Notes under the pieces: model-generated
What the model was told of the DNA's origin: nothing
The model's database searches: none
The model's input: the letters and a program-made list of their open reading frames with translations, nothing else
Translations under genes and position numbers: made by a program
In this document: piece by piece, positions 1 to 64,000 of the stretch
Layout: each line of letters starts with the position of its first letter
Numbering within the stretch: position 1 is the stretch's first letter
Source of the DNA: Serinicoccus hydrothermalis
Lineage (GTDB): Bacteria > Actinomycetota > Actinomycetes > Actinomycetales > Dermatophilaceae
NCBI RefSeq assembly: GCF_001685415.1
Contig: NZ_CP014989.1
Span: forward strand, 434,001 to 498,000
DNA length: 64,000 nucleotides
Reading direction: 5' to 3'

Positions 1-181
1 CGAGCGCACGGTCAGCCTGCGCGCCGAGGACCCCACCGTGCTGGAACCTGGCATGTGCTTCCACATGATCCTCGGGATGTGGATGGACGGCTGGGGCTAC
101 GAGACCTCGGAGTCGGTGCTCGTCACCGACGCCGGACCTGAACTGCTCGCACCCCTCGACCAAGGACTGGTGATCCACTGA
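1..181 (+). CDS. M24 family metallohydrolase, C-terminal end (ectoine hydrolase DoeA/EutD-like)
   Basis: Partial gene cut by the left window edge; reading frame begins at base 2 and ends at TGA 179-181. The 59 visible residues are the end of a pita-bread (M24) hydrolase: an EPGMCFHMILGMWMDGWGYE stretch followed by TSESVLVTDAGPELL, where the Glu of the ES(V/I) motif would be a metal ligand. The hydrophobic, Trp-rich strand before ES resembles the ectoine hydrolase branch, which opens the ectoine ring to N-acetyl-diaminobutyrate, more than ordinary proline aminopeptidases. That assignment is by remembered family pattern and only from the tail. The stop overlaps the next ATG by one base (TGATG), so the two genes are translationally coupled and probably share a pathway. 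Confidence 0.6.
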   Translation, partial: ERTVSLRAEDPTVLEPGMCFHMILGMWMDGWGYETSESVLVTDAGPELLAPLDQGLVIH

Positions 182-1392
182 TGACGACCGACACCCCGAC
201 CACGCTGCCGCTGGGCTCCCGCGCCGACTACCTCGTCGGCTCGGTGATCGACTCCAGCACCTCGCTGCTGGCCAAGCAGACCCACGACATCGTCCGCTTC
301 GCCATGGGCAGCCCCGCCGCCGAGGCGATCCCCACCGAGCAGCTCGGGGAGGCGGCCCGCACCGGCCTCACCGGCGCCGACGCCTTCGACTACGCCGCGA
401 CCGAGGGCGATCCGCCGCTGCGGACCGCGCTGCTGGAGATGCTGGAGGGCACCACGGACGCGACCACCGACGAGCGGCTCACCATCACCGCCGGCGGCAT
501 GCAGGGCTTGGACCTGGCCGCCAAGCTCTTCATCGACCCGGGCGACCTCGTGACGGTCGAGTCGCCGACCTACACCAACGGCAGCGCCACCGCCCTGGCC
601 TACCAGGCCGAGCTCGCCGAGATCGAGGTCGACGAGGACGGGATGTCGATCGACGCCCTGCGCGTGGCCGTGGACCGGGCGGGCCGCACCCCCAAGCTCA
701 TCTACACCGTGCCCACCTTCCAGAACCCCTCGGGCACCTCGATGTCGCTCGCCCGACGGCAGGAGCTGCTGGAGCTGGCCCGCGGGTGGGGCAGCGTCGT
801 CCTCGACGACGACCCCTACGGCATGTTGCGCTTCGCCGGCGACCCTGTGCCCAGCCTGCACGAGCTCGCCGACGGCGACCCCCTCGTGTTCTCGGTGCGC
901 ACCTTCTCCAAGATCATCGCCCCCGGGCTGCGGGTCGGGTGGGTCGACGCCGACCCCTCGCTCGGCCAGCTGCTCATCCACGCCAAGCAGTCGATGGACA
1001 CCTGCACCAACCTCCCGGCCCAGCGGATGGTCGCCGAGTTCCTCCGCGCCGGGCACCTGGAGGAGCACCTCGCCACCCAGCGGCTGGAGTACCGCCGGCG
1101 CAAGGAGGCCATGCAGGAGGCCCTCACCGAGCACTTGTCCGGGCGGGCGACCTGGACCGACCCCGAGGGCGGCTTCTTCCTCTGGGTCAGCTTCGGCACC
1201 GGGCTCGACACCGAGGCGCTCTTCGAGACCGCGCTCGCCGACGGCGTGGCCTACATCCCCGGCAACGCCTTCTCCCCCGGCCGCCGCTTTCCGCACGACC
1301 TGCGGCTGTGCTTCGCCTCGACGCCCCCGGACCGGATCCGCGAGGGGGTTGCCCGGCTCGCGCGCGCCGTCGACGCCGTGGAGGCCCGGTGA
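181..1392 (+). CDS. PLP-dependent aminotransferase, fold type I (2-aminoadipate/MocR-like, no DNA-binding domain)
   Basis: A 403-residue class I/II aminotransferase. The PLP lysine lies in RTFSKIIAPGLRVGW (about residue 243), the Asp that contacts the pyridine nitrogen in VVLDDDPYG, and the phosphate-contacting Gly-rich turn in ITAGGMQGLDL. The C-terminal Arg (LRLCFAS) would hold the substrate carboxylate. The sequence resembles the LysN/2-aminoadipate aminotransferase and MocR C-terminal group but starts without a winged-helix domain, so it is an enzyme and not a regulator. It is coupled to the upstream M24 gene (1-nt overlap) and to the downstream M20 gene (4-nt GTGA overlap). Substrate unknown; context suggests an amino acid released from a compatible solute or N-acyl compound. 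Confidence 0.8.
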   Translation: MTTDTPTTLPLGSRADYLVGSVIDSSTSLLAKQTHDIVRFAMGSPAAEAIPTEQLGEAARTGLTGADAFDYAATEGDPPLRTALLEMLEGTTDATTDERLTITAGGMQGLDLAAKLFIDPGDLVTVESPTYTNGSATALAYQAELAEIEVDEDGMSIDALRVAVDRAGRTPKLIYTVPTFQNPSGTSMSLARRQELLELARGWGSVVLDDDPYGMLRFAGDPVPSLHELADGDPLVFSVRTFSKIIAPGLRVGWVDADPSLGQLLIHAKQSMDTCTNLPAQRMVAEFLRAGHLEEHLATQRLEYRRRKEAMQEALTEHLSGRATWTDPEGGFFLWVSFGTGLDTEALFETALADGVAYIPGNAFSPGRRFPHDLRLCFASTPPDRIREGVARLARAVDAVEAR

Positions 1393-2588
1393 CCCCGGGC
1401 GGGACCGCTGCCCTCGACACGATCACGGCCGAGCGTCTGGTCCCGCTGGCCCAGGCGCTGGTCCGGGCACCGGGGGCCAACCCTCCCGGGCAGGAGGCGG
1501 CCACCGCCGCCGTGCTCGCCGACCTCGCTCAGCAGCTGCACCTCGAGGTGGAGCAGCACGAGGTGGCGCCCGGTCGCCCCAACGTGCGCGTCACGCTCCC
1601 CGGGCAGAACGGTCCCGGCCTGCTCTTCCTCGGGCACACCGACGTCGTGCCGCCGGGCGAGCTCGCGGACTGGAGCGACGACCCGTATGCCGGTGGCGTG
1701 GTCGACGGGCGGCTGGTCGGGCGCGGGAGCGCCGACATGAAGGGCGGACTGGCCGCCGTCCTGCTGGCCCTGGCCATGGTGCGCGAGAGCGGGATCGTCC
1801 CCTCCGGGCCCGTGCTCCTCGACGCGCTGTGCGACGAGGAGCAGAACGGCCTGGGCATCCGGGACCTCGTCGCCGGCCCCCGTCCGGACCTGCTGGGCTG
1901 CGTCGTGGCGGAGCCCACCGACCTGACCACGGTGGTCGCGGCACGGGGCGCGTCCTACCTGCACGTCGAGGTGCGCGGCGTCGCGGCCCATGCCGGTCGC
2001 CCCGAGGACGGCCGCAACGCCATCGGCGGCGCCGCGCAGGTCGTCGCCGACCTGGAGCGCTGGCACGAGGAGCTGCGCGGCGACGTCCATCCCCTCGTCG
2101 GGCCGGCGACGCTCAACGTGGGCGTCATCGCCGGCGGGACCTCGGGCTCGGCGGTCCCCGACCTGTGCCGGGTCGAGGTGGACCGGCGGCTGCTCCCCGG
2201 CGAGCCGGTCGAGGCGGTGCTCGAGACCCTGCGGGGCCGGCTGGAGCGGCTCGATCTCGGCTCGCGCGGCCTGACCTGGACCCTGTCCTCCCCCATGGAC
2301 ATGCCGGGCTTCGAGACCCCGCCGGAGCACCGCTTCGTCACCAGGGTCGACGGGGCGATGAGCGCCGCCGGCCGCGGCGCCGCTCCCCTCGCGGGCTGGA
2401 CCGCCGCCTGCGACGGCGGCTTCGTCGCGGACGCGTGGGGCATACCGGTCGTGGTCCAGGGCCCCGGGTCCGTGTCCGACCAGGCGCACCGTCCGGACGA
2501 GTCGGTCGCGGTCGAGGAGCTCGTCGTCGCCGCCCGCGGCTACGCGCGCACCGTCCTGGAGCTCATGCAGCCCACGGGGCTGGTCTAG
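1389..2588 (+). CDS. M20 family metallohydrolase (ArgE/DapE/carboxypeptidase-type deacylase)
   Basis: 399 residues from GTG 1389, chosen because it overlaps the upstream stop as GTGA. Di-zinc ligands are recognisable in order: His of GHTDVV, Asp of GRGSADMKGG, the Glu pair of CDEEQNGLG, Glu of AEPTDL and a C-terminal His (QAHRPDE). The dimerisation (lid) domain carries the usual HAGRPEDG segment. Members hydrolyse N-acyl amino acids or dipeptides. As third gene of an M24-aminotransferase-M20 operon it could act as the deacetylase of N-acetyl-diaminobutyrate, a step normally done by an unrelated aspartoacylase-type enzyme; this is inference. The 3' end overlaps the convergent oxidoreductase gene by 4 bases. 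Confidence 0.8.
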   Translation: MTPGGTAALDTITAERLVPLAQALVRAPGANPPGQEAATAAVLADLAQQLHLEVEQHEVAPGRPNVRVTLPGQNGPGLLFLGHTDVVPPGELADWSDDPYAGGVVDGRLVGRGSADMKGGLAAVLLALAMVRESGIVPSGPVLLDALCDEEQNGLGIRDLVAGPRPDLLGCVVAEPTDLTTVVAARGASYLHVEVRGVAAHAGRPEDGRNAIGGAAQVVADLERWHEELRGDVHPLVGPATLNVGVIAGGTSGSAVPDLCRVEVDRRLLPGEPVEAVLETLRGRLERLDLGSRGLTWTLSSPMDMPGFETPPEHRFVTRVDGAMSAAGRGAAPLAGWTAACDGGFVADAWGIPVVVQGPGSVSDQAHRPDESVAVEELVVAARGYARTVLELMQPTGLV

Positions 2589-5458
2589 GAACCCTCGAGC
2601 CCGTCGGCGAGCAGCTGCGCCAGGTGCCGGCCCCGCCGGTCGGTGAGCGAGGCGATCTGGGTCCGGCAGGAGAAGCCGTCGGAGAGGACCTCGGTGCTCG
2701 GTGCCGCCGCGCGCACCGCCGGTGCCAGGACCCGCTCGCCCACCTGCCGGGACAGCTCCTCGTGGCCCGCCTCGAAGCCGAAGTTGCCCGCCAGGCCGCA
2801 GCACCCGGAGTCAGGCACCTGCGCCCGGATCCCGGCCCGCTCCATGAGCCGGCGGTCCGCGTCGAAGCCCAGCACGGAGTGCTGGTGGCAGTGCACCTGC
2901 ACGAGCGCGTCCTTCCCGACCTGCGGCGGCTCCCAGTCCGGCGCCCGCTCGGCCAGCGTCTCGGCGAGGGTGCGCACCTGGGTCCTCGCCAGGGCGGCCA
3001 GCGGCTCGTCCGGGAGCAGGTCGACCGCCTCGTGCCGGAAGACGGCGGTGCAGCTCGGCTCGAGGCCGACCACCGTCGCCCCCGCGCGCAACGCCGGCCC
3101 GATCGTCTCCAGCGAGTGCCGCAGCACCCGGGCGGCGACCCCGAGCTGACCGGTGGAGATCCACGTCAGCCCGCAGCAGACGGGGCCGCGCGGCAGGTGC
3201 ACCTCCATCCCGGCGTCCTCGAGCACGGCGACGGCCGCCCGCCCCACCTCGGGCGACAGGTAGGTCGTGAAGGTGTCCGGCCAGAGCAGGACCTTGGGCC
3301 GTCCCTCCTCCCGCACCGGCCGGTGCTCGCGACGGAACCACGAGGTGAAGGACCGCGGCGCGAAACGCGGGACGTCCCGGCCGGGGGCGATGCCGCCCGC
3401 CCGCTTGAGCAGCCCGGCCGCCGCGGAGCCGGTCACCGCGTTCGTCGCCCCGGGCGCGAGCGACGCGGCGCGGGCGAGCACCGGCAGCCAGCCCATGGAC
3501 CAGTGCGACCGCGGCCGGGCCCACGGGCGGCCGCGGTAGTGCTGGTGGGTGAACTCGGCCTTGTAGCCGGCCATGTCGACGTTGACCGGGCAGTCCCCGA
3601 CGCACCCCTTGCAGGACAGGCACAGGTCGAGGGCGTCCCTGACCTCCTCGGCGCGCCACCCCTCGGTGATGACATCGCCCTCCATCATCTCGAAGAGCAC
3701 GCGGGCGCGCCCGCGGGTGGAGTGCGTCTCGTCCCGGGTGACCTGGTAGCTGGGGCACATCACCCCGCCGGAGGTCTGGATGCACTTGCCGACGCCGACG
3801 CACCGGCGCTGCGCCTGCGCGAAGCTGCCGGCGTCCTCGGTGAAGGCCAGCGCGGTCCGCCCGTCGAAGCCGGCCGCGTGCCCGTGCTGGCGCAGCGCCG
3901 TGTCCACCGCCGGAGGGTCGACGATGACCTGCGGGTTGAGGAGCCCGTGGGGGTCCCAGGCACGCTTGACCCGGGCGAAGAGGGCGGTCGCGTCGGCGCC
4001 GTACATCCGCTCCAGGAGCCCGCCACGGGCCCGGCCGTCGCCGTGCTCCCCCGACACCGAGCCGCCGAGACCGACGACGAGGTCGGTGGCCTGCTCGACG
4101 AAGGAGCGGTAGTCGCGGACGCCGGCATCGCTGACCAGGTCGAAGTCGATGCGCAGGTGCATGCAGCCCTCACCGAAGTGCCCGTAGGAGGCGCCCGAGT
4201 AGCCGAACCTGCCCATGAGCTCCTCGAGGCCGGTGAGGTACTCGCCGAGCCGCTCCGGCGGCACGGCGGCGTCCTCCCACCCGGCCCAGGCCTCGGCGCC
4301 GTCGGCCCGGCGGGTCGCCAGCCCGGTGCCGTCGCGGCGGCAGCGCCAGAGCACGGCCTGTGCACCCGGCTCGGTGACCACGGCCGCCGTGCTGCGGGCT
4401 ATGCCGTCGCGCACCGCCGCGGCCACGTCCGCCGCCCGGCGGCGCGCGTGCCCCTCGTCCTCGCCCCCCACCTCCACGAGCAGCCACATCCGGCCCTCGG
4501 GCAACCCGGCGTCCTGCGCCTCGCGACGGGTGTCGTCCGGCAGCCGCTCGACCAGGGTGGCGTTGATCGACTCCATCGTCAGCGGCTCGTGCGGCAGGAC
4601 CAGCGGCACGCTGCGCGCCGCCGAGACCGCGTCGGGGAAGCCCAGGGCGAGCAGCACCACGGCCGGGGGCGGCTGCACCAGCGCGACCGTGGCCTCCAGG
4701 GTGGTCGCCAGGGTGCCCTCGCTGCCGCACAGCAGCCGGGCGAGGTCCACCTCCCCCGAGGGGCCGGGGAGCAGGTGCTGCAGGGCATACCCGGAGATCT
4801 GCCGGCTGAAGGTGCCGAACCGGCGCTCGATGAGGGTGGCGTTGTCCCGGCCGAGGTCGGCCATGGCCCGGCGCAGGTCGGCCATCGCGGGATCCGGCAC
4901 CGCCGGGCCGGAGGGACCGGGCGCCCCGATGCGGGCCTGCCTGCCGTCGGCGGTGAGGACCCGCAGGCTGCGCACGTTGTCCGCCGTCGTCCCCCAGGCG
5001 ACCGAGTGCGCGCCGCAGGCGTTGTTGGCGATCATGCCGCCCACGGTGCAGCGGCTGGCCGAGGACGGGTCCGCGGCGAAGGTCAGGCCGTGCTCCCTGG
5101 CCGCGGCGACGAGGGTGCCCAGGACAGCCCCGGGCTGCACCGTCGCCGTCCGCGCGACCGGGTCCAGGTCGAGGATCGCATCGAGGTGACGGGAGACGTC
5201 GACGACGACGCCGCCGAGGGCGTTGCCCGCCATCGAGGTCCCGGCCCCGCGCAGCGCCACCGGCGCCCCCGCCTCCCGCGCCAGCCCCATCGTCGTGACG
5301 AGGTCCGCCTCGTCACGGGGCAGGACGACCAGGTCGGGCACGACCCGGTAGTTCGACGCGTCGGTGGCGTAGAGCGCCCGCCCGAGCGGGTCCTGTCGCA
5401 CCCTGCCGCGCACCTGCGAGGCGAGGCTCGCCCCGAGCCGGGCGACGTCGTACGGCAT
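2585..5458 (-). CDS. FAD-linked D-2-hydroxyacid dehydrogenase with 4Fe-4S and CCG domains (YdiJ/D-2-hydroxyglutarate dehydrogenase type)
   Basis: A 957-residue three-part flavoprotein. The FAD-binding (VAO/FAD_binding_4) domain has RGAGTSMAGNALGG and CTVGGMIANNACG near residues 70-150; the FAD-oxidase C-terminal domain follows to about 510. A ferredoxin-like module has CVGVGKC and CLSCKGCVGDCPVN near 556 and 612; two CCG motifs (PVCCGL, SGCCGLAGNFGFE) lie near 760 and 887, as in heterodisulfide reductase/GlpC subunits. Length and order match the single-chain YdiJ-type enzymes that oxidise D-2-hydroxyglutarate or similar acids and pass electrons onward. The ATG at 5458 has a GGAGGG just upstream and sits inside a GGTATGCC motif. 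It diverges from the EutA-like/GntR pair across a GntR-type palindrome. Confidence 0.85.
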   Translation of the reverse strand: MPYDVARLGASLASQVRGRVRQDPLGRALYATDASNYRVVPDLVVLPRDEADLVTTMGLAREAGAPVALRGAGTSMAGNALGGVVVDVSRHLDAILDLDPVARTATVQPGAVLGTLVAAAREHGLTFAADPSSASRCTVGGMIANNACGAHSVAWGTTADNVRSLRVLTADGRQARIGAPGPSGPAVPDPAMADLRRAMADLGRDNATLIERRFGTFSRQISGYALQHLLPGPSGEVDLARLLCGSEGTLATTLEATVALVQPPPAVVLLALGFPDAVSAARSVPLVLPHEPLTMESINATLVERLPDDTRREAQDAGLPEGRMWLLVEVGGEDEGHARRRAADVAAAVRDGIARSTAAVVTEPGAQAVLWRCRRDGTGLATRRADGAEAWAGWEDAAVPPERLGEYLTGLEELMGRFGYSGASYGHFGEGCMHLRIDFDLVSDAGVRDYRSFVEQATDLVVGLGGSVSGEHGDGRARGGLLERMYGADATALFARVKRAWDPHGLLNPQVIVDPPAVDTALRQHGHAAGFDGRTALAFTEDAGSFAQAQRRCVGVGKCIQTSGGVMCPSYQVTRDETHSTRGRARVLFEMMEGDVITEGWRAEEVRDALDLCLSCKGCVGDCPVNVDMAGYKAEFTHQHYRGRPWARPRSHWSMGWLPVLARAASLAPGATNAVTGSAAAGLLKRAGGIAPGRDVPRFAPRSFTSWFRREHRPVREEGRPKVLLWPDTFTTYLSPEVGRAAVAVLEDAGMEVHLPRGPVCCGLTWISTGQLGVAARVLRHSLETIGPALRAGATVVGLEPSCTAVFRHEAVDLLPDEPLAALARTQVRTLAETLAERAPDWEPPQVGKDALVQVHCHQHSVLGFDADRRLMERAGIRAQVPDSGCCGLAGNFGFEAGHEELSRQVGERVLAPAVRAAAPSTEVLSDGFSCRTQIASLTDRRGRHLAQLLADGLEGS

Positions 5459-5476
5459 ACCTGCCCTCCGTTCCGC

Positions 5477-5490
5477 GATTGTCTACAATC
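5477..5490. promoter_or_regulatory. Probable GntR operator 1 (GATTGT-CT-ACAATC)
   Basis: Perfect 14-bp inverted repeat with 6-bp arms and 2-bp centre in the 83-bp divergent gap between the FAD dehydrogenase and the EutA-like/GntR pair. The same arms recur at 8545-8558 and partly at 11891-11904, and all three lie before genes of this island. The size and form fit an FCD-type GntR regulator, and the obvious candidate is the gene at 6303. Confidence 0.7.
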
Positions 5491-5541
5491 TAAGCATCAA
5501 CCAGCCCGGCCAGGACGGCCGGAGAGCGAGGGGTGTGGGCG

Positions 5542-6306
5542 ATGAGCACGATCGGGATCCTCTATCCCGGACACAGCGCCGAGGACGACTACCCGTGGGT
5601 GGAGGCCAACCTGCGCTCCCAGGGCCACGACGTCACGCTGCCGCTCGTGCACACCAGCGTCGGGGAGGACGCGCACCGGGTGGACGCCCTGCTCGACCTC
5701 GGCGGGGCGGACCGGCTGGCCGCCGGCGCGGACCGGCTGCCGCGCGGCTGCGACGGAGTCGTGTGGGCCTGCACCTCCGGCAGCTTCGTCTTCGGGGGCG
5801 CCGGCGCGCGCGAGCAGGTCGACCGGCTCGCCGCGCACACGGGACTGCCCGCGACCTCCACCTCCTGGGCCTTCGTGCGGGCGTGCCGGCTGCTCGGGGT
5901 CTCCCGGGTGGCCGTCGCCGCGTCCTACCCCCAGGACGTCGCCGAGGCCTTCGTGGCCTTCCTGGACGAGGCCGGGATCACCGTCACCGCCATGGGCAGC
6001 CACGGCATCGTCACCGCCGCGGAGGTCGGCACCCTGGGCCGGGCGGACGTGCTCCGCCTCGCCGCGGGGGTGGACCGCACCGGGGCGCAGGCGGTGCTCG
6101 TGCCGGACACCGCCCTGCACACCCTGCGCTGGCTCGAAGAGCTCGAGACCGGGCTCGGCACCGTCGTCCTCACCGCCAACCAGGTGAGCGTCCACGCCGG
6201 GCTCGGGCTGGTCGGAGAGGTCCCCGCCGTCGACGGTCTGGGCGCGCTCTTCGCCGAGGGGACACGGCAGGATCGGGTCGCGGACCGGGCAGGAGCAGCC
6301 ACATGA
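5542..6306 (+). CDS. Arylmalonate decarboxylase / maleate isomerase family protein (EutA-like)
   Basis: 254 residues from ATG 5542; GAGGGG lies 8 nt upstream. An in-frame GTG at 5533 is possible, but the shorter start gives the family's typical opening MSTIGILYPGHSAEDDYP. This Asp/Glu racemase-like fold normally uses one or two catalytic cysteines. The first is present as Cys77 in VVWACTSGSF. The second-lobe position, usually an SCT or GCT triplet, reads VPDTALHT (about residues 188-194) and has no Cys. That is the reverse of arylmalonate decarboxylase, which keeps only the second. EutA of hydroxyectoine-utilisation operons belongs to this family, which suits the neighbourhood. The stop overlaps the GntR start by 4 nt. 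Confidence 0.7.
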   Translation: MSTIGILYPGHSAEDDYPWVEANLRSQGHDVTLPLVHTSVGEDAHRVDALLDLGGADRLAAGADRLPRGCDGVVWACTSGSFVFGGAGAREQVDRLAAHTGLPATSTSWAFVRACRLLGVSRVAVAASYPQDVAEAFVAFLDEAGITVTAMGSHGIVTAAEVGTLGRADVLRLAAGVDRTGAQAVLVPDTALHTLRWLEELETGLGTVVLTANQVSVHAGLGLVGEVPAVDGLGALFAEGTRQDRVADRAGAAT

Positions 6307-7025
6307 CGGCACACATCTCGCGCGGCCCCTCGCCCGCGCTGCACCCCGTGACCCGCGAGTCCACCCCGAGCATCGTGGCCGCCCGCATCCGCGAGGCGAT
6401 CGCGCTCGGCGAGATCGCGCCGGGCAGCCAGCTCGGCGAGGTGGAGTATGCCGCGCGCCTGGGGGTGAGCCGCGGCCCGCTGCGCGAGGGGCTGCAACGG
6501 CTGACCCAGGAGGGCCTGCTCGTCGCGCACCCCAACCGCGGGCTCTTCGTGGTGGAGATGACCGACGCGCGGGTGCGCGACCTCTACCTCGCCCGGTCGG
6601 CGATCGAGCGGGCAGCCGGTGGGCGGATCCACGAGACCACCCCGTCGGCCGCCTCCACCGCGCTGCTCGAGGTCGTCGACGACATGGCCGCCGCCGCGCA
6701 GGAGCAGGACGTGCGGGAGGTCAGCCTCGCCGACATCCGCTTCCACGAGGTGCTCGTCGAGCACGCCGACAGCCCGCACCTGTCGCGCATCCACGCGACG
6801 CTGCTCACCGAGACGCGCATGTGCATCCACCTGCTCGAGCCGACGTATGCCGTCGACGAGGCCCGGGTCGGCGAGCACCGCGACATCGCCCTCGCCTTCG
6901 CCGGCGGCGACCCCCGGCATACCGACGCGCTCATCGTGCACCACATGCAGGACGCGCTGCGCCGGCTCACCGGGTCGGCGGCCGGCAGCGTCATCGACGA
7001 GGCCGGCGGACCTCAGCCCTCCTGA
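6303..7025 (+). CDS. GntR family transcriptional regulator, FadR/FCD subfamily
   Basis: 240 residues from ATG 6303, coupled to the EutA-like gene by ATGA. The winged helix occupies about residues 20-85 (IVAARIREAIALGEIAPG, then LGVSRGPLREGLQRLTQEGLL, then the PNRGLFVVE wing). The C-terminal FCD ligand domain has the expected Asp/His pattern (DIRFHEVLVEHADSP, GEHRDIALAFAGGD), which in relatives holds a metal and an organic acid. The palindrome 5477-5490 just upstream of the pair suggests autoregulation, and copies before other island genes suggest a local regulon. The 3' end overlaps the convergent aldehyde dehydrogenase by 13 nt. Confidence 0.9.
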   Translation: MTAHISRGPSPALHPVTRESTPSIVAARIREAIALGEIAPGSQLGEVEYAARLGVSRGPLREGLQRLTQEGLLVAHPNRGLFVVEMTDARVRDLYLARSAIERAAGGRIHETTPSAASTALLEVVDDMAAAAQEQDVREVSLADIRFHEVLVEHADSPHLSRIHATLLTETRMCIHLLEPTYAVDEARVGEHRDIALAFAGGDPRHTDALIVHHMQDALRRLTGSAAGSVIDEAGGPQPS

Positions 7026-8518
7026 GCGGGGCGGGGCCCGGCGATCCCGACGTACTTCACCTCGAGGAACTCCTCGATGCCGAGCGCGCCGCCCTCGCGG
7101 CCGAGTCCGGACTCCTTGATCCCGCCGAAGGGGGCCGCCGGGTTGGAGACGACGCCCTGGTTGAGACCGACCATGCCGGCCTCGAGGCCCTCGGCCATGC
7201 GCAGGGCGCGGTCGAGGTCCCGGGTGTAGACGTAGGACACGAGGCCGTAGGGGGTGTCGTTGGCCAGGCCCAGCACCTCGCCCTCGGTGGTGAAGGGGGT
7301 CAGCGGCGCGACCGGCCCGAAGATCTCCTCGCCCGCCATCCGCGCGTCCGGCGAGACGCCGGTGAGGACGGTCGGCGGGTAGAAGTAGCCCTCGCCGTCG
7401 GGCACCTCTCCCCCGGTGAGCACCTGAGCGCCGCCGTCGACCGCGTCCTGGACGAGCTCGGCGACCTTGGTCTGGGCCGCGTCGTCGATGAGCGGGCCGA
7501 CCTTGACGCCCTCCTGCGTGCCGGGACCGACGGTCAGCGCGGACATCTCCTGCGCGAGGCGGCGACCGAACTCCTCGACCACGGGCTCCTCGACGTAGAT
7601 CCGGTTGGCGGCCGTGCACGCCTCGCCCATGTTGCGCATCTTGGCCGCCATCGCCCCGGCGACGGCGTCGTCGAGGTCGGCGTCGGCGAAGACGATGAAG
7701 GGCGCGTTGCCGCCCAGCTCCATCGAGGTCCGCATGACCCGCTCGGCGCACTGCTCCAGCAGCACCTTGCCGATCTTGGTCGACCCGGTGAAGGACAGCT
7801 TGCGGGCGAGCCCGGAGCGGATCATGGGCTCCATGACCTCGCCGGCGTGCGTGGTGGTCACCGCGTTGACCGCGCCGGCGGGGACCCCCACCTCGGCGAG
7901 GATCTCCACGAGCGCGAGCATCGACAGCGGGGTCTGGTGGGCCGGCTTGATGACGCTGGTGCAGCCGGCCGCGATCGCCGGGCCGATCTTGCGGGTGCCC
8001 ATCGCCATGGGGAAGTTCCACGGGGTGATGAGCAGCGAGGGGCCGACCGGCTGGCGCATGGTGAGGAAGCGGGCGTTGCCGGCCGGCGCGGTCTGGTAGC
8101 CGCCCTCGATCCGCAGCGCCTCCCCGGCGAAGTGGCGCAGGAACTCGGCGGCATACGTGATCTCGCCCTTGGCCTCGGCCAGCGGCTTGCCCATCTCCAG
8201 GGTCATGACCATCGCCAGCTCGTCGGCCCGGTCCATGACGGCGACGTACGCCGCGTTGAGCCAGTCCGCCCGCTCCCGGGGTGAGGTCGCGGCCAGCTCG
8301 GGCTGCGCGGCCGCGGCGGCCTCGACGGCGCGCCGGCCGTCGTCCGGGCCGGCGTCGGCGACGCTCGCGATGGGCCGGCCGGTGGCCGGGTCGAGCACGT
8401 CGAAGCGCTCGCCGCTGCCGGCCGGGACCCACTCGCCGGCGATGAACAGATCGGTGGGCACGCGGTCCACCGCCCCGCCCGGGTCCTGACCCTCGACGCC
8501 TGCTCGTCCCTCGCTCAC
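7013..8518 (-). CDS. NAD(P)-dependent aldehyde dehydrogenase, succinate-semialdehyde type
   Basis: 501 residues from GTG 8518, preceded by GGAGG at good distance. The aldehyde dehydrogenase superfamily is clear: TPWNFPMAMGTRKIGPAIAAG, the SFTGSTKIGK cofactor loop, catalytic Glu in MELGGNAPF (about 266) and catalytic Cys in GEACTAANR (about 301). The closest group is succinate-semialdehyde dehydrogenase (GabD). Aspartate-semialdehyde dehydrogenases of ectoine catabolism (DoeC) belong to the same group, so substrate cannot be read from sequence. It diverges from a class III aminotransferase with a shared operator between them, a pair typical of a transaminate-then-oxidise route for GABA or diaminobutyrate. 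Confidence 0.88.
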   Translation of the reverse strand: MSEGRAGVEGQDPGGAVDRVPTDLFIAGEWVPAGSGERFDVLDPATGRPIASVADAGPDDGRRAVEAAAAAQPELAATSPRERADWLNAAYVAVMDRADELAMVMTLEMGKPLAEAKGEITYAAEFLRHFAGEALRIEGGYQTAPAGNARFLTMRQPVGPSLLITPWNFPMAMGTRKIGPAIAAGCTSVIKPAHQTPLSMLALVEILAEVGVPAGAVNAVTTTHAGEVMEPMIRSGLARKLSFTGSTKIGKVLLEQCAERVMRTSMELGGNAPFIVFADADLDDAVAGAMAAKMRNMGEACTAANRIYVEEPVVEEFGRRLAQEMSALTVGPGTQEGVKVGPLIDDAAQTKVAELVQDAVDGGAQVLTGGEVPDGEGYFYPPTVLTGVSPDARMAGEEIFGPVAPLTPFTTEGEVLGLANDTPYGLVSYVYTRDLDRALRMAEGLEAGMVGLNQGVVSNPAAPFGGIKESGLGREGGALGIEEFLEVKYVGIAGPRPAQEG

Positions 8519-8544
8519 AGCTGCCTCCTCATGCGGTACGTTCG

Positions 8545-8558
8545 GATTGTCAACAATC
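8545..8558. promoter_or_regulatory. Probable GntR operator 2 (GATTGT-CA-ACAATC)
   Basis: A second perfect copy of the palindrome at 5477-5490, in the 62-bp divergent gap between the aldehyde dehydrogenase and the class III aminotransferase. Only the two central bases differ. It overlaps the space expected for both promoters, so repression of the two genes together is the simplest reading. Confidence 0.7.
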
Positions 8559-8580
8559 TACCAATCGCAGGAGACCGATC

Positions 8581-9831
8581 GTGGCGCACCTCAGCCCGCT
8601 GCTCAAGCAGGCCACTCCCGTCATCGCCCAGCGCGGCGAGGGAGCCATCCTCTGGGACGAGCAGGACGAACGCTACCTCGACTTCACCGCGGGCATCGGT
8701 GTGACGAGCACCGGGCACGCCCACCCCGACGTCGTGGCCGCCGCGCAAAGGCAGATCGGCAAGCTCATCCACGCGCAGTACACCACCGTCATGCACCGTC
8801 CGCTGCTCGACCTCGTGGACCGCATGTCCGAGGTCCTGCCCGCGGGCCTGGACTCGATGTTCTTCGTCAACTCCGGGTCGGAGGCCGTCGAGGCCGCGCT
8901 GCGGCTGGCCCGGCAGGCGACCGGCCGGCCCAACGTCATCACCTTCCACGGCGGCTTCCACGGGCGCACCGTGGCCGCGGCCTCCATGACCACCTCCGGC
9001 ACGAAGTTCCGCTCCGGCTTCGCGCCGCTCATGCCCGGCGTCGCCGTCTCCCCCTTCCCCAGCCCCACCCACTACGGCTGGAGCCAGGAGGAGGCCACCG
9101 CCTTCGCCCTGCGCGAGCTGGACTACCTGCTGCAGACGGTGAGCTCGCCGCAGGACACCGCGGCCTTCCTCGTGGAGCCGGTGCTCGGTGAGGGCGGCTA
9201 CGTGCCCGCCTCGGCGGAGTTCCTCGCCGGGCTGCGGGAGCGCGCCGACCGGCACGGCATCCTGCTCGTGCTGGACGAGGTGCAGACCGGCTGGGGCCGG
9301 ACCGGCCGGTTCTGGGGGCACGAGCACTTCGGCGTCACCCCCGACGTGCTCATCACCGCCAAGGGGATCGCCTCCGGCTTCCCCCTCTCGGGCATCGCCG
9401 CGTCCGAGGAGCTCATGAGCAAGGCCTGGCCCGGCTCCCAGGGCGGGACCTACGGGGCCAATGCGGTGGCCTGTGCCGCCGCCCTGGCGACGCTCGACGT
9501 CATGCAGCGCGAGGACCTCGTCGGCAACGCCGCCGCCCGCGGCGAGCAGCTCCGCGGCCGCCTGCAGGCCGCGGCGGACGGGCATACCGCCATCACGGAC
9601 GTGCGCGGGCTCGGCCTCATGCTCGGTGCGGAGTTCCGCACCGCCGACGGCACCCCGGACGGCGAGACGGCCGCCCGCGCCCAGCAGGCCGCCGCCCGGC
9701 ACGGGCTGCTGCTGCTGACCTGTGGCGCCTGGTCGCAGGTCGTGCGCTTCATCCCCGCCCTCGTCGTGACGCCGGAGCAGGTGGACGAGGCCGGCGACCT
9801 CTGGGAGAAGGCCCTGGCCGACGTGCTCTGA
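8581..9831 (+). CDS. Class III aminotransferase (4-aminobutyrate / diaminobutyrate type)
   Basis: 416 residues from GTG 8581 with GCAGGAG 7 nt upstream. Class III features: NSGSEAVEAALRLAR, FHGGFHGRT, the LVLDEVQTGWGRTGR segment with the PLP-contacting Asp, and the Schiff-base lysine in LITAKGIASGFPLS (about 261). These enzymes move omega-amino groups, for example from GABA, diaminobutyrate or ornithine. Paired divergently with the semialdehyde dehydrogenase under one operator, it probably makes that enzyme's aldehyde. Diaminobutyrate (ectoine route) or GABA are the likeliest substrates. Confidence 0.88.
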   Translation: MAHLSPLLKQATPVIAQRGEGAILWDEQDERYLDFTAGIGVTSTGHAHPDVVAAAQRQIGKLIHAQYTTVMHRPLLDLVDRMSEVLPAGLDSMFFVNSGSEAVEAALRLARQATGRPNVITFHGGFHGRTVAAASMTTSGTKFRSGFAPLMPGVAVSPFPSPTHYGWSQEEATAFALRELDYLLQTVSSPQDTAAFLVEPVLGEGGYVPASAEFLAGLRERADRHGILLVLDEVQTGWGRTGRFWGHEHFGVTPDVLITAKGIASGFPLSGIAASEELMSKAWPGSQGGTYGANAVACAAALATLDVMQREDLVGNAAARGEQLRGRLQAAADGHTAITDVRGLGLMLGAEFRTADGTPDGETAARAQQAAARHGLLLLTCGAWSQVVRFIPALVVTPEQVDEAGDLWEKALADVL

Positions 9832-9846
9832 CGCGTCCCGTCCGGT

Positions 9847-10188
9847 TCAGCCGAGCCGGGCGGTGAGCCGCTCCACCGAGTCCACGACGAGGTCGCAGAA
9901 GCGGGCGTGGTCGATCCCGGTGGCGACGGTGGGCCGGAAGTCGACCTGCTCGACCGCCGTCCCCCCGAAGTGGCGCATCCCGCGCTGCTCCTCGAAGTTG
10001 CACACCGTCATGCCCGTCGTCCACCTGGCCGCAACCTCGACGCGCACGTCGGCCTTCTCCGTGGTGAACATGCCGGGGTCGATGAGGGCGGCCACGCACC
10101 AGGGGGCGGGAGGAGCCCCGCGCGACCGGGACCTCGACGCCGTAGGCGGCGCATGCCCAGGATCGCAGTCCAGGATGATCTTCTCCAT
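9847..10188 (-). pseudogene. Inosine-uridine nucleoside hydrolase remnant with internal deletions
   Basis: A 113-codon frame opens with MEKIILDCDPGH, the exact start of nucleoside hydrolases, where Asp-rich residues bind calcium. The family continues DDAIA, but here the Asp pair and most of the protein are missing. A short piece in the next frame reads AAYGVEVPVARGSSRPLVRG, matching the family's residue 65-85 region. The first frame then resumes with VAALIDPGMFTTEKADVRVE through the family's C-terminus. At least two deletions have therefore removed most of an approximately 310-residue enzyme, including the active site. It lies between the class III aminotransferase and a BCCT gene and may have belonged to the latter's operon. 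Confidence 0.75.
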
Positions 10189-10214
10189 GGACCACGATCC
10201 TGGGACGGGCGGCC

Positions 10215-11861
10215 TCAGCCGGTGGGGGTGCCCTCCGTGTCGCGGGTGGTCGTCTCGTCCTCGGAGTCGCGCAGGATCTCCTCCTGCGGCGAGATGCTGT
10301 CGTCGCCGCGCTCGACCCGCCGCTTCTCCGACCTCAGCCCGATGAGCAGTGCCGGGATCATGGCGAAGACGAGGATGAAGATCGGCAGCCCGACGACGGT
10401 GATGACCTCCTGCAGCGCGGGGATGGCCTCGTCCCCGCCGAGGACGATGAGCAGCGCGGCCAGGGCGCCCAGGCAGAAGGCCCAGAAGGCGCGCTGGGGC
10501 ACCGGGCCCTCCTCCTCGTCGCCCGAGCAGAGCATGTCGATGACGAGCGCCGCGGAGTCCGCCGAGGTCGCGAAGAACAGGGCGACGATGACGACCACGA
10601 GGCCCTGCATGACCGGGGTCCACGGGAAGTTCTCGAAGAAGGTGAACATCGCGAGCGGGACGCTCTCGGCGACCGCGGCAGAGATGGGTCCGCCGTCGCC
10701 ACCGATCCCGTCGATGTTCATCGCCGACCAGCCGAAGATGACGAACCAGATGAGGGTGAACAGGGAGGGCGCGACGAGGACGCCGCCGATGAACTCCCGG
10801 ACCGTGCGGCCCCGGGAGATCCGGGCCAGGAAGACGCCCATGAAGGGTGCCCAGGTGACGGTCCAGGCCCAGTAGAAGACGGTCCAGCCGGCCTGCCAGC
10901 CCCAGCCGTCGGCCTGGGTGGTGTTGGCGAGGGCGTCGTTCCAGAAGGCCAGCGCGGGCAGCGCCGCGATGTAGTTGCCGGCGCTCTCGACGAGCTCGCG
11001 CAGCAGGAAGACCGTTGCCCCGCCGGTGAAGAGCACGAAGAGCATCATGCCGACCGCCATACCGATGTTGAGGTTGGACAGGCGCTTGATGCCCTTGTCC
11101 AGCCCCACCGCGACCGAGGTCGTCGCCACGGCGGTGAGCACGGTGATGACCAGCACGCGGACGAGGACGTTGTCCCCGACCCCGGTGAGCTCGGAGAGCC
11201 CCGCGCTGATCTGCGAGGTGCCCAGGCCCAGGCTCACGGCCAACCCGAAGACCGTGCCGAGCACGGCGAAGACGTCGATGGTCTTGCCGATCGGGCCGTG
11301 GATCCGCTCCTTGAGGAAGGGGTAGAAGACCGAGCTCACCCGCATGGGCAGGTCGTAGCGGTAGATGAAGAAGCCGAACGCCAGGCCGGGCAGGGTGAAG
11401 ATGGCCCAGGTGTGCAGGCCCAGGTGGTAGAGCGCGATGTTCATCGCGTCCTCCGCCGCCGTGGCGCTGTAGGGCTCCACGCCCGGGAAGGGCGGGGTGG
11501 TGAAGTGCGAGATCGGCTCGGCCACGCCCCAGAACATGAGGATGGTGCCGATGCCGCCGGCGAAGAGCATGGTGAACCAGGACACCTTGCCGTAGGCCGG
11601 CTCCTCGTCCCCCTTCCCCAGCTTCAGGCTGCCGAACCGGCTGATCGCGATCCAGATGAGGAAGATCAACCAGGCGGTGACCCCGAGGATGAAGAACCAT
11701 CCGAGGTTGGTCGTCACCCAGGTCCGCGCTGCTGCGAAGCCCGCGCCGATGCTCGCGGGGAAGATCAGCAGCAGGGCCAGGATGAGGACCATGAGGCCGG
11801 CCGAGGTGAAGAAGATCTGCGGGTTGGTGCGCAACCCGAGGCGTTGGGCAAGTGCGTCCAC
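10215..11861 (-). CDS. BCCT family transporter, substrate-site variant
   Basis: 548 residues from GTG 11861, with AGGGAA about 8 nt upstream. About twelve hydrophobic helices and the signature region AGGIGTILMFWGVAEP mark a betaine/carnitine/choline transporter. In the TM8 aromatic box the family pattern WAWWISW is changed to WAWTVTW (near residue 330): the second of three tryptophans that cage a quaternary ammonium in BetP is Thr. The neighbouring BCCT protein keeps the canonical box, so this paralogue probably carries something other than, or besides, betaine or choline. The C-terminus ends in an acidic hydrophilic tail. A GntR half-palindrome (11891-11904) lies about 30 nt upstream. Confidence 0.88.
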   Translation of the reverse strand: MDALAQRLGLRTNPQIFFTSAGLMVLILALLLIFPASIGAGFAAARTWVTTNLGWFFILGVTAWLIFLIWIAISRFGSLKLGKGDEEPAYGKVSWFTMLFAGGIGTILMFWGVAEPISHFTTPPFPGVEPYSATAAEDAMNIALYHLGLHTWAIFTLPGLAFGFFIYRYDLPMRVSSVFYPFLKERIHGPIGKTIDVFAVLGTVFGLAVSLGLGTSQISAGLSELTGVGDNVLVRVLVITVLTAVATTSVAVGLDKGIKRLSNLNIGMAVGMMLFVLFTGGATVFLLRELVESAGNYIAALPALAFWNDALANTTQADGWGWQAGWTVFYWAWTVTWAPFMGVFLARISRGRTVREFIGGVLVAPSLFTLIWFVIFGWSAMNIDGIGGDGGPISAAVAESVPLAMFTFFENFPWTPVMQGLVVVIVALFFATSADSAALVIDMLCSGDEEEGPVPQRAFWAFCLGALAALLIVLGGDEAIPALQEVITVVGLPIFILVFAMIPALLIGLRSEKRRVERGDDSISPQEEILRDSEDETTTRDTEGTPTG

Positions 11862-11890
11862 GGTGTTTTCCCTACGGCTAGAGTTTGTCC

Positions 11891-11904
11891 TTTTGTTGAC
11901 AATC
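11891..11904. promoter_or_regulatory. Probable degenerate GntR operator 3 (TTTTGT-TG-ACAATC)
   Basis: One arm (ACAATC) is perfect and the other differs at two of six positions from GATTGT. It lies about 30 bp before the start of the minus-strand BCCT gene, in the short gap after betC. Position and arm identity suggest a weaker copy of the operator at 5477 and 8545. Confidence 0.5.
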
Positions 11905-11932
11905 TGACCTTAGCGAGACCTGTTCCGCATGG

Positions 11933-13498
11933 CTAGCCTGACGCCCCGCCGTGCCGCGCGTCGCTGCGGACCCGACCATAACCCAGGGCTCCCCAGAAGT
12001 CGCCCCGCACGTAGCGCTGCTCGGCCTCCGGCACCAGGTCCCACGGGCGGCGTCGACCCGTGCTGAGCGCCTCGGCCACGAGGGTGCGTCGCCGCTGGCT
12101 GGCACGCACCGACTCACCCAGCGCGGCGAGGTCGTAGCGGCTCTCGACCTGGGCACGCATCGACTGCGCCGCCTCGGCGAGCTCGGGGTCGCTCACCCGG
12201 TCGTGCAGCTCGTCCGGGTCGGAGTCCAGGTCGAAGAGCTGGTCCGGGTCCCCGGGGCAGACCACGAGCTTGAGCGGGCCACGGACGACCGTGACCTGCG
12301 GGTGGTGGGTCCCCTCGGCGAGGTACTCGACGACGACGTCCCGGTCCGTGGGCGGGGTGCCGGCCTGCTCCCGACGGGCGCTCTCCAGCAGCGACAGACC
12401 CTGGGCGGTCGGCGGAGGGTCGACGTCCCCGAGCTCGAGCAGCGTCGGGAGCACGTCGAGCAGGCTCACCGGGTTGGCGAACCTGCCCTGCGGCACGAGG
12501 CCCCAGGGGTCGTGGACGATCATCGGGACACGGGAGGACTGCTCGTAGGGCGACATCTTGAACCAGAGCCCCTTCTCCCCCAGCATGTCGCCGTGGTCGC
12601 TGGTGAGGATGACCACCGTGTCATCGGCCAGTCCGAGGGCCTCCAGCCGGGCCCGGATCCGCCCCACCATGTCGTCGACGTAGCTCACGGCCGCGTAGTA
12701 GGCGCGCCGGGCCTGGTGCACGTCGTCCGGGCTCGGCGGGCGGCGGTCCAGACCGCACATCTGGCGCAGCCGGTGGCTGTGCGGGTCGGCCTCGGCGTCC
12801 GGCACCTCCGGGTGGGCCGGCGGCGGGATGTCGGCGTCGGCCAAGCGCTCCCAGTGCTCGGGCGGCGGCTCGTAGGGGTCGTGCGGATGGATGAAGGAGG
12901 CGACGAGCAGGAAGGGCTGCCGCTCCCCCGCCGCCTGGTCGGCGCGCGCCCGGTCGTTGAGGTGCCGCAGCGCGCTGAAGACGACCTCGTCGTCGAAGTC
13001 CTGCTGCACGGTCGCCACGGATGCTCCGGCGTCGAGGACGGGAGCGACGTCGTGGTACCACTGCAGCGGCCGGTCCAGGGGATGGTCCCAGTCGGGCACC
13101 ATGTCGAGGTCGGCGGGGTAGACGTCGGTGGTGAGGCGCTGCTCGAAGCCGTGGTGCTGGTCCGGACCGATGAAGTGCATCCGTCCCACGAGGGCCGTGT
13201 GGTAGCCGGCCGACCGCAGGAGGTGCGCGAAGGTCGGCTCGGTCGCCGCGAAGTCGTCGCCGTTGTCGTAGCAGCCCAGGTCCGAGGGCAGGCGACCGGT
13301 GAGCATGGAGGCCCGCGAGGGGGCGCACAGCGGGGTGCTGCAGTATGCCCGGTCGAAGACGGCGGCCCCGCGCGCCAGCTCGTCGATGTGGGGCGTGCGC
13401 GCCGCCTCGGCCCCGTAGGCGCCGACGTGGTGCGGCGCCAGCTGGTCGGCCTGGATCAGGACGATGTTGGGCCGTCGGCCACTCTCAGTCCTCCTCAC
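11933..13498 (-). CDS. betC: Choline-sulfatase
   Basis: 521 residues from GTG 13498, which overlaps the end of the upstream BCCT gene by 14 nt and has AGAGG about 8 nt ahead. The formylglycine motif C-x-P-x-R is present as CAPSR with Cys58. Metal-binding sulfatase segments QADQL and TSDHGDMLGEKGLWFKM are intact. The stretch RMHFIGPDQHHGFEQRLTTD followed by VYPADL is characteristic of BetC, which hydrolyses choline-O-sulfate to choline and sulfate in the cytoplasm. Tight coupling to a canonical BCCT transporter makes an uptake-plus-hydrolysis unit. No choline dehydrogenase is visible in the window, so oxidation to betaine must be encoded elsewhere or choline serves another end. A formylglycine-generating enzyme is also needed from elsewhere. 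Confidence 0.9.
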   Translation of the reverse strand: MRRTESGRRPNIVLIQADQLAPHHVGAYGAEAARTPHIDELARGAAVFDRAYCSTPLCAPSRASMLTGRLPSDLGCYDNGDDFAATEPTFAHLLRSAGYHTALVGRMHFIGPDQHHGFEQRLTTDVYPADLDMVPDWDHPLDRPLQWYHDVAPVLDAGASVATVQQDFDDEVVFSALRHLNDRARADQAAGERQPFLLVASFIHPHDPYEPPPEHWERLADADIPPPAHPEVPDAEADPHSHRLRQMCGLDRRPPSPDDVHQARRAYYAAVSYVDDMVGRIRARLEALGLADDTVVILTSDHGDMLGEKGLWFKMSPYEQSSRVPMIVHDPWGLVPQGRFANPVSLLDVLPTLLELGDVDPPPTAQGLSLLESARREQAGTPPTDRDVVVEYLAEGTHHPQVTVVRGPLKLVVCPGDPDQLFDLDSDPDELHDRVSDPELAEAAQSMRAQVESRYDLAALGESVRASQRRRTLVAEALSTGRRRPWDLVPEAEQRYVRGDFWGALGYGRVRSDARHGGASG

Positions 13499-15407
13499 GT
13501 CGTGCGTCCTCTCCGTCGGCGGTCCATCCGTCCTCCCACTCCCCCGTCTCGTAGCTGTAGCCCACCGGCTCCCCGTCCTCGTCACGACGCTGGTACCAGT
13601 CGGTGTAGCTCTCGTCCTCGGAGTCGATGTGCGCCCCGGCGCCGTCCCCCGGACCGGCCTTGCCCACCTGCAGCGAGAAGTCGTCGCCGTGCTTCTGCAC
13701 GCCCTCGATCACCGCATGCTGCACGGCGCTCTGGGCATACAGGTGACGCAGCGTGGCGGGATCGGTGCGCAGGTCGCGGACCCACGCCACGACGATGAGC
13801 AGCATGACGAGCGCGAACGGGACCGCGGTGACGATGACGAGCTGCTGCAGCCCCTGGAGCGCGGTGGCGTCACCGAGGGAGAGCATGACGACCGCGATGC
13901 CGGACATCACCAGCCCCCAGAACACGACGACGCCGCGACGCGGCGACTGGTCGCCCCGGCTGGACAGCATCCCCATGACGACCGAGGCCGAGTCGGCCGA
14001 GGTGATGAAGAAGATCGACAGCACCACGATCGCGACGTAGGGCACCCAGGCGACGTAGTCCAGGTTGTCGATCATCGTGAAGAAGACCTGCGCGGGCGCC
14101 AGGTCCGCCGCGAAGCCCGGCAACCCCTCGCGGTACATCCACATGGACGTCCCACCCATGACGCCGAAGGCGACGAAGAGCATGGTCGAGGGGATGAGGA
14201 TGGTGCCCAGGAGGAACTGCCGGACCGTGCGGCCGCGGGAGATGCGGGCGATGAAGATCCCGACGAAGGGCGACCAGGAGATCCACCAGGCCCAGTAGTA
14301 GACCGTCCAGGCCGACTGGAAGGCCTGCGTCTCCTCGCCCCAGGAGAGGGACCGGCCCATCATGTCGAACATCGACCCGACGTACTCGACCATCGCCGAG
14401 GGGAGCAGGTTGAGCAGGAAGAGCGTCGGGCCGAGGACGAGCACGATCCCGACGATGCCGACGGTGAGCACGATGTTGATGCTGGACAGGTAGCGGATGC
14501 CGCGGGCCACGCCGGACACGGCCGAGACGATGAAGCCGGCGGTGAGCACCAGGAGGATGACGACGAGCAGCGTGGTGGTGAGCTCCCCGACCCCGGTGAC
14601 GATGCTCACGCCGGTGCCGATCTGCATCGCGGCGATCCCGAGCGCCGCAGCAGTGCCGAAGAGGGTGGCGATGATCGCGAAGGAGTCGACGAGCTTGCCC
14701 GCGAAGCCGTCCGTGCGCCGCGCCCCGAACATGGAGCGGAAGACCGAGGACATGAGCAGGCTGCGGCCCCGGCGGTAGGCCGAGTAGGCCACCGCTCCCC
14801 CGACGAGGGCATACATCGCCCAGGCGTGGAAGCCCCAGTGGAAGTAGGTCTGCGCCAGCGCGCCGTGCAGGGCCTCGACCGACTCGGGCTCCGCGGTGAG
14901 GGGTGGCGGCGTGACGAAGTAGGTGAGCGGCTCGGAGGGGCCGAAGAAGAGCACGCCGATCCCGATGCCGGCGGCGAAGAGCATCGACACCCAGGCGAAG
15001 GTGCTGAACTCGGGCTCCTCCCCGTCCTTGCCCAGCGGGATGCGCCCGTAGGGCGAGCAGGCGATGACGAGCAGCACGAGCAGGACGATGATCGCGACGC
15101 TGTTGAAGAGCCATGACACGTTGGTCGTGGACCAGTCGAAGGCCGCCTGCGCCACCGTGGCCACGCCCTCGGGGTCCGCCACCCCCCAGATGACGAAGAT
15201 GACCGTGAGGACGCCGGCGAGGACGAAGACCGTCCTGCTCAGCCCGTAGCGACGGCGCTGCTCGTCGATGGAGATGCCCGGGACGAGGGCGGGGTGGATG
15301 CCGTGCGGGTACTCGGGCCGTCGGTAGTCGAGCCGTCCGAGGCTCCTGCCCGCGCGTCGGGCCTCGTCCTTGAGCTTGCTCTTGGTCGGTCGTTCCTGGG
15401 TGGACAT
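13485..15407 (-). CDS. BCCT family transporter (choline/betaine/choline-O-sulfate type)
   Basis: 640 residues from ATG 15407; longer in-frame starts upstream are not needed, as the family's hydrophilic N-terminus is already present. The glycine stretch AAGIGIGVLFFGPSEPLTYF and the intact aromatic box YYWAWWISWSPFVGIFIARI are canonical for quaternary-amine carriers. About twelve transmembrane helices occupy residues 65-540, followed by an unusually long acidic C-terminal tail of roughly 90 residues, the region that senses osmolality in BetP. The gene overlaps betC by 14 nt, which points to choline-O-sulfate or choline as cargo. It lies just inside the IS1380 insertion and may have lost upstream sequence to it. 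Confidence 0.88.
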   Translation of the reverse strand: MSTQERPTKSKLKDEARRAGRSLGRLDYRRPEYPHGIHPALVPGISIDEQRRRYGLSRTVFVLAGVLTVIFVIWGVADPEGVATVAQAAFDWSTTNVSWLFNSVAIIVLLVLLVIACSPYGRIPLGKDGEEPEFSTFAWVSMLFAAGIGIGVLFFGPSEPLTYFVTPPPLTAEPESVEALHGALAQTYFHWGFHAWAMYALVGGAVAYSAYRRGRSLLMSSVFRSMFGARRTDGFAGKLVDSFAIIATLFGTAAALGIAAMQIGTGVSIVTGVGELTTTLLVVILLVLTAGFIVSAVSGVARGIRYLSSINIVLTVGIVGIVLVLGPTLFLLNLLPSAMVEYVGSMFDMMGRSLSWGEETQAFQSAWTVYYWAWWISWSPFVGIFIARISRGRTVRQFLLGTILIPSTMLFVAFGVMGGTSMWMYREGLPGFAADLAPAQVFFTMIDNLDYVAWVPYVAIVVLSIFFITSADSASVVMGMLSSRGDQSPRRGVVVFWGLVMSGIAVVMLSLGDATALQGLQQLVIVTAVPFALVMLLIVVAWVRDLRTDPATLRHLYAQSAVQHAVIEGVQKHGDDFSLQVGKAGPGDGAGAHIDSEDESYTDWYQRRDEDGEPVGYSYETGEWEDGWTADGEDARREED

Positions 15408-15545
15408 GGGCTCAGGCTCCCTCGTCGTCGCGGTTCCGCTGCAACCTACCGGTCCACGGGCGAGGACGCACCGTCGCGTCCCGAAGGAGAGCCATACCGA
15501 CGCCGCTTCCACGCCTTGAGGACGAGGTCGGGATCGGACGGCTTA

Positions 15546-15560
15546 GCCTCGATCCACCGA
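15546..15560 (+). repeat. IS1380 left terminal inverted repeat
   Basis: Sequence GCCTCGATCCACCGA, an exact reverse complement of 17204-17218. The bases just outside differ between the two ends, which sets the element border here to within one base. Confidence 0.85.
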
Positions 15561-15666
15561 TGACCTGGGGGTTGTGAGCGTGCCGTAACGAGGAGATGCC
15601 CTGCCGTGCTGGGAGATTGGGACTTGCGACGGTTCCAAACTGCCACCCCGGAAGGGCATCTCTGGG

Positions 15667-17070
15667 ATGAGACTCTCTCACAGGTTCACGGCCGACTCCG
15701 CGCTGTTCGACGACCCGAACTTGGTGTCGGCGGCGGGCCTGGTGCCGGTGATCGCACTGGCCGAGCGGGCCGGGCTCGGTGAGCTCTCGCAGCAGCGGCT
15801 CAGCGTGCCCACGGACAAGGGCGCCAACGCGGGGGCGAAGGTGTGTGCGCTGGTGGGCGGGATGGTCGCTGGGGCGGACAGCATCGATGACATGGCGCTG
15901 CTGCGCCACGGCGCGATGAAGAAGCTCTTCTCCGCCTGCTACGCACCCTCGACGCTGGGCTCGTTCCTGCGGGCGTTCACCTTCGGCCACGTCCGCCAGC
16001 TGGATGCCGTCGCCTCCCGGGTGTTGACCAACCTGGCCCGCCTCACCCCGGTGGTCAAGGGCCTGGACGAGTACGCGGTGGTGGACGTGGATGACACGAT
16101 CATCGAGGTCCACGGGTACGCCAAGCAGGGCGCCGGGTTCGGCTACACCCGGGTGCGCGGGTTGAACGCGCTGCTGGCCACCGTGTCCACCGACCAGGCT
16201 GCCCCGGTGGTCGTGGCCCAGCGGCTGCGCAAGGGCTCGGTCGGCTCCCCGCGGGGAGCCGACCGGCTGGTCGCCGACGCCCTGGCGACCGTGGCCAGGA
16301 TGCGCAGCAACCAGGCAAGCCGGCCCGTTCTGGTGCGTGCAGACTCGGCGTTCTACGGGTACCCCACCATCGGTGCCGCCGTCCGGGCCGGCGCGGAGGT
16401 CTCCGTCACCGTGCGGCTGACCAGCAGCATCCGGGCCGCGATCGCCACCATCGACGAGCAGGCGTGGACCCCGATCGAGTACACCGACGCCATCCGGGAC
16501 GAGAGCACCGGGGCGTGGATCTCCCGTGCCGAGGTCGCCGAGGTCCCCTTCACCGCGTTCACCGCTCAGGCCCGCTCCCATCACGTGCCCGGCCGCCTGG
16601 TCGTGCGCCGCATCCCTGACCTGAACCCCAAGAAGGGTGAGGGCCAGGACCAGTTGTTCGACACCTGGCGCTTCCACGCGTTCTTCACCACCACCGACGC
16701 CGACCTCCTGGACACCGTCGCCGTTGACAAGGTCCACCGCGCCCACGCGGTCATCGAGAACGTCAACGCTGACCTGAAGAGCTCTGCCCTGGCGCACCTG
16801 CCTTCCGGCAAGTTCGCCGCGAACGCCGCGTGGCTCGTGCTCGCGGTTCTCGCGTTCAACCTCACCCGTGCCGCCGCCACGCTGACCGGCCACCAGCTGG
16901 CTCGAGCGACCACCGCCACCATCCGCCGGACCATGGTCACCGTGCCCGCCCGGGCAGCGTCCTCGGCCCGGCGACTCCGTCTGCACCTGCCTACGAACTG
17001 GCCCTGGCAGCAGGCCTGGAAGCGACTGTTCACCACCGTCTGCGGACCACCCCTACCGGCCACGACCTGA
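15667..17070 (+). CDS. IS1380 family transposase
   Basis: 467 residues, intact, no frameshift. DDE-type RNase H-fold landmarks: VVDVDDTIIEVHG (first Asp), VLVRADSAFYGYP (second Asp) and HRAHAVIENVNADLK (Glu). The C-terminal AAWLVLAVLAFNL region is typical of IS1380 transposases. Codon use is slightly less extreme than in neighbours. This short gene carries two GTACGC hexamers, otherwise rare in the window, and no GGTATGCC octamer, as expected of a recent arrival. The start ATG 15667 is the first Met after a 120-bp left-end leader. Confidence 0.9.
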   Translation: MRLSHRFTADSALFDDPNLVSAAGLVPVIALAERAGLGELSQQRLSVPTDKGANAGAKVCALVGGMVAGADSIDDMALLRHGAMKKLFSACYAPSTLGSFLRAFTFGHVRQLDAVASRVLTNLARLTPVVKGLDEYAVVDVDDTIIEVHGYAKQGAGFGYTRVRGLNALLATVSTDQAAPVVVAQRLRKGSVGSPRGADRLVADALATVARMRSNQASRPVLVRADSAFYGYPTIGAAVRAGAEVSVTVRLTSSIRAAIATIDEQAWTPIEYTDAIRDESTGAWISRAEVAEVPFTAFTAQARSHHVPGRLVVRRIPDLNPKKGEGQDQLFDTWRFHAFFTTTDADLLDTVAVDKVHRAHAVIENVNADLKSSALAHLPSGKFAANAAWLVLAVLAFNLTRAAATLTGHQLARATTATIRRTMVTVPARAASSARRLRLHLPTNWPWQQAWKRLFTTVCGPPLPATT

Positions 17071-17203
17071 CCGCTCAGCCGGCGACGGCGCAACCCCAGG
17101 AAACCTGCACGTGGAACACCCCGACAGCGAGGTCGGGAGATCTCCTACGCCCGCTCCCCAGAATCGCCTACGCGGTCGGCAACGCCCCACTCAACGACGT
17201 CTG

Positions 17204-17218
17204 TCGGTGGATCGAGGC
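17204..17218 (-). repeat. IS1380 right terminal inverted repeat
   Basis: Sequence TCGGTGGATCGAGGC, the reverse complement of the left end. It lies 134 bp after the transposase stop, and the region between shows no further gene. Confidence 0.85.
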
Positions 17219-17259
17219 TTAGGCTCCTGAAGCTGGCCCTCCCGGCGCCGGGCATGAGG

Positions 17260-17295
17260 AAGCCCTGATGAGAAGGGCTTCTCATCAGGGCTTTT
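17260..17295 (+). terminator. Strong intrinsic terminator hairpin
   Basis: Perfect 16-bp stem (17260-17275 with 17278-17293) and a 2-base loop, followed on the plus strand by TTTT. It stands between the IS element and tRNA-Pro. The U-tract favours plus-strand termination, but the stem is symmetrical and could also end the minus-strand tRNA transcript. Confidence 0.85.
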
Positions 17296-17298
17296 CCG

Positions 17299-17372
17299 TC
17301 GGGATGACAGGATTTGAACCTGCGACCCCCTGACCCCCAGTCAGGTGCGCTACCAAGCTGCGCCACATCCCG
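17299..17372 (-). tRNA. tRNA-Pro (anticodon GGG)
   Basis: Read on the minus strand, the 7-bp acceptor stem pairs CGGGATG with CATCCCG, followed by discriminator A. The anticodon arm is CCTGA-CTGGGGG-TCAGG with GGG at positions 34-36, and the T arm reads GCAGGTTCAAATCCTGT. 74 nt without an encoded CCA. GGG reads CCC and CCU proline codons. A -10-like TAACCT lies about 20 nt upstream at 17393-17398. Confidence 0.93.
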
Positions 17373-17392
17373 AGGCCCTTCTGGGCGAGCAT

Positions 17393-17398
17393 CAGGTT
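17393..17398 (-). promoter_or_regulatory. Possible -10 element of tRNA-Pro
   Basis: TAACCT on the minus strand, 20 nt before the mature tRNA 5' end. It matches the actinobacterial TANNNT pattern; a -35 box is not obvious. Confidence 0.4.
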
Positions 17399-17437
17399 AG
17401 CCCATCGCCCACCCGCCGGCCCAATCGCCGCGGGCGG

Positions 17438-18988
17438 TCAGCGGCGCCGCTTCTCGCGCACCCTCACGGAGATCTCGATCGGGCTCCCCACGAAGCCGTA
17501 CTGCTCGCGCAGCCGCCGCTCCAGGAACCGCCGGTAGCCCGCCTCGATGAAGCCCGAGGCGAAGACGACGAAGCGCGGAGGACGGGTGTCGGCCTGGGTC
17601 GCGAAGAGGATGCGCGGCTGCTTGCCGCCCCGCACCGGGTGCGGCTGCGCGGCGACGACCTCACCGAGGAAGCCGTTGAGCTTGGCCGTCGGGATGCGCC
17701 GGTCCCAGGAGGCCAGCGCGGTGTCCAGCGCGGGCACGAGCTTGGCGACGTTGCGCCCGGTGGCCGCCGAGATGTTGACCCGCGGCGCCCAGGTGATCTG
17801 CACGAGCTCGCGCTCGATCTCCCGCTCGAGGTAGTAGCGCCGCTCCTCGTCCAGCGTGTCCCACTTGTTGTAGGCCACGACGAGGGCCCGGCCGGAGTCG
17901 ACCACCTGCTGGATGACCCGGATGTCCTGCTCGGCGATCGGCTCGGAGACGTCGACGAGGACGACCGCCACCTCCGCCTTCTCCAGGGCCGCCTGCGTGC
18001 GCAGCGAGGCGTAGAAGTCGGCGCCCTTGGCCTGGTGCACCCGCCGGCGGATGCCCGCGGTGTCGACGAAACGCCATACCCGGCCGTCGTCGCCGAGCTC
18101 GATGAGCTCGTCCACGGGGTCGCGGGTGGTCCCGGCCACGTCGTCGACGACGACCCGGTCGGAGCCGGCGAGCTTGTTGAGCAGCGAGGACTTGCCGACG
18201 TTGGGGCGCCCGAGCAGCGCGACCCGGCGCGGGCCGCCCTCGGGGGTCGGACCGGCCACCGCGGACCGCTCCGGCAGCACCTCGAGCAGGGCGTCGAGCA
18301 CGTCGCCCGAGCCGCGGCCGTGCAGCGCCGAGACCGGCCAGGGCTGACCCAGCCCCAGGCTCCAGAGCATCGCGGCGTCGGCCTCGAAGCGCTGGTCGTC
18401 GACCTTGTTGGCGACGAGCACCACCGGCTTGCCGGAGCGCCGCAGCAGGCGCACGACCTGCTCGTCGGTGTCGGTGGCGCCGACGGTCGCGTCGACGACG
18501 AACATCACGGCGTCGGCGAGCTCGACGGCGACCTCGGCCTGCTCCGCGACCCGCAGGTGTATGCCCGTGGCGTCGACCTCCCAACCGCCGGTGTCGACGA
18601 GGGTGAAGCGGCGCCCGGACCAGTCCGCGTCGTAGGAGACGCGGTCGCGGGTCACGCCCGGCACGTCCTCGACGACCGCCTCCCGGCGTCCGATGATGCG
18701 GTTGACCAGGCTCGACTTGCCCACGTTGGGGCGACCGACGACGGCCACCACCGGCCGGCCCCCGACGTCCTCCCCCACGTCCACGGGCAGCTCGCCGCGC
18801 TCGACGAGCGCCTGGTCCTCCTCGGACAGCTCGAAGTCGACGAGCCCGGCGCGCAGCGCCTGCTCCAGCGCCTCGTCCTGCTCGCTGGCCTCGAGGTCGG
18901 GCAGCTCGTCGGGGTCGCCGACGGTCCACTCCACCTCGACCTCGTCGACCTCGGCGTCGCCGGACCGCCGGCCGTCCTGCTCGGTCAT
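17438..18988 (-). CDS. der: GTPase Der (EngA), ribosome assembly
   Basis: 516 residues from ATG 18988. Two tandem GTPase domains each carry G1 ([24 protein letters not shown]), G3 (DTGGW, DTAGI) and G4 (NKVD, NKWD) motifs. The C-terminal KH-like domain ends in the basic REKRRR. Der binds the 50S subunit during late assembly. An acidic N-terminal extension of about 80 residues precedes the first G domain, common in actinobacteria. The start overlaps the sufE stop by 4 nt (ATGA). In most relatives der follows cmk directly; here sseA and sufE lie between. Confidence 0.96.
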
Positions 18989-19464
18989 GCGCGCTCCCCT
19001 GCAGCGATGGCGTCGGAGCGCAGCCGCACCTGGCGCTTGATCCGTCCGAGCATGCCGACCATGCCGCGCATGCGCAGCGGCGAGACGGCCTCGGCCAGCC
19101 CGAAGCGGTAGGGCGCGTCGTCGGGCACGTCGAGCACCTGCTGGGCACCCAGCCCGTCCAGCCCCTCGTGCAGGATGCCGGCGAAGCCGCGCGTGGTCGG
19201 CGCCTCGGCCGGGGCGTCGAAGAACAGCCGCACGGTGCGGTCGGCGTCGTCCCCGACCTCGACGGCGAGGAAGAGCGGCGACTGGCACTCGTCCACCCGC
19301 TCCATCTGGTCCAGGTGGCCCTCGTAGCGCTCCGGCAGGCCGGGCAGCTCGCGGGAGAGCTCCAGCAGCAGCTGCAGCCGGTCGGACTGGCTCACCGCGT
19401 GGAACTCCTCGGCGAGCTCGGCCATCGCCTCCGGGAGATCGGCGCGGTCGGTCTCTGCAGGCAT
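18985..19464 (-). CDS. sufE: SufE family sulfur acceptor protein
   Basis: 159 residues. The conserved Cys that takes persulfide sulfur from a cysteine desulfurase is in [14 protein letters not shown], and the C-terminal [17 protein letters not shown] helix is family-typical. The start ATG 19464 is embedded in GGTATGCC with GAG ahead. It lies 3 bp after the thiosulfate sulfurtransferase gene and overlaps der, so SufE and SseA form a sulfur-handling pair inside the cmk-der operon. Confidence 0.88.
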
Positions 19465-19467
19465 ACC

Positions 19468-20331
19468 TCAGCGCTCCACCGGCACACCGACCGAGTTGCC
19501 CCACTCGGTCCAGGAGCCGTCGTAGTTGCGGACGTTCTCGAAGCCCAGCAGGTGGGTGAGCACGAACCACGTGTGGCTCGAGCGCTCGCCGATGCGGCAG
19601 TAGGCGACGACGTCGTCGGAGGTCGCCAGGCCCTGCTCCTGCTGGTAGATCTCCTCCAGCTCTTCGCGCGACTTGAAGGTGCCGTCCTCGTTGGCCGCAC
19701 GGGCCCACGGCACCGACTTCGCCCCCGGGATGTGGCCGCCGCGCATGGCGCCCTCCTGCGGGTAGTCGGGCATGTGCAGCAGCTCGCCGGAGAACTCACC
19801 GGGCGAGCGGACGTCGACCATCGGCTGCCCGAGGTGCTCCAGGACGTCGGCCTTGAACGCGCGCACCTGGGTGTCGTCGCGCTCGACGACCGGGTAGGAC
19901 GCCGGCGTCACCTCGGACGCACCGGCGGTCATCTCCCGGCCCTCGGCGATCCAGGCGGCGCGGCCGCCGTCGAGCAGCCGGACGTCCTCGTGGCCGAAGA
20001 GCGTCATGACCCAGAGGGCATACGCGGCCCACCAGTTGGAGCGGTCGCCGTAGATCACGACGGTCGTGTCGCGGCCCACGCCGCGGGCGCCCATGACCTC
20101 GGCGAAGCGCTCGCCGTCGACGTAGTCGCGGGTCACCGGGTCGTTGAGGTCGGTATGCCAGTCGAGCTTGCGGGCGCCGGGGATGTGGCCGGTGTCGTAG
20201 AGCAGGACGTCCTCGTCGGACTCGAGCACGACGACCTGCGGGTCGTCGAGGTGCTCGGCGAGCCACTCGGTGGTGACGAGACGCTCGGGGTGGGCGTAGG
20301 CGGAGATCTTCTCGGAGTTCTGCGTGCTCAT
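19468..20331 (-). CDS. sseA: Thiosulfate/3-mercaptopyruvate sulfurtransferase, two rhodanese domains
   Basis: 287 residues made of an inactive N-terminal and an active C-terminal rhodanese domain. The C-terminal active loop is CRIGERSS, a Cys-x6 loop typical of actinobacterial SseA/CysA-type sulfurtransferases. The N-terminal domain has the corresponding YGDRSNWW, without Cys. HIPGAR and HIPGAK motifs mark both domains. It probably passes sulfane sulfur to the adjacent SufE. The exact sulfur donor cannot be read from sequence. Confidence 0.88.
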
Positions 20332-20377
20332 GTCGTTCTCCTCGGGTCGGCGTCAGGGGTATGTCGGGGGCGGGCGG

Positions 20378-21127
20378 TCAGGCAGGGCCGCCGGCGTGCC
20401 CGTCGGGCGAGGTGGCCGGCTCCTCTTCGTGCTGGGCCGGCTCGACCTCACCGCGGACCAGGGCCAGCACGGCAGCCACCACCTGGTCGAAGTCAAGCTC
20501 TGAGGTGTCCAACGTCACGACCCCGTCCGCGGCTTCCATGAAGGCGCTCACGGTGGAGTCCTGCCGGTCCCGGCGGACGATCTGGTCGCGGGTGGCCTCG
20601 ACCTGGTCCGCGTCGGCGCCGCCGTGCAGCTCGGTGGAGCGCCGGGCGAGGCGCGCCTCCTCCGAGGCGGTGACGAGGATGCGGTGCTCGGCGTCCGGGG
20701 CGACGACGGTGGTGATGTCGCGACCCTCGGCGACGATGCCGCCACGCTCGTCCCGGGCCTCGGAGATGATCTCGCGCTGGCGGCGACGCAGCTCGGCGCG
20801 CACGTCGAGGTTGGTGGCCACGGTCGAGACCTGCGAGGTCACGCGGGTCTCGCGGATGGCGCTCGTGATGTCCGTGCCGCCCACGCGCAGGGTCTGGTCG
20901 TCGGGGTCGGTCGAGATCTCCAGCGGCAGGTCGCGGGCCGCCTGCGCCACGGCCTCCTGGTCGGTGAGGTCGACCTCCTGGTCCAGGCAGTGCCAGGCGA
21001 CCGCGCGGTACATCGCGCCGGTGTCCAGGTAGCCCAGGCCCAGCTCGCGCGCCACGGCCTTGGACACGGAGGACTTGCCGGACCCGCTGGGTCCGTCGAT
21101 GGCGATGGTGAGGGGGCTGGACGGCAC
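20378..21127 (-). CDS. cmk: Cytidylate kinase
   Basis: 249 residues from GTG 21127. P-loop AIDGPSGSGKSSVSK, then YLDTGAMYRAVAW and GRDITTVVAPDAEHRILVTAS are diagnostic of CMP/dCMP kinase. The C-terminal tail past about residue 225 is Glu- and Ala-rich and extra. A -10-like TAGGCT lies only 6 nt before the GTG, with no Shine-Dalgarno, so the mRNA is probably leaderless. Confidence 0.95.
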   Translation of the reverse strand: MPSSPLTIAIDGPSGSGKSSVSKAVARELGLGYLDTGAMYRAVAWHCLDQEVDLTDQEAVAQAARDLPLEISTDPDDQTLRVGGTDITSAIRETRVTSQVSTVATNLDVRAELRRRQREIISEARDERGGIVAEGRDITTVVAPDAEHRILVTASEEARLARRSTELHGGADADQVEATRDQIVRRDRQDSTVSAFMEAADGVVTLDTSELDFDQVVAAVLALVRGEVEPAQHEEEPATSPDGHAGGPA

Positions 21128-21133
21128 CCGTCC

Positions 21134-21139
21134 AGCCTA
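21134..21139 (-). promoter_or_regulatory. -10 element of cmk, leaderless configuration
   Basis: TAGGCT on the minus strand, 6 nt from the GTG start, so transcription would begin at or next to the start codon. Confidence 0.5.
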
Positions 21140-21184
21140 ACGGCCGCAACGGCATACCCCGCACCGGTCACTCCGGACACTGGG

Positions 21185-21261
21185 CGCCGGTTTGTCACTC
21201 AGCAGCCTGCTCGAGGGGGCTCTCGAGTGACGTACCGGCGTTCAGACGGAGGAAGTCCGTC
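21185..21261 (-). other. Structured rluB-cmk intergenic region
   Basis: Two nested inverted repeats share one axis: CGCCGGT/ACCGGCG (21185-21191, 21234-21240) and GTCACTC/GAGTGAC (21194-21200, 21225-21231). Together they form a long hairpin with a 2-nt internal loop. A second small hairpin, GACGGA/TCCGTC (21245-21261), sits just past the rluB stop. No U-tract follows, so this may be a Rho-dependent or processing site that separates rluB from the cmk promoter. Confidence 0.5.
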
Positions 21262-21267
21262 CCCGCC

Positions 21268-22209
21268 CTACTCCCCCGCCGCGGCGTAGAGCTGGGCGAC
21301 CTCCTCGGCGGACAGGGCGCGGTACTTCCCGGGGCGCAGCTCGGCCAGCTTGATCGGGCCCACCTGCACCCGCGAGAGCGCCTCGACCGGGTAGCCGACC
21401 TCCTCCATCATGCGGCGCACGATGTGCTTGCGGCCCTCGTGCAGCACGATCTCGATGATCGAGTGGCCGGGGATGTCGTCGACGAGCCGGAAGCTGTCGG
21501 CCTTCGCCAGACCGTCCTCCAGCTCGACCCCGTCGCGCAGCTGCTTGCCGATCCCCGGCGCGACGACGCCGTGGACCTGCGCGACATACGTCTTGGGCAC
21601 GCCGTATGCCGGGTGCTGGAGCTTGTGGGCGAGGTCGCCGTCGTTGGTGAGCAGGAGGAGTCCCTCGGTGTCGACGTCGAGCCGCCCGACGTGGAACAGC
21701 CGGCGCGAGAGGTGGCCGACGTAGTCGGTGAGGCACGGCCGACCCTCCTCGTCCTCCATCGTGGAGACGACGCCGGCGGGCTTGTTGAAGGCGAGGTAGA
21801 CCTTGTCGGTGTCGACGACGACGCGGTCGCCGTCGACGTGCACGGTCTGGCTGCTCGGGTCGACGCGCACGCCGAGCTCGACGACCACCTGGCCGTCGAC
21901 CTCGACCCGGCCCTCCTCGATGAGCTTCTCGCAGGCGCGGCGGCTGCCGAAGCCGGCACCGGCGAGCAGCTTCTGCAGCCGCACGCCGTCCGGGCTGTGG
22001 ACGTCGCGGCTCGCCGGGTCCGGCGGGGTGGTGGGCCGACGCCGACGCGGGGGGCGAGTGCCGCCCGCGCGACGCGGCCCGGCTCCTCCGCCCTGGGCGG
22101 GCACCCGGGGTCCGCCCTTGCCCCCGGACCGGCCGCCGCCGGACCGGCCGCCCTGACCGGGACGACCCTGGCCGCCACGGGATCCGGGGTTCTTCTTGCC
22201 GCTGCTCAT
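21268..22209 (-). CDS. rluB: RluB-type 23S rRNA pseudouridine synthase
   Basis: 313 residues from ATG 22209, overlapping scpB by 4 nt. An N-terminal low-complexity Gly/Arg/Pro extension of about 80 residues precedes the S4 RNA-binding domain (VRLQKLLAGAGFGSRRACEK). The catalytic Asp lies in FHVGRLDVDTEGLLLLTNDG, and the C-terminus has HEGRKHIVRRMMEEVG. It modifies helix 89 of 23S rRNA. The basic extension is common in actinobacterial members and probably binds RNA. Confidence 0.93.
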   Translation of the reverse strand: MSSGKKNPGSRGGQGRPGQGGRSGGGRSGGKGGPRVPAQGGGAGPRRAGGTRPPRRRRPTTPPDPASRDVHSPDGVRLQKLLAGAGFGSRRACEKLIEEGRVEVDGQVVVELGVRVDPSSQTVHVDGDRVVVDTDKVYLAFNKPAGVVSTMEDEEGRPCLTDYVGHLSRRLFHVGRLDVDTEGLLLLTNDGDLAHKLQHPAYGVPKTYVAQVHGVVAPGIGKQLRDGVELEDGLAKADSFRLVDDIPGHSIIEIVLHEGRKHIVRRMMEEVGYPVEALSRVQVGPIKLAELRPGKYRALSAEEVAQLYAAAGE

Positions 22210-22841
22210 GCGAGTCCTTCCGATGCGAGCTCCTCGAGCACCTCGGCCGAGGGGAGATAGGGGGCCAGTGCGGGCAGGTCGTCGAGCGTGTCCAGACCCA
22301 TCCGCTGCAGGAAGAGGTCGGTGGTGCCGTAGAGCACCGCCCCGCCCGTGGGGTCCTGACCGGTCTCGGTGACCATGCCGCGAGCCAGCAGCGTCCGCAC
22401 CACCCCGTCGACGTTCACGCCGCGGATGGCGCCGATCCGGGCCCTGCTGATCGGCTGGCGGTAGGCGATGACCGCGAGCGTCTCGAGCGCGGCCTGGGTG
22501 AGCCGGGCCTGCTGACCACCCAGGAGGAACTTCTCCACCACCGGCGCGTATTCCGGGCGGCTGTAGACGCGCCACCCGCCACCGAGGCGGCGCAGCATGA
22601 AACCGCGGTTGCCCTGGGCATACTCCTGGGCGAGGTCGTCGAGCACGGCGCCGACGTCCTCCACCGGCAGCTCCAGGGCACTGGCGAGGGACTCCTCGGT
22701 CACCGGTTCGTCGATGACCATGAGCACCGCCTCGACCGCCGACCGCGCCCCGCCGGGGAAGTCGTTGATGTCGAAGGCGACCTGCTCCTGCTCCGGCTCG
22801 TCGGCGACCTCCGCCGGTGTGCCGTCATCCTGCTGGCTCAT
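22206..22841 (-). CDS. scpB: Segregation and condensation protein B
   Basis: 211 residues. Tandem winged-helix domains with the family motif TQAALETLAVIAYRQPISR and IRGVNVDGVVRTLLARGMV. It binds ScpA and SMC in the bacterial condensin. Overlaps scpA by 17 nt and rluB by 4 nt. Confidence 0.95.
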   Translation of the reverse strand: MSQQDDGTPAEVADEPEQEQVAFDINDFPGGARSAVEAVLMVIDEPVTEESLASALELPVEDVGAVLDDLAQEYAQGNRGFMLRRLGGGWRVYSRPEYAPVVEKFLLGGQQARLTQAALETLAVIAYRQPISRARIGAIRGVNVDGVVRTLLARGMVTETGQDPTGGAVLYGTTDLFLQRMGLDTLDDLPALAPYLPSAEVLEELASEGLA

Positions 22842-23721
22842 CCGCCACCTCCTCGTCGAACTCCGCCCCGACCTGCGTGCTCACCCCGCCCGACTCCGGC
22901 CCGGTCCAGCGCACCGTGAGCTCGCCCAGGGCCTCGTCCTGCTCCAGCGCGACGACGGAGTCGCGGTAGAGGTCCAGCAGCGCCAGGAAGCGCGCGACGA
23001 TGACCAGCGTGGAGTCGGCGTCGGCCACGAGGTCGCGAAAGCCGGCGCTGCCCCGCTCGCGCAGCCGGCCGACGAGGATCGAGGCCTGCTCCCGGACGGA
23101 GACCTGGGCCGCGTGCAGGTGGTCGACCCCGACCGCCGGCGGCGGCCGCGGGATCATGGCGCGCCCGGCGATCATCGCCAGCTGCTCCGGGGTGACCGTC
23201 AGCACGAGCTCGGGCAGCAGCGAGGCGAAGCGCTCCTCCACCCCGACGTCGCGCGCGAAGATCCGGCCCTTGCCCTCCATCTGCAGGCGCAGCTCGTCGG
23301 CGACCTGCTTGAACGCGCGGTACTGCAGCAGCCGGGCGAAGAGGAGGTCGCGGGCCTCGATGAGCGCGAGGTCCTCCTCGTCGTCCTCGCGGCCGCTGGG
23401 CAGCAGGCGGGCCGCCTTGAGGTCGAGCAGCGTGGCCGCGATGAGCACGAACTCGCTCGCCTGCGACAGGTCCCACTCCTCCTCGCCGTCCTGCGCGGCG
23501 CGCAGGTAGGCGACGAACTCGTCGGTGACCCGGGCCAGGGCGATCTCGGTGACGTCGAGCTTGTGCTTGGCGATGAGGCCCAGCAGCAGCTCGAAGGGGC
23601 CGGAGAAGACGTCGAGGTGCACCTCGAAGCCGCGGCGGCCGGAGACGAGCACCCCGCCCGGGGTCTGCGCCGGGGGCTGGGACTCGCCCGCCTGGTGCTC
23701 CGGGGCGGGCGCGGGCGGCAT
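22825..23721 (-). CDS. scpA: Segregation and condensation protein A (kleisin)
   Basis: 298 residues from ATG 23721, within a GGTATGCC motif. The N-terminal SMC-neck binding segment reads FEVHLDVFSGPFELLLGLIA, then DVTEIALARVTDEFVAYL and ASEFVLIAATLLDLKAARLL. The C-terminal winged helix ends near residue 275. It bridges SMC heads together with ScpB. Start choice gives a Pro/Gln-rich leader of about 25 residues. Confidence 0.95.
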   Translation of the reverse strand: MPPAPAPEHQAGESQPPAQTPGGVLVSGRRGFEVHLDVFSGPFELLLGLIAKHKLDVTEIALARVTDEFVAYLRAAQDGEEEWDLSQASEFVLIAATLLDLKAARLLPSGREDDEEDLALIEARDLLFARLLQYRAFKQVADELRLQMEGKGRIFARDVGVEERFASLLPELVLTVTPEQLAMIAGRAMIPRPPPAVGVDHLHAAQVSVREQASILVGRLRERGSAGFRDLVADADSTLVIVARFLALLDLYRDSVVALEQDEALGELTVRWTGPESGGVSTQVGAEFDEEVADEPAG

Positions 23722-23732
23722 ACCCACCTCGC

Positions 23733-24617
23733 TCAGGGGGCGCCGCCGCGCGCGATGAGCTCCCGGGCGAGCTGACGGTATGCCTCGGCGCCGGAGTGCG
23801 TGCTGGCGTAGCTCGTGATGGGCTCGGCGGCCAGGGTCGCGTCCGGGAACTTCACCGTGCGGCTGATGACGGTGTGGAAGACGGTGTCGCCGAAGTGGTC
23901 GACGACGCTGCGCACGACCTCGCGCGAGTGCAGGGTGCGGCCGTCGTACATCGTCGCGAGGATGCCGTCGATCTCCAGCCGCGGGTTGAGCCGGTCGGTG
24001 ATCTTCTCGATGGTCTCGATGAGCAGCGCGACGCCGCGCATGGCGAAGAACTCGGTCTCCAGCGGGATGACGACCCCGTGGGAGGCGGTGAGCGCGTTGA
24101 CCGTGAGCAGGCCCAGGGAGGGCTGGCAGTCGATGAAGATGACGTCGTAGTCGTCCATGACGGGGCGCAGGGTGCGGGCGAGCACCTGCTCGCGGGCGAC
24201 CTCGCCGACGAGCTGCACCTCGGCCGCGGACAGGTCGATGTTGGCCGGGAGGATGTCGATGCCGGGGACCGAGGTGGGCTGGATGACGTCGTGCACGTCG
24301 TGGCCCCGCTCGACGAGCAGGTTGTAGATCGTGACGTCGAGGTCGTGCGTGCGCACCCCGAGGCCGACCGAGAGGGCGCCCTGCGGGTCGAAGTCGACCA
24401 TGAGCACCTTGCGGCCGTACTCCGCCAGCGCGGCGCCGAGGTTGATGGTCGACGTGGTCTTGCCGACGCCGCCCTTCTGGTTGCACATCGCGATGATGCG
24501 CGCCGGGCCGTGGCTCGCGAGGGGCTCGGGCACGGGGAAGTCGGGCAGCGGCCGGCCGGTGGGGCCCTCCTGGCCCACGCCCGAGGTCTCGGTGCCGGGC
24601 AGCCGGTCGTGACTCAC
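23733..24617 (-). CDS. ParA/Soj family ATPase
   Basis: 294 residues from GTG 24617 with GGAG upstream. Deviant Walker A CNQKGGVGKTTSTINLGAAL, Walker A' VDFDPQGALS and Walker B FIDCQPSLG are complete. This is the ParA paralogue that accompanies scpAB in actinobacteria, not the origin-linked one, because no parB follows. Its role is in chromosome organisation, exact partner unknown. Confidence 0.92.
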   Translation of the reverse strand: MSHDRLPGTETSGVGQEGPTGRPLPDFPVPEPLASHGPARIIAMCNQKGGVGKTTSTINLGAALAEYGRKVLMVDFDPQGALSVGLGVRTHDLDVTIYNLLVERGHDVHDVIQPTSVPGIDILPANIDLSAAEVQLVGEVAREQVLARTLRPVMDDYDVIFIDCQPSLGLLTVNALTASHGVVIPLETEFFAMRGVALLIETIEKITDRLNPRLEIDGILATMYDGRTLHSREVVRSVVDHFGDTVFHTVISRTVKFPDATLAAEPITSYASTHSGAEAYRQLARELIARGGAP

Positions 24618-24736
24618 GTGGTGTCTCCAGATCCGTTCGGGGTGGTCGGCGTCCCGCCGATCGGTCCGACCTTAATCCACGGGTCCAGGTCCGGTCATCC
24701 GCCTGGACCTCGACCTGAGGTCGAAGTGTCCGCAGC

Positions 24737-24791
24737 GACCGGACACCCCTTGTGTCCGCATCTCCCCCGACCGGACACCCCGTCTGTCCGC
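24737..24791 (+). repeat. Two 23-bp hairpin repeats between xerD and parA
   Basis: Units 24737-24759 and 24769-24791 both begin GACCGGACACCCC and end TGTCCGC, so each forms a GGACA/TGTCC stem with a 7-nt loop. Two more copies, inverted, occur at 27224-27288 in the his operon. They lie immediately beyond the xerD stop, where they could act as a terminator or mRNA stabiliser. Confidence 0.75.
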
Positions 24792-24795
24792 CCGC

Positions 24796-25773
24796 TCAGC
24801 GGCGCGCACGGGGGTGGGACTGGGCATACACCTCGCGCAGGTGCTGCGTGGACACGTGCGTGTAGATCTGGGTGGTCGCGACCGAGGCGTGGCCGAGGAG
24901 CTCCTGGACCACCCGGACGTCGGCGCCGCCGTCGAGCAGGTGGGTGGCGAAGGAGTGGCGCAGGGTGTGCGGGGAGATCTCGGCGCGGAGGTCGGCGCGG
25001 TCGGCGGCCGCCCGGATGGCGTTCCACGCGGACTGGCGGGACAGGCGCCCGCCCCGCGCGTTGACGAAGACCGCCGGCGTGCCGCTGCCCTTCCGGGCCA
25101 GCTCGGGGCGCCCGCGCACGAGCCACGCGTCGAGCGCGTCCCGGGCATACCGACCCATGGGCACCACCCGCTCCTTGCGCCCCTTGCCGAAGAGGCGCAC
25201 GACACCAGGGAGCTCTCCGTCGGCGGCCGCCTCGGGGCGCGCGAGGTCCAGGTCGTCGACGTCGAGGGCGATGGCCTCGCTGACCCGGGCGCCGCAGCCG
25301 TAGAGCACCTCGAGCAGCGCCCGGTCGCGCAGTGCCGCCGGGGTGTCCCCCACCGACGCGGCCTGGATCAGCCGCTCGACGTCGGTGGCGCTCAGCGCCT
25401 TGGGCAGCCGCCGCGGCGGCGTCGGCGGGGCGACGTCCCGGGACGGGTCGTCCTCGACCTCTCCCTCGACCGCGAGGAAGGTGTGCAGGCCGCGCACCGC
25501 GACGACCGCGCGGGCGGCCGAGGTCGGGGCGAGCGGCGGGTGGTCGGCGTCCCCTGCGCGCAGGTGAGCCAGGAACTGCGTGACGTGCTCGGGGCGCACC
25601 TCGCCCGCGGCGGTGATGCCGTGGTCACCGAGGAAGTCGAGGTAGCGACGCAGGTCGCGCCGGTAGGCCGACAACGTGTGCTCGGACCGCCCCCGCTCCA
25701 CCCGCAGGTGGTCCAGCCAGTCCCCCACCGCCCGCCCCAGCGGCGTCTGGGTCGGGGGCATCGGCGGTGTCAC
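24796..25773 (-). CDS. xerD: Tyrosine recombinase XerD
   Basis: 325 residues from GTG 25773, preceded by AGAGGA at 9 nt. The upstream frame stays open through a repeat array but lacks family similarity, so I excluded it. The N-terminal SAM-like core-binding domain (DHLRVERGRSEHTLSAYRRD) is followed by the catalytic domain with Arg in GARVSEAIALD, HTLRHSFATHLL, LLGHASVATTQIYTHV and the nucleophilic Tyr. It resolves chromosome dimers at dif with XerC. Its place before parA-scpAB is standard. Confidence 0.92.
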   Translation of the reverse strand: MTPPMPPTQTPLGRAVGDWLDHLRVERGRSEHTLSAYRRDLRRYLDFLGDHGITAAGEVRPEHVTQFLAHLRAGDADHPPLAPTSAARAVVAVRGLHTFLAVEGEVEDDPSRDVAPPTPPRRLPKALSATDVERLIQAASVGDTPAALRDRALLEVLYGCGARVSEAIALDVDDLDLARPEAAADGELPGVVRLFGKGRKERVVPMGRYARDALDAWLVRGRPELARKGSGTPAVFVNARGGRLSRQSAWNAIRAAADRADLRAEISPHTLRHSFATHLLDGGADVRVVQELLGHASVATTQIYTHVSTQHLREVYAQSHPRARR

Positions 25774-25796
25774 GCCCCCGATCCTCTCAGCACCCG

Positions 25797-25977
25797 GACC
25801 GGCCGCACGGTTTGTGTCGACCGACCGCGCACTTTGCGTCCACCGACCGCGCACCTTGTGTCGACTGACCGCGCACTTTGTGTTCTGCAGCGCAAACCGT
25901 GCGGCCGGTCCGCGCAAACCGTGCGGCCGGTCCGCGCAAACCGTGCGGCCGGTCCGACCAAACCCTGCGGCCGGTCG
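25797..25977. repeat. Inverted array of eight 22-bp units
   Basis: Four units in one orientation (25797-25884), a 5-bp spacer, then four units as their reverse complement (25890-25977). Core text is GACCGGCCGCACGGTTTG. The right-hand units R1-R3 are identical over 22 bp, while the left-hand ones have diverged. The array fills the divergent gap between xerD and the membrane-protein gene at 26001, leaving only about 24 bp on either side. Not a CRISPR: units abut with no spacers. Confidence 0.85.
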
Positions 25978-26000
25978 GGGAGGTGGGTGAGGATGACCCC

Positions 26001-26606
26001 ATGCACTGGTATGCCGATGCTCCCGCCCGCCGGACCCGTCAGATCGCGGCGGACCTCTTCGTCCTGGGCTGGGTGGTGCTGTGGGTGCTCATCGGGCGGT
26101 GGGTCTTCGGCCTCGTCCTCACGCTGGCGGCGCCGGCCGTCCCGCTGCGCTCGGCCGGGACGGGCATGCAGACGCGCATGAACGACGTCGCCGGCCGGGT
26201 CACGGAGATCCCGCTCGTGGGCGACAGCCTCCAGGCACCGTTCACCGGCGCCGCGGGCGTCGGCACCGACCTCGTCTCCGCCGGCGACCGGCTGGAGGGC
26301 GCGGTCCGGACGGTGGCCTGGGTCGTGACCCTGATCAGCGCGGGCACGCCGATCCTCGTGGTGGTCCTGGCCTGGGCGGTGCTGCGCCTGCTGTGGGTGC
26401 GCCGGGCCCACTCCCTCACGGGTGAGCTGTCCGACCCCGAGTCGCTGGAGCTGCTCGCGCTGCGTGCCCTGGTCCACCAGCACCCGCGCCGGCTCCAGGC
26501 GCTCTTCGAGGACCCGGTGGCCGCCTGGCGGACCCGCGACCCGGATACGATGCGTGCCCTGGCCGACCTCGAGCTCGCCGAGGTCGGCCTGCGCAGCCGC
26601 GCGTAG
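26001..26606 (+). CDS. Conserved-type membrane protein of unknown function
   Basis: 201 residues from ATG 26001, with GGTGAGGA 8 nt upstream. Two hydrophobic helices (about residues 18-45 and 103-132) flank a loop of about 55 residues; a hydrophilic C-terminal half of about 70 residues, rich in Leu/Arg, probably lies in the cytoplasm (LELLALRALVHQHPRRLQAL). No enzyme motif is visible. It is alone in its orientation between xerD and the his operon, and its promoter must lie in or beside the 22-bp array. I do not recognise a function. Confidence 0.75.
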   Translation: MHWYADAPARRTRQIAADLFVLGWVVLWVLIGRWVFGLVLTLAAPAVPLRSAGTGMQTRMNDVAGRVTEIPLVGDSLQAPFTGAAGVGTDLVSAGDRLEGAVRTVAWVVTLISAGTPILVVVLAWAVLRLLWVRRAHSLTGELSDPESLELLALRALVHQHPRRLQALFEDPVAAWRTRDPDTMRALADLELAEVGLRSRA

Positions 26607-26610
26607 GCGC

Positions 26611-27294
26611 TCAGCCGTGCCGCTGCCGCAGCACCCGCTCGACGTCCGCCAGCCCGAGGTCGCGCGAGCGCAGCAGCACGAGCAGGTGGTAGACGAGGTC
26701 GGCCGACTCCCCGAGCAGCGCCTCGTCGTCCTGTGCCACCGCGGCCAGCGCCGTCTCGACCCCCTCCTCCCCGACCTTCTGCGCGATCCGTCGCACCCCG
26801 CCCTCGAAGAGCGAGGTGGTGTAGGACCCCTCCGGCAGCTCCGCCTGGCGGACGCGAACGACCTCGTCCAGCTCGTGCACGAAAGACCCCCGACGCGCGC
26901 CCGGGTCGAAGCAGGTCTCCTCGCCCGTGTGGCACGTGGGTCCGCTGGGGACGGCGTGGAGCAGCAGGGTGTCGCGGTCACAGTCGAGCTCGACCGCCTC
27001 GACGCGCAGCACGTTGCCGCTCGTCTCCCCCTTGGTCCACTGGGTGCCCCGGCTGCGGCTGAAGAAGGTCGCCAGCCCCGTCCGCAGGGTCGTGGCCAGC
27101 GCCTGCTCGTCGAGGAAGCCGACCATGAGCACCTGACCGGTGTGCGCGTGCTGCACGACACCGGGGATGATCCCGTCGGTCTTGGTGAAGTCGACGTCGG
27201 CGACGTCGAAGTCCGCCTCGACGCCGGACATACGGGGTGTCCGGTCGGTGTCAGGTGCCCCGGGACCGGACATACGGGGTGTCCGGTCGCTCAT
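26611..27294 (-). CDS. hisIE: Bifunctional phosphoribosyl-AMP cyclohydrolase / phosphoribosyl-ATP diphosphatase
   Basis: HisI domain: [29 protein letters not shown], the zinc-site CDRDTLLL and [12 protein letters not shown]. HisE domain: [21 protein letters not shown]. The single-chain fusion is the enterobacterial and xanthomonad form; actinobacteria usually carry hisI and hisE apart. From the ATG at 27294, which overlaps hisF by 4 nt, the first 23 codons are encoded by two copies of a 23-bp hairpin repeat (peptide DRTPRMSG twice). Homology begins near the third in-frame ATG at 27231, so either that is the true start (206 residues) or the repeat has added a leader (227 residues). Last gene of the operon. 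Confidence 0.92.
27224..27288 (-). repeat. Two 23-bp hairpin repeats at the hisF-hisIE junction
   Basis: Units 27224-27246 and 27266-27288 read on the minus strand GACCGGACACCCCGTATGTC plus CGG, a perfect 7-bp stem with 7-nt loop. They are the same family as 24737-24791 but inverted relative to it. Each unit carries an in-frame ATG for hisIE. Confidence 0.8.
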
Positions 27295-28064
27295 GAGCGC
27301 ACCTCCACACCCTGCTCGGCGAGCGTCGCCTTGAGGGACGGTATGGGGATGGACCCGTCGTGGAAGACCGTCGCCGCGAGCGCGCCGTCGACGTCGGCCT
27401 CGCGGAAGACGTCGACGAAGTGCTGCGGGGTCCCGGCCCCGCCGCTGGCGACGAGGGGCACCGGGCACAGCGAGCGGACCGCGGCCAGCTGCTCGATGTC
27501 GTAGCCGTCCCGCACCCCGTCCGAGCCCATGCAGTTGAGCACGACCTCCCCGGCGCCCAGCCCGACGACCTCGCGCACCCAGTCCAGCGTGGTCGTCTGC
27601 AGCGCCCGGGTCGCCTCGGGGCTGCCGGTGAACTGCCGGATCCGCCAGTGCCCGTCCTCGTCCCGCAGGCTGTCGACGCCGACGACGACGCACTGCACAC
27701 CGAAGGCGTCGGCGAGCTCGCCGACCAGCTCGGGCCGCTGCGTCGCGGGGGTGTTGACCGAGACCTTGTCGGCCCCGGCGTGCAGCACCGCACGGGCGGT
27801 CTCCACGGACCGGATGCCGCCGGCCACGCAGAAGGGGATGTCGATGGCGCGCGCCACCCGCGCCACCCAGCCGACGTCCACGCCGCGGCCCTCGGGGCTG
27901 GCGGTGATGTCGTAGAAGACGAGCTCGTCGGCGCCCTCACGGGCATACCGCTGCGCCAGCTCGACGATGTCGCCCATGTCGCGGTGGTTGCGGAAGCGGG
28001 TTCCCTTGACCACCCGCCCCTCGCGCACGTCGAGGCAGGGGATGATCCGCCGCGCCAGGGTCAT
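27291..28064 (-). CDS. hisF: Imidazole glycerol phosphate synthase, cyclase subunit
   Basis: 257-residue TIM barrel. Catalytic Asp in [15 protein letters not shown] and the second in [10 protein letters not shown]; phosphate sites CVAGGIRS and LVASGGAG. It closes the imidazole ring using ammonia from HisH. Both neighbours overlap by 4 nt. The Asp130-region sequence and length are normal. Confidence 0.96.
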
Positions 28065-28855
28065 GGCTGCTCCTCCAGCACCGCGTCGTCGACGGTGAAC
28101 CGGCCCTCGAGCAACGCCTTGCCCAGGATGATCCCGGCGCAGCCCTGCTTCTTGGCGGCCCGCACGTCGTCGACCGAGCGGGCCCCGCCCGAGGCCTGGA
28201 CCTGCAGCGCGGGGTTGGACCGGGTGAGCATCGTGTAGAGGTGGAAGTTGGGCCCGGACAGCGTGCCGTCCCGGCCGATGTCGGTGCAGAGAACGTGCCG
28301 CAGGCCCGAGCCGTGGTACTGGTGCAGCGTCGTCGTGAGGTCCTGCTCCCCCACCGAGGTCCAGCCCGCGGTCGGCAGCACCCAGCGGCCGTCCTCGCCG
28401 ATCCGCGTGTCGAGCGCCACGGTGACCCGCTCGGGCCCGAAGCGGTCCAGCCACCCGACCACGGTGGCGGGCTCCTGCACCGCGAGCGAGCCGACGACGA
28501 CCCGCTCGGCTCCGGCGTCCAGCAGCCGCTGCACGTCGTCGACGCTGCGGACGCCGCCGCCGGTCTGCACCCGCAGGCCGGTGGTGTCGCAGATCGTGGT
28601 GAGCGTCTCGAGCAGGGTGTATCCGCCGGCGCGGGCCGCGTCCAGGTCGACCAGGTGCAGCCAGGCGGCGCCGGAGCGGGCATAGCTCTCGGCCACGGCC
28701 ACCGGGTTGTCGGTGTAGCGCGTCTCCTGGTCGTAGTCACCCTTGTGCAGGCGCACGACCGCGCCGCCGCGGACGTCGATCGCCGGGTAGACGGTGAAGG
28801 CTCCGGTGTTGGTCACGGGGATCTCTCCGGTGTCGGTGCTGAGGTCGGGCGTCAT
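28061..28855 (-). CDS. hisA: ProFAR isomerase
   Basis: 264-residue TIM barrel. Catalytic Asp residues are in [15 protein letters not shown] and LCTDIGRDG; phosphate loops TGGGVRS and ASGGARS. Actinobacteria normally use PriA, which also serves tryptophan synthesis. This sequence resembles proteobacterial HisA along its length ([26 protein letters not shown]), in line with the rest of the operon. If so, a separate TrpF or PriA must exist elsewhere. An N-terminal leader of about 16 residues precedes the barrel. Confidence 0.9.
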
Positions 28856-29454
28856 CGGTCGACCTCCATGAGGAAGTTTCGCAGAAGCCGGGCGCCGACC
28901 GACGCCGACCTCTCGGGGTGGAACTGCGCGCCCCACCGCAGCCCGGAGCGCACGACCGCGGTCCACGGCTGCCCGTGCACCGTGCTCGCCAGGGTGTGCT
29001 CGCTCGGCGCGGCGGCGTAGGAGTGCACGAAGTAGGCCCGGTCGCCCTCCTCGATCCCCGCGAGCAGCGGGTCCTCCACGAGCCCTGTCAGCGCGTTCCA
29101 GCCCATGTGCGGCACCCGCAGGTCGGGTCCGCCCGGTATGCCGACCACCTCGCCGGGGACGAGGCCGAGCGTCGCCACCCCGCCGTCCTCTGCGGAGCGC
29201 TCGAAGAGCAGCTGCATGCCCAGGCATACCCCGAGCAGCGGCGCCTGCACCTGGGCCAGCGTCTCGACCAGGCCCAGCTCGCGCAGCCGGCACATGCCGG
29301 CACCGGCCGCGCCGACCCCGGGCAGGATGACGCGGTCGGCGGCCAGGATGTCGGCCGGGTCGGCGGTGAGCCTGCTGCTCGCGCCGAGCCGCTCGAGGGC
29401 GTAGCTGACCGAGCCGATGTTGGTGCCACCGCCGTCGACGAGGGCGACCTTCAC
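28852..29454 (-). CDS. hisH: Imidazole glycerol phosphate synthase, glutaminase subunit
   Basis: 200 residues. Class I glutamine amidotransferase with nucleophile Cys in [13 protein letters not shown] and the His/Glu pair in GAQFHPERS. The oxyanion-strand segment is [12 protein letters not shown]. It supplies ammonia to HisF. Overlaps hisB upstream and hisA downstream by 4 nt each. Confidence 0.95.
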
Positions 29455-30548
29455 AGGACGCCCTTGGTGGTGGGCAGCTCGCTGGAGTCGCCCTGCCGGG
29501 CGATGCCCATGCGCAGCGCGCGGGCGACCGCCTTGAAGCCCACCTCGATCTTGTGGTGGGTGTTGCCGCCGGTCACCGACAGGTGCAGGGTGCAGCGCAT
29601 CGCGTCGGCGAAGGAGCGCCAGAAGTGCTCGACCATCTCGGTCGAGAACTCGCCCACGGCCTCCCGGTCGAAGCTGCCCTCGTAGGCGAAGTAGGGCCGC
29701 CCCGACAGGTCGATCGCCGCGGTCGCCTGCGCCTCGTCCATGGGGAGGGTGAAGCCGTAGCGCCCGATCCCGCGCTTGTCGCCGAGCGCGGTGCGGATCG
29801 CCTCGCCCACGGCCAGCGCGACGTCCTCGACGGTGTGGTGGTCGTCGATGTGCAGGTCGCCCTCGCAGCTCACGCGCAGCCGGAAGCCGCCGTGCTTGGC
29901 GAGCTGGTCGAGCATGTGGTCGTAGAACCCGATGCCGGTGCTGATCTCGCTGCCGCCGGTCGCGTCCAGGTCCACCTCGACCGTGATCGCGGTCTCGGAG
30001 GTCGCGCGCTCGACCCGGGCGGTGCGCGGCGCGTCCGCGAGCTCGTGCGCGATCTGCGGCCAGGTGGTGCGGCTCCGGTCATCGTCGGTCCCCTCCCCGC
30101 CCAGCAGGTATGCCGGGATCCCCAGGTTGTCGGCGAACTCCCGGTCGGTGCCGCGGTCGCCGACCATGACGCTGCGGTCCCAGTCGACGCCGCGGTCCTT
30201 GAGCAGGTGGGCGACCATGCCGATGCCGGGCTTGCGGGTCCAGGGTGCCTCGGGCCCGCCGTGGTGGCGGTCGATGAAGACGTCCCGGAAGGTGATGCCC
30301 TGGCTGCCGAGCAGTTGCATGACGAGCCGGTGCGGCCCCTCGAAGTCGGGCGTGGGCAAGGACTCGGTGCCCAGGCCGTCCTGGTTGCTCACCATGACGA
30401 GGTCGAAGCCCGCCGCCTGGATCCGCAGCAGCGCGGGGATGACGCCGTCGACGAGCGCCACCTTGTCCAGCGCGTCGATCTGGTGGTCCTCCGGCTCGAC
30501 GATGATCGTGCCGTCGCGGTCGACGAAGCAGATCGGGCGGGGGCTCAT
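29451..30548 (-). CDS. hisB: Bifunctional histidinol-phosphatase / imidazoleglycerol-phosphate dehydratase
   Basis: 365 residues in two domains. Residues 1 to about 165 are a HAD phosphatase: nucleophile [36 protein letters not shown] and VMVGDRGTD. Residues of about 170-365 are IGP dehydratase with its His/Glu metal motifs [16 protein letters not shown] and [11 protein letters not shown]. Actinobacterial HisB is normally dehydratase only, with the phosphatase encoded elsewhere. Enterobacteria and xanthomonads have this fusion. E. coli HisB has a Cys/His zinc loop before the RKP motif; here that segment reads [15 protein letters not shown] and has no Cys, as I recall for xanthomonads, which largely lack it. 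Confidence 0.95.
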
Positions 30549-31675
30549 GCGGGGGTCTCCTCGGTCGTGGGGGCGGGTCGTGCGCTGGTCAGGGCCTCGC
30601 GCAGGGCGCTCATCTCGGGTCCGGTCCCGATGGTGATGCGCAGGGCGTCGTGCAGGCCGGGCAGGTGGCGCATGTCGCGGACCACGATCCCGGCGGCACC
30701 CAGGGTATGCAGCAGGGCGTCGGGGTCGTCGCAGCGCACCAGGAAGAAGTTGGCCTCGCTGGCATACACGGTGCGCACTCCGTCGAGGTCGCGCAGCCAC
30801 CGGCCGACCTGGTCGCGCAGCCGGAGCACGTCGCCGACGTGCTGCCTCGTCGCGTGCAGGACCTCCTCGGACAGGGCCCGCAGGGCCAGCTCGGTGACCG
30901 GCGCCGGCAACGGGTAGGGCGCCTGCACCCGGCGCAGCACCGCGACGAGGTCCGGGTGGGCCAGCGCGATGCCGACGCGCGCGCCGGCGAGCGCGTGCGC
31001 CTTGGACAGGGTGCGCAGCACGACGAGGGTCGGGTGCTCCTCGAGCAGGGTGATCGCGGAGCGCTGCGCGGCGAACTCGCCGTAGGCCTCGTCGACCACG
31101 ACGACGGCCTGGTCGGCCAGCTCCTCGGTCAGAGCTGCGATCTCGCGCAGCGGCACCACGGAGCCGGTGGGGTTGCCCGGCGAGGCCAGGAAGACCAGCC
31201 GGGCACCCTTGTCCCGGACGGCCCGTGCGACGGCGGCCGTGTCGACCCGCCAACGCAGCTCGTCGTCGGTCTGGGGCACGTCGATCACCGGCACGCCGTG
31301 CAACCGGGCGGAGACGGCATACATGCCGAACGTCGGGGACGTCACCACGACGCCGTCGCCGCCGGGGCGGCACAGGCTGCGCACGAGCAGCTCGATCGCC
31401 TCGTCGCTGCCGCGCCCGACGACCACCCGGTCCGGCGTGGTCGCCCAGAGGTCGGCGAAGGCCTCGACCAGGGCGGGTGGCTGTGGGTCCGGGTAGCGCC
31501 GGGACCCGCCCGCGTCGTCCGCGCTGCTCGCCACCCCGGACTCGTTGGCGTTGAGCCAGATCCGGTCCGGTAGGCCGGTGGGCGCGCTGGTGCGGGCCGA
31601 GGAGTACCCCGCGAAGTCGCGCAGGTCCGGGCGCACCAGGTGCGCCGGGAAGGTGGTGTCGCCGCGGGTGGTCAC
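30545..31675 (-). CDS. hisC: Histidinol-phosphate aminotransferase
   Basis: 376 residues from GTG 31675 (GTGA overlap with hisD). PLP lysine in [16 protein letters not shown]; Asp in [19 protein letters not shown] and the substrate-phosphate loop are present. The opening [13 protein letters not shown]...IWLNANES follows the enterobacterial/xanthomonad HisC pattern. Confidence 0.95.
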
Positions 31676-32979
31676 GGCTGCCCCTGGGTGCGGGCGAGAC
31701 GGCGCGTGACCGCGCGCTGGTGGGCGTGCAGCGACTCGGCCTCGGAGAGCGTCACGGCGCACGGGCCGACGGCGGCCAGGCCCTGCGGCGTGGCGCGCTG
31801 CACGGTCATGGCGATCTGGAAGGCGCCGACGTTGACGCCGCCGGTGAAGCGCGCGGCACCCGCGGTGGGCAGCACGTGGTTGGTGCCGGAGCAGTAGTCG
31901 CCGAGCGTCTCCGGGGTGTGGTCGCCGAGGAAGACCGACCCGGCCCGGTCGATGCGCGGCACCCAGGCCGACGCGTCGCGCAGGGCGAGGATGAGGTGCT
32001 CGGGGGCGTAGTCGTTGGACACCTCGACAGCTGTGGCCAGGTCGGGGGTGACGACGAGGCGCGAGGACGCGAGCGCCTTGCGGGCGATGTCGGCGCGCGG
32101 CAGGCTCTCCACCTGCTCCTCCACCTGGGTCGCGACCGCCTCGGCCAGCGGCCGGGAGTCGGTGAGCAGGACGACCTGGCTGTCCGGGCCGTGCTCGGCC
32201 TGGGAGAGCAGGTCGGCGGCGACGAACTCGGGGTCGGCGCCGGAGTCGGCGATGACGAGCACCTCGGAGGGGCCGGCCGGCATGTCGATGCCGGGGCCGC
32301 CCTCGGCGGTGCTCACCTGGCGCTTGGCCTCGGTGACCCAGGCGTTGCCCGGTCCGAAGATCTTGTCGCAGGCCGGCACGGTCTCGGTGCCGTAGGCCAG
32401 CGCGGCGACCGCCTGGGCGCCCCCGACGAGCACGACCTGGTCGATGCCGCACTCGGCCGCGGCCGCCAGCACGGCGGGGTCGACCGTGCCGTCCGGGCGC
32501 GGCGGGGTGGCGAGCACGACCTCCGGGCAGCCGGCGAGCTGCGCCGGGATCCCGAGCATGAGCGCGGTGGAGGGCAGCGGTGCCGACCCGGCGGGGACGT
32601 AGAGACCGACCCGGCGGATCGGGCGGACCACCCGCTGGCAGACGACCCCGGGGGCGGTCTCGACGGCATACCCCTGCTGCATGCCGGCGGCGTGGAAGGT
32701 GCGGATGCGACCCGCGGCCTCGGTGATCGCCTGCCGCAGGTCCGGGTCCAGCCCGGCCACGGCGGCGTCGCGGTCCTCGGTGCTGACCCGCAGCGAGGTC
32801 AGCTCAGCGCCGTCGAGGCGGGCGGTGAGCTCGAGGAGGGCGGCGTCCCCGCCCTCGCGCACCTGGCGCAGGATGCGGGCGACCCCCTCGGTGACCTCGG
32901 GACCGGCGGCCGCGGTGCCCCGGCGCAGGGCGTCGGTCCGCGCGGTCTCGTCGAGGTCCTCCCAGGTCAGGACGTTCAT
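31672..32979 (-). CDS. hisD: Histidinol dehydrogenase
   Basis: 435 residues. [34 protein letters not shown] and the zinc/catalytic segments [14 protein letters not shown] and DYAPEHLIL are complete. It oxidises histidinol to histidine in two NAD-dependent steps. ATG 32979 overlaps hisG by 4 nt. Confidence 0.96.
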
Positions 32980-33884
32980 GCGAGCATCCCCTCGACCGGG
33001 AGCACCATGAGGTTGTGCGCCCCGGCGCGCTTGAGGTCCTCTAGCCTCGCCCACGACACCGAGCCGTGGACGAGCATCTGCAGCGCGACCTCGTCGCGGC
33101 CGTCGACCGCCATGACGGTCGGCTCGTGGCCGCCGGGCAGCAGCGGCAGGAGGTCGTCGAGCAGCGGGCGCTCGACCCGGAGCATGAGCAACCGGGACTC
33201 CTTGAGCTGGACCGCGCCGTCGAGACGGCGCAGCAGCAGGTCGGCGATCTCCTGGCGCCCGTCGTCCAGCGGGTGCCCCGGCCCGGCGATGACTGCCTCG
33301 CTGTGCAGGATCGTCGTCACCGGCTTGAGCTGGTTGGCGCGCAGCGTGCCGCCGGTCGACACCAGGTCGCAGACGACATCGGCCTGGCCCAGCCGTGGAG
33401 CGATCTCCACCGAGCCGTTGAGGAGCACCGGCTCGGCGTCGACCCCGTGCTCCTCGAGCCAGCGGCCCAGGGTGTGGGGGTAGGAGGTGGCGATCCGCAT
33501 CCCGGCCAGCTGCTCGGGGCCGGTCCACTCCTGGTCCTCGTCGATGGCGACGTCCAGCCGGCACGTGCCCCAGCCGAGCTGGCGCCACTCGGTGAGATCC
33601 GCCCCGCGGCCCTGGGCCCGCCGGGCCAGGTCGTGCTCGACGAGGACGTTGCGGCCCACGATCCCCATGTCGCAGACCCCGTCGGCGATGAGGCCGGGGA
33701 TGTCGTCGTCGCGGACGAGCAGCAGGTCGACCGGCAGGCTCTCGCCGTAGCAGAAGAGCTTGTCGCGGCTCTCGCGCCAGGTGAGGCCGCAGGAGGCCAG
33801 CAGCTCGCGCGCGGGCTCGCCCAGGCGGCCGGACTTCTGGATCGCCACGCGCAGGCGGTCGCGCGGCTGGGCAGGCGGGGTCAT
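32976..33884 (-). CDS. hisG: ATP phosphoribosyltransferase, long form
   Basis: 302 residues from ATG 33884. [30 protein letters not shown] and [14 protein letters not shown] form the catalytic domain. The final 75 residues are the regulatory (histidine-sensing) domain ending [10 protein letters not shown]. First and committed enzyme of the pathway. The sequence runs parallel to enterobacterial HisG rather than to the actinobacterial type that pairs with a separate hisE. It lies 80 nt downstream of the TrpR-like gene. Confidence 0.95.
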
Positions 33885-33964
33885 CGGGGCCTTTCGTGGC
33901 AGGTGGGTGGCTCGGCCGGTCGGGCCGGGGGGAGCTCGGTGGTGGGTGCGCGCCGTCGGGCGGC

Positions 33965-34288
33965 TCAGGCCGTCGGCAGGCCCGCGGGATGCTCGTCGCG
34001 ATGCTCCAGGGCGGCACGATAGCCGCCGGCGCCGGCGTCCAGGCAGCGGGCGATGCGCCCGACCGTCGTCACGCTCACGCCGGTCTCGTCGTGGATCTGG
34101 CGGTACGACATACCCTCCGCGAGCAGCGGGACCACGGACCAGCGGTCGGCCAACGCCTCGATCTCGGCCGGGGTGCACAGGTCGTCGAGGAAGGCGTCGA
34201 CGGAAGCGGGGTCCGCGAGCGCGGCCAGCACCCGGGCCAGACCGTCCCGGGCCTGCGCGCCGCGGGCGGCGTCCTCACGCTGCTTCAT
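33965..34288 (-). CDS. TrpR/YerC-family DNA-binding regulator (candidate HisR)
   Basis: 107 residues from ATG 34288. A TrpR-fold helix-turn-helix is plain: [20 protein letters not shown] then [20 protein letters not shown]. The C-terminal helix reads [16 protein letters not shown]. Proteins of this YerC/YecD group are encoded before his operons in xanthomonads, where one is described as the histidine repressor HisR. Standing at the head of hisGDCBHAF-IE, it probably controls this operon, with histidine or a pathway intermediate as effector (inference). A CTAG-centred sequence lies upstream. Confidence 0.85.
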
Positions 34289-34325
34289 CCCTCGTCCTTC
34301 GTGCCGTGTGATCCGGCGTGCTGTC

Positions 34326-34346
34326 GTAACGCGCTAGTACGCTAAC
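34326..34346. promoter_or_regulatory. Candidate operator/promoter of the his operon (CTAGTAC core)
   Basis: Imperfect inverted sequence GTAACGCGCTAGTACGCTAA C with matching GTnA/TnAC ends and a CTAGTAC core at 34334-34340. The TrpR operator in E. coli is built of the same ACTAGT-type half-sites. It lies 38 nt before the TrpR-like start, where it would cover the promoter, and is one of few GTACGC hexamers in the window. Confidence 0.4.
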
Positions 34347-34422
34347 ACGCAGCCCCCTGCCCTCCCCAAATCCCCCGGACGTCCGACCGAGCGGACGCCG
34401 TGCCGGATGCGAGGATGCCGGT

Positions 34423-35121
34423 ATGCGACGCGCCCTCCTCCCTGCCGCCACCGCCCTGCTCGTGCTCACCGCCTGCGGGGGCGAGGCCACCTATACCGGC
34501 GCCTCCGAGGAGAGTGGCGGTTCCGGCGAGGGCGGCGGTTCCGCGCTGTCCTGCGAGGAGCCGCCCGAGGCCCCCGGCGACGTCACGACCTACGCGCAGT
34601 CCGACCTCCCCGAGCCGGTCCCGGCCGACCCCGCGACGCTCACGGCCACCCTGGAGACGAACTGCGGCGACATCGGGCTGGAGCTCTATGCCGCGGACGC
34701 GCCGCAGACGGTGGCGTCCTTCGAGTTCCTGGCGCAGGAGGGCTACTGGGAGGACAGCGCCTGCCACCGGCTCACGACCAGCGGCATCTCCGTCCTCCAG
34801 TGCGGCGACCCGACCGGCACCGGCAGCGGTAACCCCGGATACGGCTACGGCATCGAGAACGCCCCGGAGGACGGGCTCTACCCGCCCGGCACGCTCGCGA
34901 TGGCGCGCACCCAGGACCCGGAGAGCAACGGCGGGCAGTTCTTCATCGTCTACGACGACACCCAGCTGCCGGTCGAGGGCGGCGGCTACAGCATCTTCGG
35001 GCGCGTCACCTCCGGCCTGGAGATCGTCGAGGCGGTCGCGGAGGCCGGCACCGCGAGCGGCGGCGGTGACGGTGCCCCGGCCCAGCCGATCAGCCTGCTG
35101 TCGGTGAACGTCGACGGCTGA
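34423..35121 (+). CDS. Lipoprotein cyclophilin-type peptidyl-prolyl isomerase
   Basis: 232 residues from ATG 34423. The signal peptide ends in a lipobox LTACGG (Cys19), followed by a Gly/Ser/Glu linker to about residue 60. The cyclophilin domain has DAPQTVASFEFLAQEGYWED, a variant of the catalytic region with ACHRLT in place of FHRV, LAMARTQDPESNGGQFFIVY and YSIFGRV. It would fold secreted proteins at the outer face of the membrane. Convergent with hisS across a hairpin pair. Confidence 0.9.
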   Translation: MRRALLPAATALLVLTACGGEATYTGASEESGGSGEGGGSALSCEEPPEAPGDVTTYAQSDLPEPVPADPATLTATLETNCGDIGLELYAADAPQTVASFEFLAQEGYWEDSACHRLTTSGISVLQCGDPTGTGSGNPGYGYGIENAPEDGLYPPGTLAMARTQDPESNGGQFFIVYDDTQLPVEGGGYSIFGRVTSGLEIVEAVAEAGTASGGGDGAPAQPISLLSVNVDG

Positions 35122-35148
35122 CGTCGCCGGCGAGTCAGCCCACCCCTT

Positions 35149-35237
35149 CGGTGAGGATCCCTGCGCCTGCACCGATCCTCCCCGCTCGGAGCCATCCACC
35201 CGGTGAGGATCCCTGCGCCTGCACCGATCCTCCCCGC
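35149..35237. repeat. Two identical 37-bp hairpin repeats between convergent genes
   Basis: Units 35149-35185 and 35201-35237 are identical, 52 bp apart. Each has GAGGATC and GATCCTC arms round a 14-nt GC-rich loop, and an alternative GGTG/CACC pairing. They fill the gap between the cyclophilin gene and hisS and probably act as a two-way terminator; no U-tract is seen. Confidence 0.8.
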
Positions 35238-35255
35238 CCGGCGCACGCCGGCGGG

Positions 35256-36656
35256 TCAGACGAGCGGCTGGGCCAGCTCGACGCGCAGCGCGCTGACGAC
35301 CTCGTCGCGGGGCACGCTGAACTGGTCCTGGCGGCGCAGGTCCTTGAGCGTGACCGTCCCGTCGGCCACCTCCTGCTGACCCAGGATCGCGACGAAGCGG
35401 ATGCCGGCGCGGTCGGCATACCGCAGCTGCTTGCCGAGCTTGCCACCGTCGAGCACCGCCTCGGTGTTGATCCCGCCGTGCCGCAGCTGCGAGGCCAGCG
35501 CGAGCTGGTCGTCCAGCAGCTCGGCGTCCACCTGCGGCACCAGCACCTGGACCGTCGACTCCGCCGCCGACGCCTCGATGAGGCCGGCCTCACGCAGCTG
35601 CCAGAACAGCCGGGAGAGCCCGATGGAGATCCCGACCCCGGGCAGGCGCGACTTGGTGTACTGCCCCGCCAGGTCGTCGTAGCGACCCCCGGAGCAGATC
35701 GAGCCGAGCTCGGGGTGCTCGTCGAGGGTCGTCTCGTAGACGGTGCCGGTGTAGTAGTCGAGCCCCCGGGCGATGGAGAAGTTGAGGCAGTAGTTGTCCT
35801 CCGGCACCCCGAGCGCGCGCACCAGCCCGAGCACCTCACGCAGCTCGGCCACGCCCCGGGCCAGCTCCTCGCTCCCGGCCGACCCGGCCGACACCTCATC
35901 CAATCGCGCCAGGGCGTCGTCGTGCCCGGTCGAGCGGGTCTGCACGAAGGCGAGGATCTGCTCGACCACGTCGACGCCCAGCCCGAAGCCCTCACCCGTC
36001 AAGGTGGTCCGCAGGTAGTCGGCACCGCGCTTGTCCAGCTTGTCGACCTCGCGCAGCACCGCGGCCTGGGCCTGCGGGTCGCCGATCCCGAGGTCCTCGT
36101 AGAACCCGCGCAGCAGCCTGCGGTTGTTGATCTGGATGGTGAAGTCGCCGATGGCGAGGTCGGCGAAGATCGCGTTGATGATCGCCGGAGCCTCAGCGTC
36201 GTGCCGGACCGACAGCTCGTCCTTGCCGATGACGTCGACGTCGCACTGGTAGAACTCCCGGAACCGCCCCCGCTGCGGCCGCTCGCCGCGGTAGACCCGC
36301 TGCATCTGGTAGCGCCGGAACGGGAAGGTGAGCTGGTGCTCGTGCTCGGCGACGTAGCGCGCCAGCGGCACGGTGAGGTCGAAGCGCAGCGCCAGCTCGG
36401 GCAGCGTCTCCTCGGCGCCGTCCTGCGAGCGCGCCTTCTCCAGCGCCCCGGTCGACTGGGCGAAGTAGACCTGGCGCTCGGTCTCCCCGCCGGTCTTGGT
36501 CAGCAGGACGTCGGAGCGCTCGAAGACGGGGGTCTCGATCGGGAGGAAGCCGAAGCGCTCGTAGCCGGAGCGAATCGAGTCCAGCATCCGCTGGAAGGCG
36601 ATCTGCTCGGGCGGCAGCAGCTCGAGGACACCGGACGGCGTGCGCGGGGAGATCAC
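35256..36656 (-). CDS. hisS: Histidyl-tRNA synthetase
   Basis: 466 residues from GTG 36656. Class II motifs: [12 protein letters not shown], motif 2 [21 protein letters not shown], histidine A-box [13 protein letters not shown] and motif 3 [14 protein letters not shown]-terminal anticodon-binding domain follows. The frame stays open further upstream, but family homology begins at [14 protein letters not shown] directly after this GTG. A -10-like TAGACT sits 7 nt before it, which fits a leaderless transcript. Confidence 0.93.
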
Positions 36657-36663
36657 CCGCGAG

Positions 36664-36669
36664 AGTCTA
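36664..36669 (-). promoter_or_regulatory. -10 element of hisS, leaderless configuration
   Basis: TAGACT on the minus strand, 7 nt from GTG 36656. No Shine-Dalgarno lies between. Confidence 0.55.
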
Positions 36670-36717
36670 TCGAGCGGTATGCCGTCGCCCTCCCAGGCCG
36701 TCCACACGCGCACGGGG

Positions 36718-36723
36718 CATAGT
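36718..36723 (+). promoter_or_regulatory. -10 element of the small alarmone synthetase gene, leaderless configuration
   Basis: CATAGT, 6 nt before ATG 36730, without a ribosome-binding site between. Confidence 0.4.
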
Positions 36724-36729
36724 GGTGCC

Positions 36730-37419
36730 ATGAGCACCGGAGCTGCGTTGCCCCCGTCCTTCGAGCTGTCCTCGCGGGAGGGGATCACCCCGGCGCAGCT
36801 GCGCGAGGTGGGTGAGCAGCTGCAGCGCTTCCTGCTCGAGTACGAGTTCGGGCTGCGCGAGGTCGAGACCAAGATCGAGATCCTGCGCGACGAGTTCTCC
36901 CACATGCACGACTACAACCCGATCGAGCACGTCTCCAGCCGGGTCAAGTCGCCCGACAGCCTGCGCGAGAAGGTCGTGCGCCGCGGGCTGGCGATGGACC
37001 TGGACACGATCCGGCGCGAGATCACCGACATCGCCGGCATCCGCGTCTCCTGCAGCTTCGTCACCGACGCCTACCGCATCTTCGACCTGCTGACCCAGCA
37101 GGACGACATCACGATCCGGCGCGTCTCGGACTACATCGCCCACCCCAAGCCCAACGGCTACAAGAGCCTCCACGCGATCATCGAGATCCCGGTCTTCCTG
37201 TCGACCGGGCGGGTCGAGGTCCCGGTGGAGGTCCAGCTACGCACCATCGCCATGGACTTCTGGGCCAGCACCGAGCACAAGATCCACTACAAGTACGACG
37301 GCAACGTCCCGGGCACGCTGCTCGACGAGCTCAAGACGGCGGCGGACAGCGCCGCCGAGCTGGACGCGCGGATGCACCGGCTGCACCGCGAGCTCCACGG
37401 TCAGAGCGAGGTCAGGTAG
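36730..37419 (+). CDS. Small alarmone synthetase (RelQ/RelP-type (p)ppGpp synthetase)
   Basis: 229 residues with only the RelA/SpoT synthetase domain: [21 protein letters not shown], then [20 protein letters not shown] (the substrate loop), then [23 protein letters not shown] with the catalytic Glu. There is no HD hydrolase, TGS or ACT domain. It makes (p)ppGpp from ATP and GDP/GTP without ribosome control. An N-terminal helix of about 45 residues precedes the domain. The long bifunctional RelA lies only 4 kb away. The 3' end overlaps the convergent hydrolase gene by 19 nt. Confidence 0.9.
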
Positions 37420-38099
37420 GGGTTGGTCGCCCGCTCGCGCGCGATCGTCGTCGCCGGGCCGTGGCCGGGCAGCACCAACGAGGAGTCGGCCAGGGGCAGG
37501 ACGACGTCGCGCAGGCTGCGCTGCATCGCCGCCGGGTCCCCGCCCGGCAGGTCGGTCCGCCCGATCGAGCCGGCGAAGAGCACGTCCCCGGAGAGCACGG
37601 TGCGGTCCAGCTCCTCCCCCGGTATGCCCTCCGGCAGCCCCTGCGTCGTGAACAGCACCGATCCCTCGGTGTGGCCCGGCGCATGGGCGACGCCGATGCG
37701 CAGGCCCGCCAGCTCCAGCTCCTGCGCGTCGGTGATCTCCACGACGTCCTCGGGCTCGGCCCAGGTCGCACGGCGGCCGAACTGCTGCTCCATCGCCAGG
37801 ATGAGCTCGGGGCTCATCGAGGACAGCGGGTCCACCAGGCGGTAGCGGTCGTCGGTGTGGATGAACGGGCTGACTGCGGTGGTGCCCCGGCAGACAGGGG
37901 TGACGGCATACACGTGGTCGAGGTGGCCGTGGGTGAGCAGGACCGCCGCCGGCCGCAGCCGGTGCTCGGCCAGCAGGTCCTGCACGCGGTTCTCCACGCC
38001 GATGCCGGGGTCCACGATGAGGCACTCCTCGCCCTCGGCCGGGGCGACGATGTAGCAGTTGGTGGCGAAGGCGTCGGCGACGACGCTGCGGACGAACAT
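37401..38099 (-). CDS. Metallo-beta-lactamase fold hydrolase (glyoxalase II-like)
   Basis: 232 residues from ATG 38099. Zinc ligands are in LLTHGHLDHVYAV (HxHxDH), HAPGHTEGS, LSGDVLFAGSIGRTD and PGHGPATT. Typical length for the YcbL/hydroxyacylglutathione hydrolase-like group. The gene regularly stands between relA and hisS in actinobacteria. The natural thioester substrate is not known. Confidence 0.9.
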   Translation of the reverse strand: MFVRSVVADAFATNCYIVAPAEGEECLIVDPGIGVENRVQDLLAEHRLRPAAVLLTHGHLDHVYAVTPVCRGTTAVSPFIHTDDRYRLVDPLSSMSPELILAMEQQFGRRATWAEPEDVVEITDAQELELAGLRIGVAHAPGHTEGSVLFTTQGLPEGIPGEELDRTVLSGDVLFAGSIGRTDLPGGDPAAMQRSLRDVVLPLADSSLVLPGHGPATTIARERATNPYLTSL

Positions 38100-38238
38100 G
38101 CCACCGACCCTACGCACCTGCGGGGCGGGCACCTCGCCGGGGCCGGTGCAGGTCGGCCGGGTAGGGTCGGAGCGTCCACGCCATGTCGAGACGGCCCCGA
38201 TGGCCGTGCTCGCGGTCCCCGCCAGAGAGGCCACCACC

Positions 38239-39969
38239 GTGTCCGAGCAGACGCCCACCCCGACCGAGCCGGAGGAGTCGGCCGCCGAGCCCCAGGTGGC
38301 CGCCACCCAGGACGTCGAGCCGCAGCCGGCGCCGGAGGCGCCCGCCGGGACGCAGGAGGAGCCGGACCCGCAGCCGACCGCCGAGCCCGAGCCCGAGCCC
38401 GAGGCGGAGTCGACCCCCGAGGCCGCGCCGGAGCCGCAGCCGGAAGCGGTCGCGCAGGCTGACTCGGAGGCCGCGCCGGAGCCGCAGCCGGAAGCGGTCG
38501 CGCAGGCTGACTCGGAGGCCGCGCCGGAGCCGCAGCCGGAAGCGGTCGCGCAGGCTGACTCGGAGGCCGCGCCGGAGCCGGAGGCGACCCCCCAGCCGGA
38601 GGCCGCGCCCCGCCCCAAGCCCTCGGCGCCCTCCCCCGCGATGTTCGCCGCGCGCAAGGCCGCGCCGCGGCCCGCGGCCGGCGGTGGTGCCCCCACCCCG
38701 GAGCCGCACCCGGACCCGAGCGAGTCGATGAAGCACGGGCGCGTCGGGGAGGACGGCACCGTCTTCGTCGTCGCCGCGGACGGCTCCGAGCGCGAGGTCG
38801 GCTCCTACCCCGGGGCCACGCCGGATGAGGCGCTGGCCTACTTCGCGCGGAAGTACGACGAGATGCTGGCCTCCGCCGACCTGCTCAAGGCACGGCTGGC
38901 GGGCACCGAGGTCTCCGCGCACGACGCCCGGCAGTCGCTGGCCCATCTCAAGGAGCAGATCGGGGAGGCGCACGTGGTGGGTGACCTCGCCGCGCTCTCC
39001 GCGGTCGTGAAGCACCTCGAGGAGGACGTCAAGGTCCGCTCCCGCACCGAGCAGGAGGAGCGCCTCAAGGCCAAGGCGGAGGCCGCGCAGGAGCGGGAGA
39101 AGCTGGTCCTCGAGGCCGAGAAGCTCGCCGGCACCGAGCCGGCCAAGGTGCAGTGGAAGCAGAGCAGCGCCCGGGTCCGCGCGCTGCTCGACGAGTGGAA
39201 GGCGCACCAGCGCTCCGGGCCCCGCCTGGACAAGGAGCTGGAGAACGCCCTGTGGCAGCGCTTCAGCCACGCGCGGTCCGACTTCGACAAGATGCGCAAG
39301 AACTGGTTCGCCCAGCTCGACGAGGAGCACGCCAGCGCCAAGGGCACCAAGGAGCGCCTGGTCCGCGAGGCGGAGACACTCTCCACGAGCAAGGACTGGG
39401 GCGCGACAGCCGGGGCCTTCAAGCGCCTCATGCAGGACTGGAAGCGGGCCGGCCGCGCCTCGCGCGCCGACGACGACGCCCTGTGGGCGCGCTTCAAGGC
39501 GGCCCAGGACTCCTTCTTCGACGCCAAGGACGAGGTGGTCGCCGCCGAGGAGGCGGAGTTCACCGAGAACCTCAAGGTCAAGGAGGGGCTGCTGCAGGAG
39601 GCCGAGGCGCTCGCCGTCGACGAGGGACGTCTGGACCAGACCAAGGCCGAGCTGCGCAAGATCCAGGACCGCTGGGACGCCGCCGGCAAGGTGCCACGGG
39701 CGGACATCAAGCGGGTCGAGAACCGGCTGCGGGCCGTCGAGCAGAAGGTCCGGGACATCGAGGACTCGCAGTGGAAGCGGACCGATCCCGAGCTCAACGC
39801 CCGGGCGCAGTCCATGGTCGACCAGCTCGAGCGCGCCGTGCAGGGCCTCGAGGCCGACCTCGCGGCCGCCCAGGCCGCCGGCGAGGAGAAGAAGGCCCAG
39901 GACCTCGAGGCCGAGCTGTCGACGAAGAAGCTGTGGCTGAGCTCGGCGCGCGGAGGTCTCGGCCGGTGA
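38239..39969 (+). CDS. DUF349 coiled-coil protein with repetitive acidic N-terminus
   Basis: 576 residues from GTG 38239 (AGAGAGG 8 nt upstream). Residues 1 to about 135 are Pro/Glu/Ala-rich and disordered, with a 16-residue block (EAAPEPQPEAVAQADS) present three times. From about 160 onward come several DUF349 helical repeats with the recurring W-K/R-x-A-G/S-K/R pattern (ALWQRFSHARSDFDKMRK, LMQDWKRAGRASRADDDALW, IQDRWDAAGKVPRADIKRVE) and long coiled coils. Function is unknown for the family. Its stop overlaps the M18 peptidase start by 4 nt (GTGA). Confidence 0.88.
   Translation: MSEQTPTPTEPEESAAEPQVAATQDVEPQPAPEAPAGTQEEPDPQPTAEPEPEPEAESTPEAAPEPQPEAVAQADSEAAPEPQPEAVAQADSEAAPEPQPEAVAQADSEAAPEPEATPQPEAAPRPKPSAPSPAMFAARKAAPRPAAGGGAPTPEPHPDPSESMKHGRVGEDGTVFVVAADGSEREVGSYPGATPDEALAYFARKYDEMLASADLLKARLAGTEVSAHDARQSLAHLKEQIGEAHVVGDLAALSAVVKHLEEDVKVRSRTEQEERLKAKAEAAQEREKLVLEAEKLAGTEPAKVQWKQSSARVRALLDEWKAHQRSGPRLDKELENALWQRFSHARSDFDKMRKNWFAQLDEEHASAKGTKERLVREAETLSTSKDWGATAGAFKRLMQDWKRAGRASRADDDALWARFKAAQDSFFDAKDEVVAAEEAEFTENLKVKEGLLQEAEALAVDEGRLDQTKAELRKIQDRWDAAGKVPRADIKRVENRLRAVEQKVRDIEDSQWKRTDPELNARAQSMVDQLERAVQGLEADLAAAQAAGEEKKAQDLEAELSTKKLWLSSARGGLGR
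38419..38562 (+). repeat. Three perfect 48-bp tandem repeats inside the DUF349 gene
   Basis: Units 38419-38466, 38467-38514 and 38515-38562 are identical, and a truncated fourth copy follows. 48 is a multiple of 3, so copy number can change without breaking the frame; it would only alter the length of the disordered arm. Confidence 0.95.
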
Positions 39970-41306
39970 GCAGCCTCACCCGCCTCGCGACCCAGGTGAG
40001 CGAGGTCGCCGACGGCCTGTGCGCCTACCTCGACGCCTCTCCTTCCCCCTTCCACGCGGTGCACGCCGCGCAGGAGCTGCTCACCGACGCCGGCTTCACC
40101 GAGGTCGACGAGACCGAGCCGACCCCGTCCGCACCGGGCAGCTATGTCGTCCGGCGCGGGGGCTCGCTCATCGCCTGGTCCACCGCCCACCTGCCCGCCG
40201 ACCGGCCGGCGCACACGGCATACCGCGTGGTGGGGGCGCACACCGACTCCCCCAACCTGCGGATCAAGCCGCAGCCGGACTGGGCCCGTGCCGGGTGGCA
40301 GATGCTCGGGGTCGAGGTCTACGGCGGCGCGCTGACCAACTCCTGGCTGGACCGCGACCTCGGCCTGTCCGGTCGCGTCGCGGTGCGGGACACGACCGCG
40401 CCGCACGGGATCGCCCAGCTGCTGTGGCGCTGCGACGACCCGCTGCTGCGCGTGTCGCAGCTGGCCATCCACCTCGACCGCACCGTGCGCACCGAGGGGC
40501 TCAAGCTCAACGACCAGGAGCACCTGGCCCCGCACTGGAGCACGGGCGCCGAGCGCACCTCCTTCCGCGACTGGCTCGCGCAGCAGGTCGACGTCGCGCC
40601 GGAGGACCTGCTCGGCTTCGACGCCATGACCCACGACCTCACCCCGGCGCGCCGCATCGGCGGCGAGGGCGAGCTCGTCGCCTCCGCACGGCTGGACAAC
40701 CTCGCCACCTCGTATGCCGCGGTGCGGGCGCTGCTGCAGGCGGTCGCCGACCCCGGTGAGGGCGGCGCCGCCGACTCGGTCCCGGTCATCGTGCTCTTCG
40801 ACCACGAGGAGGTCGGCAGCACCTCCGAGCGCGGTGCCCAGTCCACCTTTCTGCCCTCGTGGCTGGAGCGGATCGTGCTCGCCGCCGGAGGCGGCCGCGA
40901 GGAATACTGGCGGGCGCTGGCCGGGTCGGTCATCGCCTCGGGCGACATGGCGCACGCCACGCACCCCAACTACGCGGAGCGGCACGAGCCCGGCCACCCG
41001 ATCCTCATGAACGGCGGGCCGGTGCTCAAGGTCAACACCAACCTGCGCTACGCCACCGACTCCCTGGGCGCGGCCGCCTTCACGCTGGCCTGCGAGCAGG
41101 CGGGCGTGCCGATGCAGACCTTCGTCACCCGCTCGGACCTGCCGTGCGGCTCGACCGTCGGCCCGATGACCTCGGCGCTCACCGGCGCCACCACGGTCGA
41201 CTTCGGCGCCCCCGTGCTCTCGATGCACTCGACGCGCGAGATCTGCGGGACGCTGGACCAGGCCGGGTATGCCGCCGCCCTCGCCGCCTTCCTCTCCCCC
41301 GCCTGA
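39966..41306 (+). CDS. M18 family aminopeptidase
   Basis: 446 residues from GTG 39966. Di-metal site: VVGAHTDSPNLRIKP (His, Asp), SARLDNLATSYAA (bridging Asp), FDHEEVGSTSERGAQS (catalytic and metal Glu), SGDMAHATHPNY, and a final His in LSMHSTREICG. Family members are cytoplasmic dodecamers that remove N-terminal acidic residues. Translationally coupled to the DUF349 gene. Confidence 0.94.
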   Translation: MSSLTRLATQVSEVADGLCAYLDASPSPFHAVHAAQELLTDAGFTEVDETEPTPSAPGSYVVRRGGSLIAWSTAHLPADRPAHTAYRVVGAHTDSPNLRIKPQPDWARAGWQMLGVEVYGGALTNSWLDRDLGLSGRVAVRDTTAPHGIAQLLWRCDDPLLRVSQLAIHLDRTVRTEGLKLNDQEHLAPHWSTGAERTSFRDWLAQQVDVAPEDLLGFDAMTHDLTPARRIGGEGELVASARLDNLATSYAAVRALLQAVADPGEGGAADSVPVIVLFDHEEVGSTSERGAQSTFLPSWLERIVLAAGGGREEYWRALAGSVIASGDMAHATHPNYAERHEPGHPILMNGGPVLKVNTNLRYATDSLGAAAFTLACEQAGVPMQTFVTRSDLPCGSTVGPMTSALTGATTVDFGAPVLSMHSTREICGTLDQAGYAAALAAFLSPA

Positions 41307-41316
41307 GCCCTCCCCC

Positions 41317-41368
41317 GAATTCGACTACTGGAAACGTCGCCATGGCGACGTTTCCAGTAGTCGAATTC
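41317..41368. repeat. Perfect 52-bp palindrome
   Basis: Starts and ends with GAATTC and is centred on CCATGG between 41342 and 41343. Every base of the first half (41317-41342) pairs with the second. It lies between the convergent M18 and relA genes. The lower GC content (about half) differs sharply from the surroundings. It can form a 26-bp hairpin in either RNA and may be a mobile palindromic element used as a terminator. Confidence 0.93.
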
Positions 41369-41382
41369 CGGCAGGTGGCGGA

Positions 41383-41463
41383 GGTATGCCGGGCAGCCGG
41401 GGCTCAGGAGGTACGCCGGACGACCGGGGCTCAGGAGGCCTGCGGGGCCGCTGGGGCTCAGGA
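41383..41463 (-). repeat. Three 27-bp tandem repeats at the relA 3' end
   Basis: Units 41383-41409, 41410-41436 and 41437-41463 share GGGGCTCAGGAGG, with the intervening 14 bases drifting. On the minus strand each begins TCCTGAGCCCC. The copy nearest relA contains its stop codon at 41458-41460, so the repeat has duplicated the relA stop context twice downstream, in frame. Confidence 0.85.
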
Positions 41464-43794
41464 GGCGTCGGTGGCGGCTGCGGTCTCGCGGCGGTGCGGG
41501 TCGGTGCTCGTCGTGCCGGTGACGCGGTAGGCGTCCAGCACGGCGGGGATCCGGCGGACGGCGCGGAGCACCGACTCCAGGTGTGAGGGGTCGGCCATCT
41601 CGAAGGTGAACTTGCTCAGCGCCACCCGGTCCCGGCTGGTCTGCACCGAGGCCGACAGGATGTTGACGTGCTGCTCGGAGAGCACCCGGGTGATGTCGGA
41701 GAGCAGCGCCGCCCGGTCCAGCGCCTCGACCTGCATGTTGACCAGGAAGAGGCTGCGCTCGGTCGGCGCCCAGGCCACCCGGATGATGCGCTCGGGCGAC
41801 TTGGACTGCAGCTCCAGGGCGTTGGTGCAGTCGGTGCGGTGCACCGACACCCCCTTGCCGTGGGTGACGAAGCCCAGGATGGGGTCGCCCGGTACCGGCG
41901 TGCAGCAGCGGGCGATCTTGACCCAGATGTCGTCGGCGCCGACGACGGTGACCCCGGGGTCGGCCTGGGCTACGCGGCCACGGCGCGGCCGCACCGCCTC
42001 GGCCAGGTCCTCCTCGGTGCCGTCCTCCCCGCCGAGCGTCGCCAGCAGCTGCTTGACGACGTGCTGCGCCGACACGTGCCCCTCGCCGACGGCGGCGAAG
42101 AGCCCGTCGATGTCCTTGTAGTTGAGGCCCTGCGCCACGGCCGTCAGCGTGTCGTGCCGCATGAGCCGCTGCAGCGGGGCGTTCTGCTTGCGCAGCACCT
42201 TGGCGATCTCGTCCTTGCCGGAGTCGACCATCTCCTCGCGGCGCTCGCGGGTGAACCACTGCCGGATCTTGTTGCGCGCGCGGGGGCTCTTGACGAAGGT
42301 CAGCCAGTCGCGGCTGGGCCCGGCGTCCTGGGCCTTGCTCGTGATGATCTCGCAGACGTCGCCGTTGGCCAGCTCGGAGTCCAGCGGGGCGAGCTTGCCG
42401 TTGACCCGACCACCCACGCAGCGGTGCCCGACCTCGGTGTGGACGGCGTAGGCGAAGTCGACCGGGGTCGCACCGGCGGGCAGCGCCATGACGTCGCCGT
42501 CCGGGGTGAAGACGTAGACCTCGGCGGCGCCCATCTCGAAGCGCAGCGAGTCGAGGAACTCGCCGGGGTCTGAGGTCTCCTGCTGCCAGTCGATGAGCTG
42601 CCGGAGCCACTGCATACCCTCCAGCGCTCCGGGCGCCCCGTCGGGACCGGCGACGGCCTTGGTGCCGTCCGGGCTCTGCTCCTTGTACTTCCAGTGCGCG
42701 GCGACGCCGTACTCCGCCCGGCGGTGCATCTGGTAGGTGCGAATCTGGATCTCCACCGGCTTGCCGCTCGGCCCGATCACGGTCGTGTGCAGCGACTGGT
42801 ACATGTTGAACTTCGGCATCGCGATGTAGTCCTTGAACCGCCCCGGCACCGGGTTCCACCGATTGTGCAGGGCGCCGAGCACCGCGTAGCAGTCCTGGAT
42901 CGACTCGACGAGCACGCGCACGCCGACCAGGTCGTAGATCTTGTCGAAGTCGTGCCCCCGCACGATCATCTTCTGGTAGACCGAGTAGTAGTGCTTGGGC
43001 CGCCCGGTCACCGTGGCCCGGATCTTGGCCCCGCGCAGCTCGTCACCGATCTCGCCGCGGATGCGGGAGAGCATCTCCTCGCGCGCCGGCGCCCGGTCGG
43101 CGACCATGCGCACGATCTCGTCGTAGACCTTGGGGTAGAGCTGGGCGAAGGAGAGGTCCTCCAGCTCCCACTTGATGGTGTTCATCCCCAGCCGGTGCGC
43201 GAGCGGGGCGTAGATCTCCAGCGTCTCCCCCGCCTTGCGGGCGGCGCTCTCGGCCGAGACGTAGCGCCAGGTGCGGGCGTTGTGCAGCCGGTCGGCGAGC
43301 TTGATGACCAGCACCCGGATGTCGCGCGCCATCGCCACGACCATCTTGCGCACGGTCTCGGCCTGGGCGGCGTCGCCGTAGGTCACCTTGTCCAGCTTGG
43401 TGACGCCGTCGACCATCATCGCGATCTCGTCGCCGAAGTCCTTGCGCAGCTGCGCCAGGGAGTATGGCGTGTCCTCCACCGTGTCGTGCAGCAGCGCCGC
43501 CGCGATGGTCGAGGGGGTCATGCCGAGCTCGGCGAGGATCGTCGCCACCGCGAGCGGGTGGGTGATGTAGGCGTCGCCGCTCTTGCGCAGCTGGCCCTTG
43601 TGCATCTCGTCCGCGACGGCGTAGGCGCGCTCGACGAGCGCCAGGTCGGCCTTGGGGTGGGTGGCGCGCACGGAGCGGAGCAGCGGCTCCAGCGCCGGGT
43701 TGGTCGAGGCGCGGGTGCCACCGAGCCGCGCCCAGCGCGGCCGCAGGCCACCACCCACCCGCGTCGGGGGCGTCGTGGCGGCCGGCTCGCTCAT
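41458..43794 (-). CDS. relA: Bifunctional (p)ppGpp synthetase/hydrolase Rel
   Basis: 778 residues from ATG 43794. The HD hydrolase domain has [15 protein letters not shown] and [15 protein letters not shown]. The synthetase domain has [36 protein letters not shown] and [24 protein letters not shown] ([20 protein letters not shown]), a CC-motif region ([12 protein letters not shown]) and ACT follow. Both activities look intact. A -10 TATGAT lies 6 nt before the ATG, indicating leaderless expression. Confidence 0.96.
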
Positions 43795-43800
43795 GCACAG

Positions 43801-43806
43801 ATCATA
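43801..43806 (-). promoter_or_regulatory. -10 element of relA, leaderless configuration
   Basis: TATGAT on the minus strand, one base off consensus TATAAT, 6 nt from ATG 43794. The best -10 box in the window. Confidence 0.6.
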
Positions 43807-43860
43807 GGTGCTGGGCGGCGCCCTCCTGCACGCCGGTGACACGCCGGCAGGGGTGCCGGA

Positions 43861-44397
43861 TCAGGCGGCGGTGAGGCAGTGCAGGTCGTAGCCGCGCAGC
43901 TTGTCCCGGCCCGCCAGCGCCTCGATCTCGAGGACCAGCTCGATCGCGGCGACGCTCGCCCCGCAGCGCTCGATGAGCTCGCAGGTCGCGGCCAGGGTCC
44001 CCCCGGTGGCGAGCACGTCGTCGACGACGAGCACCCGCTCGTGGTGGGACACGGCGTCCTGGTGGATCTCGAGGGTGGCCGTGCCGTACTCCAGCGTGTA
44101 GGACTGGCTGTGCACGGCGGCCGGCAGCTTGCCGCCCTTGCGCACCGGCACGAAGCCGACCCCGAGCTCGTGCGCGATCATCGCCCCGAGGATGAAGCCG
44201 CGGGCCTCGATCCCGGCCACGACGTCGACCTGGCCGCGGCGGCGCTCCACGGTGTCGGCGACGATCCGGTCGCGCAGCTGCACGTCGAGCAGGACGGGCG
44301 TGAAGTCCTTGAAGACCACGCCCTCCTCCGGGAAGTCCGGGATGTCGCGCATCCCGGCGAGCACGTCGGCCGCGAGCTGGCCGTCAGGGCTGGTCAT
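43861..44397 (-). CDS. apt: Adenine phosphoribosyltransferase
   Basis: 178 residues. PRPP-binding motif VLVVDDVLATGGTLAA, FKDFTPVLLD and GIEARGFILGAMIAHEL are standard for Apt, which salvages adenine to AMP. It stands between secF and relA as usual. TAGGAT 7 nt before the ATG suggests its own leaderless promoter. Confidence 0.95.
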   Translation of the reverse strand: MTSPDGQLAADVLAGMRDIPDFPEEGVVFKDFTPVLLDVQLRDRIVADTVERRRGQVDVVAGIEARGFILGAMIAHELGVGFVPVRKGGKLPAAVHSQSYTLEYGTATLEIHQDAVSHHERVLVVDDVLATGGTLAATCELIERCGASVAAIELVLEIEALAGRDKLRGYDLHCLTAA

Positions 44398-44404
44398 GAG
44401 CGGG

Positions 44405-44410
44405 ATCCTA
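44405..44410 (-). promoter_or_regulatory. -10 element of apt, leaderless configuration
   Basis: TAGGAT on the minus strand, 7 nt from ATG 44397, in the short secF-apt gap. Confidence 0.5.
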
Positions 44411-44414
44411 GGGG

Positions 44415-45635
44415 TCAGCGGTTGCGGCGCTTGCGCTTGGGCTGGTTGCGGGGCCCGCGCTGGGCATACGGGTGCAGCTGCCGGCCCGACGTCTGGCCGC
44501 CGCCGGACCCGCCTCCCGTCGCCGCCGTGCCGGAGGAACGGGAGCCGGACGGCTCCTGCCCGCCGACCCCGGCACCGACGAGGTCGTCCTCGCCACCCTC
44601 GAGCCCGTCCTCGGGCTCGGCGTCGTCACCCCGGGCGGCGCGCGCCTCGTGCCGCGCCCGCCGCTTGAGGACCTGCGCGTCGTGCCGGCGGATGGTGAGC
44701 TCGCCCTCGCGCAGGTGCACGAGGAGCGGCGTGGCGATGAAGATCGAGGAGAAGGTCCCGACCGCGATGCCGATGAACAGCGCCCACGCCAGGTCGACCA
44801 GGGTGCCCGGCCCGATGAGCGTCACGCCGACGGCGAGGATCACCGCGACCGGCAGCAGCGCCACCACCGAGGTGTTGATCGAGCGCACCAGGGTCTGGTT
44901 GACCGCCTGGTTGGCCGCCTCGCCGAAGGTCTGCCGCTTGGTGTCGAAGGCGTGCTCGGTGTTCTCCCGCACCTTGTCGAAGACGACGATCGTGTCGTAG
45001 ATCGAGTAACCCAGGATGGTGAGGAAGCCGATGACCGAGGCCGGGGAGACCTCGATGCCGATGAGGGCGTAGATCCCGATGGTGAAGAAGACGTCGTGGA
45101 TGAGCGCGACGAGCGCCGCGACGGCCATCTTCCAGGTGTGGAAGTAGAAGGTGAGGACCACGGTGACCAGGGCGAGGAAGACCGCCAGCGCGATGATCGC
45201 CCGGTTGGTGACGGTCTCGCCCCAGGACGGGCCGACGAAGGAGCTCGTGACGTCGGCGACGTCCACCCCGAACTCCTCGGCGAGGTCGCCGCGGGCGGCC
45301 TCGGCGTCCGAGCTCTCCAGCTCACCGGTCTGCACCCGGATCGTGGAGTCGCCGATCTGGGTGATGGTGGTGGTCCCCTCGGGGGCGACCTGCTCGATGA
45401 TGGCGTCGGTGCGCTGCTCGTAGTCCTCCATCTGCTGCGCGCTGACCTGGCTCACCCGCAGCTCGGAGCCGCCGCTGAACTCGATGCCGAAGTTGAGCCC
45501 GCGGCCGAAGAGCCCGACGAGCGAGACCGCGATGAGGATGCCGGACAAGAGGTACCAGAACAGCCGGCGGCCGACGATGTTGTAGGACCGTGCGCCGGAG
45601 TAGAGGTCGTTGCCGAGGCGGGAGAAGCGCGACAT
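44415..45635 (-). CDS. secF: Protein translocase subunit SecF
   Basis: 406 residues from ATG 45635. First helix near residues 25-45, then GLNFGIEFSGGSELRV, an external domain to about 135, and five C-terminal helices with the family motif ILGYSIYDTIVVFDKVRENT. A basic, low-complexity tail of about 95 residues follows. With SecD it uses the proton gradient to complete export. The start shares one base with the secD stop. Confidence 0.96.
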   Translation of the reverse strand: MSRFSRLGNDLYSGARSYNIVGRRLFWYLLSGILIAVSLVGLFGRGLNFGIEFSGGSELRVSQVSAQQMEDYEQRTDAIIEQVAPEGTTTITQIGDSTIRVQTGELESSDAEAARGDLAEEFGVDVADVTSSFVGPSWGETVTNRAIIALAVFLALVTVVLTFYFHTWKMAVAALVALIHDVFFTIGIYALIGIEVSPASVIGFLTILGYSIYDTIVVFDKVRENTEHAFDTKRQTFGEAANQAVNQTLVRSINTSVVALLPVAVILAVGVTLIGPGTLVDLAWALFIGIAVGTFSSIFIATPLLVHLREGELTIRRHDAQVLKRRARHEARAARGDDAEPEDGLEGGEDDLVGAGVGGQEPSGSRSSGTAATGGGSGGGQTSGRQLHPYAQRGPRNQPKRKRRNR

Positions 45636-47632
45636 CAGACCACACCGCCTTCCAGTTCTTCGCGGGTATGCCGCCGGCGGCCCGGCGCGATGACGTCGGG
45701 CTCGCGGACCCTGCCCCGGCCGAGGTAGGCCGAGCGCTTGGCGCCCAGCCGCTCGGGCTCCATGCCCGACCACTTGCGGCCCTCGCCGAAGAAGCGGGTG
45801 TTGGCCAGGATGCTCACGAGCGGGTGGGTGAACATGAAGACCACGACGAGGTCGATGATCGTCGTGAGCCCCAGGGCAAAGGCGAAGGCCTTCACGCCCG
45901 ACTCGGAGAGCAGGTAGAGCACGGTGGCCGCGATGAGGTTGACGAGGTCGGAGATGATGAGCGTCCGGCGCGCCCGATCCCAGCCGGTGTCGACGGCATA
46001 CCGCAGCGGCCGTCCGGCACGGACCTCGTCGCGGATCCGCTCGAAGTAGACGATGAAGCTGTCCGCCGTGATGCCGATCGCCACGATGAGACCTGTCACC
46101 CCGGCCATGGTCAGCCGGAAGTTGTTGGCCCAGCCCAGCAGGGTGACCGACCCGTAGGCGAGCAGCGCCGCGACGACGAGCGAGCCGATCGCGACCAGGC
46201 CGAGCGCGTGGTACTGCACCAGCATGTAGGCGAAGACGAGCAGCAGGCCGATGATGCCGGCGATGACGCCGTAGCGCAGCTGCTCCCCGCCGAGGGTGGG
46301 GCTGATCTGCTCCGAGGTCTGCACCTCGAAGCTCAGCGGCAGCGCACCGAACTTCAGCTGGTTGGCCAGGGTCTGCGACTCCTCCGGGGTGAAGTCGCCG
46401 GAGATCGTGGCGGTGCCGCCCGAGATGACGCTGTTGACGGTGGGCGCCGTGATGACCTGGCCGTCGAGGACGGTCGCGAAACGGTTCTGCGCCTCGCCCT
46501 GCGGGTAGCCGTAGAGCCGCGAGGTAATCTCGGCGAAGGTCTGGCCGCCCTCGCCGTCGAAGGTGAGGTTGACCTGCCACCGGCCGGTCACCGCGCCGCC
46601 CTGGACCGTCTCCGGGCCGGCGTTGGCGTCGGTGACGCTGCTGCCGGTGAGCTCGACCGGGCCGAGGATGAACTTCTCGTCACCGTCGACCGAGCAGGCC
46701 ACGGTGGGCTGGTCGGTGGGGGCGGAGGCGACCTGGGTGGCCACGCCCTCGGCGGCGCAGTCGAGGTCGGTGAACTCCTGCTGCAGCTCGGGGGTGATCT
46801 GCGCGAGGCTGGAGGGGTCGCTCGGGGTGGTGGCGCCGTCCTCGCCCGGCGGGGCGGTGCTGTCCGCGCCGTCCTCGGCCGGGACGCCCGGGGCCTCGGT
46901 GGCCGCGGCGTCGTCGCTGCCGCTGGCGGGCAGCCGGGTGCCGCCGCGGTTCTCGTCGGTCTGCTCCGCCTCGTCGCCGGGAGGAGCCTCGTCGACGCTG
47001 TCCTCCTCGGGCGGCGTGCCGGACTCCTGCGCGTCCTGCTGCTGCTGCTCGAACTCCTCGAGCTGCTCCTGGATGAGGCTGGGCGGCAGCGGCAGCCGGC
47101 GCTGCTCGGGCAGCTCGGCCTCGGGCCCGGTGGGCTGGGCGATGAGGACCGGGCGGAAGCGCAGCTGGCTGGAGCGGCTCAGCGCCTCGACCTGGTCGGG
47201 CGTGGGGTTGCCGGGGATGGCGACGGAGACGTTCTGCCCCTGGCGGGTGACCTCGGCCTCGGTGACGCCGCCGCCGTCGACGCGGCGCCGGATGATGTCG
47301 ATGGCCTGCTCGAGCTGCTCCGCGGAGACGGTGGAGCCGTCCTCGGTGATGGGCTCCATGACGATCTGCCGGCCGCCGGCGAGGTCGAGCCCGAGCTGGG
47401 GGGTGAGGGAGGCCGGCGGGTCGGCCCACAGGCGGGCGGCACCGATGCCGCCGAAGAGGAGCACGGTGACGACGAGCAGGCTGAGCAGGGTACGCAGCGG
47501 GCCGCGGATCCGCGCCCGGCGCTGCCCGCCGGAGCGGCGTCCGCCCCCGGACCGCCGCTGGCGACGGCCGCCGCGCTCCCCCGCGCCGGGGAGGTCCTCG
47601 TCCCGGCGGGGCGCCGGGGTGGAGGTCGTCAT
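45635..47632 (-). CDS. secD: Protein translocase subunit SecD
   Basis: 665 residues. Basic leader, first helix about 45-68, LGLDLAGGRQIVMEP, P1 head domain, then GITADSFIVYFERIRDEVRAG in the C-terminal helical bundle. Between about residues 185 and 290 a Glu/Gln/Asp/Pro-rich insert interrupts the periplasmic domain; such inserts are longer in actinobacteria than in E. coli. Overlaps yajC by 4 nt. Confidence 0.95.
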   Translation of the reverse strand: MTTSTPAPRRDEDLPGAGERGGRRQRRSGGGRRSGGQRRARIRGPLRTLLSLLVVTVLLFGGIGAARLWADPPASLTPQLGLDLAGGRQIVMEPITEDGSTVSAEQLEQAIDIIRRRVDGGGVTEAEVTRQGQNVSVAIPGNPTPDQVEALSRSSQLRFRPVLIAQPTGPEAELPEQRRLPLPPSLIQEQLEEFEQQQQDAQESGTPPEEDSVDEAPPGDEAEQTDENRGGTRLPASGSDDAAATEAPGVPAEDGADSTAPPGEDGATTPSDPSSLAQITPELQQEFTDLDCAAEGVATQVASAPTDQPTVACSVDGDEKFILGPVELTGSSVTDANAGPETVQGGAVTGRWQVNLTFDGEGGQTFAEITSRLYGYPQGEAQNRFATVLDGQVITAPTVNSVISGGTATISGDFTPEESQTLANQLKFGALPLSFEVQTSEQISPTLGGEQLRYGVIAGIIGLLLVFAYMLVQYHALGLVAIGSLVVAALLAYGSVTLLGWANNFRLTMAGVTGLIVAIGITADSFIVYFERIRDEVRAGRPLRYAVDTGWDRARRTLIISDLVNLIAATVLYLLSESGVKAFAFALGLTTIIDLVVVFMFTHPLVSILANTRFFGEGRKWSGMEPERLGAKRSAYLGRGRVREPDVIAPGRRRHTREELEGGVV

Positions 47633-48009
47633 CGGGGCTGGCCGTCGGTGTCGTCCGTGGCGGGGGTGTCGTCGTCGCCCTGGTCCGGTCGCTGCGTCTC
47701 ACCGGGGCGCCCGGCCGCGGTGCCCACCATGGACATCGGCAGGATCGCGCGGCGCTGGAAGCGCAGCACCACTCCGCCGGCCTCGAGGTGGATGACGTCG
47801 GCCTCGACGGCGCGCACCACGCCGTACATCCCGGAGGTCGTCATCACCTCCTGCCCCGGCTGCAGCTGGCTCTGTGCCTCGTTGACCGAGCGGGCGCGAC
47901 GCCGCTGGTTGAACATGAGGAACAGCAGGAAGATGATCGGCAGTGCCAGGATGAGCAGCGTGAGGCCAGAACCCCCCGCGCCCGCAGCGGAGCCGGTCGC
48001 CAGTGTCAT
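47629..48009 (-). CDS. yajC: Preprotein translocase subunit YajC
   Basis: 126 residues: one membrane helix (residues 14-34), then RRRARSVNEAQSQLQPGQEV and TTSGMYGVVRAVEADVIHLE, which form the conserved core, and an acidic tail. Part of the SecDF-YajC complex. The 143 bp upstream hold a TAGACT at 48102-48107 that could be the operon's promoter, and nothing else I recognise. Confidence 0.93.
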   Translation of the reverse strand: MTLATGSAAGAGGSGLTLLILALPIIFLLFLMFNQRRRARSVNEAQSQLQPGQEVMTTSGMYGVVRAVEADVIHLEAGGVVLRFQRRAILPMSMVGTAAGRPGETQRPDQGDDDTPATDDTDGQPR

Positions 48010-48152
48010 GGAGTGACCCTTCGGAAGCGTGTGTCGTGGGGCGCCGGGTGCGACGCCGTCGTCCCGCCGCTCGCGCAGAGCCGCGCGGCAGGCACCCGGG
48101 GCAGTCTAGGTGAGTCCCCTGGGGCCACCAAAGAGGCGGGTGTGCCGTGTCC

Positions 48153-49310
48153 TCACTCCCCCAGCGGGAGTGTGTCCGGCGGGCCCCCCTCGCCCCCGAG
48201 CCGTCGCCCGGCGCCGCCGGGCACGGTGCCACCCGGCGCCGGCTGCTCCGGCGGGTGCAGGCCGAGGTGGGTCCAGGCGGCCGGGCTGGCGGCGCGCCCG
48301 CGCGGGGTGCGCACCATGAAGCCCTCGCGCACGAGGTAGGGCTCGGCGACGGTCTCGACGGTGTCGGGCTCCTCGCCGACGGCGACCGCGAGCGTCGACA
48401 GGCCCACCGGCCCGCCGCCGAAACGGGTGCACAGGGCGTCGAGCACCGCCCGGTCCAGGCGGTCCAGGCCGAGCTCGTCGACGTCGAAGAGGGCCAGCGC
48501 CTCCTGGGCGGCCGGCTCGTCGACGACGTCCTGGCCGTGGACCTGCGCCCAGTCGCGGACCCGGCGCAGCAGCCGGTTGGCGATGCGTGGCGTGCCGCGC
48601 GAGCGGGAGGCGATCTGGGTGATCCCGGGGTCGTCGGCCTCGATCTCCAGCAGCGCCGCGTTGCGGTGCAGGATCGTCACGAGGTCCTCGGTGGCGTAGT
48701 AGTCGAGGTGGCCGGTGAAGCCGAAGCGGTCACGCAGCGGTGCGGGCAGCAGGCCGGCACGGGTGGTGGCCCCGACCACGGTGAAGGGCGGCAGCTCCAG
48801 CGGGATCGCGGTGGCGCCCGGGCCCTTCCCGACGATGACGTCGACCCGGAAGTCCTCCATGGCGAGGTAGAGCATCTCCTCGGCCGGGCGGGACATCCGG
48901 TGGATCTCGTCGAGGAAGAGCACCTCCCCCTCGACCAGCGAGGACAGCACCGCGGCGAGGTCGCCGGCGTGCTGGATGGCGGGGCCGCTGGTGATCCGGA
49001 TCGGCTGCTCGAGCTCGCCGGCGATGATCATCGCCAGCGTGGTCTTGCCCAGGCCGGGCGGACCGGAGAGCAGCACGTGGTCCGGCGGGCTGCCCCGGCG
49101 TCGCGCCGCCTCCAGAACCAGCCCCAGCTGGTCCCGGACCCGTCCCTGGCCGGGGAAGTCCGCGAGCCGCCGCGGCCGCAGGGCGGCCTCGATCCGGCGC
49201 TCCTCGTCGGTGCCTGCCGGGTCGACGACCCGCCCGGTCGCGTCGAGCGGCCCCTCGGGCACCTCGACCTCGTAGGAGCCGTCCTCGTGCCGTCCGGCCG
49301 CCTCGCTCAC
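48153..49310 (-). CDS. ruvB: Holliday junction branch migration ATPase RuvB
   Basis: 385 residues from GTG 49310. Walker [16 protein letters not shown], Walker [11 protein letters not shown], sensor 1 GATTRAGLL and the C-terminal winged helix are intact. The C-terminus carries an extra Gly/Pro-rich tail of about 30 residues. Overlaps ruvA by 4 nt. Confidence 0.96.
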
Positions 49311-49915
49311 CGGCCCAGCTCCCGCAGGGCGGCCCGCAGCAGCGCGGCGACGTCGGTGGGCTGCTCGCCCTTGGTGACGGTGGCGAGCGCGCCCTCGGCC
49401 TGCTTGGCGGTCCAGCCCAGGCCCTGCAGGGCCTCGCGCACCTGGCCCTGCACGGCGTCGTCGGCCTCGGCGGCCGCGCCGCCGGCGCGCGGGGGCATAC
49501 CCGGCTCCGCACCCAGCGCCAGGATCTTGTCCTTGAGCTCCAGCACCAGCCGCTCGGCGGACTTGCGACCGATCCCCGGCACCTTGGTCAGCGCGACGAG
49601 GTCCCCCTGCGCGAGGGCCGCGCGGACGTCGTCGGGCGAGTGGACCGAGAGCATCGCCAGCGCGAGCCGCGGGCCGACGCCGCTGACCGTCTGGACCTGC
49701 TCGAAGATGGCCTTGGCCTCGGTCGTGCCGAAGCCGTAGACGGTGAGCGACTCCTCGCGCACCACCAGGGTCGTCTCCAGCGAGACCTCCTGACCGGTGC
49801 GGGTCCCCGCCGCGGTGTCCGGGGTGGTGTGGACGAGCAGCCCCACCCCGCCGACCTCGACGACGAGGTGGTCCAGGCCGACGTGGCGGACCGTGCCGCG
49901 GATCGAGGCGATCAC
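49307..49915 (-). CDS. ruvA: Holliday junction DNA helicase RuvA
   Basis: 202 residues from GTG 49915 with AGGA 7 nt ahead. [33 protein letters not shown] and [16 protein letters not shown] (helix-hairpin-helix pair) and a C-terminal RuvB-binding domain. Overlaps ruvC by 4 nt. Confidence 0.95.
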
Positions 49916-50583
49916 CGGGGGTTCCTCCTGCTCGAGACGGTGGTGGCGGGTGAGCCGCTGCGGGCCGAGGCGCGCGCGGCGGCGGACCGGGCGGCGGTGC
50001 GGTGCTCGTCGTGCAGCTGGGCGAGCCGGTTGGGCCGGGCCCGGGCCGCCTCCCGCTCGGCGTCCTGGTAGCGGTTGGGGCCCCCCGCCTCGCCCTCCAG
50101 CCGGGCCTGGGCGCCCCCGCGCCACAGGTGGCAGATCGCGAGCGCGAGGGCGTCGGCGGCGTCGGCCGGCCGGGGCGCCTGCTCCAGCGTGAGGATCCGG
50201 GTCACCATGCGGGTCACCTGCCCCTTGTCGGCCCGGCCGTTGCCGGTGACGGCCGCCTTGACCTCCGAGGGGGTGTGCAGCACGACCGGCACCCCGAGGC
50301 GCGCGGCCGCCAGCATCGGCAGCGCGGAGGCCTGGGCCACCCCCATGATGCTGCTGTTGCGGGTGCTGGCGAAGACCCGCTCCACGGCGACCGCCTCGGG
50401 GCGGGTGCGGGCGAACCACTCGTCCAGCTCGGTCTGCAGGGTGAGCAGCCGCTCGGCCGGGTCGTCCGTCGGCGGGGTGCGCACCACGCCGACCTCGACC
50501 AGGCGCAGCCGCCGACCGGGCAGCCCCTCGACGACGCCCAGACCGCAGCGGGTCAGGCCGGGGTCGACGCCGAGCACGCGCAT
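49912..50583 (-). CDS. ruvC: Crossover junction endodeoxyribonuclease RuvC
   Basis: 223 residues from ATG 50583, within GGTATGCG. Catalytic acids: Asp7 ([12 protein letters not shown]), Glu in AVERVFAS, and the C-terminal Asp pair in [14 protein letters not shown] tail of about 50 Ala/Arg-rich residues is extra compared with E. coli (173 residues). The 157 bp before it, up to yebC, show only a small CTGCTC/GAGCAG hairpin. Confidence 0.95.
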
Positions 50584-50740
50584 ACCGCTCCCGTTCGGAG
50601 AGTGTGGACAGATGTTCGCACTCCACGCTACACAGTCGCAGTGGCGAGCCGCTGCCGCGACACACCACCGGCGACAGCGTGGTCCTCGCTGCGCTCGGGC
50701 GGCCTTCTGCTCCGAGCAGTCAAGCTCGCTCCGCTCGCGA

Positions 50741-51511
50741 CTACTCGGCCTCGTCGAGCTCGGCGAGCACCTCGTCGGAGATGTCGGCGTTGGAGTAGAC
50801 GTTCTGCACGTCGTCGCAGTCCTCCAGCGCGTCCACGACCCGGATGACCTTCTTGGCGCCGTCGGCGTCCAGCGGCACCTGCATGCTGGGCACGAAGGTC
50901 ACCTCGGCCGAGTCGTAGTCCATGCCCGCGTCCTGCAGCGCGGTGCGCACCGCCACGACGTCGCCGGCCTCGGAGATGACCTCGAAGGACTCACCGAGGT
51001 CCTCGACCTCCTCGGCCCCGGACTCGAGCACGATCTCGAGCAGCGCGTCCTCGCCGGTCTCGCCGCTCTCCTGCTCCTTGGGCACGACGACCTGGCCCTT
51101 GCGCTCGAAGAGGTAGGCCACCGAGCCGCTGTCGGCCATCGACCCGCCGTTGCGGGTGAGCGCGGTGCGCACCTCCATGACGGCGCGGTTCTTGTTGTCG
51201 GTGAGGCACTCGATGTAGAGCGCGACGCCGCCCGGGGCATACCCCTCGTAGACCAGGGCCTCGTAGCTCGCGCCACCGGCCTCCGCGCCGGACCCGCGCT
51301 TGACCGCCCGGTCGATGTTGTCGTTGGGGACCGAGCTCTTCTTCGCCTTCTGGATCGCGTCGTAGAGCGTCGGGTTGCCGGCCGGGTCTCCCCCACCCAT
51401 CTTCGCCGCGACCTCGATGTTCTTGATGAGCTTGGCGAAGAGCTTGCCGCGCTTGGCGTCGATCGCGGCCTTCTTGTGCTTCGTCGTCGCCCACTTGGAG
51501 TGACCACTCAT
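50741..51511 (-). CDS. yebC: YebC/PmpR-family protein
   Basis: 256 residues from ATG 51511 with AAGGAG 6 nt ahead. [20 protein letters not shown] and [20 protein letters not shown], then [19 protein letters not shown], are diagnostic. YebC proteins were long listed as transcription regulators; recent work links some to relief of ribosome stalling. Normal length. Confidence 0.94.
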
Positions 51512-51588
51512 CGTTGCTCCTTGGTTGCGTCGCTGGATCGGGTATGCCGCGCGACCGCCTCGGGCGGTCTGCTCACGGACCGACGTCC

Positions 51589-51594
51589 TAGGCT
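51589..51594 (+). promoter_or_regulatory. -10 element of the GNAT gene, leaderless configuration
   Basis: TAGGCT, 6 nt before ATG 51601, no ribosome-binding site between. Confidence 0.5.
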
Positions 51595-51600
51595 ACCCGC

Positions 51601-52134
51601 ATGGATGGGGACCCCCGTGCGGCGCAGATCCGCCCACGCGAGGCCGGCGACGTCCCGGCGCTCGCCGCGGTGCTCATCGCCCAGCAGCCCGCCACCGGCT
51701 ACCCGCTGCGCAACCCGCTCCCCTTCCCGCCCGAGCAGTTCGTGGCTCGGGAGCGCGACGTCGCCGCCTGGGTCGCCCTGCTCGACGACGCGCCGGTCGG
51801 TCACGTGGCGGTGACCCGGCTCGTCGACGACGCCGTGGGCCGGGCCTTCGGCGCCGCGAGCGGTATGCCCCTGGAGCGGCTCGGCTGCGTCTCCACCCTC
51901 TTCGTGGCGCCGGGGGCCGGCGGCCGCGGGGTCGGCGGCCGGCTGCTGGACGCCGCGGAGGGCTGGTGCCGGACGGAGGGCCTGGTGCCCGTGCTCGACG
52001 TCTTCCCCAGCCACGCCGGTGCGCGTGACCTCTACCTGCGCCGCGGCTGGGTCGAGATCGGGACGACCCGGCTGGACTGGGTGCCCGAGGACGGGCCGGA
52101 CATCGCGCTCATGATGCTGCCCGACCCGCGCTGA
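51601..52134 (+). CDS. GNAT family N-acetyltransferase
   Basis: 177 residues. The acetyl-CoA loop is visible in STLFVAPGAGGRGVGGRLLDAA (Q/RxxGxG/A type), followed by AEGWCRTEG and the terminal LYLRRGWVEIGTTRLDW strand. Substrate unknown. It diverges from yebC. Confidence 0.85.
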   Translation: MDGDPRAAQIRPREAGDVPALAAVLIAQQPATGYPLRNPLPFPPEQFVARERDVAAWVALLDDAPVGHVAVTRLVDDAVGRAFGAASGMPLERLGCVSTLFVAPGAGGRGVGGRLLDAAEGWCRTEGLVPVLDVFPSHAGARDLYLRRGWVEIGTTRLDWVPEDGPDIALMMLPDPR

Positions 52135-52244
52135 GCCGCAGTCACCTCACGACTCACTCTTGTCCCACCACCACCTGGTGCCGCATAGTGGACGGTGGTC
52201 CGGGCCTGTCCCTGCTCGGTCCACCCCCTCGACGAGGAGTCATC

Positions 52245-54596
52245 GTGCGACGTCCGTCCGTCCTGGGTCTCGCGCTCGCCCTTGTCGTGTCCCTCACGAC
52301 GGGTGTCCCGGCGATCGCCAGCCCTGCCGCCCCCGAGCCCGACCCGAGCGACCCGGCGTCCGGCGTCTCGCTCCCTTACGCCCAGCAGGCCGAGGCCGTC
52401 CCGGAGCTCGAGAGCCCGGAGGACCTGGGCGAGACCACGGTCGTCACCACCGACGCCGTGCTCCCCGCGCCGGTGCCGGGCGCCGAGGTCTACCCGGTGC
52501 CCGCCGACGGCAGCTACGACATCACCGGCGGCGGCTACGGCCACCGGATCGGCATGTCGCAGTGGGGAGCGCACGGCGCCGGCCTCCAAGGGCTCTCGCA
52601 CCAGCAGATCGTCGGCTTCTACTACCCGGGCACCCGGCTGGAGACGTGGGCGCTGCAGGACATCGCGGTCGGCATCACCATCGACGACGACGGCGTCACC
52701 CGGGTGGCGCACCGCTCCGGGCTGCGCGTCTCCGCCGCCCCGGGCAGCCGCACCTGGGCGCTGCCGTCGGGGCGCAGCCAGTGGCGGGTCCGCGCCACGG
52801 GCTCCTCGGCGACCTCCTGCGTGCTCGAGGGGTATGACGGTTCCTCCTGGTCCTCGTGGTGGCCCTCCGGGATGTCTCGGCGCTGCCCGGTCACCTTCTC
52901 CTCCTCGCAGGAGGGCACGGTCGACCTCTACCTGCCCACCGGGAGCCTGCGGGTCTACCGCGGCGCCCTCACCGCGACCCACCACGGCAGCTCGGCGCTC
53001 GCGACGGTCAACCACCTGCCCGAGCAGCACTACCTGCGCTCTGTGGTCGCCGCCGAGATGGGCCCCTCCTTCCACCCGGCGGCGCTGCGGGCGCAGTCCG
53101 TGGCCGCGCGCACCTACGCGCGCCGTAGCGCCAGCACCTCCTACTACGACGTGTGCGACACGACGGCGTGCCAGGCATACCGTGGCCGTGGCGCCCGGAA
53201 CGGCGACGGGACCCTGACCTCCTACGAGTACTCCGCCAACACCGCCGCGGTGGACGCCACCGCCGGCGAGGTGCTGACCTTCGCCTTCCCGGACGGCCGA
53301 CGGCTCGCGACGACGATGTACTCCGCCTCGACCGGCGGCCAGACCCTCGCCGCGGGCAACGGGCACGACTACCTGCGCGCGCAGAAGGACCCCTACGACG
53401 CCACGGCGGCCAACCCGCGGCACCGGTGGAGCGCCTCGCTGCCGCGCACCGCGCTGCAGCAGCGCTACGGCATCCACCGGGTGGAGCGGGTCCAGGTGCT
53501 CACCCGCGACGGCGTCGGCGCCTGGGGCGGGCGCATCCTCACCGCCAGGGTCGAGGGCTTCACCTCCGGCGGTGCCTACACCTACGCCCACGCCACCGGG
53601 ACGGGCCTCATGCTCTCCCGCTACTGGCCGAGCTGGTCCGACGGGCTGTCCTCGGACTACTTCACCTTCGCCGGGGCCGCGCCGACCCCGACCGAACCGG
53701 TCCGCCTCAGCGGCACCGACCGCTACGGCACCGCCGCGAAGGTCGCCGAGCAGTGGAGCCCCGGCGTGGGCGTCGTCTACGTCGTCTCCGGGCAGGACTA
53801 CCCGGACGCGCTCGCCGCCTCGGCCCGCGCCGGGGTCTACGACGCCCCGCTGCTGCTCACCCGGCAGGACGGGCTGCCGGGCGCCACCGTCCGGGCGCTG
53901 AACCGGCTGCGCCCCGACCGCCTGGTCGTGCTGGGCGGCACCGACGCCGTCTCCGGCGACGTCCTGCGCGACCTGCGGGGGTATGCCCGCACCGGCCGGG
54001 TGGACCGCGTCGCCGGCGACGACCGGTACGGCACCGCGGCGGCGCTCGCGGGCTACTACCCCAGCGGGGTGGACCGCGTGCTGCTCGCCAGCGGCCGCGA
54101 CTTCCCCGACGCGCTCGCCGGTGCCGCGGTCGCCAACGGCCAGCAGGCGCCGCTGCTCCTCACCCGCCCCGACGGCCTGCCGACGAGCACGATCAGCGCG
54201 CTGCGCCGGCTGCAGCCGCGCGAGATCGTCGTGCTCGGGGGCGACGGCGCCGTCTCCGGGACCGTGGTGCGGGAGGCCCGGCAGTATGCCTCGGGCGGCG
54301 TCGTGCGCTGGGCCGGCACCGACCGCTACCGCACCGCGGCACGGATCGCGGCCACCTTCCCCCGCGGCACCGACCCGGCCTTCGTGGCGCTGGGCACGGA
54401 CTTCCCGGACGCGCTGGTCGCCGCCGCGCTCGCCGGCCGCCACGACGCCCCGCTCGTGCTGACCCCGGGTGACCGGGTGGCGGGCGGCGCCCACCAGGCG
54501 CTGACCCACCTGCGACCCGGCTCGATGTACGTCCTCGGCGGCACCGGGGGCATCACCCGGGACACCCTGGGCCTGCTCGGCCGTTACCTGCGCTGA
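52245..54596 (+). CDS. Secreted SpoIID/LytB-domain protein with three cell wall-binding (CWB2) repeats
   Basis: 783 residues from GTG 52245 with AGGAG 5 nt ahead. A signal peptide (about 1-30) ends near PAIASPAA. The SpoIID domain (about 90-455) has [20 protein letters not shown], the [30 protein letters not shown]-type core (seen in order) and a YSASTGGQT segment. Three CWB2 modules follow, opening with [32 protein letters not shown] and [16 protein letters not shown], and each with a FPDALA-type motif and a VLGG strand. SpoIID cuts denuded glycan in Bacillus; this one probably acts on the wall or is held on it. The 3' end overlaps pdxT convergently by 13 nt. Confidence 0.92.
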
Positions 54597-55209
54597 GCCC
54601 GCACGAGCTGCACGAAGAGCTCGTGCACCCGGTGGTCGCCGCTGACCTCGGGGTGGAAGCTCGTCGCGAGCAGGCCGCCCTGCCGCACCGCGACCGGGTG
54701 ACCGTCGGTGCTGGCCAGCACCTCGACCTCCTCGCCCAGCCGCTCCACCCAGGGCGCCCGGATGAAGACGGCCCGGAAGGGGCGCTGCGGGTCGCTCAGC
54801 CCGGTGATCTCGAGGTCGGCCTCGAAGCTGTCGACCTGCCGGCCGAAGGCGTTGCGGCGCACCGTCATGTCGATCCCGCCGAAGGTCTGCTGCTCGCGGT
54901 GCCCGTCGAGGATCTCGTCGGCGAGCTGGATCATCCCGGCGCAGGAGCCGTAGACGGGCCTACCCTCCGCGATCCGGTCCCGGATGGGCTCGTGCAGGCC
55001 GAAGATGCGGCACAGCCGGTCGATCGTCGTGGACTCACCGCCGGGGACGACGAGGCCGTCCAGCCCGTCGAGCTCGGCAGGGCGTCGGACCAGACGGGTG
55101 GAGGCGCCCGCGGCGGCCAGTGCGGTGGCGTGCTCGCGCACGCCACCCTGGACGGCGAGGACGCCGATCGTCACCGGTGCGTCCGTGCTGCCGGAGGGGT
55201 CCTGCGGGG

Positions 55210-55213
<4 letters not shown>
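54584..55213 (-). CDS. pdxT: Pyridoxal 5'-phosphate synthase glutaminase subunit
   Basis: 209 residues from GTG 55213 (GTGA overlap with pdxS). [26 protein letters not shown], nucleophile in [10 protein letters not shown] and [16 protein letters not shown]. It feeds ammonia to PdxS. A second GTG is adjacent at 55216. Confidence 0.95.
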
Positions 55214-56109
<896 letters not shown>

Positions 56110-56348
56110 GCCGGTGGTGCCTCTCGTGCTGCGCGGTGTGTGGACGGCGCGGGCACCTCGGGTGGGGGTCGCCGCGCGCCGGGACGCCACTGATTCTACG
56201 GCCGCGCCGGGAGGGCACCGACCCTGTGCGGGCGCGTCCCGGACCCTGTCCCTTTCGACAAGACCGGCGTGACTAAAGTCGGGCGGTGGGTCGGTGACCC
56301 CGCTCCCCCACGCCCCCTCCCCGCGAGCTCCCGGAAGGACCCCTCCCC

Positions 56349-58034
56349 ATGGCGAGAGCCGCCGCCGCGCACACCCCGGGTTCGGTGGTCCGGCTCGCCT
56401 TCTCCCGGTCCCGCGGCGGGGCGGTGCTCTGCGCGGTCATGGTGAGCGTGCACCAGGTCTGCGAGGCCAGCACCCCGGTGATCGTGGGGCTGGCCCTCGA
56501 CGACGCCGTCGCGCAGGGCTCGGTGTCGCGCACCTGGATGTGGCTCGCCCTGCTCGCCGCCGTGTATGCCGTCCTCTCGCTCTGCGGCAACGGCGCCGGA
56601 CCCGTGGGGGTCCGCGCGGCCACCCGGGCCGAGCACGACGTGCGGCAGGCCGTCGTGGCCAGGGTCCTGGACCGCCACGGGTCGCAGCTCGGGCGGCAGC
56701 GCTCCACCGGCGAGCGGCTGAGCATCGCCAGCTCGGACGCCTCGCAGGTGGGCCGCGCCGTCGACGCCCTGGCGGTCGGGACGAGCGGGGCGGCGGCCCT
56801 CCTGGTCGCCTCGACGGCGCTTTTCCTCATCTCGCCCCTCCTGGGGCTCGTCGCCGTCGGGTCGGTGGTCCTCGTCGTCTTCGTCGCCCCGTTCCTGGCC
56901 CGCCCGCTGCAGACCCGCAGCGCCGCGCAGCAGGAGGCCGCCGCCGGTGCCGCCGAGGTCGCCGTCGACCTCGTCTCGGGGCTGCGGGTCCTCGGCGGTC
57001 TCGGTGCGGGGCGGCCGGCGGCGCAGCGGTACCGCGAGGTCAGCCAGGTCTCTCGTCACGCGCGGGTGCGCGCCGGAGCCACCGAGTCGGTCTTCGAGGG
57101 CATCACCACCACGATCGGCGGCTTCCTGCTCATCGCCGTCGCCTCGGTCGGCGCGCTGCTCACCCTCGACGGGGACATCACGCCCGGACAGCTGGTGGCC
57201 GGGGTCGGCCTGGCGCAGTTCCTCGTGGGTCCGGTCCAGCGGCTCGCCGCCACGGGGGCGCTGGTCGCCTCGGTCCGCGCCTCCGCCGGCCGGATCGCCG
57301 AGCTGCTCGACACGCCCGTCGCCGTGGAGGACGGCGACCGGGGTGACGACCGCGACCCCGCCCGCCTGCCCGCCACGGTCGAGGTCCGCGACCTGCGTGG
57401 CGCGCACCTCGACGGCCTGGACCTCACCGTCGGGCCGGGCGAGGTCGTCGGCGTCGTGGTGGACGACCTCGGCGCCCGGACCGAGCTCCTTGACGCCCTC
57501 GCCCGCCGGCGGGCCCCGGCCGCCGGCTCACTCGTCGTGGGCGGCCGGCCCGCCACGGACCTGCCGCTGGAGACCCTCGACCGGCACCTCGTGGTGCCCC
57601 CGCACGAGGGCTCGCTCTTCACCGAGACCCTGACCGAGATGCTGGGCGGCACGGGGGGCCGTGCGCTGGAGGCCGCGCAGGCGCAGGAGGTCGGTGGACG
57701 CCTCGCCCAGGACGGCGTGCTCCACGGCGGTCGCAACCTCTCCGGCGGGCAGCGACAGCGGCTCAGCCTCGCGCGCGCCCTCGCCGCCGACCCGCCGCTG
57801 CTCGTGCTCGACGACCCGACCAGCGCCCTGGACCCGGTCACCGAGTCCGCGGTCGCCGACGGGCTGCGGGAGCTGCGGTCGGGCGCTCGCAGCACCCTGC
57901 TCGTCACCGGCAGCCCCACCCTGCTGTCCACCGCCGACTGGGTGGTGCTCGTGCAGGGCGGACGCGCGGTGCTCACGGGCACGCATACCGAGTGCTCCAC
58001 CGACCCCCGGTATGCCGCGGTGGTGCTGTCGTGA
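56349..58034 (+). CDS. ABC exporter half-transporter with degenerate nucleotide-binding site (subunit 1)
   Basis: 561 residues from ATG 56349. Six-helix exporter domain to about residue 320, then an ATPase domain. The Walker A position reads [18 protein letters not shown] (from about 363) with no GxGK(S/T); the Q-loop reads VVPPHEG and the H-loop VTGSP, so Gln and His are gone. The signature [15 protein letters not shown] (about 464) is perfect; Walker B is LLVLDDPTS, with Asp in place of the catalytic Glu. It cannot bind ATP well in its own P-loop but can offer the signature to a partner. That partner is the next gene, coupled by a 4-nt GTGA overlap. Substrate unknown. Confidence 0.9.
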
Positions 58035-59797
58035 GCGCCCCGGACCTGCCCCTGGAGCAGGCGACCCTGCCGGTGGCCACCCCCCGCCAGGCCCGCCGGG
58101 AGCTGTGGCGCGCGCTGCGGCCCGAGCGGCTCGGGGTCGGCCTGGCCTTCGCCGTGCTCGCGGCGACGGTGACCGCCGGGCTGTTCATCCCGCCGGCGCT
58201 GGGCCGGATCGTGGACGTGGCCGAGCGGTCGGGGACCCCGGCCGAGCTGGTCGCGCCGCTGGTCGTCATCACCGTCGCCACCCTGGTGCAGGGCGTGGCG
58301 GGCAGCGGTGGGTGGTACCTCGTCGTCCGCGTCGGCGAGAAGGTGCTCGCCGCGCTGCGCGAGCGGGTGCTCTCCCGGGCCCTGCAGCTGCCGCAGGCCG
58401 AGGTCGAGCGGTCCGGGACCGGTGACCTCGTCTCCCGGGTCAGCAACGACGTGGACCAGGTCAGCGAGGCGCTGCGCGAGGCCGTGCCGCAGCTGCTGTG
58501 GGCCGCCTTCACCGTCGTCCTCACGCTCGTCGGCCTGGCCGCCCTGGACTGGCGCTTCGCCCTGGCCGGCCTGGTGTCGATGCCCTTCTACGTCTGGGCG
58601 GCCCGCGGCTACACCGTGGTCGCGCCGCCGCTCTACACCGCGGAGCGCGCGGCCGAGGGGGTGCGCTCCCAGGCCCTGGTCGAGACCCTCGGCGGGGTGG
58701 AGACCGTCCGGGCCTTCCTGCTCGGCCCGCGGCACCTGCGTCGGGTGGGCGAGGCGTCGGAGATGGCACGGCGCCGCCGCATCCGCACCGCCGACACCAC
58801 CGCCTGGTTCTTCAGCCGGATCCACCTGGGTGAGCTCACCGGCACCGGCTCGGTGCTCCTCGTCGGTGCGCTGCTGGTCGGTGACGGGAGCGCCACCCTG
58901 GGCGAGGCGACCGCCGCCGCGCTCTACTTCATCCGCCTCTACGACCCCGTCGGCGCGCTGGTCAACCTCCTGGACGAGGCGCAGAGCGCCACCGCCTCGC
59001 TGCGCCGGCTGGCCGGCATCCTGCAGGTCCCGGTCGAGGCGCGGGCGGGCGGCGAGCCGCCGGTCGCGCCACGGCTCTCGCTGGAGGGGGTGCGCTTCGG
59101 GTATGCCGACGGCCCGGAGGTGGTGCACGGCGTCGACCTCGTGGTGCGACCGGGTGAGCACGTGGCCCTCGTCGGGTCCAGCGGCGCGGGGAAGACGACG
59201 CTCGCGGCGCTGGCGGCCGGCATCCACGAGCCCGTCGCGGGGCGGGTGCTGCTCGGCGGGTGCCCGGTGGCGGACCTGGACCGGGACGTCCTGCGCGAGC
59301 ACGTGGCGCTGGTGACCCAGGAGGTGCACGTCTTCGCCGGGACGCTGGCCCAGGACCTGCGTCTCGCTCGGCCCGGCGCCACCGACGAGGAGCTGCTGGC
59401 CGCCCTGGAGGTCGCGGGCGCGCGGCCGTGGGTCGACCTGCTCCCGGAGGGCCTGTCGACCGTGGTGGGCGAGGGCGGGCACCCGGTCACCGCCGTCCAG
59501 GCGCAGCAGGTCGCCCTCGCCCGGCTGGCGCTGCGGGACCCGGCCGTCGCGATCCTCGACGAGGCGACCGCGGAGGCGGGTAGCGCCGGCGCCCGTCACC
59601 TGGAGCGCTCGATGGAGCGGGTGCTGGAGGGGCGCACGGCGCTGCTCGTGGCGCACCGGCTCACGACCGCGGCCGCGGCGGACCGGGTGGTCGTCCTGGA
59701 GCACGGCCGTGTCGTCGAGGAGGGTGCGCCCGAGGAGCTCGCGGCCGGCACCGGGCCCTACGCGGAGCTGTGGCGCGCCTGGCAGGCCGGGCGCTGA
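58031..59797 (+). CDS. ABC exporter half-transporter lacking the signature motif (subunit 2)
   Basis: 588 residues from GTG 58031. Exporter membrane domain with GTGDLVSRVSNDVDQVSEAL and ETLGGVETVRAFL. The ATPase domain has a perfect Walker A (VGSSGAGKTTLAAL, about 382), Q-loop (LVTQEVHVF), Walker B with Glu (VAILDEATA) and H-loop (VAHRL). The signature position reads VTAVQAQQVALARLAL (about 485), losing LSGG. Together with subunit 1, the dimer retains exactly one complete composite ATP site. Confidence 0.9.
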   Translation: MSAPDLPLEQATLPVATPRQARRELWRALRPERLGVGLAFAVLAATVTAGLFIPPALGRIVDVAERSGTPAELVAPLVVITVATLVQGVAGSGGWYLVVRVGEKVLAALRERVLSRALQLPQAEVERSGTGDLVSRVSNDVDQVSEALREAVPQLLWAAFTVVLTLVGLAALDWRFALAGLVSMPFYVWAARGYTVVAPPLYTAERAAEGVRSQALVETLGGVETVRAFLLGPRHLRRVGEASEMARRRRIRTADTTAWFFSRIHLGELTGTGSVLLVGALLVGDGSATLGEATAAALYFIRLYDPVGALVNLLDEAQSATASLRRLAGILQVPVEARAGGEPPVAPRLSLEGVRFGYADGPEVVHGVDLVVRPGEHVALVGSSGAGKTTLAALAAGIHEPVAGRVLLGGCPVADLDRDVLREHVALVTQEVHVFAGTLAQDLRLARPGATDEELLAALEVAGARPWVDLLPEGLSTVVGEGGHPVTAVQAQQVALARLALRDPAVAILDEATAEAGSAGARHLERSMERVLEGRTALLVAHRLTTAAAADRVVVLEHGRVVEEGAPEELAAGTGPYAELWRAWQAGR

Positions 59798-59807
59798 GGC
59801 ATACCCC

Positions 59808-60356
59808 TCAGCCGGGCCAGTGCTCGGCGAGCTGCTCGCGCACGTCCTGCAGCAACTGCGGGACCGCCTTGGTCTGCGCCACGATCGGCAGGAAGTTGGC
59901 GTCGCCCATCCAGCGCGGCACGACGTGCTGGTGCAGGTGGGCGGCGACGCCGGCCCCCGCGACCTCGCCCTGGTTCATGCCGATGTTGTAGCCGGCCGGG
60001 TTGCTCGCGGCGGTGATCGCGCCGATCGCCTGCCGGGTGAGCTCGGTGAACTCCCCCGTCTCCTCCGGGGTCATGTCGACGTAGAGCGAGACGTGGCGGT
60101 AGGGGCAGATGAGCAGGTGACCGGGGTTGTAGGGGAAGAGGTTGAGCACGACGTAGCAGTGCTCGCCCCGCCGGACCACGAGGCTCTCGGCGTCGTCCTG
60201 ACCGGGCGCCGCGCAGAAGGGGCAGCCGGAGCCGGCGTCGTTGCTGGGCCGCTCGCCCCGGACGTAGGCCATCCGGTGCGGGGTCCAGAGGCGTTCGAAG
60301 CCGTCCTGCGACCCCGCGAAGGTGATGGCGTCCTCGGGCTCGGGCACGGAGGTCAT
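59808..60356 (-). CDS. HIT-domain nucleotide hydrolase/phosphorylase
   Basis: 182 residues from ATG 60356. CPFC near residue 44, LNLFPYNPGHLLICPYRH and the histidine triad AAHLHQHVVPRW. The actinobacterial members next to thrS are AP4A phosphorylase-like. Start chosen because a TAGACT -10 lies 7 nt before it; a longer frame has no homology. Confidence 0.92.
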   Translation of the reverse strand: MTSVPEPEDAITFAGSQDGFERLWTPHRMAYVRGERPSNDAGSGCPFCAAPGQDDAESLVVRRGEHCYVVLNLFPYNPGHLLICPYRHVSLYVDMTPEETGEFTELTRQAIGAITAASNPAGYNIGMNQGEVAGAGVAAHLHQHVVPRWMGDANFLPIVAQTKAVPQLLQDVREQLAEHWPG

Positions 60357-60363
60357 AGGCCGC

Positions 60364-60369
60364 AGTCTA
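60364..60369 (-). promoter_or_regulatory. -10 element of the HIT gene, leaderless configuration
   Basis: TAGACT on the minus strand, 7 nt from ATG 60356, the same hexamer and spacing as at hisS. Confidence 0.55.
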
Positions 60370-60387
60370 GGGACACCGTCGCGGCCC

Positions 60388-60915
60388 GTCGCGAAAGCCG
60401 TCATCGTCCTCTCATCCTCGCCTCACCGCGGCCCGGAGCAGGTGGTCGCCAGGCTCGCGGGCGCGGGCATCCCCTGCCTCAACCCGCTGCCCGGCGTGCG
60501 GCTGCTGCGCCGTCCGGAACGGCTGGAGCAGCGCCTCGTGGCCAGGGGTATACCCGTGCCATGGTCCCGGGCCGTGCAGACCTACCTCGTCCAGCCCTTC
60601 GTCCCGAACGACGGGGCCGACCACAAGCTCTACGTCATCGGAGACCATGTGAGCGGTCTGCTCAAGCCCTCCCCGTTGTTGGCGGGGCACCTGTCGTCCA
60701 GGGCGGTCTTCGCGGTCCCCGACGACCTGACCCGCCTGGCGCTCGCCGCCCGACGCGTCTGCCGGCTCGACCTGGCAGGTGTGGACGTGGTGCTCGGTCC
60801 GGACGGACCGGTCGTCGTGGACGTGAACGCCTTCCCGGGATACCGCGGCGTGCCGGGGGCCGCCGCGGCGGTGGCCGACCTCGTGAGGGCACGCATCCGT
60901 GCGGGCGACACGTGA
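60388..60915 (+). pseudogene. ATP-grasp (RimK-like) ligase remnant lacking N-terminus and nucleotide-binding core
   Basis: About 175 codons. The first part (VIVLSSSPHRGPEQVVARLA through LEQRLVARGIPVPWSRAV) matches the end of the pre-ATP-grasp domain (GxPxLN, then GiPvP). It jumps directly to the last third of an ATP-grasp fold: LVQPFVPNDGADHKLYVIGD, LDLAGVDVVLGPDGPVVVDV and NAFPGYRGVPG, with the metal-binding D-N pair. The lysine/glycine loop that holds ATP and the first 60 or so residues are absent. In-frame ATGs exist only within the HIT gene's start region. Probably dead, though a small acceptor protein cannot be excluded. Confidence 0.55.
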
Positions 60916-60956
60916 CCGGCGGGAACACTGGGTGCCCGGCCGGAGTTGGCCAGGTC

Positions 60957-61442
60957 ATGGACAACAGCAGCGCACGGCACGACCTCGACGACGCCGCGAT
61001 CGGCGACCCGGCGGCATACCTGCCGGAGAAGAGCGACTGGGTGGCCACCCAGCTGCGCGACATCGACGCCGCGGGAGACACCGCCGCCGCGACGATCCAG
61101 GACCGACCGGTCGTGGTCATCACCATGCGTGGCGCCCGCAGCGGCATGCTCAGGCGGGTCCCGCTGATGCGGGTCGAGCACGAGGGTTCCTACCTCGCCG
61201 TCGCGAGCAAGGGTGGGGCGCCCGAGCACCCGGCGTGGTACTACAACGTGGCCAAGAACCCCGACGTCCTGGTCCAGGACGGCACCAGCCAGCAGGCGCT
61301 GCGGGCGCGCGAGCTCGGCGAGGGGCCGGAGCGGGACGCGTGGTGGGAGCGCGCGGTGCAGACCTTCCCCAGCTACGCCGACTACCAGGAGAAGACCGAC
61401 CGGCTCATCCCGGTCTTCGTCCTCGAGCCACTCCGCGGCTGA
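60957..61442 (+). CDS. F420-dependent (deazaflavin) nitroreductase family protein
   Basis: 161 residues from ATG 60957. DDN-family split barrel: RPVVVITMRGARSGMLRRVP, the glycine/lysine run YLAVASKGGAPEHPAWYYNV and NPDVLVQDGTSQ are characteristic. Members use F420 or stay cofactor-free; the physiological substrate is unknown. The ribosome-binding site is weak. Consistent with an actinobacterial host that makes F420. Confidence 0.87.
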   Translation: MDNSSARHDLDDAAIGDPAAYLPEKSDWVATQLRDIDAAGDTAAATIQDRPVVVITMRGARSGMLRRVPLMRVEHEGSYLAVASKGGAPEHPAWYYNVAKNPDVLVQDGTSQQALRARELGEGPERDAWWERAVQTFPSYADYQEKTDRLIPVFVLEPLRG

Positions 61443-61466
61443 CCCTGCTGCGGGCGTCGGACCCGC

Positions 61467-61952
61467 TCAGGGTTGGGTGGGCAGGCTGACCGAGGTCGCC
61501 TGCCGCACCACCGCGCGGACCGCATCCAGGACGGGAGCCGGCAGCGCAACGTCGCCCGCGACCTCGACCCGCTCGTCGCCACGCTCCCGCGCCCAACCGA
61601 TGACCTGACGGACCAGGGCGAGACAGACCGCCTCCTCACCGACGGTGTCTGCCGGACCCAGTGCGGAGAGGACGAGCAGCCGCGGAGCACCCGCGAGGTG
61701 GGGCAGCATCGTGCGGCGGACCACCGCGACCCCGACGTGCTCGCCGTCGTGCTCGGCGACCCAGGCCGGGAGGTCGTCGGCGCGCGGGTGCCAGGCGCTG
61801 GCGAAGGCACGCACGTGCATCGGCTCGCCCGCGTCCGGGTCGGTGCCGGCCCTGACCAGAGCCTGCTTGTGCAGCGCACCGAGCAGCAGCGCCTCGTCGT
61901 CGGTGAGCGCGCGCACGCGCACACCCTGCGCGGCCTCCCCCAGTGTCGGCAT
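61467..61952 (-). CDS. Hypothetical protein, possibly degenerate GNAT-like
   Basis: 161 residues from ATG 61952 (AGGAG 5 nt ahead; start within GGTATGCC). Alternating strands and helices (HVGVAVVRRTMLPHL, PRLLVLSALG) loosely recall an acetyltransferase fold, but no R/QxxGxG/A acetyl-CoA loop is present. No signal peptide or membrane helix. I do not recognise it. Confidence 0.6.
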   Translation of the reverse strand: MPTLGEAAQGVRVRALTDDEALLLGALHKQALVRAGTDPDAGEPMHVRAFASAWHPRADDLPAWVAEHDGEHVGVAVVRRTMLPHLAGAPRLLVLSALGPADTVGEEAVCLALVRQVIGWARERGDERVEVAGDVALPAPVLDAVRAVVRQATSVSLPTQP

Positions 61953-62020
61953 ACCTGCTCCTGCTCCGTCGGGTGAGCCGATCCTAGGTCAGGGGTATGC
62001 CGGTGCGCCGAGCGCGGAGC

Positions 62021-64000
62021 TCAGACCTGCACGCGGTCGCGCACCGCGGTGACGATCCGCTGGACCGCCTCGTCGACGGGGACGGCGTTCTCCTGCGAGC
62101 CGTCGCGGAAGCGGAAGGAGACCGCGCCGGCCTCGGCGTCCTCGCCACCCGCGATGAGGATGAACGGAGCCTTGGACCGGCTGGCGTTGCGGATCTTCTT
62201 GGGGAAGCGGTCGTCGCCGTGGTCGACCTCCACCCGGATGCCGTGCTCCCGGAGCCTGCCGGCGACGTCGTCGAGGTAGCCGTAGAAGTCCTCCGCCACG
62301 GGCACCCCGACGACCTGCACCGGCGCGAGCCAGGGCGGGAGCTGACCGGCGTAGTGCTCGATGAGCACCCCCATGAAGCGCTCGACCGAGCCGAGCTTGG
62401 CCGAGTGGATCATCACCGGTTGCTGACGGCTCCCGTCCGCGGCGGAGTACTCCAGCCCGAAGCGCTCCGGCTGGTTGAAGTCGTACTGCACCGTCGACAT
62501 CTGCCAGGTCCGGCCGATCGCGTCGCGGGCCTGCACCGAGATCTTGGGCCCGTAGAAGGCGGCACCACCGGGGTCGGGCACGAGCTCCAGCCCGGAGTCC
62601 CGCGCGACCTCCTCGAGCACGGCCGTCGCCTCGGCCCACTGCTCGTCGGTGCCGATGAACTTGTCCTTCTTCTCCCCCACCTCGTCCCGGGTGGAGAGCT
62701 CGAGGTAGAAGTCGTCCAGGCCGAAGTCGCGCAGCACCCCGAGCACGAAGGTCAGCAGGTGCCGGATCTCGCCCGGGGCCTGCTCGCGGGTGACGTAGGA
62801 GTGCGAGTCGTCCATCTCCAGCCCGCGCACCCGGGTCAGTCCGTGCACCACTCCGGACTTCTCGTAGCGGTAGACGTGCCCGAACTCGAACAGCCGCAGC
62901 GGCAGGTCGCGGTAGGAGCGCTGCTGGCTGCGGTAGATGAGGTTGTGCATGGGGCAGTTCATCGCCTTGAGGAAGTAGCGCTGCCCGTCCTCCTCCATCG
63001 GCGGGAACATCGTGTCCTCGTAGTACGGCAGGTGGCCGGAGGTGTGGAACAACCCCTCCTTGGCGACGTGAGGGGTCCCGACGTACTCGAACCCCTCGTC
63101 GATGTGCCGCTGGCGCAGGTAGTCCTCCATGACCCGCTTCAGGACGCCGCCCTTGGGGTGGAAGACGGGCAGGCCTGCGCCCAGCTCCTCGGGGAAGGAG
63201 TAGAGGTCCATCTCCGCGCCCAGGCGGCGGTGGTCACGCTTCTCGGCCTCCGCGAGACGGTCGAGGTATGCCTTGAGCTCGTCCTTGGACGGCCAGGCGG
63301 TGCCGTAGATCCGCTGCAGCTGCGGGTTCTTCTCGCTGCCCCGCCAGTACGCTGCGGCGCTGCGCATGAGCTTGAAGGCGTTGCCGATGATCTTGGTGCT
63401 CGGCAGGTGCGGGCCGCGGCACAGGTCGCCCCAGACCGTCTCGCCGGTCCGGTCGAGGTTGTCGTAGATCGTGAGCTGGCTGCCGCCGACCTCGACGCTC
63501 GCGCCCTCGGCGGCGTCCTCGGAGGCGCCACCCTTGAGGCCGATGAGCTCGAGCTTGTAGGGCTCGGCTGCCAGCTCCTCCCGGGCGGCCTCGTCGTCGA
63601 CCTCGCGCCGGGCGAAGGTCTGCCCGGAGTTGATGATGCGCTGCATCGTCTTCTCGAGGCGCTTGAGGTCGTCGGGGGTGAACGGCTCGGCGACGTCGAA
63701 GTCGTAGTAGAAGCCGTCGCGCACCGGCGGGCCGATCCCGAGCCGGGCGTCGGGCCAGGTCTGCTGGACCGCCTGGGCCAGCACGTGGGCGCAGGAGTGC
63801 CGGAGCACGTCGAGCCCGTCGGGCTCGGTGACGAGCACCGGCTCGACGACGTCGCCGTCGACGAGCTCGTGGTGCAGGTCGCGCAGCTCGCCACCGACCC
63901 GCGCCACGACCACCTGGCGGTCGTCGGCGAAGAGGTCGCCCGCGGTCGTGCCCTGGTCGACCGCTCGCTCGCTGCCTGCGACACTGACGGTGATCTGGGT
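62021..64000 (-). CDS. thrS: Threonyl-tRNA synthetase (5' end outside the window)
   Basis: 660 codons visible, open to the window edge; only a few N-terminal residues are missing, because the TGS domain begins in the first visible codons (TQITVSV). Editing domain with [19 protein letters not shown] and the zinc-like CRGPHLPST; catalytic core with motif 2 [26 protein letters not shown] and motif 3 near [15 protein letters not shown]; anticodon-binding domain to the end. Catalytic zinc ligands Cys (MNCPMH) and His are present. Confidence 0.97.

Follow-up and report, generated by a model that had tools for sequence, protein, structure and literature searches.

The window analysed here is a 64,000-nucleotide stretch of the Serinicoccus hydrothermalis chromosome, which is a 3.6 Mb genome on one contig. 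It carries a nine-gene set, hisR-hisG-D-C-B-H-A-F-IE (26611-34288), that lies on the minus strand throughout and in which adjacent genes overlap by 4 bases at seven of the eight junctions (starts taken from translations). A candidate operator and a histidyl-tRNA synthetase gene lie upstream. In order of transcription the features are:

35256..36665, minus strand: hisS, xanthomonad-type histidyl-tRNA synthetase (identity, tree; start codon approximate)
34322..34348, minus strand: whole putative operator element, including an extra half-site, GTGTTAG, that overlaps the palindrome on its upstream side (sequence)
34322-34341, minus strand: candidate HisR operator, a proteobacterial-type palindrome, CGTACTAGCGCGTTACGACA (consensus match)
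33965..34288, minus strand: hisR, regulator of the YerC/TrpR family and leading gene of the operon (TIGR02531, 61 bits; PF01371, 84 bits)
32976..33884, minus strand: hisG, long form with the C-terminal domain (HisG and HisG_C profiles, tree)
31672..32979, minus strand: hisD, histidinol dehydrogenase (profile match, tree)
30545..31675, minus strand: hisC, histidinol-phosphate aminotransferase, GTG start (profile match)
29451..30548, minus strand: hisB, bifunctional HAD phosphatase and IGP dehydratase without a Cys zinc loop (NF003937)
28852..29454, minus strand: hisH, glutamine amidotransferase subunit (profile match)
28061..28855, minus strand: hisA, true ProFAR isomerase and not PriA (Trp145 present, Arg143 absent; TIGR00007)
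27291..28064, minus strand: hisF, cyclase subunit (profile match)
26611..27294, minus strand: hisIE, cyclohydrolase/pyrophosphatase fusion (NF002747)

Families were called with the curated NCBIfam and Pfam cut-offs, and all nine operon proteins score above them, the hisR product for both of its TrpR/YerC family models. Both domains of HisB lie in one frame (NF003937, 500 bits against a cut-off of 443, residues 5-365), and HisIE reaches 253 bits with NF002747 (cut-off 187). The operon HisA scores 242 bits with TIGR00007 (cut-off 229) but only 161 with the PriA model TIGR01919, where 306 are required. These scores agree with a preliminary description of the locus, which had reported a complete operon with HisB and HisIE fusions, a long HisG, and HisA rather than PriA. 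The same description took the Cys-less segment of HisB as xanthomonad-like. The absence of Cys is real (none in any of the 10 Serinicoccus/Ornithinimicrobium-group loci, against three in E. coli), but this loop type is shared by 8 of 10 Bacteroidota loci as well as by 19 of 22 xanthomonad loci, and it was therefore rejected as a xanthomonad mark.

The same block and flanks were found on five named Serinicoccus contigs and also in Ornithinimicrobium tianjinense. Contamination, misassembly and chance were rejected because the block recurs in several genomes of independent origin and the host genome is itself a single contig. The GC content, earlier judged to look native, is indeed similar to that of neighbouring genes (71-76% for the operon genes, with GC3 of 90-99%). 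The operon form is rare in the host family (4/59), and among 396 Actinomycetota genomes sampled only that of the host has the HAD half of HisB at E<=1e-20.

In trees of the eight concatenated proteins, the operons of Serinicoccus and of its relatives of the Ornithinimicrobium type fell as one clade inside the Xanthomonadales, and the operon holders were a single clade at support 100 in both concatenated trees. AU tests on the concatenated data rejected xanthomonad monophyly (P = 5.6e-5) and an actinobacterial clade (P = 0.0057), and vertical descent within actinobacteria was thus rejected. Protein identity was 49-73% to the nearest xanthomonad clade versus 34-52% to native actinobacteria. Mostly-gap columns were removed before tree building; overhangs are present in HisC (the window, L011 and L111) and HisD (L016, L110 and L114), and those of HisC affect its identity and dN/dS values. 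The single-gene trees were not all decisive. Xanthomonad monophyly was retained in six indecisive single-gene AU tests (HisB, P = 0.14; HisH, 0.115; HisF, 0.38; HisIE, 0.12-0.14; HisR, 0.33; HisS, 0.60), and a clade of operon holders with native rows was retained for HisG (0.27) and HisD (0.26).

When native rows were included in the HisB and HisIE trees, a long native branch fell within the operon-holder group. We read this as long-branch attraction because identity favours the xanthomonads for both proteins (60-65% versus 47-50% for HisB and 56-62% versus 47-52% for HisIE); with the native rows removed from the HisB tree, the holders were one clade at 99.6. With the native rows present, the HisB tree gave a hint that the protein might combine a native dehydratase domain with a HAD domain from elsewhere. 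Such a hybrid was rejected on dehydratase identity (56-66% to xanthomonads versus 46-49% to natives), although a dehydratase-only tree rejected none of three alternatives. The old transfer of a xanthomonad-type operon that the preliminary description had proposed is therefore upheld by the concatenated trees, AU tests, identities, rarity, regulator and operator. Within the host group this operon form is indeed usual, but it came by transfer and not by the vertical descent that the description had named as its alternative.

The regulator gene directly precedes hisG in all 10 operon-holder loci and all 22 xanthomonad loci, as the preliminary description had said of xanthomonads, and hisR is present in 6/6 operon holders and 0/5 other family members tested. 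The operator consensus was taken from PMC9413887 and symmetrised before the sites were seen, and hisR starts were deduced from the alignment. At a shuffle P<=0.05, a site was detected in 10/10 Serinicoccus/Ornithinimicrobium-group loci and in 20/22 xanthomonad loci, the remaining two xanthomonad loci having none. The sites match 9-11 of 12 positions of the proteobacterial consensus, and the overlapping extra half-site is found in nine of 10 operon holders. The only exact match to the derived operator pattern in the 3.6 Mb genome is the site upstream of hisR, and a genome-wide search for further HisR sites gave none above background (two places, against five in the reversed control). By its sequence and position, the TrpR-like gene encodes HisR, and its putative operator is of the proteobacterial type. 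The arrangement resembles the HisR regulon of Xanthomonadales and other Proteobacteria, where in the available parts of PMC9413887 hisR comes first with a TGTAnTArnnnnyTnTTACA palindrome immediately upstream; it differs in its host, which belongs to the class Actinomycetes, and in the overlapping half-site. TrpR-like control of his genes, earlier thought new in the phylum, is not without precedent: the same parts of that study predict HisR in 22 Coriobacteriales/Eggerthellales genomes, there with a Firmicutes-type motif and with hisR apart from the his genes.

A descendant of the native hisN lies outside the window and was kept in the four genomes examined (Serinicoccus and O. tianjinense), so that simple loss of HisN was rejected for these. 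In the operon holders G008 and G057, no HisN match above 137 bits was found. The four proteins score 183-194 bits with TIGR02067, below its cut-off of 275, and we regard them as descendants of HisN without classing them as HisN enzymes. The equivalents of Glu69/Glu70, Asp46 and Asp215, which the accessible text of PMC5516325 gives as strictly conserved in IMPase-like enzymes, are replaced in 4/4. The hisN named for a genome search in the preliminary description is thus retained yet looks catalytically disabled, several of its metal-binding acids having been replaced. It is doubtful that the protein is still a phosphatase with a changed mechanism or substrate, as the replaced residues argue against this; an uninterrupted frame, identities of 77-84% among the Serinicoccus sequences, a rough dN/dS of 0.22-0.28 and the motif-3 Asp pair, retained in all four genomes, would fit such an enzyme.

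The only HisS match in the host genome is the hisS gene of the window. HisS is 65-72% identical to the proteins of 10 xanthomonad genomes and 42-46% identical to those of 9/9 family relatives, and a single clade of actinobacterial HisS was rejected (AU P = 0.0056). Because this neighbouring gene is also xanthomonad-type, operon and hisS probably moved as a block, and from their linkage we infer a single transfer of hisS-hisR-his. Separate transfers of the his operon, hisR and hisS, perhaps from several donors and with their nearness accidental, are unlikely but deserve consideration. The hisS tree leaves the nesting unsettled and prefers another xanthomonad neighbourhood, and the free single-gene trees group HisH with L018 and HisD with L019. 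Other genes also separate hisS from hisR, namely a cyclophilin gene in Serinicoccus and an opposite-strand gene, catalase-like by eye, in G057. Among the 10 xanthomonad genomes with the same HisS type, hisS is 0.3-6.1 kb from hisR in seven, unlinked to hisR-his in two and on a different contig in one. Against piecewise assembly, hisS lies 0.3-3.9 kb before hisR in each of the five loci of the nearest clade where this could be assessed (L105, L107, L110, L112 and L117), and G057 and G008 have the hisS-hisR linkage in common with Serinicoccus. A cyclophilin gene is also found near the native hisS in 10/14 actinobacterial loci, but on the opposite side of hisS; this survey covered flanks of about 1.5 kb, and L087, L091, L148 and L149 had none.

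Two independent acquisitions, one by Serinicoccus and O. tianjinense and one by the genus of G008 and G057, are very improbable. HisB identity between these groups (62-66%) is about the same as that to the best xanthomonad (62%), and the fate of HisN differs between them. However, the holders are one clade in both concatenated trees, hisS-hisR linkage is alike, and a diverged priA copy stands at the same locus in both groups. The tandem operator is also present in G057, while G008 is without the extra half-site in this form.

This priA copy lies outside the window. In 20/20 relatives the ancestral locus carries hisD, C, B, H, priA and sseB in this order; in 6/6 operon holders only the diverged priA and sseB are left, and hisD, C, B and H are missing. 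The search of the genomes for priA, trpF and a second hisE that the preliminary description had named thus gave a diverged priA at the ancestral locus; no TrpF was found in any of the six operon-holder genomes, and searches of the host genome revealed no further HisF, HisE or HisS. The diverged proteins and 19 native PriA formed one clade at support 100/100 (tree built without row L161, a 68-residue extraction error). In all six, Trp145, Arg85 and Thr170 are lost, whereas Asp11, Asp130, Asp175 and Arg143 are retained; Arg143 is a TrpF residue and Trp145 a HisA residue. From these residues the protein looks fit for tryptophan synthesis only.

By PriA descent and by the residues lost and kept (Asp11 and Asp175 among the latter), the protein corresponds in 6/6 to SubTrpF2 of the Ornithinimicrobiaceae, and we take it to be the same enzyme; according to the accessible parts of PMC13055916 (2026), the O. 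murale orthologue complements an E. coli trpF deletion but not a hisA deletion. Those parts report HisA and PriA together in all family genomes of the paper and attribute SubTrpF2 to a hisA duplication at a locus previously unreported, an origin we find barely credible, as the PriA clade contradicts it, descent as sister of the operon HisA was rejected (AU P = 0.001), the supposedly new context is what remains of the ancestral his locus, as seen in 20/20 relatives, once hisD, C, B and H are gone, and HisA itself belongs to the xanthomonad-derived operon.

Taken as a whole, the data are very probably best explained by acquisition of a xanthomonad hisS-hisR-his block, displacement of the native pathway, and alteration of PriA and HisN. 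The recipient would have been the common ancestor of Serinicoccus and the Ornithinimicrobium-type relatives, the donor would lie within the Xanthomonadales, and the block would have comprised hisS-hisR-hisGDCBHAF(IE). HisR, presumably with histidine as co-repressor, would bind the palindrome that immediately precedes hisR and, by analogy with the known HisR family and from the conserved site, control the entire operon, hisR included. The imported pathway would have taken over histidine synthesis, after which the recipient's hisD, hisC, hisB and hisH would have been lost from the ancestral locus. PriA, previously needed for both histidine and tryptophan, would have been relieved of its part in histidine synthesis; having no trpF to stand in for it, it would have been retained at its locus, and loss of the ProFAR-binding residues Arg85, Trp145 and Thr170 would have made it a TrpF-only enzyme. 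HisN would have become redundant through the phosphatase half of HisB and been kept in Serinicoccus and O. tianjinense with several of its metal-binding acids lost. More tentatively, a complete module (synthetase, repressor with operator, and eight enzyme genes) may have crossed phyla as one block. Two native enzymes of Serinicoccus and O. tianjinense would then have found new uses instead of disappearing, PriA being reduced to TrpF and HisN turned into a pseudophosphatase that is conserved despite its broken metal site and has taken on a new role, perhaps in regulation.

HisR and SubTrpF2 were known; to the extent of our search, what is new is the xanthomonad origin of the operon, the block and the hisN relic. 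As in Corynebacterium SubHisA, where an incoming trp operon left PriA with the HisA reaction only (Noda-Garcia 2013, as cited in the available portions of PMC5404923 and PMC13055916), a whole transferred amino-acid operon would take over one of the two reactions of PriA, which then specialises. Unlike there, it is the his operon that arrives and PriA that becomes, by inference, TrpF-only, the mirror image. As a matched pair, the two cases would allow a test of what decides the specialisation of a bifunctional enzyme. The Actinomycetaceae SubTrpF described in the accessible text of PMC5404923 is likewise a TrpF-only PriA that has lost the stacking Trp, but the driver there is loss of his genes and here would be replacement by a foreign pathway. 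In the present case a repressor and its operator, and probably a tRNA synthetase as well, seem to have travelled between phyla together with their pathway, and one lineage displays displaced genes in three states: missing, specialised and disabled. It also offers an explanation for the SubTrpF2 enzymes already published and speaks against the hisA duplication from which they were proposed to have arisen. The main text of PMC13055916 is without the terms HGT, Xanthomon, hisB and hisN, and has 'horizontal' only in its introduction and reference list. Two of the changes counted among the causes in the accessible parts of that paper, Arg19 to Gln and Thr105 to Ser, do not discriminate here, as Gln19 is present in 19/19 native PriA and Ser105 in 20/20 HisA.

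Three features of the host genome, a single 3.6-Mb contig (Actinomycetes, Micrococcales, Ornithinimicrobiaceae), are considered here in window coordinates:

26611-34288, minus strand: hisR, hisG, hisD, hisC, hisB, hisH, hisA, hisF and hisIE, assigned by curated family cut-offs
34322-34348, minus strand: candidate HisR operator with three overlapping half-sites, from a shuffle test
35256-36665, minus strand: hisS, assigned by its HisS match

Every operon gene exceeded its curated family cut-off (9/9), and 7 of the 8 gene junctions are 4-base overlaps. No tRNA or Rfam match at gathering score was found inside the operon. The model scores agree with the gene order and form given in the preliminary description: HisB is bifunctional, HisIE is fused, HisG is long and carries its C-terminal domain, and the isomerase is HisA (242 bits, cut-off 229) rather than PriA (161 bits, cut-off 306). 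Two copies of a 17-bp palindrome, GGACATACGGGGTGTCC, lie in the 5' codons of hisIE (27226-27284) and add the in-frame repeat DRTPRMSG; two copies with one mismatch lie at 24741-24789, giving 4 observed against 0.27 expected. Between xerD and the next gene (25797-25976) are two abutting 22-bp tandem arrays, both of 4 copies (matching at 83 and 95%), where related 25-mers occur four times with at most 3 mismatches, none being expected.

Full-length fused HisB was found in 4 of 59 genomes of the host's family, two of the host's own genus (G000, G047) and two of another (G008, G057). The best HisB match was the dehydratase half only in 54, and one genome (G014) had no match. Among 396 phylum genomes sampled, the HAD half of HisB (E≤1e-20) occurred only in the host itself. 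Named genomes yielded 20 loci when scanned. Nearest to the window operon were five Serinicoccus contigs and then Ornithinimicrobium tianjinense, which makes Serinicoccus the most likely genus of the host; a Rhodanobacter and a Dokdonella MAG carry the whole operon with hisR, ten Bacteroidota loci have no hisR within the stretch examined, and the others are one 'Acidobacteria' MAG contig and one weak match. This Acidobacteria-filed MAG contig, QEUR01000134.1 (L016), carries a hisS-cyclophilin-hisR-hisGDCB block at 71–86% identity to the window (HisS 86%, cyclophilin 71%) and is probably a misbinned Ornithinimicrobium-type contig. HisB was matched in all 61 genomes of the Dokdonella MAG's order: in 51 the match covered nearly the whole protein, at up to 62% identity, in 3 it was partial, and in 7 it was confined to the dehydratase half.

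An old transfer across phyla had been proposed from the sequence; concatenated trees, AU tests and identities support it as a real, old replacement of the operon. We built two trees of all eight proteins, one of 39 taxa and one of 33 (2333 columns, fast search) that included two native actinobacterial genomes. In both, the operon holders (Serinicoccus, O. tianjinense, G057 and G008) formed one clade with support 100, nested in xanthomonad loci. In the 33-taxon tree, forcing the 19 xanthomonad rows into a clade without the holders cost 223 log units (AU P=5.6e-5), and forcing the holders together with native actinobacteria cost 86 (P=0.0057). Single proteins were uneven. Xanthomonad monophyly was rejected by HisG (P=0.0003), HisA (0.011), HisC (0.021) and, barely, HisD (0.049); it was not rejected by HisB, HisH, HisF, HisIE, HisR or HisS (0.115–0.60), and a clade of holders plus natives was not rejected for HisG (0.27) or HisD (0.26). 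Each protein was closer to the five loci of the nearest xanthomonad clade (49–73% identity) than to native actinobacteria (34–52%), a comparison that leaves out HisR because no native HisR exists.

The nearby hisS is probably part of the xanthomonad-derived module. It is the only HisS match in the host genome, and its product is 65–72% identical to HisS of 10 of 13 xanthomonad genomes (the other three have a different HisS type), 67–69% to that of the genomes G061 and G062, and 42–46% to that of nine family relatives. A clade of holder and native HisS was rejected (AU P=0.0056). Among the 10 xanthomonad genomes with this HisS type, hisS lies 0.3–6.1 kb from hisR in 7, is unlinked in 2 and is on a separate contig in 1; the gap is 0.3–3.9 kb in the five nearest-clade loci. 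The holders retain this linkage, with another gene intervening. A short RelA/SpoT-family protein (36718-37419, about 233 aa, PF04607 115 bits) adjoins hisS.

TrpR-type proteins of this kind are named HisR in PMC9413887, which gives the proteobacterial site as TGTAnTArnnnnyTnTTACA immediately upstream of hisR and places actinobacterial HisR in Coriobacteriales and Eggerthellales, with a different motif and unclustered with his genes. PF01371 occurs once in each of 6 holders and also in both xanthomonad MAGs; it was not found in 5 relatives searched. A TGTAnTA-form site 5' of hisR exceeded 300 shuffles at 10/10 holder loci and 20/22 xanthomonad loci, L109 and L119 having none there. A third overlapping half-site lies 8 bp upstream in 9/10 holder loci (all except L072), a spacing that suggests, from sequence, tandem HisR binding. 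The derived operator pattern has its sole exact genomic match at the operon and one more with two mismatches; the reversed control has five matches. HisR would exert autoregulated control over the single his operon, with histidine as putative co-repressor. One nearest-clade xanthomonad locus (L112) shows a similar half-site extension.

The preliminary description had proposed searching the genome for priA, trpF and hisN. A diverged priA (priA*) was present at the ancestral his locus of 6/6 holders, a third PF00977 gene beside hisA and hisF; four relatives have HisF and PriA only, with G040 adding a 44-residue fragment match. All 20 relatives have the order hisD, hisC, hisB, hisH, priA, sseB, with intervening genes in some; in 15 an unnamed gene separates hisB from hisH, and among the stretches taken glnE comes before in 9 and infC after in 11. 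The six holders have glnA, glnE, priA*, sseB, infC and rplT there; among the genes compared, hisD, hisC, hisB and hisH are missing, and tblastn showed the unnamed gene still preceding priA* in 5/6. In G057 (L063, 9228-10652) the priA* frame continues into sseB as one 474-codon open frame, possibly a PriA-SseB fusion, and the G008 frame likewise runs on.

PriA* and 19 native PriA formed a clade (support 100/100); a sister-group origin of priA* with HisA of the operon was rejected (AU P=0.001). Native PriA has both Arg143 (a number that fits the spacing) and Trp145. HisA of holders and xanthomonads has Trp145 without Arg143 (20/20). PriA* keeps Arg143, with Trp145 replaced by Thr in 5 and Arg in 1; in 6/6 it has lost Arg85 and Thr170 and kept Asp11, Asp130 and Asp175. 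The diagnostic residue names follow PMC13055916 and PMC5404923. A PF00697 profile search found no TrpF in 6/6 holders or in 4 relatives. According to PMC13055916, O. murale HisA rescues dhisA only and its PriA, named SubTrpF2, dtrpF only; a hisA duplication and a previously unreported gene context were proposed. In contrast, our data make SubTrpF2 the native priA in its native place, which would have specialised once hisA had come in from a foreign source. The family member G014 has no HisA/HisF match over cut-off; it has TrpF (PF00697, 110 bits), absent from ten other group genomes tested, and a full-scoring HisN (279 bits).

Our literature search, largely of non-subscription papers, covered HisR, PriA/SubTrpF, Serinicoccus histidine biosynthesis, his-operon transfer, actinobacterial HisN and Ornithinimicrobium histidyl-tRNA synthetase, and gave, among the papers listed, no report of his-operon transfer into this group or of a HisN like that described below. 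HisR, bifunctional HisB and SubTrpF2 are already known kinds; what this search leaves as new is the xanthomonad origin of the module, operator and probably hisS included, together with the gene-depleted ancestral locus and a hisN relic.

This relic, hisN*, is a diverged hisN found in the four holder genomes examined. The best HisN match scored 273–289 bits in five relatives, 183–194 in Serinicoccus and O. tianjinense and at most 137 in G008 and G057. The same two gene families flank it in 4/4 holders and 4/4 relatives, and we therefore regard it as the native gene in these four genomes. In 4/4, Gly-Arg-(Met/Thr/Ile) stands in place of its Gly-Glu-Glu motif, Ala replaces the Asp of motif 1 and Gln that of motif 6, with the motif-3 Asp pair retained; PMC5516325 describes those acids as strictly conserved, the motif-2 Glu and motif-6 Asp being metal ligands. 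The nearest solved structure is histidinol-phosphatase 5yht (175 bits). Approximate dN/dS, estimated by NG86 from two or three pairs, was 0.34–0.39 for priA*, 0.13–0.27 for the imported genes and 0.22–0.28 for hisN*, which is therefore constrained and not freely decaying.
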